Assembly: GCF_000813005.1 (NCBI RefSeq)
Contig: NZ_JSYP01000001.1
Location: 248,001 to 312,000 of the forward strand
Direction of reading: 5' to 3'
Length of the DNA: 64,000 bases
DNA from: Flavobacterium sp. KMS
Lineage (GTDB): Bacteria; Bacteroidota; Bacteroidia; Flavobacteriales; Flavobacteriaceae
Part shown: positions 1 to 64,000 of the stretch, in pieces
Position numbering within the stretch: the first letter of the stretch is position 1
How the letters are laid out: each line of letters begins with the position of its first letter
Program-made: the position numbers and the translations under genes
The notes under the pieces: generated by a model
Databases searched by the model: none
Told to the model about the DNA's origin: nothing
What the model saw: the letters and a program-made list of their open reading frames with translations, nothing else

Positions 1-1
1 C

Positions 2-2890
2 TTAATGAAAATAAACTTTTACGAAGGTACAGATATGGGTCAGGCTATTGCCGAAATCAATGCACTGTCCAATCGTTCTCAAGTATTCTTACCACCGGGA
101 GCTCCGCCTCCGTTCATCATTCGATTTGATGCATCGTCGCAACCTGTTGGACAATTGGTTTTCAAGAGTAATTCGAAAACCAATAATGAATTGCAGGATA
201 TTGCCAACTTTACGGCTCGACCATTTTTGATTAAAATTCCGGGATTAACCACCGCACCACCTTTTGGCGGAAGTCCGAGAACAATCGAAATAAACATCGA
301 CCCAAATAAATTACGTACCCATCAATTAACTCCTGAGCAAATTGTAGAAGCCATAAGCCGAAATAATATTACCTCGCCATCGGGGAATATTTACATCGAC
401 GATATTAATTATTTAACACCTACAAACAATACAATTAAAGAAGTTTCCGATTTTGGAAATATTCCAATTTTTAAAGGCGCAGTCGATAATGTTTATATCC
501 GTGATGTGGCAACTGTAAAAGATGGCGCCGATATTACAACTGGTTACGCCCTCATAAACGGAGCACGTTCGGTATATATCAATATTGCAAAATCGGGTAA
601 TGCTTCGACTTGGGATGTGGTGAAAAATTTAAAGAAAGCCATCCCGATGATTCAGAATAATTTACCGGATGATGTTACAATCTCTTATGAGTTTGACCAA
701 TCGGTATATGTTATTAATGCTGTAAAAAGTTTAATTCTCGAAGGTGTATTGGGAGCTTTACTTACCGGATTGATGGTATTGTTATTCTTGCGTGATAACA
801 GAGCAGCTTTAATTGTAGTATTAACGATTCCTATTTCGATTATTTCGGGCGTATTATTCCTGAAATTATTCGGACAAAGTATCAATATAATGTCCTTATC
901 AGGATTGGCTCTGGCTATAGGAATTCTGGTTGACGAAAGTACGGTTACTATCGAGAACATTCACCAACATCTTGCAATGGGCAAAACAAAAGCCAAAGCA
1001 ATCCTGGATGCTTGTCGCGAAATTGCCTTCCCTAAATTATTGATTCTGCTTTGTATTCTGGCAGTATTTGCACCCGCATTTATGATGACAGGAATCCCTG
1101 GTTCTCTATTTATGCCGTTGGCACTTGCCATAGGATTTTCGATGATATTGTCATTTATCCTATCACAAACCTTTGTTCCGGTAATGGCAAACTGGTTAAT
1201 GAAAACCAAAGACGAAAACCACGTACATGAAGAAGACAAATTTGATAGATTTAAAAATCGTTTTGTAACGTTCTTACAATCCATAATGGAAAAACGTAAA
1301 ACTATATTAATTGCGAGTTTTGTCTTGGTAGCATTAGGAGTTTTCATAATGTACAGCAATACAGGAAAAGATGTATTGCCAACCGTTAATTCGAGTCAGT
1401 TTCAGGTACGTATAAAAGCGCCCGAAGGAACTCGTATCGAAAAAACTGAGCTGAAAATCAAGCAGGTTTTACGCGAAATGGAAGCCGTAATTGGTAAAGA
1501 CCATATTGCAATTTCATCCGTATTTATTGGTCAGCATCCATCCTCATTTGCGGTAAGCCCTATTTACTTATACAATGCAGGACCACACGAAGCTTTGATG
1601 CAAATCGCATTAAAAGATTTCGACGGAAACACAAATGATTTAAAAGAAAAAATCCGTCACCACATGAAAGCTAAAATGCCCGAATTGCACTTTTCTTTTG
1701 AACCAATCGAGCTGACAGAAAAAATTCTTAGCCAAGGAACTAATACGCCTATCGAAGTTCGTTTCTCTGGTATGATGAAAAAAATGAACATCATGTATGC
1801 CAATAAATTACTGGCAAAACTAAAAGAAATCGACTATTTAAGAGACCAGCAAATTCCGCAATCGTTAAACTATCCGGCTTTCGAAATTAATATCGACAGA
1901 TTAAGAGCTGCACAATTAGGAATCGACGCTCAGGATATTGCTCGTTCATTAGTACCAATTACAGCATCTTCTCGTTATACAAGCAAAAACATGTGGGTAG
2001 GCGGAATGATGGGAATTGCCTACGATGTACAAGTGCAAACGCCACAAAACATATTAAACAGCAAGGACGAATTGCTTAATGTTCCGCTAGGAAAAAACTC
2101 CGACCGACCAGTTCTTGGCGATGTAGCCACAATTACACCAACAAAAGTTTTGGGCGAAAGTTACAATTTAGGAACAATGGGCTATACTCCTGTTACGGCC
2201 AATATTCATAATGCCGATTTAGGCCGTGCACAAAAAGATGTACAAGCTGCGATTGCTTCCTTGGGAGAATTACCAAAAGGGGTAAATATCCAAATCTCTG
2301 GGATGGTTCCTGTTCTGGATGAAACCATGAGCAGCCTGGCAATGGGATTATTAATTGCCATTATGGTTATCTTTTTAATGCTAGCAGCCAACTTCCAATC
2401 GTTCAAAGTTTCGTTTGTAATCCTAACAACCGTTCCGTTTGTAATCTTAGGGTCGTTGCTATTAATGAAAATTACAGGCTCAACCTTAAACCTACAATCA
2501 TATATGGGAATCATTATGTCCGTAGGAGTTTCTATTGCCAATGCCGTATTATTAATAAGTAATGCCGAAACATTGCGCATGCAAAACGGCAATGCGTTAA
2601 GCTCGGCAATTCAGGCAGCATCACTTCGTATTCGCCCTATTATCATGACTTCGCTGGCAATGATTGCAGGAATGTTACCAATGGCTATTGGTCATGGCGA
2701 AGGTGGCGACCAAGTTGCACCGCTAGGGAGAGCCGTAATTGGCGGATTAATTGCGTCCTCATTTAGTGTATTACTACTATTGCCATTAGTATTTGTATGG
2801 ATACAAGGCAAAGCATCGACACAATCTCCATCATTAGATCCTGAAGACGAAAACAGTACACATTATATAACAACAAACCCTTCGATGTAA
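2..2890 (+). CDS. Efflux RND transporter permease subunit (5' end cut by window)
   Basis: Inner-membrane proton-driven pump subunit of a tripartite RND efflux system. The reading frame is open to the window edge and the visible protein (about 962 residues) begins in the first periplasmic porter region, so roughly 80 N-terminal residues including the first membrane helix lie outside; the ATG at 5 is internal. Two clusters of hydrophobic helices are visible near residues 235-460 and 780-935, with the RND helix-4 motif GILVDESTVTIEN near residue 305 and its repeat SVGVSIANAVLLISN near 840, separated by large periplasmic domains. The adaptor and a Cys-rich metal-binding lipoprotein follow on the same strand, which favours a heavy-metal (Cus/Czc-like) or mixed substrate. 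Family is clear; substrate is inference. Confidence 0.93.
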   Translation, partial: LMKINFYEGTDMGQAIAEINALSNRSQVFLPPGAPPPFIIRFDASSQPVGQLVFKSNSKTNNELQDIANFTARPFLIKIPGLTTAPPFGGSPRTIEINIDPNKLRTHQLTPEQIVEAISRNNITSPSGNIYIDDINYLTPTNNTIKEVSDFGNIPIFKGAVDNVYIRDVATVKDGADITTGYALINGARSVYINIAKSGNASTWDVVKNLKKAIPMIQNNLPDDVTISYEFDQSVYVINAVKSLILEGVLGALLTGLMVLLFLRDNRAALIVVLTIPISIISGVLFLKLFGQSINIMSLSGLALAIGILVDESTVTIENIHQHLAMGKTKAKAILDACREIAFPKLLILLCILAVFAPAFMMTGIPGSLFMPLALAIGFSMILSFILSQTFVPVMANWLMKTKDENHVHEEDKFDRFKNRFVTFLQSIMEKRKTILIASFVLVALGVFIMYSNTGKDVLPTVNSSQFQVRIKAPEGTRIEKTELKIKQVLREMEAVIGKDHIAISSVFIGQHPSSFAVSPIYLYNAGPHEALMQIALKDFDGNTNDLKEKIRHHMKAKMPELHFSFEPIELTEKILSQGTNTPIEVRFSGMMKKMNIMYANKLLAKLKEIDYLRDQQIPQSLNYPAFEINIDRLRAAQLGIDAQDIARSLVPITASSRYTSKNMWVGGMMGIAYDVQVQTPQNILNSKDELLNVPLGKNSDRPVLGDVATITPTKVLGESYNLGTMGYTPVTANIHNADLGRAQKDVQAAIASLGELPKGVNIQISGMVPVLDETMSSLAMGLLIAIMVIFLMLAANFQSFKVSFVILTTVPFVILGSLLLMKITGSTLNLQSYMGIIMSVGVSIANAVLLISNAETLRMQNGNALSSAIQAASLRIRPIIMTSLAMIAGMLPMAIGHGEGGDQVAPLGRAVIGGLIASSFSVLLLLPLVFVWIQGKASTQSPSLDPEDENSTHYITTNPSM

Positions 2891-2906
2891 TTTATAAAAT
2901 ATTGTT

Positions 2907-3040
2907 TAACACATAGAAACATAGATTTTTATGCATTAAAAGAATACAAAAAGAAACACATTTCTTTAACATAGCTATGTGTCTTTTAACTAAGTGAAAC
3001 GACTTTTTTGAGAGTATAAAATCTATGTTTCTATGTGTTA
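2907..3040. repeat. 23-bp perfect inverted repeat between RND permease and adaptor genes
   Basis: Left arm 2907-2929 and right arm 3018-3040 are exact reverse complements; each contains ACATAGAAACATAGA or its complement. The arms are separated by 88 bp that hold further related words such as ACATAGCTATGT. The element fills most of the 195-bp gap between two genes expected to be co-transcribed. It could form a processing or attenuating stem in the operon mRNA, or be an interspersed repeat; the sequence alone does not decide. Confidence 0.6.
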
Positions 3041-3085
3041 AAATTAATTACACTCAACGGTTAACATTAAAAAAATAAAATACAG

Positions 3086-4174
3086 ATGAAACTAATCTAT
3101 TATATCCTTATCGGAATTGTATTTGCATCCTGCAATTCAGAAACTAAAAAGGTCGAAAAAACAGACGCGATGCCAATGATGATGATGCCGAATTTTGAAA
3201 CTATATCCATCAAGAAAAGTAATCCACTGGTTCAGTTAAAACTAGCCGGAGAATTAGTTTCAGATCAGGAAACAGCTATTTATGCCAAAGTAAATAGTTA
3301 TGTCAAGAAACTTCCAGTTGATATTGGCTCGGTAGTTACCAAAGGACAAGTTATTCTTGTCCTCGAAGCACCAGAAATTCAAGCACAATTAGCATCGGCA
3401 AAATCAAAATGGAAAGCACAAGAAGCAATATACATTGCGACAAAATCCAATTACGACCGAATGTTCAAAGCCAATGAAACAAAAGGGGCAATTGCCAAAG
3501 ATGCTTTAGACCAGATTACGGCAAGAAAACTAGCCGACCAAGCGCAACTAGAAGCAGCTAAATCAGCTTATCAGGAAATCCAAATCATGAATGATTATCT
3601 AGTAATTCGAGCACCTTTTAGCGGAATCGTTGCCGAAAGAAACATCCATTTAGGTTCGTATGTTGGACCAATGGGGAAAGGTTCCGACAAACCCTTATTG
3701 ATACTTCAGGATAACAAGAAATTGAGAGTTTCCCTATCAGTTCCCGAAGCAAATACTGCCTTTTTAAACTTAGGAGATTCTATACATTTTAAGGTAAGTT
3801 CGATTCCTCAGAAAAAATATATGGCTAAAATATCCCGAAAATCAGGAGTGCTCGATTTCAAACTCCGCTCCGAGCGTATCGAAGCCGATTTAATGAAAAC
3901 ATATCCAGAGCTAAAACCCTTAATGGTAGTCGAAGCAATGATTCCGTTGCAAGCAAAAGAAGCTACATTTTTTATACCAAAAACAGCCTTGGTCGAAAGT
4001 AATATCGGTATGTACGTAATCCGAATCGAAAACGGAATGACCAAAAATATCCCCGTTTCAAAAGGGCGTCCATTAATGGATAAAATCGAAGTATTTGGCG
4101 AGTTGAACGAAGGCGATAACATACTCCTAAAAGCAACCGAAGAAATTGTAGAAGGAACAAAAATTAAAAAATAA
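3086..4174 (+). CDS. RND efflux periplasmic adaptor subunit, lipoprotein (HlyD/MFP family)
   Basis: Membrane-fusion adaptor linking the inner-membrane pump to an outer-membrane channel. The N-terminus is a lipoprotein signal with lipobox ASC, Cys16 being the predicted lipidated residue. A Met-rich stretch (MPMMMMP, near residues 29-35) follows; Met-rich segments are known in copper/silver adaptors of the CusB type, but this is only suggestive. Downstream come the biotinyl-lipoyl half (TKGQVILVLEAPEIQ), an alpha-helical hairpin with many Ala/Lys/Gln residues (about 105-165), the second lipoyl half (VIRAPFSGIVAERN) and the beta-barrel/membrane-proximal domains. At 362 residues it has normal family length. 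It ends 4 bp before the next gene. Confidence 0.9.
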   Translation: MKLIYYILIGIVFASCNSETKKVEKTDAMPMMMMPNFETISIKKSNPLVQLKLAGELVSDQETAIYAKVNSYVKKLPVDIGSVVTKGQVILVLEAPEIQAQLASAKSKWKAQEAIYIATKSNYDRMFKANETKGAIAKDALDQITARKLADQAQLEAAKSAYQEIQIMNDYLVIRAPFSGIVAERNIHLGSYVGPMGKGSDKPLLILQDNKKLRVSLSVPEANTAFLNLGDSIHFKVSSIPQKKYMAKISRKSGVLDFKLRSERIEADLMKTYPELKPLMVVEAMIPLQAKEATFFIPKTALVESNIGMYVIRIENGMTKNIPVSKGRPLMDKIEVFGELNEGDNILLKATEEIVEGTKIKK

Positions 4175-4178
4175 AATC

Positions 4179-4610
4179 ATGAAAACATATAGTAAATACC
4201 TAATTATAGTCGCAATTGCAGCCGTATTAATTTCTTGCAAAGACAAAGAAGCCAAAGAACAAATCACGGCACAAACTCCGCAAGAAATACCAGTGCAACA
4301 AAATATTCCTAACATAGCAAAACACGTTCCCAACGATGAGGTATGTATGGTTAATGACAAACACATGGAGAAAAAGCAAATGGAAGTTCCCTATGATGGA
4401 AAAATGTACTACGGATGTTGCGCCATGTGCGTAGAACGTATTCCGAGCGACGAAAGCGTTCGCAAAGCAACAGACCCATTTACAGGAGAAAAAATCGATA
4501 AAGCCTCGGCATATATTGTGTCATTAAACGAAGAAGGAAATGTCGCTTATTTTGCATCCGAAGAGAATTTCCAGAAGTTTATGAAAGATAACGAACAAGC
4601 AAAAAATTAA
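4179..4610 (+). CDS. Cys-rich heavy-metal-binding lipoprotein of the RND operon
   Basis: A 143-residue exported lipoprotein (lipobox ISC, predicted lipidated Cys20). The mature part carries CMVNDKHM and, about 30 residues on, YYGCCAMC, followed by a conserved-looking FTGEKIDKASAYIV segment and a C-terminal FASEENFQKF. This pattern resembles small TRASH/YHS-like metal-binding domains, in which paired cysteines bind soft metals, and similar lipoproteins are often called MlpB in Flavobacterium. It starts 4 bp after the adaptor stop and is followed by a terminator, so it is the last gene of the efflux operon. Inferred role: metal chaperone or sensor feeding the pump. The metal is unknown. Confidence 0.75.
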   Translation: MKTYSKYLIIVAIAAVLISCKDKEAKEQITAQTPQEIPVQQNIPNIAKHVPNDEVCMVNDKHMEKKQMEVPYDGKMYYGCCAMCVERIPSDESVRKATDPFTGEKIDKASAYIVSLNEEGNVAYFASEENFQKFMKDNEQAKN

Positions 4611-4626
4611 TTAAAACCCATTTATC

Positions 4627-4664
4627 AAAAATCCACTTTACTAACCCTAAAGTGGATTTTTTTT
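4627..4664 (+). terminator. Intrinsic terminator of the efflux operon
   Basis: Stem AAAATCCACTTTA / TAAAGTGGATTTT with a short loop, followed by a run of eight or more T, 20 bp after the stop codon. Confidence 0.85.
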
Positions 4665-4850
4665 GCTTTATAAAGTATCATTTTAAGGAGCTATTTCCAG
4701 CTATCCACTCTATCTTTTCTTTGTTAAAGAAACAAAGAAAAGGATGCCGTTACTATCTGGGCTAATACATTTGGCATTAAAGGTTTCATACTTCTGAAAT
4801 CAAAAATTGTTAATCAAAAATCTTACTCATTTTTCATTAATCACAAGCTA

Positions 4851-4961
4851 GCGCGAGCGTCCCGCTCGTGAACATGAAGCTAAACAACAATATTAAAATC
4901 TACAAAGCATAGATAAATACAAACCTAATTTTGATTGTGTTCACGAGCGGGACGCTCGCGC
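4851..4961. repeat. 24-bp perfect GC-rich inverted repeat
   Basis: Arms 4851-4874 and 4938-4961 are exact reverse complements; the core is GCGCGAGCGTCCCGCTCG. With one mismatch the match extends 4 bp further outward. Each arm is itself nearly self-complementary (GAGCG...CGCTC). The 63-bp loop is AT-rich. Confidence 0.75.
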
Positions 4962-5003
4962 CAGCAAAAGGAATCAAAAATCGTTAACCAAAAATCATTT
5001 TTA

Positions 5004-5714
5004 TTAATTAACTACAGGTTTATTCTTTGCTCCCATTATCAATAGCCACAAACAAGTTCCTATTTCGCCAATACTTGCCGGCAATCTTACGATAGAAGAA
5101 ATTCCAAACTCAGCGTAATTAGACAATAAAGAGAAACCTAAAAAGTTTATGAGATAACTAAAGCAACCCAACATCAAAAAAATGCCTAAAATTCTAGGCA
5201 AAAATCCTGATTTATAAACCAAATAACCAAAAGGAAACAACCACAAACCCCAGAAAATCTGAACGATTAAATTCCCATAATCATATTGATTAAGATAAAA
5301 CAAGACCTGATTTTGTAATTGCTCATTTGTATACACTTTCTGAAGACTTGCATCACTAACCAGCGAGAGTACAGCAAACTTATTAAGCATATTTACAAAA
5401 GATATTGGTACACTTACAACCGCTAAAACAACCATCGCTTGAGCATAAATTTTATTAACCGGTTTGAGTAATCTGTATAAAGCAAGAGGAAGAAATATAA
5501 AGAAAGTATAACATATTAAACCACTCACAATCCCAAGTTTAAAAAGAAATTGAGAATTTACAATGTTATTAAAAGTTGTCGCAGCATTATCCCAAACAAT
5601 CAATTTTGACGGAATATAAGCCAAGCTAATAATCCCAGTTAAGACAACAACGAGATATAACAAACCTGCAATTCTTGCCATCTTCTTATTCGAAACTTCT
5701 ATCTGATTTTCCAT
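5004..5714 (-). CDS. DUF4386 family integral membrane protein
   Basis: A 236-residue protein with about six predicted membrane helices. It starts with a short cytoplasmic segment (KKMARIAGLLYLVVVLTG) typical of DUF4386 proteins, which have no assigned biochemical function. The motif KMARIAGLLYL and the later GYLVYKSGFLPRILG are the parts I recognise as characteristic of the family. It is followed on the minus strand by the GC-rich palindromic region rather than by a gene. The next minus-strand gene upstream (5845-6276) is another small membrane protein, separated by a palindromic hairpin. I know no function to assign. Confidence 0.8.
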   Translation of the reverse strand: MENQIEVSNKKMARIAGLLYLVVVLTGIISLAYIPSKLIVWDNAATTFNNIVNSQFLFKLGIVSGLICYTFFIFLPLALYRLLKPVNKIYAQAMVVLAVVSVPISFVNMLNKFAVLSLVSDASLQKVYTNEQLQNQVLFYLNQYDYGNLIVQIFWGLWLFPFGYLVYKSGFLPRILGIFLMLGCFSYLINFLGFSLLSNYAEFGISSIVRLPASIGEIGTCLWLLIMGAKNKPVVN

Positions 5715-5789
5715 TATTTCTTTATTTATCTTAATTAATCTTCATCCTGCAAGGTCTTTTTTTTGACCTTATAGGTATTTAATTTAAGA

Positions 5790-5834
5790 AGACCTAACAG
5801 TCCCGAAGCTTCGGGATAAAAACCTGTTAGGTCT
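5790..5834. repeat. Nested hairpin repeat
   Basis: AGACCTAACAG (5790-5800) pairs with CTGTTAGGTCT (5824-5834). Inside lies the palindrome TCCCGAAGCTTCGGGA (5801-5816). Nearly the same 16-mer recurs at 22316-22331 (TCCCGAAACTTCGGGA), so this is probably a copy of a small dispersed repeat that may also act as a terminator. Confidence 0.6.
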
Positions 5835-5844
5835 AATCTGCAAA

Positions 5845-6276
5845 TTATATCAATCTAGGCCACTTATACGCCTGCCAAACAATTAATACCGTAATCACAC
5901 TTTCTACCAGTGCCAAAAAAACATAAAAAGCCCACCACGGAGCAAGTGTAGTTGCTGCAATTAATAACATAATTCCTGTATAAATAATTCCGAAGATTAT
6001 ATTTAGTAATCTGGCTAGTTTAGGTTTTAATAGTATTGACAAAAAAATCATCAAAGATGGAATTACCATAAGTATCGTTGCGGCAAACAATTTTATCGGA
6101 TTATCAAGCATATTATCGCCACTTACAAAACCCTGAATTTTGTTAGGAACATAAAGAGAAAAATAATCTCCATAGATATAACAAAACATAACCGAAGCCC
6201 ATAAAGCCGAAAGTTTGATTCTCACATTTATCTTAAAATCTTCAAATCCGCTAGTATTAATCTCTTTTGCACTCAT
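5845..6276 (-). CDS. Small integral membrane protein (DUF6326-like)
   Basis: A 143-residue protein with four predicted membrane helices: about residues 25-45, 66-85, 92-112 and 117-137. The opening DFKINVRIKLSALWASVMFCYIYGDYFSLYVP resembles small flavobacterial membrane proteins grouped as DUF6326; that assignment is from memory and tentative. No catalytic motif is visible. It lies upstream of the DUF4386 gene on the same strand, but a 130-bp gap with a strong hairpin separates them, so joint transcription is uncertain. Confidence 0.65.
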   Translation of the reverse strand: MSAKEINTSGFEDFKINVRIKLSALWASVMFCYIYGDYFSLYVPNKIQGFVSGDNMLDNPIKLFAATILMVIPSLMIFLSILLKPKLARLLNIIFGIIYTGIMLLIAATTLAPWWAFYVFLALVESVITVLIVWQAYKWPRLI

Positions 6277-6383
6277 AATAAATACTTTATCTATTTAGTA
6301 TGACGAGGCTAAGCTCATTATGTTACATTGATATTTTTATTTTTTTAAGAAAATTTTAAGTTCTTAAAATAAGACAAATACAA

Positions 6384-6420
6384 AAAGAGCTGCTCCAATT
6401 ATTCAGAGACAGCTCATTTT
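6384..6420 (-). terminator. Probable intrinsic terminator after the GNAT gene
   Basis: GAGCTG...CAGCTC stem with additional weak pairing and A/T flanks, lying 30 bp beyond the stop of the minus-strand acetyltransferase gene. Confidence 0.6.
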
Positions 6421-6449
6421 ATACTTACATGTTATATACAACACGCTTA

Positions 6450-6899
6450 TTAAGCGTTCTTCCACCAATTGTAATAGTTATGGTCTTGGTCTAATTCGAA
6501 ACCACATTTAGGATACAGGATATTACCAATTTCATTTGTCTTTTCGGTTTCCAATAATAAACCACAAGCATCAGTTTCATCACAAAATTGCTTACATCTA
6601 TCGATTAAATCTTTAGAAAAACCTCTACCTCGAAAATCGGGTGCAACAAATAAATCACTTAACAACCATTGTCGTTGTAATGCCTTATAATGATATAAAG
6701 AGTACAATTGTGCAAAACCTACAAACTTACCATCGGCTTTGATTAAAAATGTAGTCGTTTCATTATTACTGATTCGTTCTTTAAGAAAAGCTTTCCCTAT
6801 TTCGACATTCGATTCTTGTCTATAAAAAACACGGTAACTATCAAACAATTCTGCAAATTCATCCAAATGGTCTAACGTAGCAATTTCAATGTGTTTCAT
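6450..6899 (-). CDS. GNAT family N-acetyltransferase
   Basis: A 149-residue acetyl-CoA-dependent acetyltransferase. The fold can be followed: N-terminal strand and helix, strand 4 LLSDLFVAPDFRGRGFSKDLI containing the acetyl-CoA pyrophosphate-binding motif R-G-R-G-F-S, then strand 5 ACGLLLETEKTN and the C-terminal YPKCGFELDQDHNYY segment. The length is usual for a single GNAT domain. Substrate cannot be told from sequence. It stands alone between a terminator hairpin and the divergent MocR regulator gene. Confidence 0.85.
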   Translation of the reverse strand: MKHIEIATLDHLDEFAELFDSYRVFYRQESNVEIGKAFLKERISNNETTTFLIKADGKFVGFAQLYSLYHYKALQRQWLLSDLFVAPDFRGRGFSKDLIDRCKQFCDETDACGLLLETEKTNEIGNILYPKCGFELDQDHNYYNWWKNA

Positions 6900-7022
6900 A
6901 ATTTAAAATTTTATTAATGATTTATAAAAGAGCAAATATCATTTATTACAGGAGTATTTAATTAATCCAGTTTTTACAAATAAATAGGTCCAGATATAAA
7001 TACGTAATAACCATAAAAAGGC

Positions 7023-7030
7023 TAATTTTG
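7023..7030 (+). promoter_or_regulatory. -7 promoter element of the MocR-like gene
   Basis: TAATTTTG fits the Bacteroidota -7 consensus TAnnTTTG and lies 42 bp before the start codon at 7072. No convincing -33 TTTG is present at the usual spacing. Confidence 0.45.
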
Positions 7031-7071
7031 AACCAAAAGGCCATTCCTTTTTTTAATAAATAAAAGAACAG

Positions 7072-8535
7072 ATGCTAAGAACCTGGAAGACTATTTTTAA
7101 TATTTCGTTTAATTCCGACCAAACTTTGGTGGAGCAAATAAGCGAAGTAATCCGAAAAGAAATTATTAAAGGAAGACTAGAAAGAGGAACACCTTTACCA
7201 GGCAGCAGAGTTCTGGCCGAAGATATTGGAGTAAACCGAAAAACGGTTGTTTTTGCTTACGAAGCACTTATTGAAGAAGGATGGCTAGAGAGCAAACACA
7301 AATCTGGAACATATATATCCCAGAACTTGCCTTTGATAAAGAAACACCAAACCAACTCATCAAAAAAGACAAGTACTTTTGAACATATTCATTACAATCC
7401 TTTTTATCTTACAGACCATGCTCTTGAAGGAAGCCGAATTGTTTTTAATGAAGGAGGTCCAGATACACGACTTGTCCCGCTCAACGAGTTATCCAGAGCA
7501 TACAAACGTATCTTTCAACGCAAAGGAAAATGGGGATTACTAGGTTATAGCAGTGAAAAAGGAGATTACAAACTCCGGGAAATGCTCTCCTTAATGCTTT
7601 CTCGTGATAGAGGACTTAATGTAAATCCTGATAACATTTGTGTAACCCGTGGAAGCCAGATGGCAATATATCTTGTTGCCAAAGTTCTTATTAAACCTGG
7701 CGATACAGTAGTTGTCGAAAATCCCGGATATTATGCCGTACAAAAGATATTCCGTGAAACAGGAGCTATCGTAAAAACAGTCGAAATAGACAAAGACGGA
7801 ATCAATGTTGATGCACTTGAAGAGTTATGTCGCAAAACAAAAATCAAGGCAGTATACGTTACGCCACATCATCAATTTCCCACCACGATTACTATGAAAG
7901 CGGGACGAAGAATACAATTACTCGAACTTTCCTTAAAATATAATTTTGCCATAATCGAAGATGATTATGACCACGAATACCATTTTGGAATAGGAAATAA
8001 TCTAGCATTGGCAAGTAATGAAAAATCAGATAATGTTATTTATATTAGTTCGTTAAGTAAACTCTTAGCACCAGCTATACGTGTAGGTTACGTAACAGGA
8101 CCAGCAGCTTTTATGGATTCTTTGGTAAACCTCCGTGTACAAATAGACCGCCAAGGAGATACTATCTTGGAACACGCCATAGCCGAATTAATGGAAGATG
8201 GAACTATCAAAAGGCATTCTCGTAAAGTAGTGGCTATTTACAAAGAAAGACGTGACATAATGGAATCCTGCTTACATGAAAATTTTGGAGATGCAATTAG
8301 CTTTCATAAACCTGCAGGAGGATTGGCTTTTTGGATAAAATTTAATGAGCCAATAAACCTCATCCAATATATTGCACTATTGAAGCAAAAAGGAGTTCAA
8401 ATTGTACCTCCTAATAGTTTTTATTTAGATAATCAACCTTCTAATTGCATCAGACTTGGTTATGGTTCTTTAAATAAAGAAGAACTTACCGAAGGATTAA
8501 AAATCATGGGGAATGTTTTTAAGGAATTAAAATAA
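7072..8535 (+). CDS. MocR/GabR-type transcriptional regulator (GntR HTH + aminotransferase fold)
   Basis: A 487-residue fusion of an N-terminal winged-helix GntR DNA-binding domain (about residues 15-85; LPGSRVLAEDIGVNRKTV is the recognition region) to a fold-type I PLP-dependent aminotransferase domain. The PLP-binding lysine is Lys330 in SSLSKLLAPAIRVGYV. IIEDDYDHEY supplies the aspartate facing the PLP pyridine nitrogen. MocR proteins usually use the PLP domain as a ligand sensor rather than an enzyme. The next gene on the same strand is an NmrA-like oxidoreductase, and a 21-bp tandem repeat sits between the two genes, which makes that oxidoreductase gene the obvious candidate target. The effector ligand is unknown. 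Confidence 0.9.
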   Translation: MLRTWKTIFNISFNSDQTLVEQISEVIRKEIIKGRLERGTPLPGSRVLAEDIGVNRKTVVFAYEALIEEGWLESKHKSGTYISQNLPLIKKHQTNSSKKTSTFEHIHYNPFYLTDHALEGSRIVFNEGGPDTRLVPLNELSRAYKRIFQRKGKWGLLGYSSEKGDYKLREMLSLMLSRDRGLNVNPDNICVTRGSQMAIYLVAKVLIKPGDTVVVENPGYYAVQKIFRETGAIVKTVEIDKDGINVDALEELCRKTKIKAVYVTPHHQFPTTITMKAGRRIQLLELSLKYNFAIIEDDYDHEYHFGIGNNLALASNEKSDNVIYISSLSKLLAPAIRVGYVTGPAAFMDSLVNLRVQIDRQGDTILEHAIAELMEDGTIKRHSRKVVAIYKERRDIMESCLHENFGDAISFHKPAGGLAFWIKFNEPINLIQYIALLKQKGVQIVPPNSFYLDNQPSNCIRLGYGSLNKEELTEGLKIMGNVFKELK

Positions 8536-8541
8536 ACCAAC

Positions 8542-8583
8542 AATTCTTTTCAAACAAATCATAATTCTTTTAAGACAAATGAT
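8542..8583 (+). promoter_or_regulatory. Tandem 21-bp direct repeat, candidate MocR operator
   Basis: AATTCTTTTCAAACAAATCA plus T (8542-8562) is followed immediately by AATTCTTTTAAGACAAATGA plus T (8563-8583): 18 of 21 positions are identical. The repeat period is two helical turns. It lies 7 bp after the MocR gene and 52 bp before the NmrA-like gene. MocR/GabR regulators are known to bind direct repeats, so this is a plausible operator; binding is inference. Confidence 0.5.
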
Positions 8584-8635
8584 TTAGTTATAATACAAAC
8601 ACCTTTGTATCAGTATTCACTTAAAAAATATTGAT

Positions 8636-9463
8636 ATGAACACAAAGAAAATTTTAATACTTGGTGCAACAGGAAAAACAGGTCGCAGAGTAGTCGAAAG
8701 ATTAAAAAAGATAACTAACGTAAAAACTCGCTTGGGTTCACGAAATGAAAAAATTCCCTTCGATTGGGAAAATCCTGAATCATGGGCGGCAGTTATTAAA
8801 GACATCGATTCAGTTTATATTACTTTTCAACCAGATTTAGCCATTCCCTCAGCTGAAGATACAATCAGGAGATTTACCAAATTTGCAGTACAAAATGGCG
8901 TACAAAAAATGGTTTTATTATCTGGCAGAGGCGAAAAAGAAGCTCAAATTTGTGAAGAAATTGTAAAAGCGACTGCCAAACATTGGACAATTGTAAGAGC
9001 AAGTTGGTTTAATCAAAACTTTAGCGAGAGTTTCTTTCTAGAACCTATTCTTTCAGGAGTTGTAGCCTTACCCAGAGCCGAAGCACTAGAACCATTTACA
9101 GATGCAGATGACATTGCCGATGTAGTGGTCGAATCACTTTTGTATGATATTCACAACGGACAAACCTATGAGCTTACAGGTCCGCAACTACTAACATTTA
9201 AGCAGGCTGTCGCTGAAATTGCCAAAGCAACAAATAGAGACATTACTTTTGAAGCTTTGACTTTAGAACAATACAACCAAATGTTACAAGAATATCAATT
9301 ACCCGAAGATTATATTTGGTTAGTAAACTATCTCTTTGAGCAAGTACTCGACGGAAGAAATTCAAGTGTCACCAATGATATTGAAAAAATCCTTGGCAGA
9401 AAACCAAAAGATTTTACTACATACGCACAGTTAACATCCAAAACTGGTGTTTGGAATACATAA
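8636..9463 (+). CDS. NmrA-like NAD(P)-binding oxidoreductase (atypical SDR)
   Basis: A 275-residue Rossmann-fold protein starting with ILILGATGKTGRRVVERL, the GxxGxxG dinucleotide-binding motif of NmrA/atypical SDR proteins (residues 10-16). The middle has VLLSGRGEKEAQ and ASWFNQNFSESF, typical of the NmrA-like group related to NAD(P)H azoreductases. There is no YxxxK catalytic pair, as is normal for this group, so it may be a redox sensor or a quinone/electrophile reductase. It directly follows the MocR-type regulator and its putative operator. A small role in detoxification is a guess from related gene pairs only. Confidence 0.8.
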   Translation: MNTKKILILGATGKTGRRVVERLKKITNVKTRLGSRNEKIPFDWENPESWAAVIKDIDSVYITFQPDLAIPSAEDTIRRFTKFAVQNGVQKMVLLSGRGEKEAQICEEIVKATAKHWTIVRASWFNQNFSESFFLEPILSGVVALPRAEALEPFTDADDIADVVVESLLYDIHNGQTYELTGPQLLTFKQAVAEIAKATNRDITFEALTLEQYNQMLQEYQLPEDYIWLVNYLFEQVLDGRNSSVTNDIEKILGRKPKDFTTYAQLTSKTGVWNT

Positions 9464-9807
9464 GAATTTAATAAATACATCTATTTCCAGAAGAATAAAC
9501 AGATGAAAACCCAATCTAAAAGATAATCCAAAGTGATACCGTCTGGACATAACTACAAGAAGTAAACACGAATTGACACGAATTAGTTTGTGGAATTAAT
9601 TTCACAAACTAAATTATTCATTAAAATTTGTGCAAATTCGTGCAATTCGTGTTCAAAATTTATTTATAATATTTCCGTCCACACAATAGTCTAAAACTAT
9701 CTTTTTTTTATTTAATTCAAAAAAATCATGATCTAATTACAAAAAGAGCAGCGTCTTTTTCAATCATTATTTTTATTAAATTTACGTATCTTTTATAATC
9801 AACTTAC
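9464..9807. other. 344-bp intergenic region with inverted repeat
   Basis: No coding potential is seen. The region holds a compound inverted repeat (9566-9652). Close to the fdhD start there is the weak -7-like word TATCTTTT (about 9787-9794). Confidence 0.5.
9566..9652. repeat. Compound inverted repeat built on ACACGAATT
   Basis: ACACGAATTGACACGAATT (9566-9584) pairs with AATTCGTGCAATTCGTGT (9635-9652) apart from one extra base. An inner hairpin AGTTTGTG / CACAAACT (9585-9592 and 9603-9610) lies between. It resembles the dispersed ACAAATT/AATTCGTG-type repeats frequent between flavobacterial genes; a related fragment begins near 49420. Confidence 0.55.
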
Positions 9808-10689
9808 ATGGAAATGAATAATTTGGAATTAGTTTCCGTTAAGGAGATACTAATTAGAAAGGTCAATGGTTTTAAAAGTTCATCAGTATCAGACATTCTT
9901 TCTGTAGAAGAACCTTTGGAAATAAGAATACTATACGGAGCAGAAAATCAAAGAATACAAAAAAACATTTCTGTGACCATGCGAACTCCTGGTAACGATC
10001 CGGAACTTGCTCTAGGTTTTCTATTCACCGAAGGAATTATTTCATCCTTCGAGGTTGTAAAAGACGTTAGCCATTTACAAACAGAATGCAAATTGCAAAA
10101 GAAAAATAGTATTCAGGTAGAATTTAAAGAAGATTTCATCCCAAATCTAATGCAATCAGATCGGAATTTTTATACAACATCTAGTTGTGGAGTTTGCGGA
10201 AAAAGCTCTATTGAATCTATAAAAACAGTTAGTTCTTTTAGCGCTATAGACAAACCAAAGCTAAATCTTTCTGTAGATGTATTATATCAATTACCTCAAA
10301 AATTAAAAACAGCCCAAAGTGATTTTGCTGCAACTGGAGGTATTCATGCATCAGGTCTTTTTTCTATTGATGGAGACCTCATCTGTTTACAAGAAGATGT
10401 AGGAAGGCATAATGCTTTAGATAAATTAATCGGTAGTGCATTAGTTGCAAACTTATTGCCATTAAACAACCATATTTTACTTCTTAGCGGAAGAGCCAGT
10501 TTTGAATTAATTCAAAAAGCAGCTATGGCAGGTATATCCATTGTTATTGCAATTGGCGCTCCATCAAGTCTTGCAGTAGAATTAGCCAAAGAATTCAATA
10601 TTACGCTTCTGGGATTTCTTAAAGAAGATAGATTTAATATATACAATACTTGTGACAAGGTATCAATACAAGGTTCTCATAATAATTAA
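9808..10689 (+). CDS. fdhD: Formate dehydrogenase accessory sulfurtransferase FdhD
   Basis: FdhD passes sulfur from the cysteine desulfurase to the molybdenum cofactor, which formate dehydrogenase-like enzymes need for activity. The 293-residue protein has the loop TTSSCGVCGKSSI with the sulfur-carrying pair Cys127/Cys130, the preceding MRTPGNDPELALGFLFTEG segment, and the C-terminal LLSGRASFELIQKAAMAGI region, all hallmarks of the family. It starts at the first of two nearby Met codons (residues 1 and 3). Its stop is 11 bp before a molybdopterin oxidoreductase gene of the FdhF/YdeP type, its probable client, so the two form an operon. Confidence 0.95.
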   Translation: MEMNNLELVSVKEILIRKVNGFKSSSVSDILSVEEPLEIRILYGAENQRIQKNISVTMRTPGNDPELALGFLFTEGIISSFEVVKDVSHLQTECKLQKKNSIQVEFKEDFIPNLMQSDRNFYTTSSCGVCGKSSIESIKTVSSFSAIDKPKLNLSVDVLYQLPQKLKTAQSDFAATGGIHASGLFSIDGDLICLQEDVGRHNALDKLIGSALVANLLPLNNHILLLSGRASFELIQKAAMAGISIVIAIGAPSSLAVELAKEFNITLLGFLKEDRFNIYNTCDKVSIQGSHNN

Positions 10690-10700
10690 ATGCAGCAGCC

Positions 10701-13055
10701 ATGAAAGAAGATCAAGACGATAAAAATAAAAAAGTACCAGACGCTGAAAATCCGTATAGACTTTTAGACCTAAAACTAACAAAAGTAGAAGATTGGGCGG
10801 CAGGTGTTCCTGCTGTTATAGCAGCTTTTAGCGATCTTATCGAAGAAAAAACTCTCGTAAGAGGAACAAAAGCACTATTTAAGATGAATCAGGTTGGAGG
10901 TTTTGACTGTCCTAGTTGTGCATGGCCTGATCCTGACGATGAGCGATCTCCATTAGGCGAATACTGCGAAAATGGAGCTAAAGCATTAGCCGAAGAAGCT
11001 ACAACCAAAAAAGTTGCAGCTGACTTTTTTAAGGAAAATTCAGTTTATGATCTTGCTAAATTAGACGATTATCAAATTGGTAAAATGGGACGATTGACTG
11101 ATCCTATGTATCTACCTAAAAATGGCACACATTACCAGCCTATAAGTTGGGATAATGCCTTCCTAAAAATAGCCGAACATCTTAACGCATTAGAATCTCC
11201 AGATCAGGCAGCTTTTTATACCTCAGGGAGAACAAGTAATGAAACCTCTTTTCTTTACCAACTTTTTGCAAAAGAATACGGTACCAATAATATGCCGGAT
11301 TGTTCGAATATGTGCCACGAAACATCTGGATCTGCATTAAGACCAACCATAGGAATTGGAAAAGGGACAGTTACTTTAGATGATTTTTATGATACTGATG
11401 TCATTGTAATTATCGGACAAAATCCGGGAACCAATGCGCCAAGGATGATGAGTGCCTTATCAAAAGGTAAAAAGAACGGAGCAAAAATTATTGCAATCAA
11501 TCCTTTGCCAGAAGCTGGATTAATGGGATTTAGAAATCCGCAGGAAATTAGCGGAATTCTTAGCAATGGCGTCAAACTAGCTGATCTTTTTTTGCCAGTA
11601 AAAATAAATGGAGATATGGCTTTGCTAAAAGCTATTGAAATTATATTAATTGAATTTGAAAAGAAAAACCCTAGGAAAGTTTTTGATTATGATTTCATCA
11701 AAGAAAAAACGACAGGATATGATGCGTTCCTTAAACAATTTGATGATTACAATCTAGATGATCTTGCTATACTTTCTGGTGTTTCTAAAGAAGTAATTTA
11801 TGAAGCTGCTGAAATTTTAGCATTCAAAAAACGAATTATTGTTTGTTGGGGAATGGGGCTTACACAACAACCCAACGGCGTAGATATGATTAGAGAAATC
11901 CTCAACATCCTGTTACTTAAAGGAAGTATTGGTAAACCCAGTGCTGGTGTTTGTCCTGTACGTGGACATAGTAATGTTCAAGGGAATAGAACCATGATGA
12001 TTGATGAAAAGCCTACTGATGAACAACTAGATCGCTTACAGGCATTTTACGGATTCAATCCTCCTCGTAAACACGGATATGATGTTGTTAGAGCTATCAA
12101 AGCAATGCATGAAGAAAAAGTAAAATTACTTTTTTGTATGGGCGGTAATTTTTTATCGGCAACACCAGATACAACTTACACTGCCAATGCTATAAGAAAA
12201 CTTAATTTAACAGTTTGTGTATCTACAAAACTTAATCGTACTCATCTTATTCATGGGCAAGAAGCCATCATATTACCTACCCTGTCCCGAAGTGATATTG
12301 ATATGGTTAATGGTGAAATACAATTTATAACTACCGAAAACTCTATGGGTGTAGTACAATCCTCAAAAGGAATGCTTAAACCAGTATCTGATAATCTAAT
12401 TAACGAAACCCAAATTGTCTGCAAAATGGCCATGGCAACATTAGGAAACAAATCGGTTATTAACTGGCAGCAATATCATGATAGTTATGATGCTGTGAGA
12501 GATGATATCGAAAAATGCATTCCGGGTTTTGAAGATTATAATGTAAGAGTTCGAGAAAAAGGAGGTTTTTATTTGCCTAATGCTGCACGTGATGGACAAT
12601 TTATTACTAAAGAATTTGGAGATCGCGCACCATTTACATTAACTGCTGTACCAAAGAATGTACTTGCTTCCGATGAATATATGATGGCAACAACCCGCAC
12701 GCACGACCAGTTTAACACAACAATCTACGGTCTTGACGATCGTTATCGCGGTATAAAAAACGAACGTCGGGTAATATTCATGAATCAAATTGATATTGAA
12801 CAAGCTGGACTAAAAGCGGGTGATAAAGTCGATTTGTTTAACTATGATGATAATATCGAGAGAATTGCACCTTTATTTATCATTGTTTCTTATCAAATAC
12901 CTCAAAAAAATACGGTTACCTATTTCCCTGAAACCAACGTTTTAGTTTCCGTTAATAATGTTGTAAAAGACAGTAATATGCCAGCATCAAAATATGTAAA
13001 AATTAAAATAAAAAAACATGACCCAAAAATTTACGAGAGAATAAATCAATTGTAA
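10701..13055 (+). CDS. FdhF/YdeP family molybdopterin oxidoreductase
   Basis: A 784-residue molybdenum enzyme of the formate dehydrogenase alpha-subunit group, closest in layout to E. coli YdeP. Visible: a short N-terminal Cys motif FDCPSCAWPDPDD near residue 73 in place of the usual four-Cys iron-sulfur site; the cofactor domain with PDCSNMCHETSG, where Cys205 aligns with the molybdenum-ligand Cys/SeCys of formate dehydrogenase H; CPVRGHSNVQGNRTM near 418; and a C-terminal molybdopterin-dinucleotide-binding domain (TTRTHDQFNTTIYG). No twin-arginine signal is present, so it is likely cytoplasmic. It pairs with fdhD just upstream. The true substrate of YdeP-like enzymes is not established. Confidence 0.9.
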   Translation: MKEDQDDKNKKVPDAENPYRLLDLKLTKVEDWAAGVPAVIAAFSDLIEEKTLVRGTKALFKMNQVGGFDCPSCAWPDPDDERSPLGEYCENGAKALAEEATTKKVAADFFKENSVYDLAKLDDYQIGKMGRLTDPMYLPKNGTHYQPISWDNAFLKIAEHLNALESPDQAAFYTSGRTSNETSFLYQLFAKEYGTNNMPDCSNMCHETSGSALRPTIGIGKGTVTLDDFYDTDVIVIIGQNPGTNAPRMMSALSKGKKNGAKIIAINPLPEAGLMGFRNPQEISGILSNGVKLADLFLPVKINGDMALLKAIEIILIEFEKKNPRKVFDYDFIKEKTTGYDAFLKQFDDYNLDDLAILSGVSKEVIYEAAEILAFKKRIIVCWGMGLTQQPNGVDMIREILNILLLKGSIGKPSAGVCPVRGHSNVQGNRTMMIDEKPTDEQLDRLQAFYGFNPPRKHGYDVVRAIKAMHEEKVKLLFCMGGNFLSATPDTTYTANAIRKLNLTVCVSTKLNRTHLIHGQEAIILPTLSRSDIDMVNGEIQFITTENSMGVVQSSKGMLKPVSDNLINETQIVCKMAMATLGNKSVINWQQYHDSYDAVRDDIEKCIPGFEDYNVRVREKGGFYLPNAARDGQFITKEFGDRAPFTLTAVPKNVLASDEYMMATTRTHDQFNTTIYGLDDRYRGIKNERRVIFMNQIDIEQAGLKAGDKVDLFNYDDNIERIAPLFIIVSYQIPQKNTVTYFPETNVLVSVNNVVKDSNMPASKYVKIKIKKHDPKIYERINQL

Positions 13056-13078
13056 TTGATGAGGTTTAATGATAAAAC

Positions 13079-14017
13079 TTAAGAATCCGCAGAATATTGG
13101 TCTAATAAATCTAAGGTTGGTACAAAAAATAATGTTCCCGTTTCTGCTGTACTAAAATCCAATATTCTATCATAATTTCCTGGCGGATTACCGATGAACA
13201 TATTTTCCAGCATTTTTCTGGTAGTGCTAAATTTACTAGCATAAGAAATAAAATATGTCCCAACTTCTCCTTTAGAAGGATTTCCAAAAGGCATATTATC
13301 TCGTACAATTTTAAGTTCATTACCCTCTTCATCTGTAATAGCAGTAAGAGCGCTATGAGAGTTTGTAGGTTTTACATCGTCTGCCATTTCAATATCATTC
13401 ATTTTAGATCTGCCGATTACTTTCTCCTGATCTTCTGTTGATAAATTTTCCCAATTTTTCATGTTATGGAAATATTTCTGAACAAATAAATAACTCCCTC
13501 CTTTATAAGCAGAATCCTCATCGCCTACTACTGCAAAAAATTGCCTTTCGTCTCCTATCGGATTTTCTGTACCATCAACAAAACCAATAATAGAACGACC
13601 ATCCCAATACCTGAATCCATGAACTTCTTCCTGACACTCTGCCACAGATTCTAAAACATTTGTAATAGCTATAGCCATATCAAAACAAATAGCCACATTT
13701 TGAGCCCTTAAATGAAAATGGAAATCTCCTCCAGTAGCTTTTGCTGTATGCTTATCTCCTATGATAGGCTCAAAATTAACCAATTCCTTTGGCAAAGGTG
13801 TTGGTAAACCAAGCCTTATCCATGCATCATGCCCCACACCCATTACGCAACTACTTCGTCCATTTGGAATTCTTATCGTATAAGAATTATTTAAATTACT
13901 AACCAATGAACAAAGTTTCTCAAATGCAGGCTTAATATCTGCCTGATCTTTAAAACTCCAAACCATGAAAATAGTGTTATTGTTTGGGTAATCAGTAACA
14001 TTTTGCGATTGATCCAT
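13079..14017 (-). CDS. Dyp-type haem peroxidase
   Basis: A 312-residue dye-decolorizing peroxidase. The signature GFVDGTENP is present (Asp148 of the GxxDG motif is the distal acid), with His221 in KPTNSHSALTA as the expected proximal haem ligand and an arginine in KIVRDNMPFG as the distal partner. The C-terminal FFVPTLDLLDQY ends the ferredoxin-like fold normally. No signal peptide is present, so the enzyme is cytoplasmic or encapsulated; no encapsulin gene is visible nearby. The gene converges on the molybdopterin oxidoreductase gene with 23 bp between stops. Physiological substrate unknown; peroxide defence is likely. Confidence 0.93.
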   Translation of the reverse strand: MDQSQNVTDYPNNNTIFMVWSFKDQADIKPAFEKLCSLVSNLNNSYTIRIPNGRSSCVMGVGHDAWIRLGLPTPLPKELVNFEPIIGDKHTAKATGGDFHFHLRAQNVAICFDMAIAITNVLESVAECQEEVHGFRYWDGRSIIGFVDGTENPIGDERQFFAVVGDEDSAYKGGSYLFVQKYFHNMKNWENLSTEDQEKVIGRSKMNDIEMADDVKPTNSHSALTAITDEEGNELKIVRDNMPFGNPSKGEVGTYFISYASKFSTTRKMLENMFIGNPPGNYDRILDFSTAETGTLFFVPTLDLLDQYSADS

Positions 14018-14406
14018 ATTAATATTTATACGTTATATACTATTTAGCTTTTTTCAAACAAGTGATACAAATTAATAATTCGACTGTATCAACAAGATAT
14101 AAAGTTATGAAATTAATAAACAAAAAATTCCACTAGTAATTTTATAGATGACTAAACTAAAAAGTTGACTCAACATATAATCAGATGGAAATAAAACACC
14201 AAAATCATCTAAAAACAGAAAAGATATTAAGTCAGGGAATTACTAAAATTTTAACAAAAAAGATAGTGCAAAAGCCCCTTTTTTTGTTTGCTTCAAAAAG
14301 CTATCTTTGCACCGTCGTTTTTGACTCCTATTTAAAATTAGAGACTCAATTAGAGACCTCATAATTTTAGCAAACATAAAAGCTTGACATAAAGCACTAG
14401 AACACC
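14018..14406. other. 389-bp divergent intergenic region with promoter for the ABC-F gene
   Basis: The region separates the Dyp peroxidase and ABC-F genes. It holds the -7 element TATCTTTG (14302-14309) and an 8-bp inverted repeat AAAGATAG/CTATCTTT around it. A minus-strand open frame at 14243-14443 is judged not to be a gene: its sequence is Cys/Ser/Leu-rich with no familiar pattern and it overlaps the ABC-F start. Confidence 0.5.
14302..14309 (+). promoter_or_regulatory. -7 promoter element of the ABC-F gene
   Basis: TATCTTTG matches TAnnTTTG exactly and is followed by GCAC near the expected transcription start, giving an untranslated leader of about 90 nt. The -33 element is less clear: TTTG occurs 15 bp upstream, shorter than the usual 17-23. 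Confidence 0.5.
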
Positions 14407-16269
14407 ATGAATTACTTATCTGTAGAAAATATATCCAAGTCATTTGGCGAAAGAACCTTATTTGACAACATTTCTTTTGGAATCAATAAGGATCAAAAAA
14501 TTGCTTTCATTGCCAAAAACGGCTCTGGAAAAACAACTATCATGAGTATTATCAATGGTTTAGAAGAACCAGATACAGGTCAGGTAGTTTTAAGGAAAGG
14601 AATCAGAATGGCTTTTCTTTCGCAAAACAATAATTTGCAAGAAGAGCTTACTATCGAAGAAAGCATATTTGCTTCGGATAATGAAACCCTAAAAGTTATT
14701 GAAGCTTACGAAAAAGCATTAGAAAATCCAGAGGATGAAGAAGCATATCAAAAAGCTTTTGACGGAATGGATCAACATAATGCTTGGGATTTCGAAACGC
14801 AATACAAACAAATTCTCTTTAAACTAAAACTAGAGAACTTTAAACTTAAAGTAAAAAGTCTTTCTGGAGGTCAGAAAAAACGTTTATCATTAGCCATTAT
14901 TCTTATCAATCGTCCTGATTTATTAATTCTGGATGAGCCTACCAATCACTTAGATCTAGAAATGATCGAATGGTTAGAGAGTTATTTTGCCAAAGAAAAC
15001 ATTACCTTATTTATGGTAACGCACGACCGTTTCTTCCTAGAGCGTGTTTGTAATGAAATCATAGAACTAGACAACGGAAAATTATACCAATACAAAGGAA
15101 ATTATTCTTATTACTTAGAGAAAAAAGAAGAGCGAATTGCTTCTGAAAACTCAAGTGTAGATAAAGCCCAAAACTTATTTGTAAAAGAATTAGAATGGAT
15201 GCGTCGCCAGCCAAAAGCGAGAACGACAAAATCTAAATCTCGTCAGGATGACTTTTATGTAATTAAAGAAAAAGCACAAAGCCGTCGTCGCGAAAATAAA
15301 GTCGAGCTTGAAATTAATATGGAACGTATGGGAAGCAAGATCATCGAGCTTCACAAAATTTCTAAAAAATTCAAGGATCACGTTATTTTAGATAATTTCA
15401 GTTTCGATTTCCAACGTGGAGAACGTATCGGAATTATTGGTAAAAACGGAACTGGAAAATCGACTTTCCTTAATTTATTGACAGGAACACTTCCGTTAGA
15501 TTCTGGAAAAGTTGTTGTTGGAGAAACAATTAAGATTGGATATTATACGCAAAGCGGAATCAACCCAAAACCAGGACAACGTGTTATCGATGTTATTAAG
15601 GAATACGGAGAATACATTCCGTTGATGAAAGGTAAGATTATTTCGGCATCACAATTATTAGAGCGTTTCCTTTTTGATGCAAAAAAACAATATGATTTTG
15701 TAGACAGATTAAGTGGTGGAGAATTAAAACGTTTGTATTTATGTACCGTTTTAATTCAGAATCCTAACTTCCTTATTCTGGATGAGCCTACAAACGATTT
15801 GGATATCGTAACATTAAACGTTCTTGAAAGTTTCCTTTTGGATTATCCTGGATGTTTATTAGTAGTTTCTCACGATAGATACTTTATGGATAAAATTGTG
15901 GATCACTTATTCATTTTTAGAGGACAAGGTGTTGTTGAGGATTTCCCAGGAAACTACTCCGATTTTAGAGCGTATGAAGATAGTGCCGATGTAGCTCAAA
16001 AAGAAGAAAACAAAGCCGATAAGAAAGATTGGAAACAAAACAATCCTACTGGAAACCTAACTTTTAATGAGCAAAAGGAATATCAAAAACTAGAAAGAGA
16101 AATTAAAGACTTAGAGATAGATAAAACTAAAATTGAGCAATTATTCTCTGACGGAAAAGTAGCTGACGCTGATATTGAGAAAAAAGCTAATGAGTTGCAA
16201 AACATCATTAATAAAATAGATCAAAAAGAAGAACGCTGGTTTGAACTTTCTGCTAAGATTGAAGGGTAA
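14407..16269 (+). CDS. ABC-F family ATPase, Uup-like
   Basis: A soluble 620-residue protein with two ABC ATPase domains and no membrane helices. Domain 1 has Walker A AKNGSGKTT (about residues 36-44), signature LSGGQKKRLSLA and Walker B LLILDEPTNHLD. Domain 2 has Walker A GKNGTGKST and signature LSGGELKRLYL with Walker B FLILDEPTNDLD. The linker between them is basic and Arg-rich (RRQPKARTTKSKSRQ), and the last 70 residues form a charged coiled coil (YQKLEREIKDLEIDK) as in Uup. ABC-F proteins act on ribosomes; Uup is linked to ribosome assembly and stalling relief. The lone gene is followed by a clear terminator. Confidence 0.93.
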   Translation: MNYLSVENISKSFGERTLFDNISFGINKDQKIAFIAKNGSGKTTIMSIINGLEEPDTGQVVLRKGIRMAFLSQNNNLQEELTIEESIFASDNETLKVIEAYEKALENPEDEEAYQKAFDGMDQHNAWDFETQYKQILFKLKLENFKLKVKSLSGGQKKRLSLAIILINRPDLLILDEPTNHLDLEMIEWLESYFAKENITLFMVTHDRFFLERVCNEIIELDNGKLYQYKGNYSYYLEKKEERIASENSSVDKAQNLFVKELEWMRRQPKARTTKSKSRQDDFYVIKEKAQSRRRENKVELEINMERMGSKIIELHKISKKFKDHVILDNFSFDFQRGERIGIIGKNGTGKSTFLNLLTGTLPLDSGKVVVGETIKIGYYTQSGINPKPGQRVIDVIKEYGEYIPLMKGKIISASQLLERFLFDAKKQYDFVDRLSGGELKRLYLCTVLIQNPNFLILDEPTNDLDIVTLNVLESFLLDYPGCLLVVSHDRYFMDKIVDHLFIFRGQGVVEDFPGNYSDFRAYEDSADVAQKEENKADKKDWKQNNPTGNLTFNEQKEYQKLEREIKDLEIDKTKIEQLFSDGKVADADIEKKANELQNIINKIDQKEERWFELSAKIEG

Positions 16270-16314
16270 TTCCCTTAACCCCGAAGGGGAATAAAGCAAG
16301 ATTTTATATTATAC

Positions 16315-16366
16315 AACCTCAATATTTTTTAGTAAAAAAAACTAAAAATGTTGAGGTTCTTTTTTT
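16315..16366 (+). terminator. Intrinsic terminator of the ABC-F gene
   Basis: Stem AACCTCAATATTTTTTAGT / ACTAAAAATGTTGAGGTT (one mismatch) followed by CTTTTTTT, 45 bp after the stop. Confidence 0.85.
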
Positions 16367-16515
16367 GGCTCAAAGCCAATAGAAATTAACAAGAAATAAT
16401 GCTAAAAAACAAAAGTCGTTTTTAATTATTTACAATAGTAAATTCCTATTTTAGCAAAAGTAAAAACAAAATACCAATGCCTTAAACAAGGATTAACAAC
16501 ACTTTATAATATAAA

Positions 16516-17520
16516 ATGGAATCAAAAAATAAGATTTTAAAATTAACCATAATTATAGGTTTTGCGTTAGCAGTGATTGTTCTTTTATTTTTTTTAATCA
16601 AAAGTGATTCGCCTAAAAAAACTATCTCAAATACAACACAACCAAATACTCCCAAAGAAATAAGTACAACTCCTGAAGAAATACCAGAAACAGAATTAAA
16701 TATCTTTTTTCAAGACTTCATAAAAGCATTTAATAGCAATAAAGAAAAAGAGATAAATAAGTTCATTGATAAAAAAGATGGTCTAGTCGAATTTCTTTAT
16801 GACGGACCATATCCTATAATAATTTTTACCACTAAAATGGATTACATAGAATGGTTTGAATCTAAAATCCATACAAACATTTCTTCTGAAAAATTCCCAA
16901 CATATTTAGGAGACACCCAATTTGAAAAAACAGGCTTTTTTTATGAAAAATATGTAAACAAGTTCAAGCTTTCCGATTTTGACAATGGTTATGTAAACCT
17001 TTCGGATAGCGTTTTTAAGTCTCATCATGCTTTGGAAGATAAATGCAATTACAGAGCATTAGCTATGGATGTAGAGGGAAAACGAATTTATAATTTTTAT
17101 TTTGCAATTACAAAAGAGAAGAAAAAGCTAGTAGGATTGTCTTATGATTACACAGATGACGTTGCCTATAGTGACCCTAAAACAGCTTTCATCCCTTTTG
17201 ATTCCAAAAAAGATATCGAAAACTACATTGCAGAACATCAGAAATTCTGTGATTCCCAAAATGAGTCCTATTTGGATTTTAGTAAAAAAGAATTTACCTA
17301 CTGGGACTTTAAAGATAAACCCTTCGTATTTAAAAATTATGAAATTGGAGACATAGAAATACAATCTAAAAAATTAAAAACACGAAAAATCATATTCCTT
17401 AATGCAGTTGCAAATGAAGAATATGATAATGATTTTACGATGACATTGTCTAACAAAGGTACATTCATAGTTCTGCCTATGGGAGCTAGACCATATTATG
17501 AATACATTATTTGTAAATAA
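16516..17520 (+). CDS. Membrane-anchored protein of unknown function
   Basis: A 334-residue protein I do not recognise. A single hydrophobic segment near residues 8-28 (LTIIIGFALAVIVLLFFLI) anchors it, followed by a Thr/Pro/Glu-rich linker (about 30-60) and a globular region rich in aromatic and charged residues from about 62 to the end, presumably in the periplasm. The linker plus single anchor is like that of many flavobacterial envelope proteins. There is no lipobox and no enzymatic motif that I can see. It is followed after 59 bp by an FKBP-type isomerase lipoprotein gene on the same strand, so both may be envelope genes expressed together, though a promoter-like TATCTTTA lies between them. 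Confidence 0.7.
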   Translation: MESKNKILKLTIIIGFALAVIVLLFFLIKSDSPKKTISNTTQPNTPKEISTTPEEIPETELNIFFQDFIKAFNSNKEKEINKFIDKKDGLVEFLYDGPYPIIIFTTKMDYIEWFESKIHTNISSEKFPTYLGDTQFEKTGFFYEKYVNKFKLSDFDNGYVNLSDSVFKSHHALEDKCNYRALAMDVEGKRIYNFYFAITKEKKKLVGLSYDYTDDVAYSDPKTAFIPFDSKKDIENYIAEHQKFCDSQNESYLDFSKKEFTYWDFKDKPFVFKNYEIGDIEIQSKKLKTRKIIFLNAVANEEYDNDFTMTLSNKGTFIVLPMGARPYYEYIICK

Positions 17521-17579
17521 GTCAAAAAAAATAAAACATCTAAATTTTGTTATCTTTACACCTTAAAAAAACACTATAC

Positions 17580-18050
17580 ATGAAACACCTTATACCTGCA
17601 TTATTAGCCTTAACACTTTTTATCTCTTGTGCTAAAAACAAAAAAACAGAAAATACTGATGTTGTAGTTGACAATGTTGCCAAAAATGAGCAGCAAATCA
17701 AAGATTATGTAGCTAAAAATAAATTGGATGCACATAGAACTGAATCTGGTTTGTATTATATAATTAACGAACCTGGAACTGGAGCACAGCCAACCCCAAC
17801 CTCTAATGTAACTGTAGCATATAAAGGCTCATTTATCGATGGAAAAGTATTTGACGAAAGTAGCGCTGGAATTTCTTTTGGCTTAGATCAAGTTATAAAA
17901 GGATGGACAGAAGGTATTCCTTATTTTAAAACTGGAGGCAGCGGTACACTTATTGTTCCTGCTCATTTAGGATACGGAGACAATGATTATAGTTCTATCC
18001 CAGGTGGTTCTGTACTTATTTTTGACATTAAATTAATTTCAATAAACTAA
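17580..18050 (+). CDS. FKBP-type peptidyl-prolyl cis-trans isomerase, lipoprotein
   Basis: A 156-residue envelope lipoprotein that should catalyse proline isomerisation during folding of exported proteins. I place the start at 17580 rather than at an earlier in-frame Met at 17547, because only this start gives a clean lipoprotein signal (LTLFISC, predicted lipidated Cys17). The FKBP domain spans about residues 55-156: VTVAYKGSFIDGKVFDES, then VIKGWTEGIPYFKTGG, VPAHLGYGD and the final SVLIFDIKLISI. The Asp and Trp of the active-site cup (Asp in GKVFDES, Trp in KGWTEG) are kept. Lipid-anchored FKBPs of this size are common in Flavobacteriaceae. Confidence 0.92.
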   Translation: MKHLIPALLALTLFISCAKNKKTENTDVVVDNVAKNEQQIKDYVAKNKLDAHRTESGLYYIINEPGTGAQPTPTSNVTVAYKGSFIDGKVFDESSAGISFGLDQVIKGWTEGIPYFKTGGSGTLIVPAHLGYGDNDYSSIPGGSVLIFDIKLISIN

Positions 18051-18120
18051 GTTACTGCTTCACTGTTTATTTATTAAACTCTGAAAAAAAATACTAAAAG
18101 CCTAGCTTTAATTAAATAAC

Positions 18121-18160
18121 AAAACCACAACAAAGATCTAATTCTGTTGTGGTTTTATTT
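18121..18160. terminator. Terminator hairpin 1 (flanks the GNAT gene)
   Basis: AAAACCACAACA / TGTTGTGGTTTT stem with a 12-nt loop, followed by ATTTTAT. It serves the FKBP gene. A very similar hairpin lies at 18671-18712 on the other side of the acetyltransferase gene. Confidence 0.75.
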
Positions 18161-18188
18161 TATAAAACAACTATTCTAAAAACATAAA

Positions 18189-18635
18189 ATGAAGACTGAA
18201 ATACAACCTTACAATGATAAATTTAAAGAACAGATGATTCTTGTTTGGGAAAATTCCGTTCGTGCCACACATGATTTCCTAGTTCCATCTGATATTGATT
18301 ATTACAAAAAAATCGTATCATCTATCGATTTTAACTCTTTCCCCGTATTTTGTCTAACAGAAGCTGATACAGTTCTTGGCTTTATTGGTATTGCAGAGAA
18401 TAAAATCGAGATGTTATTTTTAGCTCCAGAACATATAGGAAAAGGTTTTGGCAAAACATTGATGAATTTTGCTATCAATGAACTTGATGTTAACAAAGTG
18501 GATGTTAACGAGCAAAATCATAATGCGATTAATTTTTATTCCAAATTTGGTTTTCTACCATACGACAGAACCGACAAAGATGATGAAGGAAAAGATTATC
18601 CTATTTTAAAAATGAAACTGGAAATCAAGAAATAA
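18189..18635 (+). CDS. GNAT family N-acetyltransferase
   Basis: A 148-residue acetyl-CoA-dependent transferase. The order of motifs is standard: N-terminal VWENSVRATHDFL, strand GFIGIAENKIEMLFLAPEHI, the acetyl-CoA-binding loop GKGFGKTLMNFAI, then VDVNEQNHNAINFYSKFGF and the C-terminal tail. The opening (NSVRATHDFL) recalls the E. coli YjaB/YiaC-like subgroup, but the substrate is unknown. The gene forms a compact unit with its own leader and is bracketed by two terminator hairpins that share most of their sequence, which may mean it was added as a small cassette. Confidence 0.87.
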   Translation: MKTEIQPYNDKFKEQMILVWENSVRATHDFLVPSDIDYYKKIVSSIDFNSFPVFCLTEADTVLGFIGIAENKIEMLFLAPEHIGKGFGKTLMNFAINELDVNKVDVNEQNHNAINFYSKFGFLPYDRTDKDDEGKDYPILKMKLEIKK

Positions 18636-18670
18636 CAAATTGTAATTTAGAGAGCATCATCTATTCAAAC

Positions 18671-18712
18671 AAAAAAGCCATAACAAAATTTAATTCTGTT
18701 GTGGCTTTTTTC
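18671..18712. terminator. Terminator hairpin 2 (flanks the GNAT gene)
   Basis: AAAAAAGCCATAACA / TGTTGTGGCTTTTTT stem with a loop and T-run. The loop and right arm (TTAATTCTGTTGTGG) are nearly identical to hairpin 1 at 18121-18160, so the two are probably copies of each other. Confidence 0.75.
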
Positions 18713-18759
18713 ATTATGAAGTAAAAAACTGAGACTGTGACCGAGACTGAAAACTAATT

Positions 18760-20313
18760 CTACCAAGGAATAGGATTATAATCTTTTAAAAATTTTCCGC
18801 ACCAGTGTTTTCCTGTATTGATTCCGTCGAATAAAGGATCCATTACACGTGCAGCACCATCTACAATATCAAGCGGTGGCTGAAAATCTTCTAGTTCTTG
18901 TTTCTTTTTGGCTAATTCGGCAGGATCTTCGTCGGTTACCCAACCTGTATCTACAGCATTCATAAAAATACCATGTTTTGCCAATGTTCCCGATGAGGTA
19001 TGTGTTAACATATTCAAAGCAGCTTTTGCCATATTGGTATGTGGGTGACGGTCTTCTTTAAAAAAGCGATGAAACTTTCCTTCCATAGCCGAAACATTTA
19101 TAATGTGTTTTTTACCCGTATTATCTTTCTTCATTACTTCCGAAAGGCGATTGCATAAAACAAAAGGCGCAACAGAATTCACCAATTGAACCTCGATCAT
19201 CTCGGTTGTTTCTATTTGTCCTAATCTTAAACGCCAGCTATTTGTTTTTCGTAAATCTACTTGTTGTAAATCCGCATCGAGTTCCCCTTCCGGAAAAACT
19301 TCATTTGTTACAAGCGCATTATCAAAAGAATAAGGAATCTGAGATAATTTAGCCGAAGCACGTAAACCAATACCTGGTTCAGGTCCGTGCCAGGTTACAG
19401 GCATATTCTGGTTAGAAGAAGCTCCAGAAGTCAATACCTTCAATTCATCCAAACAATTAGTATGATCTAGCAATAATTCTTGTGCTTGTTTAGGCAAAGA
19501 ACTTATTGCACGCTCTTCATTTTCCATTAAATGTGTATAAAATCCAGCCGGACGTCTCACTGTTTGCGCAGCATTATTGATAAGAATATCCAATCGTTCG
19601 TACTTTTGCTCAATAAAATTACAGAAAATCTCCACACTAGGAATATGTCGTAAATCTAATCCGTGAATTTTTAAGCGATGTCCCCATTCCATGAAATCTT
19701 CTTCTTTAGAAAATCGCAAGGCAGAATCTACAGGAAAACGAGTTGTTGCAATAACGGTTGCTCCGCCACGCAAAAGCATCAAAGTAATATGATACCCAAT
19801 TTTTAAACGAGAGCCCGTTATAACAGCTACTTGCCCTTTTACATCTGCGGTCTGGAAACGTTTAGCATAATTAAAATCACCACAATCGGTACACATTGTA
19901 TCGTAAAAGTGGTGCATCTTTGTAAACCCCGTTTTACATACATAACAATTTCTAGGCGTTTCTAATTCCAATTGTTCCTTATGAGCAAGATCATTATAAG
20001 CCAATAATTTTGGCGCAACAAATATACTTGCTTCACGAGCATGACGAATTCCGGTTTCTTTACGAGCCGTTTTATCTTTCTTTTCCTTTTTACGCTTTGC
20101 AGCTTCTTTCCCATCCTTAACTCGTCTGGAAAACTCACCTCTGTCTGGTCTGGAAAACATACCTGCTTCTTTAATCAATGCTATTCTTTGCTCTTTAGGA
20201 ATATCAAATATTTGATCTGTATCAGTATTTAATTGTGCCAAAACAGCAATACATCGGTCTATTTCTTCCGAAGTTATTGTATTCTTAATTTCTATTTCTT
20301 CCTTCGTCATCAT
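18760..20313 (-). CDS. SDR-fold protein with N-terminal zinc-ribbon-like domain
   Basis: A 517-residue protein. Residues 1-115 are charged and helical; 120-150 hold a four-cysteine cluster (Cys123/Cys126 in CYVC, Cys141/Cys144 in CTDC) likely to bind zinc. An SDR Rossmann domain follows: [15 protein letters not shown] (166-174) replaces the usual TGxxxGIG, and LINNAAQ (about 245-250) matches the NNAG motif. Ser408 (NVSAMEG) is in the catalytic position, but the tyrosine four residues before Lys430 is Thr426. About 120 residues are inserted between the NNAA motif and the Ser region. The domains argue for an NAD(P)-binding protein; ordinary dehydrogenase activity is doubtful. The gene stands alone. 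Confidence 0.75.
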
Positions 20314-20339
20314 AAAAAATGCATATTACTATTAGCTCA

Positions 20340-20500
20340 ATTTTAAAAGTGCGCAAATATAGGCTTTTTATAGTCTGAAAGTCGAAAGTTTGAAAGTCAT
20401 AAAGTCTCCTCTTTTTATTTCCAACTTCTCCCCTTTCACTTCTAACTTTATGACCTTTGACTTTTAGACTTTCGACTTTTTTGTATCTTCGCACCTACTT
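20340..20500. repeat. AT-rich inverted repeat upstream of the methyltransferase gene
   Basis: Words such as GTCTGAAAGTCGAAAG (about 20371-20386) are mirrored by CTTTTAGACTTTCGACTTTT (20461-20480). Similar pseudo-palindromic stretches of AAAGTC/GACTTT recur in flavobacterial intergenic DNA. A -7-like TATCTTCG overlaps the right end (about 20484). Confidence 0.4.
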
Positions 20501-20513
20501 TGCAAAACCCCTT

Positions 20514-21293
20514 ATGTTATTTCAAATAAAATCATACCTTAAATTCCTTTGGAACTCCAAAAATGAACATGCTGTGCATTCGCCTTTTGTGTTTAATTTA
20601 TTGACTAAATGTTTTTATGACAGAAAAACAAAACCCGAATATGCCATTTTGAGAGCTTATCGAAAATCCTTTTTACAAAATAAAAATACGATCGAAGTGA
20701 CTGACTTTGGCGCTGGTTCCAGAGTTTTTAAAAGTAATACCAGACAAATCTCTAAGATTGCCAAAACAGCTGGAATTTCGCCTAAAAGAGCCGAATTACT
20801 ATTCCGAATTACAGCCTATTTTAAACCTGACACTATTCTGGAAATAGGAACTTCTTTAGGATTAGCAACCTCTGCCCTAGCCTTAGGCGCTCCAAAAGCA
20901 AAAGTTACAACACTCGAAGGTTGCTTTGCAACAGCATTGGCAGCCAGAAACGGGTTGCAACAATTTAATTATAATAATGTAGAATCAATTGTAACCGAAT
21001 TTGAAAGTTATCTGAACAATTATCAATTATCAGCTACTAATTATCAATTAGTTTATTTTGATGGCAATCATTCTAAAAAAGCAACTTTAGATTATTTTGA
21101 TTTTTTACTTCCAACAATTACTAATGATACCGTTTGGATTTTCGACGACATTCATTGGTCTCCAGAAATGGAAGAAGCCTGGGGAATCATAAAAAATCAT
21201 CCAAGAGTAAAAGTTACCATCGATACGTTTCAATGGGGATTCGTGTTTTTTAGACGCGAACAAGAAAAAGAACATTTTATTATCAGGGCATAA
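20514..21293 (+). CDS. Class I SAM-dependent methyltransferase
   Basis: A 259-residue protein. The Rossmann-like methyltransferase core is seen as ILEIGTSLGLATSALAL (motif I, about residue 106-122), KVTTLEGC (motif II acidic end) and LVYFDGNHSKKATLDYF (motif IV, a DxNH pattern), followed by NDTVWIFDDIHWSPEM. This order resembles O-methyltransferase-type enzymes such as the catechol/caffeoyl-CoA group. The N-terminus LKFLWNSKNEHAVHSPFVF is a typical start of this flavobacterial family. I chose the ATG at 20514, since the in-frame ATG at 20457 lies inside a repeat region and would precede the promoter-like element. Substrate unknown. Confidence 0.85.
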   Translation: MLFQIKSYLKFLWNSKNEHAVHSPFVFNLLTKCFYDRKTKPEYAILRAYRKSFLQNKNTIEVTDFGAGSRVFKSNTRQISKIAKTAGISPKRAELLFRITAYFKPDTILEIGTSLGLATSALALGAPKAKVTTLEGCFATALAARNGLQQFNYNNVESIVTEFESYLNNYQLSATNYQLVYFDGNHSKKATLDYFDFLLPTITNDTVWIFDDIHWSPEMEEAWGIIKNHPRVKVTIDTFQWGFVFFRREQEKEHFIIRA

Positions 21294-21295
21294 AA

Positions 21296-21326
21296 AAATG
21301 GCAATCATTCCTGACTGCCATTTCAT
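21296..21326. terminator. Intrinsic terminator of the methyltransferase gene
   Basis: AAATGGCA / TGCCATTT stem directly after the stop codon; T-rich in both directions, so it may also serve the convergent gene. Confidence 0.6.
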
Positions 21327-21374
21327 TCAAAATTCAAAATTCAACCTAATTCTAATATAAAATACTCAATTAAC

Positions 21375-22025
21375 TTACTTTTTCGCTTCAGCGGTTTCTT
21401 CAGATTTTGCTCCCATTCTATTTAATGTATACATTGGTGCAAACTTCAATTTCAACCCAGCAATTTTTCTATTATCTTCCGCCGTAAGCCCTTCTTTTTC
21501 AACAGTATTTTTACGACTATCTAGTGCTTCGTACATCATTTTAACTTCATCCCAGTCTTCTCGGGAATAACTGTCTTTATTCTTTTGGGCAGTATCTACA
21601 AATTGTTGATAAACACTAAGAATGTTTTTGGCATTTACCCAATCAAAATTCATGTCATTTCCAATTTTTCCTTCTCCAAATAAAGCATCACGCATTTTTT
21701 GTTTTGGATTTGGGGCAGTAAGGGCGGTAAGTTCTGCTTTAAAAGCCTCATATTTAGCTTTACTAGCTTCAATTCTTTCCTGAGCTTTTGCATTTTCTTT
21801 GATGTCAGCCAAAGCCAATTCTGCTTTCTCAGATTCTATTTTATACTTGTCTTCAATTGTGTTCCAATTGGTTTTAGCATTTTCTACAGTTACATTTTTT
21901 ATTGAATCTACATACGCTACATAGGTATCAATAGTTTTTTCTGCTTGTGCTGCTTTTTCATCTTTACATGAAACAAATCCCATCGCAACAAATGCTATTC
22001 CGAATAATAATTGTGTATTTTTCAT
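21375..22025 (-). CDS. Coiled-coil lipoprotein of unknown function
   Basis: A 216-residue lipoprotein: start placed at 22025, where the signal reads KNTQLLFGIAFVAMGFVSC with predicted lipidated Cys20; a longer frame to 22064 would spoil the signal. The mature part is Lys/Glu/Ala-rich and almost entirely helical (for example EKAELALADIKENAKAQERI), consistent with a coiled coil in the periplasm, possibly spanning to peptidoglycan. Similar small helical lipoproteins are common in Flavobacterium and carry only DUF labels. No enzymatic motif is seen. It is a single gene convergent with the methyltransferase. Confidence 0.75.
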   Translation of the reverse strand: MKNTQLLFGIAFVAMGFVSCKDEKAAQAEKTIDTYVAYVDSIKNVTVENAKTNWNTIEDKYKIESEKAELALADIKENAKAQERIEASKAKYEAFKAELTALTAPNPKQKMRDALFGEGKIGNDMNFDWVNAKNILSVYQQFVDTAQKNKDSYSREDWDEVKMMYEALDSRKNTVEKEGLTAEDNRKIAGLKLKFAPMYTLNRMGAKSEETAEAKK

Positions 22026-22349
22026 AATCTCAATTGTTAATGTTATCTGCCAAATGTAACACATTTTTTAAATAAAATTAAATATTTATCAAAATATTAT
22101 GAATTTTATTAAATTAAAATTACAAAAACTAAACAAATATGATAATTATGTAAATTTAAAAAGTAATTATATAAAACACTTTATCAGCTTTGTAGTTTAT
22201 ACCAAAAAAAACAATCCTCCTACCTTGCAAACAATAAACAAGTGTAACAAAAATGTATTTTAAACTACTTATGATTAATTCAAAAGCGTTTTGTACTTTT
22301 AAAATCTAAAATTTATCCCGAAACTTCGGGACAACAATCATAAACTCCA
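22026..22349. other. 324-bp AT-rich divergent intergenic region
   Basis: It separates the coiled-coil lipoprotein and the LolD-like gene. The DNA is extremely AT-rich and non-coding. Near the LolD side it contains the palindrome TCCCGAAACTTCGGGA (22316-22331), one base different from the copy at 5801-5816. Confidence 0.5.
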
Positions 22350-23042
22350 ATGGCAAATCCATTAATTAAAATCACTAATATTAAACGAAATTTTGTACTT
22401 GGAAACGAAATTGTTTATGTCTTAAAAGGAATTGATTTAGAAATAAATAAAGGGGAATATGTTGCTTTAATGGGACCGTCGGGTTCAGGAAAATCAACAT
22501 TAATGAACTTATTGGGATGTTTAGACACTCCAACTTCTGGAACTTATATCCTTAACGGAAAAGATGTAAGCCAGATGAAAGATGATGAATTGGCAGAAAT
22601 TAGAAATAAGGAAATTGGATTTGTTTTCCAAACTTTCAACCTTTTACCAAGAACTACTGCACTAGACAATGTTGCCTTACCTATGATTTATGCTGGTTAC
22701 TCTAAATCCGAACGAGTTGTTCGTGCTACCCAAGTATTAAAACAAGTAAATCTTGCCGATAGAATGGACCATCAGCCGAATCAGCTTTCGGGAGGACAAC
22801 GACAACGTGTAGCAATTGCAAGAGCATTAGTAAATAAACCATCTATTATTCTTGCCGATGAACCAACCGGAAATTTAGATAGTAAAACCTCTGTAGAAAT
22901 CATGAAACTTTTTGATGATATTCATGCACAGGGAAATACTGTAATTCTGGTTACCCACGAAGAGGATATCGCTGCCTATGCACACCGCATCATTCGTTTG
23001 CGCGACGGTGTTGTTGAAAGCGACGCAACTATTAAAAAATAG
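22350..23042 (+). CDS. ABC transporter ATP-binding protein, LolD/MacB type
   Basis: A 230-residue ATPase subunit. Walker A is GPSGSGKST (about 42-50), the Q-loop [10 protein letters not shown], the signature [15 protein letters not shown] and Walker [14 protein letters not shown] follow, with switch His in LVTHEED. The pattern [19 protein letters not shown] is characteristic of the LolD/MacB/FtsE-like group, which pairs with MacB-FtsX type permeases for lipoprotein release or macrolide/peptide export. No permease gene is adjacent: the next gene downstream encodes a cobalamin adenosyltransferase. Whether it serves LolCE or another permease cannot be told here. Confidence 0.9.
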
Positions 23043-23130
23043 TTTAACTGTTTATTTGGTTAATTGATTAATCGAATAAAAAGTAAAAACTTAGTATCTC
23101 AGAATCTTAGAAACTCAGTACCTAAAAATA

Positions 23131-23700
23131 ATGAAAGTATATACAAAAACAGGAGACAAAGGAACTACCGCACTTTTTGGCGGAACCCGCGTTCCTAAAG
23201 ACCATATCCGTATTGACAGTTACGGAACCGTTGATGAACTTAACTCTTATATAGGTCTCATACGTGATCAGGAAATGAATGCGCATTATAAGAACATTTT
23301 AATCGAAATTCAAGACCGCTTATTTACCGTTGGAGCAATTCTAGCCACTCCGGTAGAAAAAGAAGTACTAAAAAACGGAGAATTACGCCTTAAAAATCTT
23401 GGCATTGTACCTTCGGATATCGAATTACTTGAAAATGAAATCGATACCATGGAAGAATCGCTTCCGCAAATGACTCACTTTGTTTTACCAGGCGGACATC
23501 AAACCGTGTCATATTGTCACATCGCGCGTTGCGTTTGTCGTCGTGCCGAACGATTGGCAGTACATTTAAGTCATAATGAGACTGTTCCGGAAATAGCAAT
23601 ACAGTACTTAAACCGACTTTCTGACTACCTTTTTGTCTTGGCACGAAAGTTGTCTTCTGACTTAAAAGCGGATGAAGTGAAATGGATTCCGAGAAAGTAA
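23131..23700 (+). CDS. Cob(I)yrinic acid a,c-diamide adenosyltransferase (PduO type)
   Basis: ATP:cob(I)alamin adenosyltransferase making adenosylcobalamin. The 189-residue protein has the ATP-binding N-terminus KVYTKTGDKGTTALFGG, the helix YGTVDELNSYIG, and the C-terminal CRRAERLAVHLS segment in which Arg residues contact ATP, all characteristic of PduO-type enzymes. The adenosylcobalamin-linked GTPase gene meaB is found about 17 kb away in this window (39870), consistent with a methylmalonyl-CoA mutase in this genome. It may be in one transcript with the LolD-like gene (88-bp gap), with no obvious functional link. Confidence 0.93.
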   Translation: MKVYTKTGDKGTTALFGGTRVPKDHIRIDSYGTVDELNSYIGLIRDQEMNAHYKNILIEIQDRLFTVGAILATPVEKEVLKNGELRLKNLGIVPSDIELLENEIDTMEESLPQMTHFVLPGGHQTVSYCHIARCVCRRAERLAVHLSHNETVPEIAIQYLNRLSDYLFVLARKLSSDLKADEVKWIPRK

Positions 23701-24004
23701 ACTTTCTTAAATTCCAATTTTTTAAAATCCCAAATTCCAAAGAAATAATTTAAAAATTATGCGAATTTAAATCATATACAAAGTTCCAAAATATTGGAAA
23801 TTTTAGATTCCTTTTGGAATTTTTAATTTAATTTTTGGGGTTTAAAAATTCAAAATATTGCGATTTTACCTTCCCTTTTTGGGATTTGGAATTTAAATAT
23901 TGGATTTTAACAAGAGACGTTCTTAAATTTTACTAAAATAAATCGTTTTTTACTTGTCTTTCTCAGTAAAAAAATTATTTTTGCACAAACTAAATTGACA
24001 AAAC
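23701..24004. other. 304-bp intergenic region with AT-rich repeats and promoter
   Basis: Contains multiple imperfect inverted words of the type AAATTCCAA / TTGGAATTT and TCCCAAAT / ATTTGGGA, non-coding. The right end carries a good promoter (23954-23983) for the DUF2795 gene. Confidence 0.5.
23954..23983 (+). promoter_or_regulatory. Bacteroidota-type promoter for the DUF2795-secA genes
   Basis: TTG (23954-23956), a 19-bp spacer and TATTTTTG (23976-23983) fit the -33/-7 consensus of the Bacteroidota housekeeping sigma factor. The start codon is at 24005, giving a short leader. Confidence 0.65.
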
Positions 24005-24226
24005 ATGTATTGGACATTAGAATTAGCATCATATTTAAGTGATGCACCGTGGCCTGCTAACAAAGACGAACTTATAGACTACGCTATTAGAGCAGGAGCT
24101 CCATTAGAAGTAGTAGAAAACCTGCAGTCAATTGAAGACGAGGGTGAGATATATGAATCAATGGAAGAAATATGGCCGGATTATCCAACAGACGAAGATT
24201 ATCTTTGGAACGAGGATGAATATTAA
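24005..24226 (+). CDS. DUF2795 domain-containing small protein
   Basis: A very acidic 73-residue protein (MYWTLELASYLSDAPWPANK at the start, ending in a Glu/Asp/Tyr-rich tail). The pattern W...LASYLSDAPWPA.K.EL..YA...GAP..V.ENL matches the conserved DUF2795 family of Bacteroidota, for which no function is established. It sits 92 bp before secA with a small hairpin between, and this DUF2795-secA neighbourhood is one I associate with Flavobacteriaceae. It has its own well-formed promoter. Confidence 0.85.
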   Translation: MYWTLELASYLSDAPWPANKDELIDYAIRAGAPLEVVENLQSIEDEGEIYESMEEIWPDYPTDEDYLWNEDEY

Positions 24227-24241
24227 AAAGTAACCCCAAAG

Positions 24242-24271
24242 AAAAAGTCTCAAAAAAGAGGCTTTTTTTTT
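24242..24271 (+). terminator. Small hairpin between DUF2795 gene and secA
   Basis: AAAAAGTCTC / GAGGCTTTTT with one wobble pair and a T-run of nine or ten. It may end part of the transcription before secA. Confidence 0.6.
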
Positions 24272-24317
24272 GTTTAAATTTACACATTTAGATAAATTAT
24301 AGAAATACCAACAGATC

Positions 24318-27300
24318 ATGAGTTTCATTAACAGTATTATTAAAGTCTTTGTAGGTGATAAATCACAAAAAGATGTCAAAGCTTTACAACCTTATTTAAA
24401 CAAAATTAAAACTTTCGAAACTAGCCTTATCGCTTTGTCTCATGACGAGCTAAGAGCCAGGACCGTATTTTTTAAGCAAAAGATAAAGGACGCAAGAGCC
24501 GAAAAAGATGCTAAAATCGCTTCTCTTAAAACAGAAGTAGAAAGCATTGAAGATATCGACAAGAGAGAAGACATTTACGAAGCTATAGATACTTTAGAAA
24601 AAGAAGCTTACGAAATCTCAGAGAAAACATTATTGGAAATTCTTCCAGAAGCGTTTTCTGTAGTAAAAGAAACAGCACGTCGTTTTAAAGACAATTCTTT
24701 TATCGAGGTTACTGCAACTCCAAAAGACCGCGAATTTTCAGGTTCAAAAACTTATGTTACTATTGAAGGTGATAAAGCTACTTGGGCTAACAAATGGAAT
24801 GCTGCTGGTAAAGAAATTACATGGGACATGATTCATTATGATGTTCAGTTAATTGGTGGTATGGTATTGCACGAAGGTAAAGTTGCCGAAATGCAAACAG
24901 GTGAAGGTAAAACATTAGTTGCTACACTTCCTCTTTACTTAAATGCTTTGACAGGAAACGGAGTTCACTTAGTAACGGTGAATGATTACCTTGCAAAACG
25001 TGATAGTACATGGAAAGCGCCTTTATTCGAATTTCACGGCTTAACTGTTGATTGTATCGATAACCACCAACCAAGTACAGAACAAAGAAAGAAAGCATAT
25101 GATGCAGACATTACTTACGGAACAAATAACGAATTCGGATTTGACTACCTAAGAGATAATATGGCGCATTCGCCAAATGACTTGGTACAAAGAAAACACA
25201 ATTATGCAATTGTCGATGAGGTCGATTCTGTATTAATTGATGATGCAAGAACACCACTTATCATTTCTGGTCCAGTTCCTCAAGGAGACCGTCATGAATT
25301 TAATGAATTGAAGCCAAAAATTGAAAACTTAGTAAGTTTACAACGTCAATTGGCAAATGGATTCTTAGCTGAAGCTAAAAAATTAATAAAAGAAGGAAAC
25401 ACTAAAGATGGTGGTTTCTTATTATTAAGAGCTTACAGAAGTTTACCTAGAAATAAAGCTTTAATTAAATTTTTGAGTGAAGAAGGAATTAAACAATTAC
25501 TTCAGAAAACCGAAAATCAATACATGCAGGACAACAACCGTGAAATGCATAAAGTTGATGAGGCTTTATACTTCGTAATTGAAGAAAAAAACAATCAAGT
25601 TGAATTAACTGATAATGGAATCAAATTCCTTTCAGGAGATACAGATGCAGACTTTTTCGTATTACCAGATATCGGAACTGAAATCGCTGCAATTGAAAAA
25701 CAAAAATTAGATAAAGACGCTGAAGCTGAAGCCAAAGAAAGATTATTTCAGGATTTTGGTGTAAAAAGCGAGCGTATCCACACTTTAACTCAACTGTTAA
25801 AAGCGTATGCACTTTTTGAAAAAGATGTAGAATACGTTATCATGGACAACAAAATTATGATTGTTGATGAGCAAACAGGTCGTATCATGGATGGTCGTCG
25901 TTATTCTGACGGATTACACCAGGCGATTGAGGCTAAAGAAAATGTAAAAATCGAAGCTGCAACTCAAACTTTTGCAACTGTTACTTTACAGAACTACTTT
26001 AGAATGTACAGCAAATTAGGCGGTATGACGGGTACTGCAGTAACAGAAGCTGGTGAGTTATGGCAAATATATAAATTAGATGTAGTTGAGATTCCTACGA
26101 ATCGTCCAATGTCAAGAATAGACAAAGAAGATTACATTTATAAAACTACACGTGAAAAATTCAATGCAGTAATCGAAGATGTAACTGAATTATCTAAAGC
26201 TGGAAGACCAGTTTTAATTGGAACAACATCTGTAGAAATCTCTGAGTTATTAAGCCGTATGCTTAAAATGAGAGGTGTTACACACAATGTATTGAATGCT
26301 AAAATGCACAAGCAAGAGGCACAAATCGTAGAAGAAGCAGGAAAACCTGGAGTCGTAACCATTGCGACCAATATGGCTGGTCGTGGTACCGATATTAAAT
26401 TATCTCCAGAGGTTAAAGCTGCCGGAGGTTTAGCAATCGTTGGTACAGAACGCCATGATTCTCGTCGTGTAGACAGACAGTTACGTGGTCGTGCTGGTCG
26501 TCAAGGTGACCCAGGAAGTTCTCAATTCTATGTTTCTCTAGAAGATAACTTAATGCGTTTATTTGGTTCTGAAAGAGTTGCCAAAGTAATGGATAGAATG
26601 GGATTACAAGAAGGTGAAGTTATTCAGCATTCTATGATGACTAAATCTATCGAGCGTGCTCAGAAAAAAGTAGAAGAAAACAACTTTGGTGTTCGTAAGC
26701 GTTTATTAGAATATGATGACGTTATGAACTCACAACGTGAAGTAGTTTACAAACGTCGTCGTCACGCCTTGTTTGGAGAGCGTTTAAAACTAGATATCGC
26801 AAACATGCTTTACGATACTTGCGAATTAATCGTAAGCAACAATAAAGTAACAAATGATTTCAAAACTTTTGAGTTTGATTTGATTCGTTATTTCGGAATC
26901 ACTTCTCCAATTTCTGATGCAGATTTCAACAAATTGTCAGATATTGAAATCACAGGAAAAGTATACAAAGAAGCTTTGTCATTCTATACTGAAAAAACAG
27001 AACGTAGTGCTAGAGAAGCTTTCCCTATCATTAAAGGAGTTTACGAAGAGAAAAACAATCAATTTGAGCGTATCGTAGTTCCGTTTACAGATGGTATCAA
27101 AACATTAAATGTTGTTACTGATCTTAAAAAAGCATACGAAACTGAAGGTGCACAACTAATTGCTGATTTCGAGAAGAACATCACTTTATCTATCGTTGAC
27201 GAAGCTTGGAAAAAACACTTACGTAAAATGGACGAATTGAAACAATCTGTTCAATTAGCCGTTCACGAGCAAAAAGATCCATTGCTTATCTATAAATTAG

Positions 27301-27659
27301 AAGCTTTTAATTTATTCCGTGCAATGCTGGATAACGTAAACAGAGAAGTAATTTCATTCTTATTTAAAGGTGATTTACCAGCTCAAAACGTTCCGGAAAT
27401 TCATGAAGCAAGAGAAGTTCGTCAGAAAGAAAATTATAAATTAAGTAAAGACGAAATCGAAAATAGTGAAGATATCAACCGCGAAGCTGGAGAAACTCAG
27501 CAACGTCAAGTTACAGAAACTATTACTAGAGATATGCCTAAAATAAATCGTAATGATAACGTTACAGTACAACAAGTTGCAACTGGAACAGTTGAAACGA
27601 TGAAATTTAAAAAAGCGGAAAGCTTAATCGCTTCTGGCGAATGGGTTATCGTTAAATAA
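24318..27659 (+). CDS. secA: Preprotein translocase subunit SecA
   Basis: The ATPase motor of the Sec export channel. At 1113 residues it is about 200 longer than E. coli SecA, as is usual for Bacteroidota, mainly through an insertion in nucleotide-binding domain 1 (around residues 330-420, [16 protein letters not shown] onward). Walker A is [11 protein letters not shown] (about 193-203), the DEAD motif is [15 protein letters not shown], and motif VI is [16 protein letters not shown]. The preprotein-binding and helical scaffold/wing domains follow. The C-terminus ([17 protein letters not shown]) has no CxC...CH zinc-binding tail, so a SecB-binding zinc site is absent. Essential gene. Confidence 0.97.
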
Positions 27660-27726
27660 TCTAGAGTCTCAGTATATTCAGTCTCAATTAACATTTTGAG
27701 ACTGAAAACTGAAACTGAAAACTCAA

Positions 27727-27767
27727 AAAAAATCCCCCAATTATACTAATTAATTGGGGGATTTTTT
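27727..27767. terminator. Strong bidirectional terminator between secA and trmH-like gene
   Basis: Perfect 17-bp stem AAAAAATCCCCCAATTA / TAATTGGGGGATTTTTT with a 7-nt loop. It overlaps the stop codon of the convergent methyltransferase gene. Confidence 0.92.
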
Positions 27768-28428
27768 ATTCAGGATTCTCTTCAAAATATCGGGCTTCGA
27801 TGCGCTTGATATCTTTAATTGAGTTTTTGGCCCAAGCCAAACGTTTCTCCAGGATTTCATCATCCGATAAATGCCAATCGATATCTGTATTTCGCAATCT
27901 GTTTGTTAGATTCTGAATAATTATCGCAGCCGAAACAGAGATATTCAAGCTTTCTGTAAAACCTACCATCGGAATTTTAAGAAATCCATCTGCTTTTCGC
28001 AAAATCTCCTCAGATAAGCCATCTCTTTCTGTACCAAAAAATAAAGCACTAGGTTTTGTAACATCAAAATCTTCCAGCAAACAATCATTTTCATGAGGTG
28101 TGGTAGCAATAATTTGATATCCTTTACTTTTTAATGTATCTACACAATTGGTAATACTATCAAATGTATTAATATCAACCCATTTTTGAGCTCCCATCGC
28201 TATTTCCTTATCGATTCTTTTACCATAACGTTGCTCGATAACATTAAGCTCCTGGATTCCAAAAACTTCACAACTACGCATTACAGCACTTGTATTATGC
28301 ATCTGGAAAATGTCTTCGACAACAACAGTAAAATGCTTAGTACGGTTTTCGAGAACTTTTAAAAATTTATTTTTTCGATTTTCGGTTAAGATATTTTCAA
28401 GAAAATTGAGGTAATCTATATTAATCAT
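27766..28428 (-). CDS. TrmH family RNA 2'-O-methyltransferase (SpoU)
   Basis: A 220-residue enzyme that transfers methyl from SAM to a ribose in tRNA or rRNA. The three SpoU motifs are readable: HNTSAVMRSCEVFGI (motif 1 region, Asn and Arg), LFFGTERDGLSEEIL (motif 2, near residue 130) and IPMVGFTESLNISVSAAIII (motif 3), forming the trefoil-knot SAM site. The length and N-terminal extension fit TrmH (tRNA Gm18) better than RlmB, but the target nucleotide is not proven. The gene converges on secA and shares the bidirectional terminator. Confidence 0.9.
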   Translation of the reverse strand: MINIDYLNFLENILTENRKNKFLKVLENRTKHFTVVVEDIFQMHNTSAVMRSCEVFGIQELNVIEQRYGKRIDKEIAMGAQKWVDINTFDSITNCVDTLKSKGYQIIATTPHENDCLLEDFDVTKPSALFFGTERDGLSEEILRKADGFLKIPMVGFTESLNISVSAAIIIQNLTNRLRNTDIDWHLSDDEILEKRLAWAKNSIKDIKRIEARYFEENPE

Positions 28429-28530
28429 TTCAGTAGTATTTGTGGCAAAAATACTAAAAAAGAGTACAATTAAGACTATGAAAAACAGTTAGCTTTAAAA
28501 TCTTATCTATCGAAAGATTTAAAAAATAAT

Positions 28531-29502
28531 CTAATTTTTATGAACTAGTTCTGCTAAACTCTCATCTAATTTTTCATACAAGACATTAGCCTTGGTGAAA
28601 TCGATTGCCAAAGTATCATTTACATAAGAATCACCTTTAAAATCAATATTTCCATTTTTAGAATGCCTATTTAAACGTTCACACATTAAATCAATCTCTT
28701 CAATAAAATAATCTGCATCAATAAAAGACAGGAATCTTTCCAGAATAGATTTCATTCCTTCTTTATAATTATACATGGAAACATTTTTGTCTGTTGCATA
28801 AAAATCAAGGTACGCCTGAAAATATTTCTCCAGAACAACTGCTCCATACTGATGAAAAGAAATTTCCTCAATCTCTTGAGCGCTAATTCCAAAAATAGAC
28901 GATGGCAACAAATTAGGTACCATATGCATTCCCTTTAATTGTGCATGAGATTTTAATACTTCTATTGGATTTCTGTAAAGCAATACAAAAGGTAATTCTG
29001 GAAAAATTAATCGTAACTGATTAACTTCGAATATGTGCCAGGAATCTAATTTTACAATTAAATTCTTTTCTTCAGGAAAACGTTTTTGTCCTAATAAAGA
29101 AATTACCGCTTTAATAAGATCTCTTTTTTTATCAAAATCAAAAAGATTGCTTCTTAGGATTTGATCAATAATTGGTGCTTCAGAAATTACAATATTTTGT
29201 GGAGAAACGGATAAAGACTGACTCATCATTGTAGAGCCGCAGCGGGAAACATGAAACAATAATGATTTTAACTCTGTTGTAGCTAATCCTGCAGACCATT
29301 CAATAAGATTTTCGGCACTACTTACCACTTTATACCTTGTTGAATTGTTGTAATGAACTTTGCATTTTATAATGGTTTCTTCAAAAAAAGGATCTACATA
29401 CCTTTTATCTCCCAGATAAATCCATTCAAAATATACATCATTATCTGTTTCAACTAATTTATAGGGAATCCAATTTAAAAGGGGATGATCTGCGTTTTCC
29501 AT
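28531..29502 (-). CDS. Sulfotransferase family protein
   Basis: A 323-residue PAPS-dependent sulfotransferase-like protein. The start is set at 29502 (MENADHPLLNW); an in-frame Met 54 bp upstream would add an unrelated hydrophobic stretch. LFHVSRCGSTMMSQSL near residue 85 is the 5'-phosphosulfate-binding loop. PFVLLYRNPIEVLKSHA near 185 corresponds to the 3'-phosphate-binding region with its Arg and Ser. The first 75 residues form an additional module before the catalytic domain. It lies 102 bp downstream of an APS kinase gene on the same strand, so PAPS supply and use appear to be paired. Acceptor unknown. Confidence 0.8.
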   Translation of the reverse strand: MENADHPLLNWIPYKLVETDNDVYFEWIYLGDKRYVDPFFEETIIKCKVHYNNSTRYKVVSSAENLIEWSAGLATTELKSLLFHVSRCGSTMMSQSLSVSPQNIVISEAPIIDQILRSNLFDFDKKRDLIKAVISLLGQKRFPEEKNLIVKLDSWHIFEVNQLRLIFPELPFVLLYRNPIEVLKSHAQLKGMHMVPNLLPSSIFGISAQEIEEISFHQYGAVVLEKYFQAYLDFYATDKNVSMYNYKEGMKSILERFLSFIDADYFIEEIDLMCERLNRHSKNGNIDFKGDSYVNDTLAIDFTKANVLYEKLDESLAELVHKN

Positions 29503-29604
29503 TTTTATAAAATCTATTATTAAGTTTCCAAAGTATTGTAACGTAAATATATACATTTTACAAAAAACAATCTACATAACAACCTGATAGAAAATGAGTA
29601 ATAC

Positions 29605-30141
29605 TTAAATAGCAGTATTAGGTATATTTTCTATTATAAAATAATAAAGCTTATCGGTAGAAACTGATACCGATTCTGAGTCCGTTTTAAGCGTCAAATC
29701 TGCTTTCAAAGGAGTTTCAAAAACATCGCTTATTCCTGTAAAATTGCTGATTTTATTACTATCATTATCTGGCAATAATGCTTTTTTATACAATCCTTTT
29801 GGATCTCGTTTAATCAGATTATCAATTGAACAATTTAGGAATACTGTTTTTACAAACTCATACTGACCAATTTCATTTCTTAAATCTTCGTAAGGGTTTA
29901 TTACCGACATTAAAACGATAATTTCTGATTTAACAAAATCCTGCCCTACGCTAAACAACCGACGAACATTTTCGCATCTGTCGTCTTTAGAAAATCCTAA
30001 GTCTTTGCAAAGGCTTTTTCGATAAACATCACCGTCAATTATTTCGACTTTGTAGCCCTTTTTCAATAATAATTGTCCAACGTTTTCTGCCAATGTGGTT
30101 TTGCCTGAACCCGACAAACCTGTAAATTGTATTAATATCAT
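29605..30141 (-). CDS. cysC: Adenylyl-sulfate (APS) kinase, CysC-like
   Basis: Phosphorylates APS to PAPS. The 178-residue protein opens with the P-loop FTGLSGSGKTTLA (Gly/Lys/Thr at about 10-16), then IIDGDVYRKSLCKDLGFS with the DGD motif, DDRCENVRRLFSVG, VLMSVINPYEDLRNEI, and KRDPKGLYKKAL followed by NFTGISDVFETP, all of which match APS kinases. The usual partner genes for sulfate activation (cysD/cysN or sat) are not in the window, so APS would come from elsewhere. The adjacent sulfotransferase gene indicates use of PAPS for sulfation rather than for cysteine synthesis. Confidence 0.88.
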   Translation of the reverse strand: MILIQFTGLSGSGKTTLAENVGQLLLKKGYKVEIIDGDVYRKSLCKDLGFSKDDRCENVRRLFSVGQDFVKSEIIVLMSVINPYEDLRNEIGQYEFVKTVFLNCSIDNLIKRDPKGLYKKALLPDNDSNKISNFTGISDVFETPLKADLTLKTDSESVSVSTDKLYYFIIENIPNTAI

Positions 30142-30325
30142 TTAAAAATTTTCATTATTTAAACTTTCATCCACAAAACAGCAGTAACCTAAATCCTTAT
30201 CTTGGTTATTGTTACTTGTAAAAATACTAAAAAAGACTCACTTTAATAAAATCATTTTAACAAGTATTCAAAGCTAGTTTTTAAGCTAAAATTGACTATT
30301 TTTATTTTTTTAGAAATAATCCAAA

Positions 30326-31024
30326 ATGAAAAAGAAACTGGTAGTTTTAACTGGTGCAGGAATTAGTGCCGAAAGCGGAATAAAAACTTTTCGCGACAGC
30401 GATGGTCTTTGGGAAGGACATGATGTAATGGAAGTAGCTACACCCGAAGGCTGGTACAAAAACCCCGAATTGGTTCTTGATTTTTATAACCAAAGGCGTA
30501 AACAACTCAAAGAAGTGACTCCTAATTTAGGACACCAGATTTTAGCCGAATTAGAGAAAGATTTTGATGTACATATTATAACTCAAAATGTTGATGATTT
30601 GCACGAACGTGCCGGAAGCACAAAGGTTTTACATTTGCATGGTGAATTACTAAAAGTGCGTAGTTCTCAAAACCCAAACTACATTTTAGACTGGAATGAT
30701 GATTTATTCATGACGCATCTGGACGACAAAGGAAACCAACTACGCCCGCATATTGTTTGGTTTGGCGAAGAAGTACCTGCACTAGAAGAAGCGATAGACA
30801 TTGCTGAACAAGCTGATTATTTTGCCGTAATAGGAACTTCATTGCAAGTATATCCTGCAGCGGGATTAATTTCTTATACGCCTGCTAACGCTCCGCTTTT
30901 TTATATTGATCCGAAACCTATTAAAATTCCGAATCTGAGGAATAAAATTGAAGTTATTCCCGAAGTGGCTTCTAAAGGAATGGAAATATTAAAAACAAAA
31001 CTAGCCGAAATAACTACAAAATAA
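30326..31024 (+). CDS. Sirtuin-type NAD-dependent protein deacylase, cysteine-free
   Basis: A 232-residue class III-like sirtuin that removes acyl groups from lysine using NAD. GAGISAESGIKTFRDSDG and ITQNVDDLHERAG are the NAD-binding motifs; His105 in HLHGEL is the catalytic base. Tyr54 and Arg57 (FYNQRRKQL) match the Tyr-xx-Arg pair that in CobB/SIRT5 favours succinyl and malonyl lysine. The four cysteines of the structural zinc site are missing: the protein has no Cys at all, with KVRSSQN where CobB has KVRCSQS, and a shortened zinc ribbon. It is followed after 18 bp by a sterol-desaturase-like gene. Confidence 0.9.
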   Translation: MKKKLVVLTGAGISAESGIKTFRDSDGLWEGHDVMEVATPEGWYKNPELVLDFYNQRRKQLKEVTPNLGHQILAELEKDFDVHIITQNVDDLHERAGSTKVLHLHGELLKVRSSQNPNYILDWNDDLFMTHLDDKGNQLRPHIVWFGEEVPALEEAIDIAEQADYFAVIGTSLQVYPAAGLISYTPANAPLFYIDPKPIKIPNLRNKIEVIPEVASKGMEILKTKLAEITTK

Positions 31025-31042
31025 TAAACAGAAAACTATAAA

Positions 31043-31735
31043 ATGATTGTACAGAAATGGCTTGAGTTACTGTCTTATTATAATCTATTTACGGTAACAA
31101 TATTTTTTCTTATCGAAAATTTATTACTTATGCTTCTGGCTATTCTTATTGGGAAATTAATTGACAGAGAAGCCACAAAAATTAAAAAATCAGATATAAA
31201 ATGGGTTATTAGCACCTTATTATGTAATACGTTAGTAACTTTAATAGGTTATAAATTATATCAATATCAAATTATTAGAATAGATTTTTCTGCTTCGTTT
31301 TTCACAATTGTAGTAGATACTCTTTTATTGATTTTCCTGATGGATTTCTTTATGTTTTGCTTTCATTTTTTGGCACACAAATTAACTTGGTTCCACCCTA
31401 TCCATAAGCTACATCACACTCATATTGATACAAATGTGTACAGTTTATTTGTTCTTAACCCTATCGAAACTTTAGGTTTTGGTGCTATATGGCTTATTAT
31501 AATTTCGATATTAGAGTTTAATTACATTAGTATTATAGTGTATTTAATCCTGAATTTATCTTATGGAATATTAGGTCATTTAAATAACGATATTTTTCCG
31601 AATTTCTGGAATAAGAATGTTTTCACAAAATGGATTTCGACCACACAATTCCATTCGAACCATCATAAAAACGAATCCCATAATTTTGGCTTTTATTTTA
31701 CTATTTGGGACAAAATTTTTAAAACAATCATTTAA
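31043..31735 (+). CDS. Sterol desaturase / fatty acid hydroxylase family protein
   Basis: A 230-residue membrane di-iron oxygenase. Histidine boxes: HFLAH (His108, His112), HPIHKLHHTH (His118-His127) and QFHSNHH near residue 205, which together bind two irons in this superfamily. About four membrane helices are predicted (residues 15-37, 55-72, 85-107, 140-170). Substrates in bacteria include fatty acids, ornithine lipids and carotenoids; here it is unknown. The start lies 18 bp after the sirtuin stop, so it is probably co-transcribed with it. Confidence 0.85.
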   Translation: MIVQKWLELLSYYNLFTVTIFFLIENLLLMLLAILIGKLIDREATKIKKSDIKWVISTLLCNTLVTLIGYKLYQYQIIRIDFSASFFTIVVDTLLLIFLMDFFMFCFHFLAHKLTWFHPIHKLHHTHIDTNVYSLFVLNPIETLGFGAIWLIIISILEFNYISIIVYLILNLSYGILGHLNNDIFPNFWNKNVFTKWISTTQFHSNHHKNESHNFGFYFTIWDKIFKTII

Positions 31736-31771
31736 AATTGTAATGTTTAACTATAATAACTTGCAACTAAC

Positions 31772-31802
31772 TTTCAGAAGTTTTAACAATAACTTACATT
31801 TG
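31772..31802 (+). promoter_or_regulatory. Probable promoter of purB
   Basis: TTTC (31772-31775), a 19-bp gap and TACATTTG (31795-31802) resemble the -33/-7 pair, with one mismatch at -33. The purB start codon follows 26 bp later. Confidence 0.5.
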
Positions 31803-31828
31803 CATCTTTCAAAATTAACAACACAACA

Positions 31829-33175
31829 ATGACTACTTTAAACGAATTGAATGCCATATCGCCAATTGACGGAAGATATAGAAACAAAACCCTTTCATTA
31901 GCTCCATTTTTTTCTGAAGAAGCGCTAATTAAATACCGGGTATTGATTGAAGTTGAATACTTTATTGCTTTATGCGAAGTGCCATTGCCACAGCTTGCAA
32001 CCGTAAATTCAGACCTTTTTGAGAGTTTACGTAACATTTATAAAAATTTCTCTACCGAAGATGCTCTTTGGATTAAAGAAACTGAAAAAGTAACCAACCA
32101 CGATGTAAAAGCGGTTGAGTATTTTATCAAAGATGCTTTCGAGAAACTAGGATTATCAGAGTATAAAGAATTCATTCACTTTGGATTGACTTCTCAAGAT
32201 ATTAACAATACAGCTATTCCACTTTCTACAAAAGAAGCTTTTGAGAGAGTATATATGCCATCATTAATTACACTTACATCTAAACTAAAAGATTTAAGCG
32301 TAGAATGGAAAGACATCCCGATGCTTGCACGTACTCACGGACAACCAGCCTCTCCTACTCGTTTAGGTAAAGAAATTGGTGTTTTTGTAGAACGTATCGA
32401 GGAACAAATGCGTTTGTTATTTAATATCCCGTTTGCTGCAAAATTTGGTGGAGCAACAGGAAATTACAATGCTCACCATGTTGCTTACCCACAAATTGAC
32501 TGGAAAAAATTCGGTGGTAATTTTGTAGAAAACATTCTTGGATTACACCACTCTTTTCCAACTACACAAATAGAACATTACGATCATTTTGCAGCATTTT
32601 TTGATGCTTTAAAAAGAATCAACAATATAATCATTGATTTAGACAGAGATATTTGGACGTACGTTTCAATGGAATATTTCAAACAAAAAATCAAAGCTGG
32701 AGAAATTGGTTCATCAGCTATGCCACATAAAGTTAACCCAATTGATTTTGAAAATTCTGAAGGAAATTTAGGAATTGCAAATGCAATATTCGAACATCTT
32801 TCGGCTAAATTACCAATTTCGAGATTACAACGTGATTTAACAGATAGTACTGTTTTAAGAAACGTTGGAGTTCCTATAGGACACACTATTATTGCTTTTG
32901 AAGCGACATTAAAAGGATTGAATAAATTACTTTTAAACGAATCTAAGTTTCATGAAGATTTAGAGAAAAACTGGGCGGTTGTTGCTGAAGCAATCCAAAC
33001 AATTTTACGTCGTGAGGCATATCCAAATCCTTACGAAGCTTTAAAAGGTTTAACAAGAACGAACGAAGCAATTGATAAAAATGCTATTCATAGTTTTATT
33101 GCAACGTTAGATGTTTCTGAAGAAATCAAGGCTGAGCTAATGAAGATTACTCCAAGCAACTTTTTAGGTATCTAA
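31829..33175 (+). CDS. purB: Adenylosuccinate lyase
   Basis: Catalyses two fumarate-releasing steps in purine synthesis: SAICAR to AICAR, and adenylosuccinate to AMP. The 448-residue protein has the superfamily signature GSSAMPHKVNPIDFEN (near residue 290), the upstream HFGLTSQDINNTA and ARTHGQPASPTRLGKE loops with the catalytic histidine and serine region, and NELNAISPIDGRYRNKT at the start, as in the E. coli-like PurB group. No neighbour is linked to purine synthesis. A terminator follows. Confidence 0.97.
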   Translation: MTTLNELNAISPIDGRYRNKTLSLAPFFSEEALIKYRVLIEVEYFIALCEVPLPQLATVNSDLFESLRNIYKNFSTEDALWIKETEKVTNHDVKAVEYFIKDAFEKLGLSEYKEFIHFGLTSQDINNTAIPLSTKEAFERVYMPSLITLTSKLKDLSVEWKDIPMLARTHGQPASPTRLGKEIGVFVERIEEQMRLLFNIPFAAKFGGATGNYNAHHVAYPQIDWKKFGGNFVENILGLHHSFPTTQIEHYDHFAAFFDALKRINNIIIDLDRDIWTYVSMEYFKQKIKAGEIGSSAMPHKVNPIDFENSEGNLGIANAIFEHLSAKLPISRLQRDLTDSTVLRNVGVPIGHTIIAFEATLKGLNKLLLNESKFHEDLEKNWAVVAEAIQTILRREAYPNPYEALKGLTRTNEAIDKNAIHSFIATLDVSEEIKAELMKITPSNFLGI

Positions 33176-33192
33176 AAAGTTGGTTTTCAGAT

Positions 33193-33240
33193 AAAAATCC
33201 CGTTATTTATAAGTACATTTACTATAAATAACGGGATTTT
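33193..33240 (+). terminator. Intrinsic terminator of purB
   Basis: AAATCCCGTTATTTATA / TATAAATAACGGGATTT perfect 17-bp stem with an 11-nt loop, followed by TATTATTAT. Confidence 0.85.
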
Positions 33241-33353
33241 ATTATTATAATATTATCTTAAATTTCACATTAAGGAATCGCATTACTTTCATTTTTTTTT
33301 ATTTTTTTATATCTTACAACAATTCAAAAATAAATACAAAAAAGTATACGCCT

Positions 33354-35591
33354 ATGAGTCCAAATGAGACTGTAACACATGCCGCTCAACATTTAGAACC
33401 ATTAATTAGCGACTTAGGATTAATCCTAATGACAGCTGGAATAGCTGTGCTAATCTTTAAAAAATTAAAACAGCCTTTGGTTTTGGGCTACTTAATCGCA
33501 GGATTTTTAGCAGGAAATCATATTGAATTTTTTCCTTCTGTAACCGATAATAAAAGCGTAGAAGTTTGGGCCGAAATTGGTGTGATTATTTTACTTTTTA
33601 GCTTAGGTCTCGAATTTAGCTTTAAAAAATTAATGAAAGTCGGCGGAACCGCCTCCATAACTGCAATTACACAAATTATAACAATGGTCGCCGTAGGTTA
33701 TCTGGTCGGCCGATGGATGGATTGGTCCCAAATGGATAGTATCTTTCTGGGTGTAATTTTATCAATTTCCTCTACCACCATTATCCTCAAAACGTTTGAT
33801 GAATTGGGCGTTAAGGCGCAAAAGTTTGCCGGCATAGTAATTGGCTCTCTAATTGTACAAGATATTATTGCGATTTTAATGATGGTTTTACTATCGACTA
33901 TTGCAGTAAGTCAGCAATTTTCTGGAAGTGCATTATTACTTTCGGTATTAAAATTAGTATTTTTCCTTACCGCATGGTTCGTTGGAGGAATCTTCTTTAT
34001 CCCTACTTTATTAAAAAAGGCCAAGCATTTATTAACCGACGAAATGTTACTTATCATTTCACTTGCTTTATGTTTAATGATGGTAATCTTAGCTTCAAAT
34101 GTTGGTTTTTCTCCTGCTTTGGGTGCCTTTATCATGGGATCTATTATTGCAGAAACTACACAAGCGGAACATATTGAACATTTAGTAAAACCAGTTAAAG
34201 ATTTATTTGGTGCTATTTTCTTTGTATCGGTGGGAATGTTGATTAATCCTGAGATGCTTATCACACATGCTATTCCTGTAGCAATTTTAACTCTTGTTAC
34301 CATTTTTGGTCAATCGATAAGTTCTACAATTGGAGCTTTACTCTCTGGGCAACCCTTAAAACAATCGGTGCAAACTGGGATGAGTTTATCTCAAATCGGG
34401 GAATTCTCCTTTATTATAGCTACGCTGGGAATGTCACTTAATGTAACGAGTGCTTTTTTATATCCTATAGTTGTTGCAGTATCGGCTGTAACCACCTTTA
34501 CAACCCCATTTATGGTGAAATTTGCAGGGCCATTCTCTGAGTACTTAGAACAGAAATTACCTCGCAAATGGATTAAAAACATTAATCGTTACAGTCTTAA
34601 TACTCAAGCCATAAAATCTGTAAGCACATGGCAAATTGTGTTACGCTCTTATATAACTCAGATTGTAATACACACTATTATTATAACTGCGGTTATATTA
34701 TTATCTTCTAAATTTGTTGCTCCATTAGTAGAGGACACTAGATTTGGAAATACAATCGCTGCGCTTATTACGCTTATCGTGATTGCTCCGTTTTTATGGG
34801 CACTTTCATTAAGACGAGTTGCTGTAAAAGAGGTTGAGCTTTTATGGGAAGAAAGAAAATATCGTGGTCCGATTATGATGATGATATTAATACGCATCGG
34901 GTTAGGATTGTTTTATGTAGGATTCCTATTAAACATCTTCTTCTCTCCTTTGGTTGCTTTTGTTGCCTTAGTTATCGCCGTTGCCGCTTATCAATTTTTC
35001 CCTAAAAAACTAAACGAGCAATACCACAGAATAGAGAACCACTTCCTTAAAAACCTTAATGATCGTGAAACAACTAAAATAGATAGGAAGTATGCCAACT
35101 TAACTCCTTGGGATGGGCATATGTCTATATTTGAGATTGCCAAAGAATCTAATCTTGCAGGTAAAACACTGGAAGAATTAAAAATTAGAGAAGAAATGGG
35201 AATCAATATCGCTTTTATAAGACGTGGTGATATTACAATACAAATTCCAACCAAAAACGAACGTTTGTTTCCTGGTGATGAAATATGCGTTATTGGTACC
35301 GATGCACAGGTTAGTGAGTTTACCAATTATCTGAATAAAAACGAAATTGAAGCTCCTAAAACTACCGAAGAATCAGAGATTGTTTTAAACCAACTAGAAC
35401 TTTCTGATAACGAGTTTATCAAGAAAAGCATTAGTGAATTTAGACATAAAACAAATGCCTTGGTAGTAGGAATTGAAAGAAACGGAAAACGAATCCTAAA
35501 TCCTGAATCCCAATTGATTTTAGAAAAGGACGATATTATTTGGGTCGTTGGAGACAAAAAACGAATGAAGCAATTCGTAAAAAAAGTATAA
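33354..35591 (+). CDS. Cation:proton antiporter with C-terminal regulatory RCK_C domains (KefB/YbaL-like)
   Basis: A 745-residue CPA2 family protein. Residues 15-390 form about 12 helices of the Na+/H+ exchanger domain (GYLIAGFLAGNHIEFFP, ILLFSLGLEFSFKKL, and VQDIIAILMMVLL with the central Asp). A second set of four helices (about 425-555) precedes the cytoplasmic tail, where two TrkA_C/RCK_C-like domains can be seen: NIAFIRRGDITIQIP...LFPGDEICVIG and NALVVGIERNGKRILNP...LEKDDIIWVVG. There is no TrkA_N (nucleotide-binding) domain, unlike KefB. Role: potassium or sodium/proton exchange, probably in pH or osmotic control. Confidence 0.88.
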   Translation: MSPNETVTHAAQHLEPLISDLGLILMTAGIAVLIFKKLKQPLVLGYLIAGFLAGNHIEFFPSVTDNKSVEVWAEIGVIILLFSLGLEFSFKKLMKVGGTASITAITQIITMVAVGYLVGRWMDWSQMDSIFLGVILSISSTTIILKTFDELGVKAQKFAGIVIGSLIVQDIIAILMMVLLSTIAVSQQFSGSALLLSVLKLVFFLTAWFVGGIFFIPTLLKKAKHLLTDEMLLIISLALCLMMVILASNVGFSPALGAFIMGSIIAETTQAEHIEHLVKPVKDLFGAIFFVSVGMLINPEMLITHAIPVAILTLVTIFGQSISSTIGALLSGQPLKQSVQTGMSLSQIGEFSFIIATLGMSLNVTSAFLYPIVVAVSAVTTFTTPFMVKFAGPFSEYLEQKLPRKWIKNINRYSLNTQAIKSVSTWQIVLRSYITQIVIHTIIITAVILLSSKFVAPLVEDTRFGNTIAALITLIVIAPFLWALSLRRVAVKEVELLWEERKYRGPIMMMILIRIGLGLFYVGFLLNIFFSPLVAFVALVIAVAAYQFFPKKLNEQYHRIENHFLKNLNDRETTKIDRKYANLTPWDGHMSIFEIAKESNLAGKTLEELKIREEMGINIAFIRRGDITIQIPTKNERLFPGDEICVIGTDAQVSEFTNYLNKNEIEAPKTTEESEIVLNQLELSDNEFIKKSISEFRHKTNALVVGIERNGKRILNPESQLILEKDDIIWVVGDKKRMKQFVKKV

Positions 35592-35596
35592 CACAC

Positions 35597-35630
35597 AAAA
35601 AAAGGTATAATTTTCATTATACCTTTTTTT
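35597..35630. terminator. Bidirectional terminator
   Basis: AAAAAAAGGTATAA / TTATACCTTTTTTT perfect stem with a 6-nt loop, between the convergent antiporter and peroxiredoxin genes. Confidence 0.88.
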
Positions 35631-35645
35631 ATTTAATAGCTAAAC

Positions 35646-36284
35646 CTATTTATTAGGCTGAGGAGTCATTCTTAAATATGGTTTTATAGGATTATATCCT
35701 TTAGGAAACTTAGCTGCGATATCGCTATCAGGAATCGATGGAGATATTACAACATCGTCACCATCTTTCCAGTTTGCTGGGGTTGCCACACTATAATTTG
35801 CTGTTAATTGCAAACTATCAATAACACGAAGCAATTCATCAAAATTTCTTCCTGTAGATGCTGGATAAGTTAATGTTAGTTTTATTTTTTTATCATTTCC
35901 GATAACAAAAACTGAACGTACCGTAAATTTATCACTTGCATTTGGGTGTAACATATCATATAAATTTGCCACTTTTTTATCTTCGTCGGCAATAATAGGA
36001 TAATTTACAGTTGTATTTTGAGTCTCGTTAATATCTTTAATCCATTCTAGATGCGAGGCTAAACCATCTACACTTAGAGCGATAACTTTAGTATTTCTTT
36101 TTACAAATTCTGGGTAATAGTTAGCCACAGTTCCTAACTCTGTTGTACAAACAGGTGTAAAATCTGAGGGGTGAGAAAATAACACTCCCCAAGAATCTCC
36201 CAACCATTCATGAAATTTTATTGGGCCTTGAGTTGTATCTGCTTCAAAATCTGGAGCTATATCTCCTAATCGTAGTGTTGCCAT
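35646..36284 (-). CDS. Peroxiredoxin, 1-Cys Prx6 type
   Basis: A 212-residue thiol peroxidase that reduces hydrogen peroxide and organic peroxides. The peroxidatic cysteine is Cys46 in HPSDFTPVCTTELGTV, with Thr43 and the distal Arg of the active site. No second cysteine suited to be the resolving residue is visible, and the C-terminal LRMTPQPNK and the length of 212 match the Prx6 group rather than the 2-Cys AhpC group. An extended C-terminal domain (WKDGDDVVISPSIPDSD) is typical for Prx6. It has no signal peptide. It stands alone, 99 bp from the next minus-strand gene upstream. Confidence 0.94.
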   Translation of the reverse strand: MATLRLGDIAPDFEADTTQGPIKFHEWLGDSWGVLFSHPSDFTPVCTTELGTVANYYPEFVKRNTKVIALSVDGLASHLEWIKDINETQNTTVNYPIIADEDKKVANLYDMLHPNASDKFTVRSVFVIGNDKKIKLTLTYPASTGRNFDELLRVIDSLQLTANYSVATPANWKDGDDVVISPSIPDSDIAAKFPKGYNPIKPYLRMTPQPNK

Positions 36285-36383
36285 GAGTATTTATTTAAAA
36301 TTTTATTTAAAAATAAGTAAAAAAAGTACAAGGAAAACATCGACCCTTATAAAAAAATCATAAAGTTGATAGACTTGATAGGA

Positions 36384-37601
36384 TTACGCTTTCTTTTTGA
36401 TATTTGGTAAGAAATAAGTAAGAACTCCGATTAAAGGTAAATATGAACTTATTTTAAAAACATATTCAATCGTTGTTTGATCTGCAACATATCCTAAAAT
36501 TGCCGAACCTAATCCTCCCATTCCAAAAGCAAACCCAAAGAACAATCCAGATATCATCCCTACTTTACCTGGTTTTAATTCTTGCGCAAAAACTAAAATA
36601 GCCGAAAATGCAGAAGCAATTACAACTCCAATTATTACAGCCAGCACTCCTGTCCAAAACAAGTTAGCATAAGGCAACAACAAAGTAAATGGTGCTGCTC
36701 CTAGTATTGAGATCCAGATAATATATTTTCGCCCAAAACGGTCTCCTAATGGCCCTCCAATTAATGTTCCTGCTGCTACTGAAGCTAAGAAAACGAATAA
36801 ATAAAATTGAGAATCCTGAATACTCATTCCGAATTTGTCTATTAAATAGAAAGTAAAATAACTAGACATACTTGCCATATAGAAAAACTTCGAAAAAATA
36901 AGGAACAGCAAGACGATAATCGAAATAGTGATTTTCTTATTAGATAAAGGAATCGTAGTCTCTTCTGCACCTATTTTTTTGGCAGCTCGCAAGCTCATAT
37001 GATTTTCATACCAAACAGCAATTCTTGATAAAATGATAATACCTAATATCCCTGCAATAACAAACCAAACTACGTGTGATTGCCCATAAGGAGCAACTAC
37101 CAAAGCTACTAATAATGGTCCTATCGCACTACCAGCATTTCCTCCTAATTGAAAAATAGACTGCGCCAAACCTCGTTTTCCTCCTGAACCTAAAAAAGCA
37201 ACTCTCGAAGCTTCTGGATGAAATATAGACGAGCCAACACCTACTAAACCAACTGCCACCAACAACATCCAGAATGCATTGGATACAGATAACAGGCATA
37301 ATCCTGAAATAGTAAATATCATACCAAATACTAATGAATATGGCATAGGTTTTTTATCTGTATAAAAACCAATAAAAGGTTGCAGTAAAGATGCTGTAAG
37401 CTGAAAAACAAATGTAATTAATCCGACCTGGGTAAAATTTAAATTGAAGTTATCCTTTAAAATAGGATATGTAGCAGGGATTACTGCTTGCATTAAATCA
37501 TTAAGTAAATGAGCAAATGCTATTGAAAATAATACGGAATAAACTGTTTTTTGAACCAAAACCGAACCATCGATTGTAGCTGAATTACTAGAGGAACTCA
37601 T
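36384..37601 (-). CDS. MFS transporter, Fsr (fosmidomycin resistance)-like
   Basis: A 405-residue, 12-helix major facilitator. The N-terminal half contains LLNDLMQAVIPATYPILK, TASLLQPFIGFYTDKKP (loop 2-3 motif variant) and GVGSSIFHPEASRVAFLGSG, the last being a pattern I associate with fosmidomycin-resistance proteins. Helix 7-12 region has GGPLGDRFGRKYIIW (loop 8-9 motif). It is likely a drug or small-metabolite exporter. It follows an AEC-family transporter gene on the same strand after 31 bp, so the two are probably one operon. Confidence 0.88.
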   Translation of the reverse strand: MSSSSNSATIDGSVLVQKTVYSVLFSIAFAHLLNDLMQAVIPATYPILKDNFNLNFTQVGLITFVFQLTASLLQPFIGFYTDKKPMPYSLVFGMIFTISGLCLLSVSNAFWMLLVAVGLVGVGSSIFHPEASRVAFLGSGGKRGLAQSIFQLGGNAGSAIGPLLVALVVAPYGQSHVVWFVIAGILGIIILSRIAVWYENHMSLRAAKKIGAEETTIPLSNKKITISIIVLLFLIFSKFFYMASMSSYFTFYLIDKFGMSIQDSQFYLFVFLASVAAGTLIGGPLGDRFGRKYIIWISILGAAPFTLLLPYANLFWTGVLAVIIGVVIASAFSAILVFAQELKPGKVGMISGLFFGFAFGMGGLGSAILGYVADQTTIEYVFKISSYLPLIGVLTYFLPNIKKKA

Positions 37602-37632
37602 AATAAATTTGAACTAAAAATTAATATATAAA

Positions 37633-38544
37633 CTAAATAAAACTCATAATAAAATACCAAACAATAAGCGTGATGAACGAAATTGGGATTCCAAAACCAA
37701 TCATCATACTACTTAACCGGGGTTTTAAACCGTAGGTTGAAGCCAAAATACTTCCTGTAATCATAGGTGCCATAGCCATTTCCATAATTGTGACTTTAAT
37801 TACTGAGGAATTTTGCTTTAGGATAAAAACATACAATACCAAAAATAATAGTGGTGTGATAATGAGCTTAAAAACTAATCCTAAGGTTAAAAACTTCCAA
37901 TGTTTACTATTCTTTTCAAAACGAAGTTGCAACCCAACAGAAAGTAATGCAAGCGGCGTAACCAAACTACCTAACTTTTGAAATCCAATCTGGAGGTTTT
38001 CATCAAAATCATAATTAAAAACGTTCATAAGACAGGCTATAACAAAGGTGATGAAAGGCGGAAAAGTCAATATCTTCTTTGCAATTGCGAGTGAATTAGG
38101 ACTTCCTTTAGAATAAAATGCCGCAACAAAAACACCCAATGTCGAAATTACCACAAATGATCCTGGCTGATCTACCAAAATTGCAGTTTCCAACCCTGAT
38201 TTCCCATATAAAGCCTCTATTATAGGAAAACCAAGAAATGAGGTATTACTTAATCCTGCGGTGAGAATTAAGCATCCTATTAACTTATTTGACCAACCAT
38301 ACTTTTTACCTAATATAGAAAAAAGAAGAAATGCAACTATAAAAGCAATCCATGCCGCACCGATTGGAAATAACAATTCGGTACTCCATTTTATTTTTGG
38401 AATAAAATACAACGCCAAAGCTGGAAGACATAAATAAACTACAAGTTTGTTTAACGTTTTGTAGATATGTACTGGGAAACCCTTGATATTTTGCAATATA
38501 AGCCCCGCACTAATAAAAACGAAAATTAAAATAAAGTTGCTCAT
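37633..38544 (-). CDS. AEC family transporter
   Basis: A 303-residue auxin-efflux-carrier-like membrane protein with ten predicted helices in two groups of five. GLILQNIKGFPVHIYKTLNK at the start, LIGCLILTAGLSNTSFLGFP near residues 88-107, and the C-terminal MAMAPMITGSILASTYGL are characteristic. Bacterial AEC members transport malate, malonate or other organic anions. The gene is first in a two-gene minus-strand unit with the Fsr-like MFS gene. The divergent neighbour is an Rrf2 regulator; the upstream region is short (115 bp). Confidence 0.85.
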   Translation of the reverse strand: MSNFILIFVFISAGLILQNIKGFPVHIYKTLNKLVVYLCLPALALYFIPKIKWSTELLFPIGAAWIAFIVAFLLFSILGKKYGWSNKLIGCLILTAGLSNTSFLGFPIIEALYGKSGLETAILVDQPGSFVVISTLGVFVAAFYSKGSPNSLAIAKKILTFPPFITFVIACLMNVFNYDFDENLQIGFQKLGSLVTPLALLSVGLQLRFEKNSKHWKFLTLGLVFKLIITPLLFLVLYVFILKQNSSVIKVTIMEMAMAPMITGSILASTYGLKPRLSSMMIGFGIPISFITLIVWYFIMSFI

Positions 38545-38609
38545 CTTTGAAAAAAAACAAAAATAGCACTTAAAATCTTCTTAAATAGCTTAATTTTAAA
38601 GTAAATTAT

Positions 38610-38640
38610 TTTGTCAGTTCAATATAAACCTATAAATTTG
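38610..38640 (+). promoter_or_regulatory. Consensus promoter of the Rrf2 gene
   Basis: TTTG (38610-38613), a 19-bp spacer and TAAATTTG (38633-38640) match the Bacteroidota promoter consensus fully. The start codon at 38660 is only 20 bp downstream, and the putative Rrf2 operator overlaps the -7 end and the start region. Confidence 0.7.
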
Positions 38641-38657
38641 TAACATATTTTATTACA
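38639..38657 (+). promoter_or_regulatory. Candidate Rrf2 operator, copy 1
   Basis: TGTAACATATTTTATTACA is a 19-bp imperfect palindrome (TGTAA-N9-TTACA). It overlaps the promoter and ends 2 bp before the start codon, an arrangement expected for autorepression. A second copy with two differences lies at 39088-39106. Confidence 0.6.
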
Positions 38658-38659
38658 GT

Positions 38660-39067
38660 ATGATTTCAGGTAAGTTTGCCATAACAACACATATTCTTAC
38701 GTTACTCTCTAAATCCCCGAATGATTATTTATCATCGGAATACATTGCGGGTAGTATAAATTTGAATCCTGTTTTGGTACGAAAAGAAATTTCGAACCTG
38801 AAAAAAAATCATATTGTAGAAAGCAAGGAAGGCAAAAACGGAGGCACACGATTATTAAAACCTGCATCAGAAATCAGTTTACTTGATATTTTTAAAATGA
38901 CTTTTGATACCGTAAATCTTGGCTATGCCAAGAATCAGCCTAATCCGGATTGTCCTGTTGGGAAAAAAATAAACGAAAATCTAGACTTATTATATGCTGA
39001 TATCAACGAGAAAATAAATGCGCAATTAAGCACAATCACGTTAGAAAATTTTTCAAATCAGTTCTAA
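38660..39067 (+). CDS. Rrf2 family transcriptional regulator (YwnA-like)
   Basis: A 135-residue winged-helix regulator. GKFAITTHILTLLSKSPND is the usual Rrf2 opening, PVLVRKEISNLKKNHIVES holds the recognition helix and wing entry, and KEGKNGGTRLLKPASEISLLDIF is the wing. A single cysteine in NPDCPVGKKINENL is in the region of the redox-sensing or cluster-binding cysteines of other Rrf2 proteins; with one Cys, thiol sensing rather than an iron-sulfur cluster is more likely. The downstream gene is a YwnB-like NAD(P)-binding protein, the same pairing as ywnA-ywnB of Bacillus. Two copies of a 19-bp palindrome, before each gene, are its probable sites. Confidence 0.9.
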   Translation: MISGKFAITTHILTLLSKSPNDYLSSEYIAGSINLNPVLVRKEISNLKKNHIVESKEGKNGGTRLLKPASEISLLDIFKMTFDTVNLGYAKNQPNPDCPVGKKINENLDLLYADINEKINAQLSTITLENFSNQF

Positions 39068-39087
39068 TCTATTTTTTTACACTAAAC

Positions 39088-39106
39088 TGTAACATTTTTT
39101 ATTACT
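39088..39106 (+). promoter_or_regulatory. Candidate Rrf2 operator, copy 2
   Basis: TGTAACATTTTTTATTACT matches copy 1 at 17 of 19 positions. It lies 17 bp before the oxidoreductase start codon. Confidence 0.6.
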
Positions 39107-39122
39107 AATTAAATTATATATT

Positions 39123-39764
39123 ATGAAAATCGCAATTATCGGAGCTACAGGTTTTGTAGGCTCAACTATCTTAAACGAATTAGCAAATCGCAATCATGAA
39201 ATTACTGCAATAGCAAGAAATCCAAAAGATTCTACTAATGTAAATTGGGTAAAAGCGGACATTTTAAACACACCCGAATTAGCAACTATCCTAAAAGGAA
39301 ACGATGTTGTAATTAGCGCTTATAATGCTGGCTGGACAAATCCAAATCTTTATGATGATTTTATAGCTGGTTCAAAATCTATTCAGGAAGCAGTAAAACA
39401 ATCGGGAGTAAAACGTTTTATTACGATTGGTGGTGCTGGTAGCTTATTTGTAGCTCCAAATTTACAAGCTGTAGATACGCCAGATTTTCCAAAAGAATAC
39501 CACGCAGGTGCATCGGCTGCAAGAGATTATTTAAACATCCTTAAAGAAGAAAAAGATTTGGATTGGGCATTTTTTAGTCCAGCTTTTGAAATGCATCCCG
39601 GAATTACAACAGGAAGAACTGCTAAATATCGTTTAGGATTAGACAATCCTGTTTTTGATGAAAACCAAAGAAGTATTTTATCTGTAGAAGATTTGGCAGT
39701 AGTAATTGCCGATGAAGCAGAAACTCCAAAACATCATCAGGTCCGTTTTACTGCAGCGTATTAA
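39123..39764 (+). CDS. NAD(P)-dependent oxidoreductase, YwnB-like
   Basis: A 213-residue Rossmann-fold protein of the NmrA/flavin-reductase-like group. The start IAIIGATGFVGSTILNELAN is the GxxGxxG dinucleotide-binding motif, DVVISAYNAGWTNPN and FITIGGAGSLFVAPN follow, as in the YwnB family. There is no classical SDR YxxxK pair. Role is probably reduction of quinones, disulfide-stress products or flavins. It is preceded by the second candidate Rrf2 operator, so it is the likely induced target of the upstream Rrf2 regulator. Confidence 0.88.
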   Translation: MKIAIIGATGFVGSTILNELANRNHEITAIARNPKDSTNVNWVKADILNTPELATILKGNDVVISAYNAGWTNPNLYDDFIAGSKSIQEAVKQSGVKRFITIGGAGSLFVAPNLQAVDTPDFPKEYHAGASAARDYLNILKEEKDLDWAFFSPAFEMHPGITTGRTAKYRLGLDNPVFDENQRSILSVEDLAVVIADEAETPKHHQVRFTAAY

Positions 39765-39788
39765 TTTGCAACTACAAAACAAATTCAC

Positions 39789-39834
39789 AAAAAACAGTTT
39801 CGAAAGCACTTTTCTACTTTTGAAACTGTTTTTG
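39789..39834 (+). terminator. Intrinsic terminator
   Basis: AAAAACAGTTTC / GAAACTGTTTTT stem with a loop of about 22 nt that holds a further small pairing, after the oxidoreductase gene. Confidence 0.7.
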
Positions 39835-39869
39835 TTTTGATTACTTTTACCTTTTAAAAAGCAAAGAGT

Positions 39870-40988
39870 TTGTCAGCACATAAAAAACAAAAAAGCAGTT
39901 TAAATGAAAAGCCTGGAATTTCGCAACCTGAAATTACCAGCGGAACTTCAATTGAGCAAATTCAGCGTTTTAGACGAATTCAACCTTCTGCACAAGAATT
40001 AGTTTCTGGTATTTTATCTGGAAACATTACTGCACTAAGCAGAGCAATTACTCTTATAGAAAGCACTAATCCGAATCATTTGGCCAAAGCAAATGAAATA
40101 ATTAATGCCTGTTTGCCTCATGCCAATCAATCGGTTCGAATAGGAATTACTGGTGTTCCCGGAGTTGGAAAAAGTACTTTTATTGAAGCCTTTGGCAAAC
40201 AACTCACCGGATTAGGAAAAAAACTAGCCGTCTTGGCAGTTGATCCAAGTAGTTCTTTCTCTCACGGAAGTATCTTAGGTGATAAAACCCGAATGGAAGA
40301 ATTGGTAAAAGACGAAAATGCCTTTATAAGACCTAGTGCATCGGGAGAAACTCTTGGTGGTGTTGCCCGCAAAACAAGGGAGGCAATTATACTTTGTGAA
40401 GCGGCTGGATTTGACACCATATTAATAGAAACCGTGGGCGTTGGACAAAGCGAAACCGCCGTTCATAGTATGGTCGATTTTTTCTTATTGCTAAAAATTG
40501 CTGGTGCCGGCGATGAACTACAAGGTATAAAAAGAGGTATTATGGAAATGGCTGATGCAATTATCATAAACAAATCCGATGGTGATAACATAAAAAAAGC
40601 AAGATTAGCCAAAACTGAATTTAATAGGGCTTTGCATTTATTTCCTCTCAAAAAATCGGGATGGCAACCTACTGTAAATACGTGTAGTGCCATAACTCAT
40701 GAAGGAATTCCTGAAGTATGGCAAACTATTCTTGATTATTTTGAAATGGCAAAAGCTAGTCTTTATTTTCAAGAAAAAAGAAAAGAACAGAATCAGTTCT
40801 GGATGATGGAAACCATCAACGAACAATTAAAAACAAACTTCTACAATCACCCAGAAATCATAGCCGAACTTGATAAAAACAAAAAAGCAGTGCAAAATGA
40901 TGAAATTTCACCTTTTGCAGCTGCTACTATTTTGTTGGAATTATACAAGGAAGGTACAAAGATTCAAAGCAACAAAGGGACTAAGTAG
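39870..40988 (+). CDS. meaB: Methylmalonyl-CoA mutase-associated GTPase MeaB
   Basis: A G3E P-loop GTPase that loads and protects adenosylcobalamin on methylmalonyl-CoA mutase. The 372-residue protein has Walker A GVPGVGKST (near residue 95), VDPSSSFSHGSILGDKTRM, ETVGVGQSE and NKSDGDN, all standard for MeaB/ArgK. The start is TTG at 39870: an in-frame stop lies at 39855-39857, no ATG exists until well inside the conserved region, and AAAGAG precedes the TTG. No mutase subunits are in the window, so the partner is elsewhere. The gene runs alone, converging with a membrane sulfatase gene. Confidence 0.93.
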   Translation: MSAHKKQKSSLNEKPGISQPEITSGTSIEQIQRFRRIQPSAQELVSGILSGNITALSRAITLIESTNPNHLAKANEIINACLPHANQSVRIGITGVPGVGKSTFIEAFGKQLTGLGKKLAVLAVDPSSSFSHGSILGDKTRMEELVKDENAFIRPSASGETLGGVARKTREAIILCEAAGFDTILIETVGVGQSETAVHSMVDFFLLLKIAGAGDELQGIKRGIMEMADAIIINKSDGDNIKKARLAKTEFNRALHLFPLKKSGWQPTVNTCSAITHEGIPEVWQTILDYFEMAKASLYFQEKRKEQNQFWMMETINEQLKTNFYNHPEIIAELDKNKKAVQNDEISPFAAATILLELYKEGTKIQSNKGTK

Positions 40989-41026
40989 GAAAACCTATGA
41001 ACCTTTGCTACTTTGTGGCTTTGAAC

Positions 41027-42970
41027 CTATTTCTTCTTAATATCTCTTAGTTTATACTTATTCTCTTTATATAAATTCCCTGCTGTTACGACATGTGCCA
41101 AAGCATCTTTTGCAAGTTCTTCGTCTAGTTTAACAGGAACTAAAGTAGTGTCGTTTTTAATTTCAAACTGCAATGGTTTTAAATTTGGTTGCATGATTAC
41201 AACCTTATTATCTACTCTAAATGCGTTGATATCGTTAAATTGCATAATCGACCTTCCTTTTACATCTGGTCCTATTTTAGTTAGATTTCTTCCTATCATC
41301 GGTGTTTCAAACTGTGAACCTATATAACTTAATAATGTAGGAGGAATATCAATCTGGCTAGCCAATTTATCATATGCTTTACCTTTAGGAACTCCTGGCC
41401 CCATGATTAAAGCTGGAATATGAAACTTGTTTATTGGTACTAAATTTTTTCCGTATGTTCTTGTGTTGTGATCTGCAATTACGATAAAGATGGTATTCTT
41501 AAAATACGCTTCTTTTTTAGCCATTTCAAAGAACTTCCCAATCGAAAAATCGGCATATTTCATTGCGTTATTAACCGTTGCAGCTTTCTTATCGTATGGT
41601 TTAATTCTTCCTTCCGGATACTCGAATGGTTCGTGATTAGAAGTAGAAAACATTAATGAGAAGAACGGTTTATCTCCTTTGGCTTTAAAGTAATTGTTTG
41701 CTTTTACAACCAAATCTTCATCCGAATATCCCCAAGTTCCTTTAAATGCATATTTATGTCCATCGGAATCAAAATCTTCCTGATCTACAATATCCTGAAA
41801 TCCATTTCCGTTAAAAAAGGAAGCCATATTATCAAAATTGGCCATTCCTCCATAAATAAAACTCGTCTCGTATCCTTTTCTTTTTAAAACATCTGCCAAA
41901 GTAAAAAATCCTTGTTGTGAGTTTCCTAATTTCACTACACTTTCTGAAGGCGAAGGCAGGAATCCTGTAACAACAGCTTCGATTCCGCGTACGCTACGTG
42001 TTCCTGTACAATATAAGTTGGTAAAAAGTAATCCCTCTTTAGAAAGTTTATCAAACTCTGGAGTTAATGGTTTGCCACCTAAAATCCCAACGTACTCTGC
42101 TCCTAGACTTTCTTGTAAAAATATAACCAAATTATAAGGTCTTTTTAAAAGTGTATCTGGGTTTTGAATATGAAGAAACGGAATTTCCGGATCGGTAAAA
42201 TCAGCAGGATTCACTGTCATGTATTTTTTTACACGAGCAATTGCTTCTGCTTCTTCCATTTTACCATACATCTTAGTATTTCCTTCATTCTTGATAGAAT
42301 AAGCTGCAAAAGCAACTGTGTAAAATGAATTTAATCCTAAACAGTTTGTTAACTGATCTGTAGAAAAAACGGCATTACTTGCATTTATTGGTCGCTTTGA
42401 AGTAAGACTTGAACGTGCTCCAAAAAACAACAGAAAGGCTACAAATGGAAACGCAATTAATTTGATTTTATAATTGGCTGGATGTGTATGAAAATATTTC
42501 TTCCCTTTTTTGAAAGCAAAATATATTACAACTCCTAAAATTAAAAAGGTAACAATTATAGAAACCAAATAACTTTTAAGAAGCATTCCTACTACTTCTC
42601 TTGGGTATATTAAATAATCTAAAAAGATTTTGTTCGGACGTGTATCGTATTGTTTTACAAAATCTGGCGTTGCTAATTCTACAAAAAGAATCAGAAACAG
42701 GAATAGGAAACTATAAAATACCAGAAATTTGTTTGTGAATTTGATGCAGTTATTAGGCAAAAAAGTCACTAATAATGCAGGTAGAAATGACATATAGCAA
42801 AGTAATATCAAATCCATTCGCAAACCTATCGGGAATATGTACCAATAATCCTGAGTCTCAACTACTCGCTCCTTAAATAAAAAAAATAAAAATATTCGAC
42901 TTAATGTAGTTATCAGTAATCCAATTGCTATAAAATTAAATATAGGTTTTAAAAAAGCGAATTTTTTCAT
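41027..42970 (-). CDS. Membrane-anchored sulfatase / LTA synthase family protein
   Basis: A 647-residue inner-membrane protein with about five N-terminal helices (about residues 10-35, 50-70, 80-105, 135-155, 168-185) and a large periplasmic alkaline-phosphatase-fold domain. VIFLQESLGAEYVG gives the metal-binding Glu; the likely nucleophile is the Thr in NLYCTGTRSVRG (near residue 325). YGYSDEDL-type and IVIADHNTRTYG motifs supply the Asp/His metal ligands. In Gram-negatives such proteins transfer phosphoglycerol or phosphoethanolamine onto periplasmic glycans, or hydrolyse phosphodiesters. The exact substrate is not decided by sequence. Confidence 0.88.
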   Translation of the reverse strand: MKKFAFLKPIFNFIAIGLLITTLSRIFLFFLFKERVVETQDYWYIFPIGLRMDLILLCYMSFLPALLVTFLPNNCIKFTNKFLVFYSFLFLFLILFVELATPDFVKQYDTRPNKIFLDYLIYPREVVGMLLKSYLVSIIVTFLILGVVIYFAFKKGKKYFHTHPANYKIKLIAFPFVAFLLFFGARSSLTSKRPINASNAVFSTDQLTNCLGLNSFYTVAFAAYSIKNEGNTKMYGKMEEAEAIARVKKYMTVNPADFTDPEIPFLHIQNPDTLLKRPYNLVIFLQESLGAEYVGILGGKPLTPEFDKLSKEGLLFTNLYCTGTRSVRGIEAVVTGFLPSPSESVVKLGNSQQGFFTLADVLKRKGYETSFIYGGMANFDNMASFFNGNGFQDIVDQEDFDSDGHKYAFKGTWGYSDEDLVVKANNYFKAKGDKPFFSLMFSTSNHEPFEYPEGRIKPYDKKAATVNNAMKYADFSIGKFFEMAKKEAYFKNTIFIVIADHNTRTYGKNLVPINKFHIPALIMGPGVPKGKAYDKLASQIDIPPTLLSYIGSQFETPMIGRNLTKIGPDVKGRSIMQFNDINAFRVDNKVVIMQPNLKPLQFEIKNDTTLVPVKLDEELAKDALAHVVTAGNLYKENKYKLRDIKKK

Positions 42971-43026
42971 TTAATAAGGAATTTCTAAAGTGTTGAAAAA
43001 AATATTTTAAATTAAATTGTGAGCGT

Positions 43027-43254
43027 TTATTCTTCGTAACGTTTTATTTCACGATCATAAAACTCATTGGCAAGAACAATTAATCCTTCCATTTCGGCAT
43101 TCAATTCGCCTTCGTCAAGATCTTCAGCTTCTTCCATAAATTCAACCTCATCATCTTTTAAATTGATGATAAACCTTGGGTAATCAAGATGTATAATGAA
43201 GATATCTTCTGGGAAATCAGTATTGTCGCCGAGTAAAAATTTAGGTAATTCCAT
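43027..43254 (-). CDS. Small acidic conserved protein of unknown function
   Basis: A 75-residue, strongly acidic cytoplasmic protein (EFMEEAEDLDEGELNAEMEG in the middle) with no recognised domain. The N-terminal half IFIIHLDYPRFIINLKDDEV suggests two beta-strands; the rest is helical. Flavobacteria carry similar short proteins annotated as hypothetical. It lies 27 bp after the MATE gene on the same strand and before the sulfatase gene, so it could be in a three-gene unit. Function unknown. Confidence 0.7.
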   Translation of the reverse strand: MELPKFLLGDNTDFPEDIFIIHLDYPRFIINLKDDEVEFMEEAEDLDEGELNAEMEGLIVLANEFYDREIKRYEE

Positions 43255-43281
43255 TTTTATTTTAGATTTTATGTGTCAAAT

Positions 43282-44667
43282 TTAAGAATTTGAAACTGAA
43301 TTATTGATTAATTTTTTTGTGAGGTAATGAAAACGAATATACAAAAATATAGCTGCTGCTGTTAGTCCGGCCAAAAGACCTATCCAAACACCTTCTGCTT
43401 TTAACTCTGTGTATTCGGCTAAATAGTATGAAATAGGAAATCCTATAATCCAATAAGCTACAAATGTAATATACATAGGTACTTTTACATCTTGCAATCC
43501 GCGTAAAGCACCTAAAACAACAACCTGAATTCCGTCAGAAATTTGGAAAACTGCTGCTATTAAAAGTAATTTTGATGCAATACTTATTACTTCGTTATTG
43601 TCTAAAAGTTGTCCTCCGTTTTCCATATTCAAAAAGATATGCGGTAAGAAATCGTGGAAAGCTATAAATAGAATCGCAAAAACAGTTTCGATTATAATTG
43701 CAAGTAAAAAGATGGAACGTGCAACTACAACTAGGTTTTTAAAATCATTTAATCCTCGCTGATTACTAACTCTAATCATCGAAGTAACGCTTAATCCCAT
43801 GGCAAACATAAAAGTCATTGAGGCCAAACTTAAGGCAATTTGGTTTGCTGCCTGGCTGGTTTTACCAATATTACCACAAAGCCAGATTGATGCTGTAAAC
43901 AACACTACTTCAAAAAGCATTTGCATCGCTGAAGGAAATCCTATGCTTATAATTTTTTTAATAGTTTCTTTTTTGATTTCTGAAAAACTAAAATTCTGAA
44001 AATGATGCTTTAATTCTTCTCTCCTAGATATCATAATATGCATGAACATTACTAAGAATATCCTTGAAATTACTGTTCCAAGTGCTGCTCCAACAATTCC
44101 CATTTTAGGAAAAATCCAGATACCATATATCAATAGATAATTTATACCAACGTGTAATACATTTGCCATAACCATAGCATACATAGAATATTTTGTAAGC
44201 GAAAGTCCATCGGCAAATTGCTTATATCCCTGATACATGATTAGGGGAATCAATGAAAAAGCTACCCAATCAAGATACGGTTTTGCAAGTGCAATTACAT
44301 CGGCTGGTTGCTCTAGTAATTCCATTATTGGCTTTGCCAAAACAATTACTCCAAAAAGCATTAATCCTAAAATAGTACACAAGAATAATCCGTGATGAAA
44401 TGCGTTGCGAATTTTTTTGTCATTCTTCTCAGCATCGCCTTCGGCAACTATAGGAGTAATTGCTGTCGAAAACCCGATTCCTAATGACATTGCAATAAAA
44501 ATCATACTGTTTCCTAATGAAACGGCTGCCAGTTCTGTGCTTCCTAGTTTTCCAACCATAATATTATCGACAATACCTATAAGGGTATGCCCTACCATTC
44601 CTAGTATTATGGGGTATGCCAATTTTAAATTATAAGAAAATTCTTTTGTATATTGAGAAAAGTTCAC
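43282..44667 (-). CDS. MATE family multidrug/Na+ efflux transporter (NorM-like)
   Basis: A 461-residue, 12-helix MATE exporter. SYNLKLAYPIILGMVGHTLI and IVDNIMVGKLGSTELAAVS are the standard first two helices; LRGLQDVKVPMYITFVAYW near residue 385 is the matching part in the second half. The family pumps cationic compounds against Na+ or H+. The gene heads a minus-strand group with the small acidic protein and the sulfatase-like protein. Confidence 0.93.
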   Translation of the reverse strand: MNFSQYTKEFSYNLKLAYPIILGMVGHTLIGIVDNIMVGKLGSTELAAVSLGNSMIFIAMSLGIGFSTAITPIVAEGDAEKNDKKIRNAFHHGLFLCTILGLMLFGVIVLAKPIMELLEQPADVIALAKPYLDWVAFSLIPLIMYQGYKQFADGLSLTKYSMYAMVMANVLHVGINYLLIYGIWIFPKMGIVGAALGTVISRIFLVMFMHIMISRREELKHHFQNFSFSEIKKETIKKIISIGFPSAMQMLFEVVLFTASIWLCGNIGKTSQAANQIALSLASMTFMFAMGLSVTSMIRVSNQRGLNDFKNLVVVARSIFLLAIIIETVFAILFIAFHDFLPHIFLNMENGGQLLDNNEVISIASKLLLIAAVFQISDGIQVVVLGALRGLQDVKVPMYITFVAYWIIGFPISYYLAEYTELKAEGVWIGLLAGLTAAAIFLYIRFHYLTKKLINNSVSNS

Positions 44668-44861
44668 TCTATATTTTTTTAAGTCTGCAAAGATAATTAG
44701 AACCTTTCAATTCTTTCCCTATTATTCAATTTATAACCCTATTTATTATTCATTTTATCAGGAACCTCAATATTATATAATAAAAGCTAATAATTATATA
44801 ACATGCTCCTTGTACCCAAAATATACTTTTACATCATTAATAAACTAAAACATCTGATACT

Positions 44862-45374
44862 ATGAAAAAGGGATTCAACTTAAAAATGCTATTAATTGCA
44901 GTTTTTGCAATTATATACACATCTGCAACGGCACAAAGCACCGAAATAAAAAACTATGACCAAGGTTTCCGTTTAGGTTTTGGTTTAAATGGTGGTATTC
45001 CAACAAATAAAGTATATAGCTGGTCGTTGGGTGGAGATGTTAGGTTACAGTATGATTTGTCTATGAAAACATCATTAACCTTAACAACAGGTTTTACTAA
45101 TTTGTTTGTTAACAAACAGGATCTAAAAGACATCGGATTCATTCCTGCAAAAGCTGGTTTTAAAGCCTTTGTTTGGGAAGATCAATTTTATGTGTTAGGA
45201 GAAGTTGGTGCTGGTTTTGCAGTGACAAACGGATACAATGACACCACTTTTTTATGGGCTCCAGGAATTGGGTATGCTAATAAATATGTTGACATAAGTG
45301 TGCGATATGAAGATTACACAAAATTTAATACCAATCAGGTTGCATTGCGATTGGCATACGGGTTTAGATTGTAA
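44862..45374 (+). CDS. Small outer-membrane beta-barrel protein
   Basis: A 170-residue exported protein: a signal peptide (LLIAVFAIIYTSATAQS, cleaved after Ala) and then alternating polar and aromatic strands (FRLGFGLNGGIP, WSLGGDVRLQYDLS, SLTLTTGFTNLF) ending in VALRLAYGFRL with a terminal aromatic-rich strand, typical of an eight-stranded outer-membrane barrel. No enzyme motif. It opens a block of envelope and regulatory genes around a LytTR/histidine-kinase pair. The region 44717-44752 before it holds a direct repeat TATTATTCA about 24 bp apart, unlike the 21-bp LytTR-like pairs of its neighbours. Confidence 0.8.
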   Translation: MKKGFNLKMLLIAVFAIIYTSATAQSTEIKNYDQGFRLGFGLNGGIPTNKVYSWSLGGDVRLQYDLSMKTSLTLTTGFTNLFVNKQDLKDIGFIPAKAGFKAFVWEDQFYVLGEVGAGFAVTNGYNDTTFLWAPGIGYANKYVDISVRYEDYTKFNTNQVALRLAYGFRL

Positions 45375-45397
45375 ACCAAAATATAAAACATTCATAA

Positions 45398-45425
45398 GAA
45401 GCCTTTCGAAAGAGAGGCTTTTTTA
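45398..45425 (+). terminator. Intrinsic terminator of the small barrel gene
   Basis: GAAGCCTTTC / GAGAGGCTTTTTT hairpin with T-run, 24 bp after the stop. Confidence 0.7.
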
Positions 45426-45456
45426 GTTATATACAATTTGACATACATCATATTTT

Positions 45457-45486
45457 ACCATTGGTCAACAGATAATAACCATTAGT
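45457..45486 (+). promoter_or_regulatory. Pair of LytTR-like 9-mers, 21 bp apart
   Basis: ACCATTGGT (45457-45465) and ACCATTAGT (45478-45486) differ at one base, and each is followed by CAA. Start-to-start distance is exactly 21 bp. LytTR regulators (AgrA, AlgR, VirR types) bind two direct 9-bp repeats with 12-13 bp between. The site is 60 bp before the start codon at 45547. Confidence 0.6.
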
Positions 45487-45546
45487 CAAACGTTTTTTTA
45501 GGATTGGAGAGGAACATGGTACTTCGTGGAAAATTTAATTTAAATC

Positions 45547-46482
45547 ATGAAAAAATCTGTTTTTTACCTATCACTACTGTTCTTATTTCTATTGATTTCC
45601 GTTTCGGTAAGAGCACAATCTGGCATATCTGGAGAAGCCAAAATTGATTATGTTCCTTTTTCTAATTACGTTCGACCAATAGACAGTTCTAAAACTGACG
45701 CACAGAGCAATTTTAAAAGAGCTCAACTTACTCTGGAGGTTCCCATTTCTTTTAAAATGGACAAATATAATAACCCAAGATTATGGTCGATTGGAGTTCA
45801 GGGAGCTTATGCTAAAATGGAAAATAAAAATTATGACATCCCTTCTCTCCCAGAAGCATTACCAAATGGATTTCCTACAGAGATTTTAAATGCACAAATC
45901 GGAGTCAAGCACTTACGATCAATTTCTCAATCATGGTCTTTATTAGCAATGGCTTCGGTAGGTATTTATACCGATATGGAAGAAATTAATAAAGATGATG
46001 TGTTGATTCAAGGAGGTGTTCTTTTCATTAAACAATTCAATCCAAATTTAGCACTTGGTTTAGGGCCTGTCCTTACTAATAGTTTTGGTGTTCCGATGGT
46101 ACTTCCTGGAATTTATTTTAATTGGGAATCACGAGGTGCTTTTCACTTTAAAGTTAATTTCCCAGAAGGACTGGAATTAGGCTACCGAATGTCTGACAAT
46201 TTTGACCTAAAAGCTGTTTTGGAGTTAGGCGGAATGACAGCAGAAACCAACGTAGGCGGCAAATCGATATTATTGGGATATCAACAAATTATTGCTGGTA
46301 TAAAACCTCAAATAAAACTGGGCAAGCACTGGATATTTGAACCTACTGTGGGATCAACTCTCGTTCGTTCGTTCTCGACTAATAACCGAAAAATAAAAGA
46401 TATATTTAAAGAAAAAGATTTAGCCGACCCAAGATTTACAACTACTTTTTACGGAGCTCTAGCTCTTAAATGGAAGTTTTAA
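45547..46482 (+). CDS. Outer-membrane beta-barrel protein (DUF6268-like)
   Basis: A 311-residue exported protein with a signal peptide ending in VSVRAQS. The mature part has the repeating strand pattern of a barrel, for example IDYVPFSNYVRPIDSS, FKRAQLTLEVPISFKM, FNPNLALGLGPVLTNSF and the C-terminal FYGALALKWKF ending in aromatic Phe. This fits the DUF6268 family of Bacteroidota outer-membrane proteins as I remember it. A LytTR-like repeat pair lies 60 bp upstream, and the LytTR response regulator gene lies directly downstream on the opposite strand with stop codons 2 bp apart, so regulation by that system is likely. Confidence 0.78.
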   Translation: MKKSVFYLSLLFLFLLISVSVRAQSGISGEAKIDYVPFSNYVRPIDSSKTDAQSNFKRAQLTLEVPISFKMDKYNNPRLWSIGVQGAYAKMENKNYDIPSLPEALPNGFPTEILNAQIGVKHLRSISQSWSLLAMASVGIYTDMEEINKDDVLIQGGVLFIKQFNPNLALGLGPVLTNSFGVPMVLPGIYFNWESRGAFHFKVNFPEGLELGYRMSDNFDLKAVLELGGMTAETNVGGKSILLGYQQIIAGIKPQIKLGKHWIFEPTVGSTLVRSFSTNNRKIKDIFKEKDLADPRFTTTFYGALALKWKF

Positions 46483-46484
46483 AA

Positions 46485-47198
46485 TTATCGGCTTAACAAA
46501 TTCTTATATACTACCTCTTTCAATAATGCTTCGCGGCGTGTTCTTGAAATAGGTAGTTCTTGTCCTTTTATAAACAAACGACCTCCAGAAACAGAATCGA
46601 TGTGGGTAATGTTTACCAAAAAAGATTTATGAATCCTAAAGAAAATTTCAGCTGGAAGCGTTTCTTCTAATGAAATCATGGTTTGATGAATTACAAGAAC
46701 CTTATCTTTAAAGTGAAGCTTGGCATAATTTTGCATTCCTTCTATATATAAAATATCTACCCAGGAAATCTTTTGGAATCCTTCTTCCTGGCGTACATAA
46801 AGATATGGACCTAGTTGTGATTGTTTAGGAGAACCAATCATTTGATGCCATTGTTTTGCTTTTAGAGAAGCTTGATAAAACCGCTGGAATGCTATAGGTT
46901 TTAGCAAATAATCGACCACTTGTAAACGGTATCCATCCAGAGCATGCTCCGAATAAGCTGTGGTAAAAATTACCAACGGCGGATTGTCCAAAGACTCCAA
47001 GAATTCTAATCCTGAGAGATAAGGCATATTAATATCCAAAAACAACAAGTCTACCTGTTTTTCCTGAATGTACGAAGTGGCTTCTAGTGCCGAAGCACAA
47101 GTACCTATTACTTCCAGAAAATCTATCTTAGAAATAAAATCTACAATTCCATTTCTAGCTATAGGCTCATCATCGATTACAAGGCATTTCATAGTCAT
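46485..47198 (-). CDS. LytTR family response regulator
   Basis: A 237-residue two-component regulator: receiver domain (residues 3-120) with the acidic pocket VIDDEP, phosphorylated Asp55 in LLFLDINMP and Lys in DYLLKPIAF, then a LytTR DNA-binding domain (about 138-237) with YLYVRQEEGFQKISWVDI, ILYIEGMQNYAKLHF and FFRIHKSFLVN. A start two codons later (47192) is equally possible. The cognate kinase gene lies 332 bp upstream on the same strand. Its candidate binding sites are the 21-bp repeat pairs at 45457-45486 and 49371-49400 before two outer-membrane protein genes. Confidence 0.94.
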   Translation of the reverse strand: MTMKCLVIDDEPIARNGIVDFISKIDFLEVIGTCASALEATSYIQEKQVDLLFLDINMPYLSGLEFLESLDNPPLVIFTTAYSEHALDGYRLQVVDYLLKPIAFQRFYQASLKAKQWHQMIGSPKQSQLGPYLYVRQEEGFQKISWVDILYIEGMQNYAKLHFKDKVLVIHQTMISLEETLPAEIFFRIHKSFLVNITHIDSVSGGRLFIKGQELPISRTRREALLKEVVYKNLLSR

Positions 47199-47530
47199 AT
47201 CTTATATTTTTTTAATGGTCATTTTATTTAACTCTCTAGAATTTGCACGTAGACTAAACGGTTATATTCTTTACTCAATATTTATTACAATCTATGGCAG
47301 AAAATTAACCGCAGAGAACGCAAGGGTTTTCGCAAAGTTCGCAAAGCTGGTTCAACACAAAGCTTTGCGAACTTTGCGTTTTTATAAAACCATCAGTATG
47401 TAAAAACTTTGCGCCCTTTGCGGTAAAAAATCTACTTGATGTTGAAATGAGATTTAACCTCTAAGCTCTCAAAGCTGGATTAAACACAAAGCTTTGCGCC
47501 CTTTGCGGTAAAAAATCTGCTTGATGTTTA
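47199..47530. other. 332-bp intergenic region with repeats between kinase and regulator genes
   Basis: The gap between kinase and regulator genes holds two near-identical 37-bp direct repeats (47407-47443 and 47492-47528, one mismatch), each starting CTTTGCGCCCTTTGCGG, plus AAAGCTGG...CACAAAGCTTTGCG copies that make an inverted repeat within 47324-47385. GC content is higher than around it. No ORF is credible. Confidence 0.6.
47407..47528. repeat. 37-bp direct repeat pair
   Basis: Copies at 47407-47443 and 47492-47528 are identical apart from one base (A or G). They share CTTTGCGCCCTTTGCGG and the tail CTTGATGTT. Related inverted words GCAAAGTTCGCAAAGC occur in 47334-47385. Confidence 0.7.
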
Positions 47531-48583
47531 TTACTTTAAATCCAAAACAACCTCAACTGTAAAATCCGAATCGGTTTTATTTATTTTTAATTCATGTCGA
47601 TTTGGGTATTGTATTGCCAGTCTTTTACGCACGTTTTCAAGTCCCAATCCCTGACTTTTAGATGGAATTTTATATTGCTCAGTATAGGAGTTTTCTATTT
47701 TAAAAACCAATTGCTTATTCACTTGTTCGCAAGATAAGTGCACATATCCTTTTTGGCTTGGCAATCTCGAAACGTGTTTAAAAGCATTTTCTATTAAAGG
47801 AACCAAAAGCAATGGTACAATTTGTAGCTGTCCGTCTTCGATATTCCAATTAGTCTTTACATCTAGCTCATCTCCCCATCGGGTTTTTTCGACCGAAACC
47901 AAATCTTTTAGATACTTGATTTCGAGATATAACGCAACATATTCTTTATTACATTCATACAATTGATATCGTAAAATATCCGAAAACTGAATCAATAAGT
48001 CTGAAGCTAATTTTACATTGCTTTGCATTAAAATATGTATATGATTAAGCACATTAAACATTAAATGCGGATTAATTTGATCCTGTAAAATCTTTATCTG
48101 TGCCTCCAAATGCACTTGCTGCAATTGCGCATGATTTTTTTCGATAACATTATGTTCCTGATAAAATCGAATACCACAAGCTGTACCATTAATTAAAATC
48201 GCTGCTGGAATGCTGCCACAAAACCTTGCCCATAAAAAATGAAGCGTAGTCATATTAACCTCATCAGGATATAATCTTGCTCTAAAAGACACATCCGAAA
48301 AAGCTGTATATATTAATGCCAAACACAAAGACAAAAGCAAAACTATAAACAAGCCTTGCATTGCAAATAAGCGCATTTTATTTTTACGCAACGCATTAGG
48401 AAGTAAAACATCACTGAGGAAATGTGCCAAAAGAATGGAACATAACAAAACCAAAACAACTTGATAAGTAGCATCCAGGAAATCATAATCTTCAATCATT
48501 TGCGCCCAAATAGTAGTACCTAGTATACACCAAAAAAAGACTATAAAAATCCAATGGTATTTATCTTTGTTTTTTATTTTCAT
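47531..48583 (-). CDS. Sensor histidine kinase (LytS/YehU-like, His_kinase domain)
   Basis: A 350-residue membrane kinase. Four N-terminal helices (about residues 10-30, 39-60, 72-93, 116-137) are followed by a coiled-coil and the phosphoacceptor segment LQDQINPHLMFNVLNHI, in which the His after NP is the phosphorylation site, then VPLLLVPLIENAFKHV (N box) and LGLENVRKRLAIQYP (G box). This is the LytS/YehU class without periplasmic domain, which partners LytTR regulators. It lies upstream of the LytTR gene, and the 48706 outer-membrane gene lies further upstream. Confidence 0.93.
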   Translation of the reverse strand: MKIKNKDKYHWIFIVFFWCILGTTIWAQMIEDYDFLDATYQVVLVLLCSILLAHFLSDVLLPNALRKNKMRLFAMQGLFIVLLLSLCLALIYTAFSDVSFRARLYPDEVNMTTLHFLWARFCGSIPAAILINGTACGIRFYQEHNVIEKNHAQLQQVHLEAQIKILQDQINPHLMFNVLNHIHILMQSNVKLASDLLIQFSDILRYQLYECNKEYVALYLEIKYLKDLVSVEKTRWGDELDVKTNWNIEDGQLQIVPLLLVPLIENAFKHVSRLPSQKGYVHLSCEQVNKQLVFKIENSYTEQYKIPSKSQGLGLENVRKRLAIQYPNRHELKINKTDSDFTVEVVLDLK

Positions 48584-48705
48584 CTAAAAAAGAATAAGTA
48601 ATATGAGAAAATTAGTATTCAAAAGTAACTCGATATTTCTAAAAAGAGCAGCAAAGTACCAAAAAGATTCTTTGCTGCTGCTTCTGGGTTAACTATAAAA
48701 AGAGG

Positions 48706-49305
48706 TTATAAAATAAAATATCCGATACTTACATTAAAGGAACTTACTTTGGAGTCAAAGTCTTTGCTTATATTATTTAAGCCGCCTTGATAAGTAAAAT
48801 CAAGCGTAAACTTCCACATCTCTACTCCTGCTCCAACCTGATATCCGATATTCGACTTATCAAATTTCTTGTATGAATCTTTCAGTTGGTTTAATGATGT
48901 AATATTATCATCGATAACATAAGAGTAAACTCCTCCTCCAAAAACTCTCACATTAAGAGCGTCAAGATTTACTACTTTATAACCAATAACCAAGGGAACC
49001 TCAATACTTTTCCATTTTACATTTCGTGACCCCATTAAAGAAGTCTTTTCAATTTTAGAAGATTTCTCACTATATAAGATTTCATTTTGAATATAAAACC
49101 TTCCTATATCAAATCTTGCCATTGCACCACCAAAATAACCTGATGCATATTTAGAACTAAAGCCATCCGAAACTGGCAATTCTGAATAATTTGCTCCACC
49201 TTTTATCCCAATATGAATCGGTAACGGAGATTGAGCATTTGCTTTGCTAGAAATTAAACCTAATAAGAAAAGAGTTGTCAACAATACTAATTTGTAAATT
49301 TTCAT
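48706..49305 (-). CDS. Outer-membrane beta-barrel (porin-like) protein
   Basis: A 199-residue exported protein; the start at 49305 (KIYKLVLLTTLFLLGLISS, signal cleaved after KANA) is chosen over 49341 because it gives a normal signal peptide. The mature part reads as a small barrel: HIGIKGGANYSELPV, GYFGGAMARFDIGRFYIQ, EVPLVIGYKVV, VGAGVEMWKFTLDFTYQGG and the last strand FNVSIGYFIL. This is the OmpW/outer-membrane beta-barrel (PorT-like) type common in Bacteroidota. A LytTR-like 9-mer pair lies 65 bp before the start (49371-49400), so it is probably controlled by the adjacent two-component system. Confidence 0.85.
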   Translation of the reverse strand: MKIYKLVLLTTLFLLGLISSKANAQSPLPIHIGIKGGANYSELPVSDGFSSKYASGYFGGAMARFDIGRFYIQNEILYSEKSSKIEKTSLMGSRNVKWKSIEVPLVIGYKVVNLDALNVRVFGGGVYSYVIDDNITSLNQLKDSYKKFDKSNIGYQVGAGVEMWKFTLDFTYQGGLNNISKDFDSKVSSFNVSIGYFIL

Positions 49306-49370
49306 GATAATAGTTTTTATTAATTTGATGCAAAGGAGCATAAACTATAATCCCTATTAAAATTAGTTTG

Positions 49371-49400
49371 ATGAACAGCATTACTCTTTTGACCAACGGA
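49371..49400 (-). promoter_or_regulatory. Pair of LytTR-like 9-mers, 21 bp apart
   Basis: Reading on the minus strand, TCCGTTGGT (49392-49400) and GCTGTTCAT (49371-49379), each followed by CAA. The first matches the LytTR consensus [TA][AC][CA]GTTN[AG][TG] at all nine positions, the second at seven. Spacing is 21 bp, as at 45457-45486; the site is 65 bp before the start codon at 49305. Confidence 0.6.
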
Positions 49401-49524
49401 CAGAAATCCTTTTTTTAGCCACAAATTAACACAAATTGTTTTTCTCTAGCTCCATCATCTATCCACCTAGCGTCTTACTTCTTGCTTCTCTCATCTTGCT
49501 TCTTGCTTCTTCCAATCTATCATC

Positions 49525-51306
49525 TTACTTCTTACTCACCAAATACCTCTCATCCGTTAGTGTCTTCATAAAGGCAATTAATTGTTTCTTTTCTTTTTCG
49601 GTTAAATTTAGTTTGTCTTCGGGTAACGTTTGGTTAGGAAGGTCAAATCCTAAACCTATACCACCACCATCATTATAAAAATCGACAACCTCTTCGAGTG
49701 TATTATAAACCCCATTATGCATATAAGGAGCTGTAAGTTCTATGTTTCTTATTGTAGGTGTCTTAAACGAAAACTTATGAATGGCTGCTTGCGTTAATAC
49801 AAACTTCCCTAAATCACCATCAAGCGTTTTATTTTTATTTGGTACCCCCAATACTTCACTTTCTGACTTGTCAAAATTTGGAGGAACTGTTCCATTTGTA
49901 AGCGGGATAAAATGACACGTAGCGCATTTGGCTTTGCCAGCAAATAAATTAAAACCTGCTTTTTCATCTGCTGTAAATGTTGCTTTATTTTGCATATACC
50001 TGTCAAACTTAGAATCGTAATGACTCAAAGAACGAATGTAAGATCCTAAAGCATTTTTTATTTCGAATTCATTTATTTCACCTTTCGGAAATGCCTTTTT
50101 AAACTCCTTTACATAGTTTGGATTTTTCTTAATCGCCAATGTAGATTTCTCTAAAGAACCATGCATTTCGTTTTCATTTTTTATAACAGCAACTGCCTGA
50201 TCTTCTAGATACCCCACTCGGGAATCAGAGAAAAACACCCGCTGAAAAGCAATATTAGCCAGTGTAGGTGTATTACGCTGAATCATCGATTTTCCGTCTA
50301 GCGAAACTGCTCGTTCCAAACCATCTGTAAATGCTTTCTCTTCATGATGACACGAAGCACAAGAACGGGTATTGTTTCCAGATAAAATTGGGTCGTTAAA
50401 TAACTTTTTCCCTAGTGCGATTTTTTCTGGCGTTGTTTTATAATCTGGAAAACCCGAAAATGCTTCCGCATCAAATGCGTCCTTATCAAATATAGTTTGT
50501 GCCGTTGGTTTTAAACCTCTAGATTCAGTCATAAACGGAATCCCTAGTTCTGTTTGAGTTTTATAAAGTCCTCTGCTCAACGGATTCGCAATTTCTCTGA
50601 TAAAAAAAGCACGATCAAAAGCATTGAAATTAGTATTTGCTTTTAAGTATTTCTTTCCTTTTTCAAAAATATCAAGCACTTCTTTGGCATTCGAAACCTT
50701 CTTATCCTCTATAAAAACGCGATAATATTTTTCGATAGTTTCTAAAGACACCAATGCTTCGGGAATTGAGTTGAAAACAACAGGCGAGTCAAATCCTGTA
50801 ATTCCCAAAGTAATAATGCGATACACTTGCAATCGCATGGCGTCAAAAACATGTGCATCGGTTAATTCGTTTGTGCTCGAAACTTTTTCTAAACGAGTTA
50901 AATTAGCCGCAAGAACTCCCAGCTCCTGAACCAACTCTTTTTTGCTTTCTGCATTATATTTAGGAAAAACTAACTCTTCGATAACCTGAAATCCTTCGGG
51001 TGGAACTGTAATTTTATCATTTTCTTCAAACTCACTTATGGCAGGACCGTTAATCGCTTTAGAAACCGTTGGCGAATAATATTCGCTTATCATTTCAACT
51101 TTCTTATAGCTTTGGTGTGCTTCTAGAAACTGCCTCTGGATTTGTGCTTCGGTCGAATCCGATTGAACCGAATATTTAAGCTTGGCAACTTTTTGAATCA
51201 ATAAAGTAATATCTGCTTTAAACAATTCATTTACTTCCTGATGTTTGTTTTTTTTCTGACAAGCAACAAATGCTATTACAAACAACAAACAATATATTTT
51301 TTTCAT
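49525..51306 (-). CDS. Di-haem cytochrome c peroxidase lipoprotein with extra N-terminal domain
   Basis: A 593-residue envelope lipoprotein (lipobox VAC, predicted lipidated Cys16). Residues 20-260 are helical and unlike the peroxidase core; they resemble imelysin/helical-bundle modules (for example VNELFKADITLLIQKVAKLK). From about 285 the MauG/CcpA family domain begins: haem motif 1 is RSCASCHHEEKAF (about 317-321) and haem motif 2 KAKCATCHFIPLTNG (about 460-464), with TPTLANIAFQRVFFSD, a PTIRNIELTAPYMHNG segment carrying the Met ligand, and a final EKKQLIAFMKTLTD. It probably reduces peroxide in the periplasm. The PhoX-like gene lies 97 bp upstream on the same strand. Confidence 0.88.
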   Translation of the reverse strand: MKKIYCLLFVIAFVACQKKNKHQEVNELFKADITLLIQKVAKLKYSVQSDSTEAQIQRQFLEAHQSYKKVEMISEYYSPTVSKAINGPAISEFEENDKITVPPEGFQVIEELVFPKYNAESKKELVQELGVLAANLTRLEKVSSTNELTDAHVFDAMRLQVYRIITLGITGFDSPVVFNSIPEALVSLETIEKYYRVFIEDKKVSNAKEVLDIFEKGKKYLKANTNFNAFDRAFFIREIANPLSRGLYKTQTELGIPFMTESRGLKPTAQTIFDKDAFDAEAFSGFPDYKTTPEKIALGKKLFNDPILSGNNTRSCASCHHEEKAFTDGLERAVSLDGKSMIQRNTPTLANIAFQRVFFSDSRVGYLEDQAVAVIKNENEMHGSLEKSTLAIKKNPNYVKEFKKAFPKGEINEFEIKNALGSYIRSLSHYDSKFDRYMQNKATFTADEKAGFNLFAGKAKCATCHFIPLTNGTVPPNFDKSESEVLGVPNKNKTLDGDLGKFVLTQAAIHKFSFKTPTIRNIELTAPYMHNGVYNTLEEVVDFYNDGGGIGLGFDLPNQTLPEDKLNLTEKEKKQLIAFMKTLTDERYLVSKK

Positions 51307-51402
51307 GATTTAATACCGATTAAAAGAGGAATATTCAGAAAAACAGAAACCACTACCTCAATATGAAGTAGTGGATAGCTGTTTTATAATTACTTAAAAA
51401 AT

Positions 51403-52860
51403 TTATCTCGCTAAACCTTTAAGTACTAAGATTTGACTTGCTTGTTTTTCGTTAGGACGATTTGTTCCACCATCAACACCTTTGTATTTATCACCAGTCC
51501 AAGTATGTGGCTGTACACTCAACATAAAAGTATCTTCGATACCAACTTGCTCCGAAATATCGATTAAAGCACCATACTCCCAATCTCCAAATTGAGACAT
51601 TCCACCTACGTTATATTTAGCAGCATCAGCTTGCGTACGACGGTGATCTAACTCCACCACAACTTTTAAATCTTTAGTTGCAATGTTGTATTGATAAATG
51701 TAAGCATCATGAGTTTCGTCTCCGTAACCATTAGCATCTTCCTGAACGTAAACAAAGTTTTTAGTTACACAAATGTTATCAGGGTTTTGAAATTTACCAG
51801 CAATTCCAGTACGGTTATCACCATCAAGAACAACCTCTAGAGTTCCTTTTAATGGATCTGCAGCATCAAGATTCAATCTATAAACTCTACCGTATTTAGT
51901 TCTGGAAGCATCAGCATTAGTTCCAGTAGTATTTTGTCCAGTTACGTTAAAATACAATTCACGATCAGCAGTACCACCACCTTTGCGGTAATCTAAATCC
52001 TCAACACGACCAAATTTAATCGCTTTCAATGTATTAACCGATGCATTAATTTGAGCACCAGTAAGTGTAGTATGATTATCGATTTTTACAAAAGAAACAG
52101 GATATGATTTACTAACCTCCATATCTTTCTCTCTTTGGTTATCATCATTTCTTTTTAGCATGTATAAAGAACCACTAGATAATTCACCCACAGTATTAGA
52201 TACATACATAAAAACCTGACCTCCGTAAGTTCCAGAGTCATCATCACCAATTACAACAACTGTTTTACCTTTATAAGCAGATGAACGTAAAGGCAAAGCA
52301 TTTTCGGCACTTAAACGACCAAAACCTGCCAATTCCTTAGATACTGAAGCTGAACCTGCACTTCCGTTAGGATCTAATGCATGCGTACGAGATTCCTCTC
52401 CAGATTCTCCACAAGTTAAATAAACAGGACCAAAACCATGTTCAGCTGGCGTAGCCATTGTGGCGCCACATAATCTCCAAGTTCCTCCGCTAGAGTTTAA
52501 CAAATATTCTCCTTTAGTAGGCTTAAATGTTTTGTCAAGAGTAATTCTAGAAACTGCAAAATTGTCTTCGTTGTTTACTAAAAAAGTAAAAGTTCCATCG
52601 GTATTTTTTAACAAACCAGAACCATCAGCAGAACCTCCAAAAACAAATTTCGGACTATCTGGAAAAACATCATCAGAACCAAAAAGAGAATAGATTTTTA
52701 AGTTTTCAAAACCTGCCTTAGCTTTTAACAAACTTGGCGTAACCGATTGGTCTTTTAACACAACACTATTTGTTGCTACTTCCTCTTGATCTTTAGAATC
52801 GTTGTTACATGATGTAATCAGTGATCCCAGAATAATTAGGGGTAAAATAATTCTTTTCAT
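51403..52860 (-). CDS. PhoX-like (DUF839-type) beta-propeller lipoprotein
   Basis: A 485-residue lipoprotein (lipobox TSC, predicted lipidated Cys18). The body looks like a six-bladed propeller: GGTWRLCGATMATPAEHGFG, YLTCGESGEESRTHALDP, GRVYRLNLDAADPLKG and FQNPDNICVTKNFVYVQED. The GTW...C and NPDN...QED patterns recall alkaline phosphatase PhoX, in which such segments bind iron and calcium near the active site. Overall similarity cannot be measured here, so the phosphatase role is tentative; another secreted phosphoesterase or binding protein is possible. It precedes the haem peroxidase lipoprotein gene in the same direction with a 97-bp gap, so the two could form an operon. Confidence 0.55.
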   Translation of the reverse strand: MKRIILPLIILGSLITSCNNDSKDQEEVATNSVVLKDQSVTPSLLKAKAGFENLKIYSLFGSDDVFPDSPKFVFGGSADGSGLLKNTDGTFTFLVNNEDNFAVSRITLDKTFKPTKGEYLLNSSGGTWRLCGATMATPAEHGFGPVYLTCGESGEESRTHALDPNGSAGSASVSKELAGFGRLSAENALPLRSSAYKGKTVVVIGDDDSGTYGGQVFMYVSNTVGELSSGSLYMLKRNDDNQREKDMEVSKSYPVSFVKIDNHTTLTGAQINASVNTLKAIKFGRVEDLDYRKGGGTADRELYFNVTGQNTTGTNADASRTKYGRVYRLNLDAADPLKGTLEVVLDGDNRTGIAGKFQNPDNICVTKNFVYVQEDANGYGDETHDAYIYQYNIATKDLKVVVELDHRRTQADAAKYNVGGMSQFGDWEYGALIDISEQVGIEDTFMLSVQPHTWTGDKYKGVDGGTNRPNEKQASQILVLKGLAR

Positions 52861-53029
52861 TTTAGTTTTAAGTTGGTTTATATTTTTTTGGCAAAGTAAG
52901 TCCCCGCTCTTTAACTTAAAATGATTTAGATATTATCAAAAAAACAATAGTTCTACTAAAACACCGCAATAAACTTAAAATTAATTAACATTAAATTAGT
53001 AATACAAAACATTCATAAACTTACAGTAA

Positions 53030-53087
53030 CATCAAACCAAAAAAAAGAGCCTTATTTCTAAGACTCGTTTTCTAATTGTTGTTTATA
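53030..53087 (-). pseudogene. 58-bp copy of the ppk2 3' end (direct repeat A)
   Basis: Bases 53030-53087 are identical to 54927-54984, the last 30 bp of the ppk2 coding sequence plus its terminator. Read on the minus strand, the copy continues into about 18 further codons (NRSEGMKENSRI then YKQQLENES and stop) that still align without gaps to the ppk2 C-terminus, with diverged residues, then hits a stop. It is thus a remnant of a ppk2-like 3' end, in the same orientation as the intact gene. Confidence 0.75.
53039..53066 (-). terminator. Copy of the ppk2 terminator
   Basis: GAGTCTTA / TAAGGCTC stem (one wobble pair) followed by eight T on the minus strand; identical to 54936-54963. It would terminate transcription leaving the small cluster. 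Confidence 0.6.
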
Positions 53088-53193
53088 AATTCTGCTATTT
53101 TCCTTCATACCCTCAGAGCGATTATGTTCCTTTTGTTTTTTATCTTAATTTAAGCATTAAATCAACTCAAAAATCCATAAAATCTTAAGATTT

Positions 53194-53667
53194 TCATTTA
53201 GAAAAAGTAGTTCTTTTGATGGAGTCTTTTTTAATTTCATTTAGATAAGCATCTATTATCTTTTTCTGCGAATCTACATACTCAGTTTTGTAAACAAGAT
53301 TAATACTGTCCATTTCTCTTTCTTGTTTAAAAAACTTTGAAGAAATAGCTCTCGTAGTGTAATTCCACATAAGATTCATGTCATAAAAGCATTTATTTCG
53401 GACATATATGATTCCGTTTTCTTCAATATAATCCACACGAGAACGGTCCAAAACCCATCTTATGTGCTTATAGTAATTTGGAGAAACTTCATTTGGTTAA
53501 GTAAATTTGTAAAGATTATTGTCAAAAAATATTAATTGGCGGATATAGTTTTCTTCTGCCAAAATTACAAGACGAAGTTTTACATATCTATTATCCAAAT
53601 AATGAGTTGCAGCGATTAAGAATAGCATGATACCTAATATTATAAAATATTTCTTTTCATTTTTCAT
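53194..53667 (-). pseudogene. Small membrane-anchored protein gene broken by an in-frame stop
   Basis: The frame starting at ATG 53667 (NEKKYFIILGIMLFLIAATH, one membrane helix) reads to a TAA at 53497-53499, then continues in the same frame through PNEVSPNYYKHIRWVLDRSR and on to a stop at 53194. Joined, it is a clear paralogue of the next gene upstream (53657-54058): NNRYVELR versus DNRYVKLR, NETPPNFYKNIKFVLE versus NEVSPNYYKHIRWVLD, NGVIYIKYKYMNDLEMIWN versus NGIIYVRNKCFYDMNLMWN. The stop stands where the intact copy has Glu, so a single-base GAA to TAA change would explain it. The start overlaps the end of the upstream paralogue by 11 bp. Confidence 0.78.
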
Positions 53668-54058
53668 AATGCGAATCTTCATACTGCTTTCTATAAATTC
53701 GATAAAGACTATCTTCTTTTCTTTTAATCTTAAGCCAATCGGCGTCGTTCGTTTTAAGTGTATGATTCCAAATCATTTCTAAATCATTCATGTATTTATA
53801 CTTAATATAAATCACTCCATTTTTCACAATATAGTCCTGGTGTTCTCGTTCTAAAACAAATTTTATATTCTTATAAAAATTCGGTGGAGTTTCATTTCGC
53901 TCTGCAATCCTATAAAAATCATTTTGAAAAATTATTATAGGATGTGGTTCATCTTTTGAAAGTACAGGACGAAGTTCGACATATCTATTATTCCAATAAT
54001 AATAAGTCCCAAATAAAACAATCAGAACAGCTAATGTTACGTATATCTTCTTTTTCAT
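53657..54058 (-). CDS. Small membrane-anchored protein of unknown function (intact paralogue)
   Basis: A 133-residue protein with one N-terminal helix (KKKIYVTLAVLIVLFGTYYYW, residues 2-22) and a charged periplasmic or cytoplasmic part ending KQYEDSHYEK. It is the intact member of a tandem pair with the broken gene 53194-53667, which has about 20 more C-terminal residues. It lies 6 bp after the stop of the 246-residue protein gene, so the three form an operon. Small anchored proteins directly downstream of a larger orphan protein are a common layout for immunity genes, but no such role is shown here. Confidence 0.65.
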   Translation of the reverse strand: MKKKIYVTLAVLIVLFGTYYYWNNRYVELRPVLSKDEPHPIIIFQNDFYRIAERNETPPNFYKNIKFVLEREHQDYIVKNGVIYIKYKYMNDLEMIWNHTLKTNDADWLKIKRKEDSLYRIYRKQYEDSHYEK

Positions 54059-54064
54059 TTTTTT

Positions 54065-54805
54065 CTATTTCAATTTAATACTTAAACCTCCTAAAAATCC
54101 TGATTGAAAGGTTCTATTAAAACTTTGTTGCCATTGGCTTCTCATATCAAATGGTTTTGCGCCACAATATTTCTCTACCAATAAAGCTTCTGAATCTCCA
54201 ACGTTTCCAAAACCATAAATGAAAGCATTCGCTCCTTTATGCCAATCGTATCTATCCCACCAAGAATGGACTATCGTACCCGATAACACAAAATTATCTT
54301 TCATCTTTGTAATCTTAAAATTACATTCAGAAATTATTGTACTAGTCCCGCATGTATAATACAACTCACCAAAAATCCCTCCCGTGAACATATAATGTAA
54401 TTTATTATTATAATCTATAAAATCTCCTACCTTAATTAGTGTTTTATCGAAATTTTCATTTTTAAGTCTATCCTCAAAACGTTCAATATTTTCTTCTTCC
54501 GCAGCAATAACCTCTCTCTGTTTTCTAAGCCAATTAAAATTGATGTTTTTTGTAAATCCTGAACCGTCTAACCACCATTGCAAACAATCGGCTGCCATAT
54601 TAAAATTTCTTGCTCTAGATTTTTCAATCATTTTAATATAATTTGCTTTAAGCATCAAGGCTTTCTCTCTTTCGTTCAGTTGCAAATATATGTTTCTTGC
54701 CTTTAAACTCCCTGCTTCGCCCCAAAAAGGATCTCCAAAGAGGTTCGTATATTCATAAGGTTTTAAATCGCTTTTTATTCCAAATCCAAAAGTGCTTGTA
54801 TCCAT
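54065..54805 (-). CDS. Orphan 246-residue protein of unknown function
   Basis: I do not recognise this protein. It starts at ATG 54805 with an in-frame stop a few codons upstream, so it is not a cut-off fragment on that side. There is no signal peptide. Visible features: helical N-terminal half with MAADCLQWWLDGSGFTKN near residues 70-87 and a charged EEENIERFEDRLKNENF; the C-terminal half is beta-like and Trp/Tyr/Gly-rich (IVHSWWDRYDWHKGANAF near 180, then DSEALLVEKYCGAKPFDM). It heads the three-gene unit between the two ppk2-end repeats and lies 149 bp from ppk2. The pattern could fit the C-terminal domain of a toxin or effector, but this is speculation. Confidence 0.6.
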   Translation of the reverse strand: MDTSTFGFGIKSDLKPYEYTNLFGDPFWGEAGSLKARNIYLQLNEREKALMLKANYIKMIEKSRARNFNMAADCLQWWLDGSGFTKNINFNWLRKQREVIAAEEENIERFEDRLKNENFDKTLIKVGDFIDYNNKLHYMFTGGIFGELYYTCGTSTIISECNFKITKMKDNFVLSGTIVHSWWDRYDWHKGANAFIYGFGNVGDSEALLVEKYCGAKPFDMRSQWQQSFNRTFQSGFLGGLSIKLK

Positions 54806-54926
54806 GATGCTTAATTATTGTAGCTTTTTCACTATTTTAATCAAACATAAGAAAAATTACACAAAACAAGAACTAATAAGAATCTGTTTTCGGTTTTTAC
54901 AGCAAACCAAATCAGTCAACTTTAAC

Positions 54927-54984
54927 CATCAAACCAAAAAAAAGAGCCTTATTTCTAAGACTCGTTTTCTAATTGTTGTTTATA
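54927..54984 (-). repeat. 58-bp direct repeat B: end of ppk2 plus terminator
   Basis: Identical to 53030-53087. This copy holds the last ten codons of the intact ppk2 gene (MYKQQLENES, stop) and the following terminator. Together the repeats bracket 1839 bp (53088-54926) carrying the three orphan ORFs. Confidence 0.8.
54936..54963 (-). terminator. Intrinsic terminator of ppk2
   Basis: On the minus strand GAGTCTTA-GAAA-TAAGGCTC followed by TTTTTTTT. The stem includes the ppk2 stop codon. Confidence 0.75.
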
Positions 54985-55836
54985 CATTTTAATGTTATCC
55001 TTAATACTATCAGGCAGTTCTGGTTCCTTAATGTCAGCATGTTTTTGCATCACTTCCCAAATAATTCTGGCTACAATATAACGTGCCATTTCTTTATCAT
55101 CTGCAGGAACAACATACCACGGAGCATCTTTGGTCGAAGTTTTATTTATTGCTTCTTCATAATATTGCTGATATTCATCCCAATGACTACGTTCCTTTAA
55201 ATCCGATACCGAGAATTTCCAATTGTGTTTTTCTTCCTCCAATCTGCGCAATAACCTTTGGCGTTGTTCCTCTTTACTTAAGTGCAAATAAAACTTCAGA
55301 ACAATAGTTCCGTTTTGGGTAATATGCTTCTCAAAATTATTAATTTGTTCAATTCTGTCCTTCCAGAAATCTTCCGGAATATCCTCTACCTTCTCAATTC
55401 CGGGCAAATTCTCATTTAATAAAAATTCAGGATGTACGCGTGTTACCAAAATATTCTCGTAATGCGTACGGTTAAAAATCGCATACTTCCCTTTTTCAGG
55501 CAAAGCAAGATAATGTCTCCATAAATAGTCATGCTCCAACTCAGCCGAAGTAGGCGTTTTAAAACTATGAACCACAACACCACGCGGATTAAATTCCTTA
55601 AAAACCTCACGAATCAAACTATCCTTCCCCGAAGTATCCATTCCTTGTAAACAAATCAAAACGCCGTACCTATTATGTGCATACATCACATCTTGTAGTT
55701 TACTCAATTTGGCCTGAACCTTATCCAGCTTCACTTCCTTCTCTTTCTCATCGGCATCTATATCCAACAAAGTCGGGATTTTTGATAATTTTATTTTATC
55801 AACAACTTTAAAATTTTTCGGGTCAATTGATTTCAT
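54955..55836 (-). CDS. ppk2: Polyphosphate kinase 2 family protein
   Basis: A 293-residue PPK2 enzyme using polyphosphate to phosphorylate nucleotides. Walker A is CLQGMDTSGKDSLI (near residue 60-75); GVVVHSFKTPTSAELEHDYLW and FNRTHYENILVTRVHP follow, corresponding to the polyphosphate- and nucleotide-binding parts and Walker B region; RLEEEKHNWKFSVSDLKERS near 215 is the lid module. Length fits a single-domain PPK2 (nucleoside mono- or diphosphate type; substrate class not determined). The last 10 codons and terminator are duplicated at 53030. The gene is alone upstream. Confidence 0.94.
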   Translation of the reverse strand: MKSIDPKNFKVVDKIKLSKIPTLLDIDADEKEKEVKLDKVQAKLSKLQDVMYAHNRYGVLICLQGMDTSGKDSLIREVFKEFNPRGVVVHSFKTPTSAELEHDYLWRHYLALPEKGKYAIFNRTHYENILVTRVHPEFLLNENLPGIEKVEDIPEDFWKDRIEQINNFEKHITQNGTIVLKFYLHLSKEEQRQRLLRRLEEEKHNWKFSVSDLKERSHWDEYQQYYEEAINKTSTKDAPWYVVPADDKEMARYIVARIIWEVMQKHADIKEPELPDSIKDNIKMYKQQLENES

Positions 55837-56045
55837 AATTCCTCGTTTTAATTAAAGTAAATATACTATTTTTGGTCAGCTTTTTCCCGCTTTGCATTAC
55901 AATACTTTTCAGTAAATTGCTTTTTTCTAAAAAGTAACAGGAGCTTCCGCTGGTCGCTCTGTTCCTTCAAGAAAAAACAACAATTTCCTCTCAAAGTATT
56001 TTCATTATAATCGGGGCTAAAACAACTACGTTTAAAACAACAATC

Positions 56046-56879
56046 ATGGAAAAATTCACACTCGAAATCCTATTCCAAATCATCGGGATCGGTTCAGCAT
56101 CAGGACTTATATATCAAGACAATTCATTATATATCATTGGCGATAATAGTGGTTATTTATACGAATACAACATCGATAATTCCGATTTAAAAAAACATGA
56201 GATAATTGCAAATCCAACCGAAAATATTGCAAAAAATATAAAACCCGATTTTGAGTCCATCACACATCATAACGATACCTTATATATTTTTGGTTCAGGC
56301 TCAACCGACCAAAGAAATAAAATGGTCGAATTTGATGTAAAATCAAAAACCAAAATCACTACAAACAACTTAACCGATTTTTATGCCGTAATGCAAAACT
56401 TCTCAGGAATAAAACCCGAAAATTTTAATCTGGAAGGCTCTATTTTTGATGGAGAAAACTGGTACTTATTCAATCGTGGAAACGGAAAAACCAATAAAAA
56501 CTCCATATTTACCATACACGCCAAAAGTCTGGGAGATGAATTCAGTCTTATATCTGTAGATTATAAACTACCTAAAATAAAAGGAGTTCGCAGCAGTTTT
56601 ACCGATGCCATACTTGTAGATAATAAAATTTACTTTTTGGCTACAGCCGAAGATACAGAATCAACTTATGCCGATGGAGAGATATTAGGTAGTTTTATTG
56701 GTAGAATCGATTTAAAAACCATGAAAATCGACTACACCAAAAAAATTAGTGCAACCAATAAATTTGAAGGACTTACACTTTATAAAAAATCTAACAATCA
56801 AATTGAGTTTTTACTTTGCGAAGACAATGATACTGAGCTTTTAGAAACTAAAATTTACAAATTAACCCTAAACAATTAA
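56046..56879 (+). CDS. DUF6929-like beta-propeller-type protein
   Basis: A 277-residue protein without signal peptide. It is built from short repeats of YxxG/DG-turn strands: SASGLIYQDNSLYIIGDNSG, THHNDTLYIFGSGST, EGSIFDGENWYLFNRGNG, FTDAILVDNKIYFLATAED, which together suggest a propeller of about six blades. It resembles DUF6929 proteins in my memory; function unknown. The next gene follows 1 bp after the stop, so the two are translated from one transcript. Confidence 0.65.
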   Translation: MEKFTLEILFQIIGIGSASGLIYQDNSLYIIGDNSGYLYEYNIDNSDLKKHEIIANPTENIAKNIKPDFESITHHNDTLYIFGSGSTDQRNKMVEFDVKSKTKITTNNLTDFYAVMQNFSGIKPENFNLEGSIFDGENWYLFNRGNGKTNKNSIFTIHAKSLGDEFSLISVDYKLPKIKGVRSSFTDAILVDNKIYFLATAEDTESTYADGEILGSFIGRIDLKTMKIDYTKKISATNKFEGLTLYKKSNNQIEFLLCEDNDTELLETKIYKLTLNN

Positions 56880-56880
56880 A

Positions 56881-57468
56881 ATGAACCCTCTTTTAAATCA
56901 AAATCTTTTTCTAGTAAAAGAACACGTCGGAATGTTCAAAGCTGCTAATAACTATGACATTTACAATCCCGAAAACAATGAACTAATAATGAATTGCCGA
57001 GAAAAAAATCTAGGCTTTTTCACCAAAGTATTACGTTTTACCGATTTTAAAAGAGCAACTCCTTTCGACATCGAAATTGCAACTCCAACTGGAGAAAAAA
57101 TAATCAATGTAAAACGCGGTGTAGCAATTTTTCGTTCTACTGTAGAAATTTTTGACGAAAAAGAACGCCTAATCGGAACATTCAAGCAAAAATTACTTTC
57201 TATTGGAGGAAAATTTGAAATTTTAGACAAAAACGAAAGACCTGTTTGTACACTACAAGGAAAATGGACAGGTTGGGATTTTAAATTTACCAAAGACACA
57301 AAAATGCTTGGGCAAGTAAATAAAAAATGGGCTGGAATTGGGAAAGAATTCTTCACTAGTGCCGATAATTATGTACTACAAATAGAAGATTCAGTAGCAC
57401 AAGACGATAGCGTAAGACAACTTATTCTTGCTGCAGTAATGTGTATCGATATGGTATTAAAAGAATAA
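56881..57468 (+). CDS. LURP/phospholipid-scramblase-like protein
   Basis: A 195-residue protein with the tubby-like fold pattern of the LURP-one/scramblase group: LFLVKEHVGMFKAANNYDIY, then strand pairs with EIATPTGEKIINVKRG, VEIFDEKERLIGTFKQKL, GGKFEILDKNERPVCTLQG and a C-terminal helix VRQLILAAVMCIDMVLKE that could associate with membrane. No catalytic motif is known for these proteins in bacteria. It directly follows the propeller-type gene and is followed by a terminator, closing a two-gene operon. Confidence 0.75.
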   Translation: MNPLLNQNLFLVKEHVGMFKAANNYDIYNPENNELIMNCREKNLGFFTKVLRFTDFKRATPFDIEIATPTGEKIINVKRGVAIFRSTVEIFDEKERLIGTFKQKLLSIGGKFEILDKNERPVCTLQGKWTGWDFKFTKDTKMLGQVNKKWAGIGKEFFTSADNYVLQIEDSVAQDDSVRQLILAAVMCIDMVLKE

Positions 57469-57488
57469 AAATCAAAGCCAAATATAGT

Positions 57489-57530
57489 AAGTCACGAATC
57501 TCCATTAAAAAGAAATTCGTGACTTTTTTT
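57489..57530. terminator. Intrinsic terminator
   Basis: AGTCACGAAT / ATTCGTGACT stem followed by a T-run; between convergent scramblase-like and L,D-transpeptidase genes. Confidence 0.8.
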
Positions 57531-57532
57531 TA

Positions 57533-58378
57533 TTATTTGTTATTTTGATATCCTTCCCTATTCTTCTGTTCAGTCAAAATCTTTTCCAGAAAAGGCGTTG
57601 TTTGTTTTTCTATCTCTTCTTTCGAAATCTCCAAAGCCAGCGGATCTTTAACTAATTGTAACCAAGGTTTCTTTCCGTCAAAATCATAAGACCCAAAAAC
57701 AATTACAGGAGTTCCCTTAACCTTTACATTCTCTTCATCAGCCAATACCCATTGATCAGCCCAATCATAAAGATAACGAGCATCTTTTTCCTGAAGTCTC
57801 AAGCAAGAATGTGATGCCGGATATCCTGGCAAAGCATATTGATGAAAACCAACACCTTTTTTGTTTTCTATATTAAAATTCCAGCGCAACTCCCACTCAT
57901 CGTTAAAAGTACTAGTCGTTTTTTCGGCTTTCCAATTGGTATAAAAAAGTCCCGTTGGAGTTGGATCTTTTTTTCTTCCCATATTAGTTTGTCCAGTATA
58001 AACTAATTGTCCTTTCTCATAAGCAGCAAATGTTTGCGATGGATACGAAAAGAATATTATCTTATCAATATCTCTCAAATAAGGAACAGTCAGTGGAAAC
58101 GGAAGATAATTCTCGATTTTTTCATTTAAATCTGATGGAACAATAATAGAATCCATTTTAGCAAAATTTGCTTTGTCAGTACGATTAATAGCTGCAAGAT
58201 TACCTAATTGTGCATCACTTGCTGTATTAGCCTTCAACCAATCTTTTCTATTCTCGATATGATAAGAAATTGCTGTTGGCTTTTTTCGTATTTCTATTTC
58301 TTTAATCTCTGGACTCTCCTTTTTTTTACATGAGAAGGACAGAATTGCTATAGTTAAAATAAGAAGTATCTTTTTCAT
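57533..58378 (-). CDS. L,D-transpeptidase (YkuD domain) lipoprotein
   Basis: A 281-residue envelope lipoprotein (lipobox FSC, predicted lipidated Cys17). The YkuD catalytic domain lies at about residues 100-230: IFFSYPSQTFAAYEKGQLVY opens it, MGRKKDPTPTGLFYTNWKAE follows, and the active site is YALPGYPASHSCLRL, in which the last Cys is the nucleophile and His is the partner. The standard SHGCxR motif here has Ser in place of Gly. The enzyme would make 3-3 cross-links or attach lipoproteins to peptidoglycan in the periplasm. It is a single gene convergent with the scramblase-like operon. Confidence 0.88.
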   Translation of the reverse strand: MKKILLILTIAILSFSCKKKESPEIKEIEIRKKPTAISYHIENRKDWLKANTASDAQLGNLAAINRTDKANFAKMDSIIVPSDLNEKIENYLPFPLTVPYLRDIDKIIFFSYPSQTFAAYEKGQLVYTGQTNMGRKKDPTPTGLFYTNWKAEKTTSTFNDEWELRWNFNIENKKGVGFHQYALPGYPASHSCLRLQEKDARYLYDWADQWVLADEENVKVKGTPVIVFGSYDFDGKKPWLQLVKDPLALEISKEEIEKQTTPFLEKILTEQKNREGYQNNK

Positions 58379-58571
58379 AATAAATGTGTTTACTACAAAT
58401 TTGACTTATTAAATAGAGAAAAGCATTACATAATTTTCCCCATATGTTTCTTTATTTAAAGATACCAATAAAAGAAAAAACGAAAACGTAATAGTATTTT
58501 AAAAAACAAAAATGCAGTTAATTTTATATTAAGAATCCCTATTAAAAGCCACTTCCAAAGTTGAAAATAAG

Positions 58572-58579
58572 TATTTTTG
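58572..58579 (+). promoter_or_regulatory. -7 element of the SDR gene
   Basis: TATTTTTG fits TAnnTTTG, 53 bp before the start at 58633; no clear -33 partner. Confidence 0.5.
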
Positions 58580-58602
58580 TATGACAAACGATTCAAACAA
58601 AT

Positions 58603-58618
58603 TGTACTTTATCGTACA
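58603..58618 (+). promoter_or_regulatory. TGTAC-N6-GTACA palindrome in the SDR leader
   Basis: TGTACTTTATCGTACA lies 24 bp downstream of the -7 element and 14 bp before the start codon. It is a perfect inverted repeat with a 6-bp spacer, the size and layout of an operator for a dimeric regulator. No regulator gene is adjacent. Confidence 0.45.
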
Positions 58619-58632
58619 TTAAAATAACTAAT

Positions 58633-59349
58633 ATGAGTAATCTAAAAAATAAAAATGCCCTAATTACAGGTGCAGGAAAAGGAATAGGAAAAGCTGTTGC
58701 TATTGCATTAGCAAAAGAAGGAGTAAATGTGATTTTATTGGCTAGAACTCAAGCTGATATTGATCTGGTTGCTACCGAAATAAATGCTCTTGGAGTAAAA
58801 TCATTAGCAATAACAGCAGATGTATCCGACATTAACTCTGTAAATAAAGCGGTAGAAAAAGCAATAGCCGAGTTTAAAAACATCGATATTTTAATTAATA
58901 ATGCAGGAATTGCTGCTTTTGGTAATTTCTTAGAATTAGAGCCAGCAGCTTGGGAAAGAATCATCCAGGTAAACTTAATGGGTACCTATTATGTTACTCG
59001 TGCCGTTTTACCAAATATGATTGAAAACCAAACAGGAGACATCATCAATATCTCGTCGACTGCAGGATTAAACGGAAATGCATTAACAAGTGCTTATAGC
59101 GCGTCTAAATTTGCAGTTCTTGGACTAACAGATTCTTTAATGCAAGAAATGAGAAAACATAATATCCGAGTTACTGCTTTAACCCCAAGTACTGTAGCTA
59201 CCGATATGGCAAAAGACTTAAAGCTAACAGATGGTAATCCTGAAAAAGTAATGCAATCTGAAGATATCGCAGAACTAATCATTGCTCAACTTAAATTAAA
59301 CCGTAGAGTTTTTATAAAAAACAGCAGTATTTGGTCTACAAATCCTTAA
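58633..59349 (+). CDS. 3-ketoacyl-ACP reductase / SDR family oxidoreductase (FabG-like)
   Basis: A 238-residue classical [21 protein letters not shown] is the NADPH-binding motif (residues 10-27), [15 protein letters not shown] holds the NNAG motif, and [12 protein letters not shown] with [11 protein letters not shown] provides the catalytic Ser, Tyr and Lys. The adenine/phosphate determinant LARTQADI follows the second strand and suggests NADPH. FabG proper is usually 245-248 residues and found with acyl-carrier genes; none are here, so a general ketone/alcohol reductase is as likely. It has a TAnnTTTG-type promoter and an operator-like palindrome in its leader. Confidence 0.9.
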
Positions 59350-59373
59350 TCAGACCTAACTATTATATACAAT

Positions 59374-59400
59374 AAAACCCCTTGCAAAAGGGGTTTTGTT
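59374..59400 (+). terminator. Intrinsic terminator of the SDR gene
   Basis: AAAACCCC-TTGCAAAAG-GGGTTTT hairpin with T-rich tail, 24 bp after the stop. Confidence 0.8.
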
Positions 59401-59528
59401 ATTTTATAAAATTTCTATTTTCGTTTATATAAATTTCGACTCTGCTCAATTAGACAAATAAGTTACAATTCATACTTCTAGAATCTCGTAAGTCTTGTCT
59501 CTTGCTTCTCCTCAGTCTTTTCTCTCTT

Positions 59529-60863
59529 TTAAGCTTCTGCTAATTTATTTACAAACTCTAATCGTACACTACCATCTTCATCAATCGTAGTCAGATTTAT
59601 TTCATGTAACGTATTTACTAATTCAGGATTCCAAGGCGTTTTTACTTTTACGTAATTCTCGGTAAATCCATGAATGTATCCTTCTTTGTTTTCACTTTCA
59701 AAAAGCACTGTTTTATTAGCTCCTAATTGACTTTCGTAAAAAGCACGACGCTTTTTAACCGATAATCCGCGTAACATTTTACTACGTTTTGAGCGCACAT
59801 TTGCAGGAACAACTCCAGCCATATTTACAGCTTCGGTATTATCACGTTCAGAATAAGTAAAAACGTGTAAATAAGATATATCCATTTCGTTTAAGAAATG
59901 ATAAGTTTCAAGGAAATGTTCATCAGTCTCTCCAGGAAACCCTACAATTACATCTACACCAATACAAGCATGCGGCATAACTTCACGAATTTTGTTCACT
60001 CGTTCCGTATATACTTCACGAAGGTAACGACGCTTCATTAACTTCAGGATATCATTACTTCCCGATTGCAACGGAATATGAAAATGAGGAACAAAAGTTC
60101 TGCTTTTAGATACAAATTCAATTGTTTCATTCTTAAGTAAGTTTGGTTCAATCGAAGAGATTCTCAAACGCTCAATTCCTTCTACTTTATCCAAAGCCTG
60201 AACTAAATCCAGAAAAGTATGTTCGTGTTTTTTATTTCCGAATTCTCCTTTTCCATAATCACCAATATTAACTCCAGTCAGAACAATTTCTTTGATGTTT
60301 TGAGATGATATTTCTTTGGCATTTTGCAATACGTTTTCCAAAGCATCACTACGAGAAATTCCTCTTGCAAGTGGGATTGTGCAATAAGTACATTTGTAAT
60401 CGCAACCATCTTGTACTTTTAAGAAAGCACGGGTTCTATCACCAATTGAGTAACTTCCTACATAAAAATCAGCTTCAGATATTTCGCAAGAATGAACTTC
60501 GCCCATATCGTTTTTGCTCAAATCATTGATATAATCTGTGATTTTAAACTTCTCGGTTGCTCCCAGAACCAAATCAACACCATCTACCGATGCTAATTCT
60601 TCTGGTTTAAGCTGCGCATAACAACCTACAGCAGCAACAAACGCTTTATCATTAAGTTTCATCGCCTTTTTTACAACCTGCTTAAACTGCTTATCGGCAT
60701 TATCAGTAACCGAACAGGTGTTGATTACATATATATCAGCAACATCTTCAAAATCGACACGATCGAAACCTTCATCTTGAAAATTTCTAGCAATTGTAGA
60801 TGTTTCTGAAAAATTCAGTTTACATCCAAGCGTATAAAAAGCAACTTTTTTTCTATTTTCCAT
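59529..60863 (-). CDS. mtaB: tRNA t6A37 methylthiotransferase MtaB
   Basis: A 444-residue radical SAM enzyme that adds a methylthio group to t6A37 in tRNA. The UPF0004 N-terminal domain has YTLGCKLNFSETS, a Cys in VINTCSVTDNADKQF and AAVGCYAQLKPEEL as the three cluster cysteines. The radical SAM cluster motif is CDYKCTYCTIPLARG (near residue 155). IPLQSGSNDILKLMKRRY follows in the TIM barrel and a TRAM-like C-terminal domain ends the protein. MtaB rather than MiaB or RimO is supported by the start and by LGCKLN. It is transcribed away from the 61505 gene. Confidence 0.94.
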   Translation of the reverse strand: MENRKKVAFYTLGCKLNFSETSTIARNFQDEGFDRVDFEDVADIYVINTCSVTDNADKQFKQVVKKAMKLNDKAFVAAVGCYAQLKPEELASVDGVDLVLGATEKFKITDYINDLSKNDMGEVHSCEISEADFYVGSYSIGDRTRAFLKVQDGCDYKCTYCTIPLARGISRSDALENVLQNAKEISSQNIKEIVLTGVNIGDYGKGEFGNKKHEHTFLDLVQALDKVEGIERLRISSIEPNLLKNETIEFVSKSRTFVPHFHIPLQSGSNDILKLMKRRYLREVYTERVNKIREVMPHACIGVDVIVGFPGETDEHFLETYHFLNEMDISYLHVFTYSERDNTEAVNMAGVVPANVRSKRSKMLRGLSVKKRRAFYESQLGANKTVLFESENKEGYIHGFTENYVKVKTPWNPELVNTLHEINLTTIDEDGSVRLEFVNKLAEA

Positions 60864-61504
60864 GGCAATAAACTACGTTTTAAGTAGTATTTATTATAAT
60901 TTATCTCTTTTCAAAAGAGTTTGCAAATTTACGTACAATATTCTTCAAAACGAAATCAATAATCAGCTATATATCAATATTTTGCCATGTACCAACATTT
61001 ACTTCCTTCAAAAAATACTTAAAAACCAATACCGATTTTACTTTTAACCAAAAACAGAACCTAATTTTAAAAAAAATAGAATAAAAGTGTCATTTTGACT
61101 CAATGAAACCTCAATTAAGAAAAAAAACTGCAAAATGAAGTTCCAAAAAGAACATAAAAAGTTTTTAAACTACAGACAAATCTTATTTTTACCCATCTTA
61201 AATACTTTTTTTAGCATTATTATCTATAAATAAAATTCTCTCAATTAAATGGATATTAACAAGATGCGGGCATTTTTAAAAAATGAATTAAAAAACTAAA
61301 GTTTTCCTATTATACGCTTTGTTCGCGTAAATATTCGCCTTAAATTCACACCACGAAAAATGTGGTAAAAACAATACTATTTAACAACAATTGGCGTTAA
61401 CTATTTTTCATAAAGTTGTTGCAATTCTTTATTGAACACAAAAACATAAATGGGCAAGCCGAAAACCATATAGAGTAGGTATTTAAATTAATTTAAAAAA
61501 TAAA
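60864..61504. other. 641-bp divergent intergenic region
   Basis: The longest non-coding stretch in the window. Near mtaB it has TAAATTTG on the minus strand (60924-60931), a -7 promoter match, and the palindrome CTCTTTTCAAAAGAG (60905-60919) just downstream of it. A 32-codon ORF (61135-61233) and a 61-codon one (60862-61047) exist but show no coding character. The rest is AT-rich with no structure that I can identify, and a TATTTAAA-type element before 61505. Confidence 0.5.
60924..60931 (-). promoter_or_regulatory. -7 promoter element of mtaB
   Basis: TAAATTTG on the minus strand fits TAnnTTTG, about 60 bp before the start codon. A 15-bp palindrome lies just downstream at 60905-60919. Confidence 0.5.
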
Positions 61505-62023
61505 ATGAAAGCATTTTTCCCCACAATCTTATTAATGCTATTAACTATTTTTGGAGCACAGGCACAAACTGCTAGTACAACTACAAATCCGTTTCCTACT
61601 ATTGCTACACTTACTTCTTGGGCGAGTTATAATTCTCAATCAAAATTTGATATCGAAATCCGTAGTATCGGATTTAAATTTGAAGTAAAATCTGTTGAAG
61701 AAGGTTCTACTGCTTTTACCTACATCAGAAAAGTAACTGTAAACGACATTTCTTATACAGACAGAATCGTTTATAGAATTGCAAATGGTAATACAGCAAG
61801 TATCATATCATTAGTAACTGCTTCGACTGATTTAGTGTCGTTATACACACCACAATTGTCTACATACAAAAGCAACAACTGTAAAACCGAAATGTCTAAA
61901 GATAAAAATACAACTTGTACTTGTTACGAGAATGCTAATTACTCTATTGATGTTTGCGACGAACGTGTAAAACTTACAATGGGAGATGGAAATAAATATT
62001 TTATTTCTGTAGCAAAAAAATAA
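61505..62023 (+). CDS. Exported protein of unknown function
   Basis: A 172-residue protein with a signal peptide (FFPTILLMLLTIFGAQAQT, cleavage after AQA). The mature part is Ser/Thr-rich with four cysteines in a short span near the end (NNCKTEMSKDKNTTCTCYEN and SIDVCDERVK), which could pair as disulfides in the periplasm or outside. No known domain is apparent. It lies after the long intergenic region and before a convergent acetyltransferase gene. Confidence 0.7.
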   Translation: MKAFFPTILLMLLTIFGAQAQTASTTTNPFPTIATLTSWASYNSQSKFDIEIRSIGFKFEVKSVEEGSTAFTYIRKVTVNDISYTDRIVYRIANGNTASIISLVTASTDLVSLYTPQLSTYKSNNCKTEMSKDKNTTCTCYENANYSIDVCDERVKLTMGDGNKYFISVAKK

Positions 62024-62062
62024 GTTCTATAAAAAATATCGTTAGCACATAACGAACTCAAT

Positions 62063-62152
62063 CACCCAAATCTTTACATACCAAAATTCGGTAACAACTT
62101 TACCTACATTTTGTTACTGCGTTAAAAACAATAGTTTGTAAAAATTTGGGTG
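62063..62152. terminator. Long-stem structure between convergent genes
   Basis: CACCCAAATCTTTACA (62063-62078) pairs imperfectly with TGTAAAAATTTGGGTG (62137-62152), spanning 58 bp of loop with inner pairing. It probably serves as a terminator or a transcript-stabilising structure between the convergent genes. Confidence 0.5.
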
Positions 62153-62161
62153 TATTTTAAA

Positions 62162-62689
62162 CTAAAGATTAGGATTTTTTAGTTCATACCAAACTTCCTC
62201 ATCGCCATCAAGCATAAAGGAATTTGTATACTGCAGTCCAAGCTTTTCAAGAATACTTCTCGAACCACTATTTCCTGCATCTGCGTAAGCATAAATTGCG
62301 TCAACTTTCATTTCATTAAAAGCATAATCTATAAAAGCTTTTCCAGCTTCGGTAGCATATCCTTTACCCCAATATTCTTCAATAAAACGATATCCTATTT
62401 CGTAGAAATTCTGGTGATTATTGATCATATCAGTAATAAACTTTATTCCAGACCAACCAATAAAAGTGTTGGTTTCCTTAAGAACTACTGCCCAACGCCC
62501 TGTCCCATTATCCTTATATTGTTGCAAAACATTTTTAATATAAGCACGACTTTCGTCAATATGGGTAACGGGTTTATTACCTACATATCTATGCACATTT
62601 GGGTTAGAATCTAGCTCAAACATCCCCTCATCATCTGTAGTGAGGAATTCTCTTAGTAATAATCGTTCTGTTTCAATTGAAGTTTTCAT
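62162..62689 (-). CDS. GNAT family N-acetyltransferase (RimJ/RimL-like)
   Basis: A 175-residue acetyltransferase. TERLLLREFLTTDDEGMFEL is the start typical for the RimJ/RimL ribosomal-protein acetyltransferase-like group. IGWSGIKFITD, EIGYRFIEEYWGKGYATEAG (acetyl-CoA-binding Q/G-x-G-x-A region) and YAYADAGNSGSRSILEKLGL follow. Such proteins modify various amino groups; the substrate is unknown. Its ATG overlaps the stop of the HAD phosphatase gene by one base (TAATG), indicating translational coupling. Confidence 0.88.
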   Translation of the reverse strand: MKTSIETERLLLREFLTTDDEGMFELDSNPNVHRYVGNKPVTHIDESRAYIKNVLQQYKDNGTGRWAVVLKETNTFIGWSGIKFITDMINNHQNFYEIGYRFIEEYWGKGYATEAGKAFIDYAFNEMKVDAIYAYADAGNSGSRSILEKLGLQYTNSFMLDGDEEVWYELKNPNL

Positions 62690-63492
62690 TAATTTAAGAT
62701 ATATCGTTGCACCACCTCGGCAACACCGTGATTATTATTTGATGCCACAATAACATCTGCTCTATCTCGTAATTCAGGCGTAACATTATCCACCCAAACT
62801 CCTAAACCTGCATATTCTATCATCGACAAATCATTACCTGCATTTCCTACAGCAATGATTTCGCTTTGATGAATATCTAATTTTGCTGCCAAAAGCTTTA
62901 AACTTGCTGCTTTATCGATTCCGTTTTGAGCTACTTCCAGGAAAAAAGGTTTAGACATTGCTATACTTAAGTGAGGCATTGCCGCTTTTAAATCAGCCTC
63001 AAGTCCTTTTAAATAACTTGGTTCTTCGAGCAAAATACATTTTACAGCAGAGGTATTAACAGCTTCCTTAAAACTTGCTACTTTATGGTGTTTTAAACCA
63101 GTAATAGTCTTTTCTATTTCAATAAATTCAGAATCAGTTTCACTGATAATCTCATTATTTAAATAGGTAATAATATGTGTTTTGTTCTTTAAACTGTAAT
63201 CGTACAATTCGTGAATTTGTTCTTTTGACAAAGTTTGTTCAAAAAGAATTTCATCATCTTTTACATTACTAATAACAGCTCCGTTAAACGAAATCATATA
63301 GGAATTATTTAAATCTAATTCCAGTTCTTTTGCAAAAGAAGTCATCGCCGAAGTTGGTCTGCCAGAAGCCAAAACTACATAAACTCCCATCGCCTGAGCT
63401 TTAAGAAGCATTTCTTTATTTATATCCGAAATTTTATGGTCATCGGTCAACAAGGTATCATCCATGTCTAAAACCAGCATTTTATATTGCAT
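62689..63492 (-). CDS. Cof-type HAD-IIB family phosphatase
   Basis: A 267-residue haloacid dehalogenase-superfamily phosphatase. Motif I is LVLDMDDTLLTDD (nucleophile Asp9), motif II is VLASGRPTSAM, and motif IV is VGNAGNDLSMIEYAG, with the Lys of motif III between. The inserted C2B cap domain is normal for Cof/YidA proteins, which remove phosphate from sugar phosphates and similar metabolites. It is coupled by a one-base overlap to the acetyltransferase gene downstream, so both enter one operon. Substrate not known. Confidence 0.92.
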   Translation of the reverse strand: MQYKMLVLDMDDTLLTDDHKISDINKEMLLKAQAMGVYVVLASGRPTSAMTSFAKELELDLNNSYMISFNGAVISNVKDDEILFEQTLSKEQIHELYDYSLKNKTHIITYLNNEIISETDSEFIEIEKTITGLKHHKVASFKEAVNTSAVKCILLEEPSYLKGLEADLKAAMPHLSIAMSKPFFLEVAQNGIDKAASLKLLAAKLDIHQSEIIAVGNAGNDLSMIEYAGLGVWVDNVTPELRDRADVIVASNNNHGVAEVVQRYILN

Positions 63493-63499
63493 TTTTTTT

Positions 63500-63610
63500 T
63501 AGTTTTCAGTACTAGATTCAGTCTTCAGTTTTCAGTTACAGTTTTCAGTACTTACTGAAACTGAAAACTGTGACTTTAAGTTCACTGTGATTACTGAGAC
63601 TGTAAACTGA
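63500..63610. repeat. Low-complexity CAGTTTTCAGT-type repeats
   Basis: The gap before the DUF2007 gene carries repeated, partly inverted words (TTTTCAGTACT, CAGTTTTCAGT, ACTGAAAACTG, ACTGAGACTG). Similar TCAGTCTC/GAGACTGAAAACTG words occur at 27662-27722. They look like small interspersed repeats. Confidence 0.45.
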
Positions 63611-63625
63611 GCCTAATTACTTAAA

Positions 63626-63844
63626 TTAAAGACTCATTCTAAAGTCTTCGATGATAGGATTTGCTTTTGCAAAGTCTGTCTCTTGAATAAATACCTCAAC
63701 AGCCAAATCTGTATTACCAAAACCACCTAAACGAGCCGATTGGATATTGTTTTTAATTACTGTATCTACTTGCGCCTCTTCTAATTTTTGTTGTAAAGCT
63801 TGCGCTAAAATCTCACTTCCCGAAAACACTTTCATTAGTCCCAT
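63626..63844 (-). CDS. DUF2007 domain-containing protein
   Basis: A 72-residue protein with the pattern KVFSGSEILAQALQQKLEEA followed by a second half FIQETDFAKANPIIEDFRM, a small alpha/beta fold of the DUF2007 (putative signal-transducing protein) family. Family members are short and often encoded next to unrelated metabolic genes; no biochemical role is established. It starts 7 bp after the stop of a minus-strand hydrolase gene, so it is probably translated with that gene. Confidence 0.85.
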   Translation of the reverse strand: MGLMKVFSGSEILAQALQQKLEEAQVDTVIKNNIQSARLGGFGNTDLAVEVFIQETDFAKANPIIEDFRMSL

Positions 63845-63851
63845 ATCCTAT

Positions 63852-64000
63852 TTATTTTAATACTATTGTTTTTAATTGATTTTGAAAATCTTCATTTTCA
63901 TTTATTCCAGTATGATTCTGTCCTTTTAAAACATAAAGATACCCATTCGATTTTAATAATTTACTTAATCTAACCGAATTAGAAAAAGGAATTAATTGAT
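63852..64000 (-). CDS. C-terminal end of an alpha/beta hydrolase (partial)
   Basis: The frame is open from the window edge to the stop at 63852-63854 (48 residues). It reads QLIPFSNSVRLSKLLKSNGY, then LYVLKGQNHTGINENEDFQ and further. The I-P-[FY]-x-N-S pattern followed by G-x-x-H is the usual end of alpha/beta hydrolases, in which the His of GQNH is the catalytic-triad histidine. The nucleophile and the rest lie beyond the window. It is the upstream gene of the DUF2007 unit. Confidence 0.7.
   Translation of the reverse strand, partial: QLIPFSNSVRLSKLLKSNGYLYVLKGQNHTGINENEDFQNQLKTIVLK

What the first reader, a model, noticed from the sequence alone, without database searches (positions are those of the whole stretch)
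53030..54984. Three-ORF cassette between two direct copies of the ppk2 3' end
A 58-bp sequence made of the last ten ppk2 codons plus the intrinsic terminator is present identically at 54927-54984 (intact gene) and 53030-53087. The far copy continues for about 18 codons that align in frame with the ppk2 C-terminus but have diverged, so it is a true gene-end remnant and not only a shared terminator. The 1839 bp between hold an orphan 246-aa gene and a tandem pair of small membrane-protein genes, one of them broken. This is the footprint expected when DNA is added at the end of a gene and the end is rebuilt, yet no integrase, transposase or tRNA is present. The gene end plus terminator may act as a recombination site for a small accessory cassette. 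An alternative is that the remnant is the tail of a third paralogue of the small genes, since its RIYKQQLENE also resembles RIYRKQYEDS.
Basis: partly seen in the sequence, partly recalled or inferred. Interest (0 to 1): 0.72.

Follow-up and report, generated by a model that had tools for sequence, protein, structure and literature searches.

The report
Toxin cassette lodged at gene end
In this Flavobacterium a 1,897-base block holding a predicted antibacterial toxin gene and two likely protection genes (one broken) sits at the end of the ppk2 gene, between two copies of that end, while the nine nearest relatives examined have one copy and no block; this and related genomes carry other genes between copies of other gene ends, so gene ends likely serve as landing places where such blocks would enter or leave without an enzyme of their own.

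Summary
In detail: 58 identical bases (ppk2 end plus terminator) lie at 53030-53087 and 54927-54984, and ppk2-like sequence runs on to 53132. The nine nearest ppk2 relatives have one copy and 198-202 bp to the next gene; the window has 2,098. The difference equals the repeat spacing (1,897): an insertion, unless the relatives lost it. The cargo is an orphan Rhs-type C-terminal domain with a predicted colicin M-like fold, plus two small proteins, likely immunity, one with an in-frame stop. Such cassettes also follow ppk2 in three other lineages, replace ppk2 in a fourth, and sit at other gene ends. Strong direct repeats flank 5 of 18 cassettes against 5 of 215 control blocks. Elsewhere in this genome the end of a 113-aa gene flanks a lipoprotein gene; in relatives the same end flanks other genes. 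Best explanation: cargo enters, leaves and is swapped by homologous recombination in a portable copy of the host gene's 3' end. The crossover itself is inferred. Against it: 13 of 18 cassettes lack strong repeats, and 613 genes of this genome show no general 3'-end bias. No recombinase lies in the block. New variant of a known kind.

The parts
54955..55836 (-). ppk2, intact polyphosphate kinase 2 gene; host gene of the insertion
   Evidence: PF03976 E 2.6e-60
54927..54984 (-). near copy of the 58-bp repeat: last ten ppk2 codons (stop included) plus intrinsic terminator
   Evidence: identical to 53030-53087; hairpin -13.9 kcal/mol, z -3.45
54065..54805 (-). 246-aa orphan Rhs-CT-type gene, predicted antibacterial toxin
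   Evidence: 50% identity over 82% to P0080, whose source names it an RHS core protein; fold matches of middling strength to colicin M-type bacteriocins and a T6SS effector
53657..54058 (-). 133-aa small protein with N-terminal hydrophobic stretch, likely immunity protein
   Evidence: one to four such genes follow the toxin gene in 16 of 18 cassettes; hydropathy
53194..53667 (-). second, paralogous small gene, broken by one in-frame stop (53497-53499)
53088..53132 (-). decayed ppk2-like codons ahead of the far copy
   Evidence: 29 of 45 identical to the window's ppk2, 32 of 45 to that of G313; 1 of 1000 shuffles as good
53030..53087 (-). far copy of the 58-bp repeat, followed by the native downstream sequence
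53030..54926 (.). 1,897-bp unit absent from the nine nearest relatives examined (one repeat copy plus cargo; the edges can be slid along the repeat)
51403..52860 (-). native neighbour gene (485 aa; called phoX in my scripts, name not tested), next after ppk2 in 27 of 40 relatives

Best explanation
This is a 1,897-bp unit at the 3' end of ppk2, absent from the nine nearest relatives examined, that carries a predicted toxin gene and two likely immunity genes (one broken) and that likely entered by homologous recombination between the resident ppk2 end and a copy of such an end on the incoming DNA. Shown: one repeat copy and no cargo in relatives; native sequence upstream of the near copy and downstream of the far copy; the far copy lacks the rest of ppk2. 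Inferred: donor DNA (a circle, a multimer or a fragment that already had two copies) carried cargo next to a ppk2 end; one crossover in the 58-bp core placed the cargo between two copies, left ppk2 whole with its terminator, and left a silent 5'-truncated end on the far side. The same repeat would allow scarless loss and swapping of cargo. Gene 3' ends would be favoured because there such an insertion leaves the host gene intact. The toxin would act in the periplasm of competitors, as colicin M does, and the small anchored proteins would protect the producer.
For: Empty sites in the 9 nearest ppk2 relatives of 40 examined; gap 198-202 bp against 2,098. Toxin cassettes next to ppk2 in four scattered lineages, at least 3 changes forced by well supported branches, plus F. 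daemonense, where the cassette stands between the usual neighbours and ppk2 is not found in the fetched 12.7 kb. Direct repeats of score 37 or more flank 5 of 18 cassettes against 5 of 215 control blocks. Same layout with other cargo: the end of a 113-aa gene around a 253-aa lipoprotein gene in this genome (97 nt, 91%), around a 144-aa RidA-like gene in G283, G275 and G298 and around another 253-aa gene in G244; after its far copy this genome continues as the undivided locus of G174. Last 157 nt or more of a DUF1826-like gene (87%) repeated after a 95-aa ORF in G278. A 77-aa gene end repeated after toxin plus immunity in G278 and after a short frame in G395. No recombinase family in the block.
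Against: Only 1 of 43 ppk2 loci has the repeat pair, and 13 of 18 toxin cassettes have no repeat of score 37 or more. G385 has the lipoprotein gene after the 113-aa gene without a far copy. In 613 genes of this genome partial copies of gene ends are rare and not clearly commoner at 3' than at 5' ends: 3 against 2 at score 45 or more, one of the 3 an unlikely ORF. No donor circle or donor genome was found. Part of the 58-bp identity may be selection on the terminator. By their positions the five highest controls are one gene block in related genomes, so the controls are not independent. Three of the five cassette repeats (L103, L113) or half-repeats are terminator stretches that could be alike for other reasons.
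Confidence: 0.55

Rival explanations
1. Site-specific insertion by an enzyme supplied from elsewhere (tyrosine recombinase or an unknown transposase), with the gene end as attachment site; each block brings a new gene end and displaces the old one.
For: Unit length equal to repeat spacing. At the 113-aa locus the far copies of G000, G283, G298 and G275 begin at the same base although the cargo differs, and this genome's near end resembles the far ends of G283 and G298 while its far end resembles the undivided locus of G174.
Against: Host genes differ and repeat lengths vary from 26 to over 100 nt; no common motif was seen by eye, none was tested for; no recombinase in the window block (the other blocks were read as ORF lists, not scanned by family); the ppk2 repeat is identical at the terminator side, not at the break.
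Confidence: 0.25
2. Old tandem duplication of the region (gene end plus cargo) followed by decay, with losses of the cassette in relatives by recombination between the repeats.
For: The small genes themselves are a tandem array; scarless loss would leave the empty site seen.
Against: The nine nearest relatives, and all 27 of the 40 examined that have ppk2 next to the native neighbour, lack the cargo, so many losses are needed; the native flank joins the far copy directly.
Confidence: 0.12
3. The far copy is the tail of a third small membrane-protein gene or a shared generic terminator.
For: Weak resemblance of RIYKQQLENE to RIYRKQYEDS.
Against: No better than shuffles against the small-gene ends, 1 of 1000 against ppk2; terminator core only at ppk2 loci among those fetched.
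Confidence: 0.02

Closest known systems
Genomic islands that integrate at the 3' end of a gene (for example SGI1 at trmE; PMC8409611, search listing with abstract start)
   Same: Insertion at a gene 3' end that leaves the host gene whole; flanking repeats of the gene end are recalled for such islands, not read here.
   Different: No integrase, 1.9 kb only, several unrelated host genes, far copy partly decayed.
Orphan Rhs toxin/immunity modules (Salmonella; PMC3967940, passages)
   Same: A C-terminal toxin domain of Rhs type with a small partner gene, apart from a full Rhs gene; homologous recombination as the mover.
   Different: Own start codon, no Rhs-core piece, outside any rhs locus; the homology used would be the end of an unrelated gene.
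rAID immunity arrays of Bacteroidales (PMC12247911, passages)
   Same: Co-oriented short immunity-like genes.
   Different: rAID has a predicted tyrosine recombinase and conserved intergenic motifs; no recombinase here, motifs not looked for.
Colicin M family of lipid II-cleaving bacteriocins and Cmi immunity (PMC8469651, passages)
   Same: Predicted fold of middling match; DxYD kept in 43 of 45 relatives; partner with an N-terminal hydrophobic stretch.
   Different: HR of the DxYD(x5)HR motif absent in the window's protein; no Pfam or PDB sequence match; relatives at the end of Rhs proteins.
Merodiploids made by natural transformation in Streptococcus pneumoniae (PMC3784515, search listing with abstract start)
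   Same: Partial duplications as a product of genetic exchange.
   Different: Another organism; here a short gene end around foreign cargo, inferred from genomes alone.

Membership tests
Integrase-driven gene-end island | Insertion at a gene 3' end that leaves the gene whole, flanked by direct repeats of the end | tested here: met
Integrase-driven gene-end island | Site-specific recombinase gene in the element | tested here: not met
   three genes only, no recombinase family by Pfam
Orphan Rhs toxin/immunity module | Toxin domain also found as the C-terminus of Rhs proteins | tested here: met
   P0080, 50% over 82%, named RHS by its source although Pfam gives it no family; P0083 weaker
Orphan Rhs toxin/immunity module | Fragment of the Rhs core ahead of the toxin domain, near an rhs gene | tested here: not met
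   own start codon, neighbours ppk2 and the 485-aa gene; the 13 Rhs-core matches of this genome lie on other contigs
Orphan Rhs toxin/immunity module | Toxic activity neutralised by the linked small protein | not testable with these tools
   needs expression
Colicin M family | DxYD(x5)HR active-site motif | tested here: not met
   DxYD in 43 of 45 rows; at x5 the window has NA and A194 is nearly invariant (motif from PMC8469651)
Colicin M family | Colicin M fold | tested here: inconclusive
Colicin M family | Sequence match to the family in Pfam or PDB | tested here: not met
rAID array | Tyrosine recombinase at the head of the array | tested here: not met
   none in the block
Integron cassette | attC site and integron integrase | not tested
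   no attC search was run; no integrase family in the block

The most novel reading that the evidence does not exclude
Flavobacterium has a cargo-blind cassette system without its own enzyme: any accessory gene that becomes joined to a copy of a host gene's 3' end and terminator becomes a portable unit that homes to that gene end in other strains, stacks there, and is lost or swapped without a scar, so that ordinary gene ends play the part that attachment sites play in integrons.
Probability: 0.25. Interest if true: 0.8.

Novelty: new variant of a known kind. Interest (0 to 1): 0.52.

Why it matters
Small accessory genes, toxins and immunity genes above all, turn over quickly in bacterial genomes, often with no mobile element in sight. 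If gene ends act as portable homology handles, this gives a general, testable route for that turnover, with a visible footprint (a 5'-truncated gene end on the far side of the cargo) that can be searched for in any genome. It also adds an Rhs-linked, predicted colicin M-like toxin with tandem, decaying immunity genes to Flavobacterium.

Tried and rejected
Import of the ppk2 3' half with the cassette: the 3' half differs more from G283 (42 against 9 differences), but one search shows that about 10% is the background and the ppk2 start is the unusually similar part, so this says nothing about the cassette. One ancestral ppk2-site lineage of the toxin: the N-terminal tree is unresolved (3 changes, 102 of 500 shuffles as low) and the C-terminal tree needs 4 (G318 left out of the tested group); not claimed. 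A genome-wide 3'-end bias: not seen in 613 genes. The repeats at L029 (153 nt) and the outer ones at L101 and L106 look like dispersed repeats, which was not tested; they were not counted. L104 shows a 48-nt repeat (score 30) but scores 10, where a nearer ORF set the left edge; it is not among the five. A by-eye trace of a decayed ppk2 end plus terminator after the cassette of G051 was not picked up by the scans and is not counted. One search lists two or more matches for a number of genomes, G283, G385 and G051 among them; the second places were not shown and not followed. An empty site for the own-genome copy on C5: G298 has another terminator there and G385 other DNA, so undecided. DUF1826-like gene of G278: flank of the far copy not matched in the relatives printed. 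In one search two of 60 loci (L286, L293) were dropped for want of a central match. PDB sequence search found nothing and PADLOC nothing. Weak Pfam rows under their cut-offs, one of them a TnsA-like row for a small gene of L014, were taken as chance. Papers on gene-end duplication around cargo without a recombinase: searches (no paper) showed none that I recognised, from listings alone; PMC2717098 (Bordetella petrii island excision) may bear on it and was not read.

Full report
Check of the observation. The 58-bp run 53030-53087 equals 54927-54984 and ends on both sides exactly there. Similarity to the ppk2 end runs on for 45 nt of lower identity, in frame (KEHNRSEGMKENSRIYKQQLENES against KEPELPDSIKDNIKMYKQQLENES). 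The 45 nt resemble the ppk2 end beyond shuffles and the ends of the small genes no better than shuffles. The gene end has two places in the whole genome, and the exact terminator core is found only at ppk2 loci among 316 fetched loci.

Empty site. A 917-bp ppk2 query matched 298 of 398 Flavobacterium genomes. I fetched 10 kb around ppk2, about 8 kb of it downstream, in 40 of them, mostly the best matches. In 27 of the 40 the next gene is the same 485-aa neighbour as in the window, and in none of the 40 does the toxin gene lie there (the cassette-bearing G051 and G101 were fetched apart). In the nine nearest by ppk2 sequence the gap is 198-202 bp; in the window 2,098. The difference is the repeat spacing. 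The alignment shows the window's near copy joined to native ppk2 and the far copy to native downstream sequence. Among 43 ppk2 loci only the window has a direct second copy of the gene end of this strength within reach of the fetched stretch. Gain in the window's lineage is the simplest reading, but loss by recombination between the repeats would leave the same empty site.

Spread. A match to the toxin is in 11 of 299 genus genomes, an Rhs protein and a fragment included, and in 3 of 80 more. A pattern scan of GTDB genomes gave 15 loci, all Flavobacterium. This genome has three copies. The gene sits after ppk2 in the window, G051, G101 and G318; on the ppk2 tree of 55 rows these are scattered, with at least three changes forced. 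In F. daemonense it lies between the usual neighbours, while ppk2 is not found in the fetched 12.7 kb; the rest of that genome was not searched. Residues 1-110 of P0058 (Flavobacterium sp. PS2) equal the window's while the rest differs, and N- and C-terminal trees disagree, so the protein itself is shuffled.

Repeats around other cassettes. Dropping the broken or cut copies L115, L029 and L030 and the Rhs locus L012, 18 cassettes were scored for the best direct repeat between the upstream gene end and the downstream intergenic stretch: 73 (window), 73 (L108), 46 (L101), 42 (L113), 37 (L103), 25 (L027), 24 (L107), the other eleven 17 or less. Of 215 control blocks drawn from 51 loci, 5 reached 37; by their positions these five are one gene block in related genomes. 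The repeats of L103, L113 and L107 are terminator stretches and could be shared terminators; those of the window, L101 and L108 are gene sequence, L108's being internal to an HTH-type gene and not its very end.

Other cargo. In a survey of 613 genes on 0.8 Mb of this genome, two convincing partial 3'-end copies with cargo between were found: ppk2 and a 113-aa gene whose end (97 nt, 91%) recurs after a 253-aa lipoprotein gene. A third hit is an unlikely ORF. Partial 5'-end copies are about as rare, two at the same score, so no genome-wide bias is claimed. In relatives the end of the 113-aa gene flanks a 144-aa RidA-like gene on the other strand (G283, G298, G275) or a 253-aa gene of another kind (G244); in G174, G266 and G395 one copy was seen, and in G385 the lipoprotein gene follows without a far copy (functional names are my reading, and only 1.5 kb on each side was held). 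After the far copy this genome continues as G174 does after its only copy (217 nt at 86%, then 304 nt at 87%), so G174 shows the undivided site. The near end of this genome resembles the far ends of G283 and G298: the gene end seems to have been replaced together with the cargo. Of 29 loci of this gene family 4 have a 3'-end copy (one with 61% coverage, near the paralogue line) and none a 5'-end copy; of 29 loci of a 77-aa family 1 has a partial 3'-end copy, 1 a whole paralogue, and none a 5'-end copy. After the 77-aa gene lie toxin plus immunity in G278 (68 nt, 87%) and, in G395, a frame of about 49 codons read by eye; a stretch beyond it is 77% alike over 57 nt to the gene end of G278. In G278 the end of a DUF1826-like gene (157 nt, 87%) recurs after a 95-aa ORF (the DUF1826 name is recalled).

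Mechanism. One crossover between a resident gene end and the same end on incoming DNA gives all parts: whole gene, cargo, truncated end, native flank. The 45 nt before the core are closer to the G313 allele (32 of 45) than to the window's own (29 of 45), a weak sign that the end came from elsewhere; five residues that the nine nearest relatives share are changed, so it has also decayed. The identical 58 bp coincide largely with the terminator hairpin, so identity alone does not prove a recent exchange. The rival, a recombinase acting from elsewhere, is kept alive by the common break point at the 113-aa locus.

What is known. Gene-end islands with integrases, orphan Rhs modules and rAID arrays each share part of this; the membership rows say where each fails. 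Searches listed no paper on recombinase-free cargo exchange at gene ends that I recognised; only listings were seen there.

Noticed in passing
window 54955-56250: The first 420 bp of ppk2 and a few hundred bp before it are almost identical to G283 (9 differences in those 420 bp) while the rest of the locus differs by about 10%, the mark of a recent exchange between species here.
   Followed up: partly
L025, L027 (G000 contigs C28 and C5): Two further toxin/immunity cassettes in the same genome, each with two small genes or pieces of them; the C5 one seems to sit in a split terminator between convergent genes.
   Followed up: partly
G000 contig C46, 22-9305: Five Rhs-core matches in a row on one strand, likely an array of orphan Rhs modules.
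   Followed up: no
L105 (F. daemonense): ppk2 is not found between its usual neighbours where the toxin cassette stands; a ppk2-type terminator is left.
   Followed up: no
P0058, Flavobacterium sp. PS2: Toxin identical to the window's over residues 1-110 and different after that: a C-terminal swap.
   Followed up: partly
L186 1300-2800 and 58 related loci: Unnamed 113-aa and 77-aa gene families with several copies in many genomes, in some loci beside an XRE-like regulator, with varied genes after them; no Pfam family.
   Followed up: partly
P0082 (F. tructae): An InsA-like N-terminus fused in frame to a toxin C-terminal piece and a small-gene protein.
   Followed up: no
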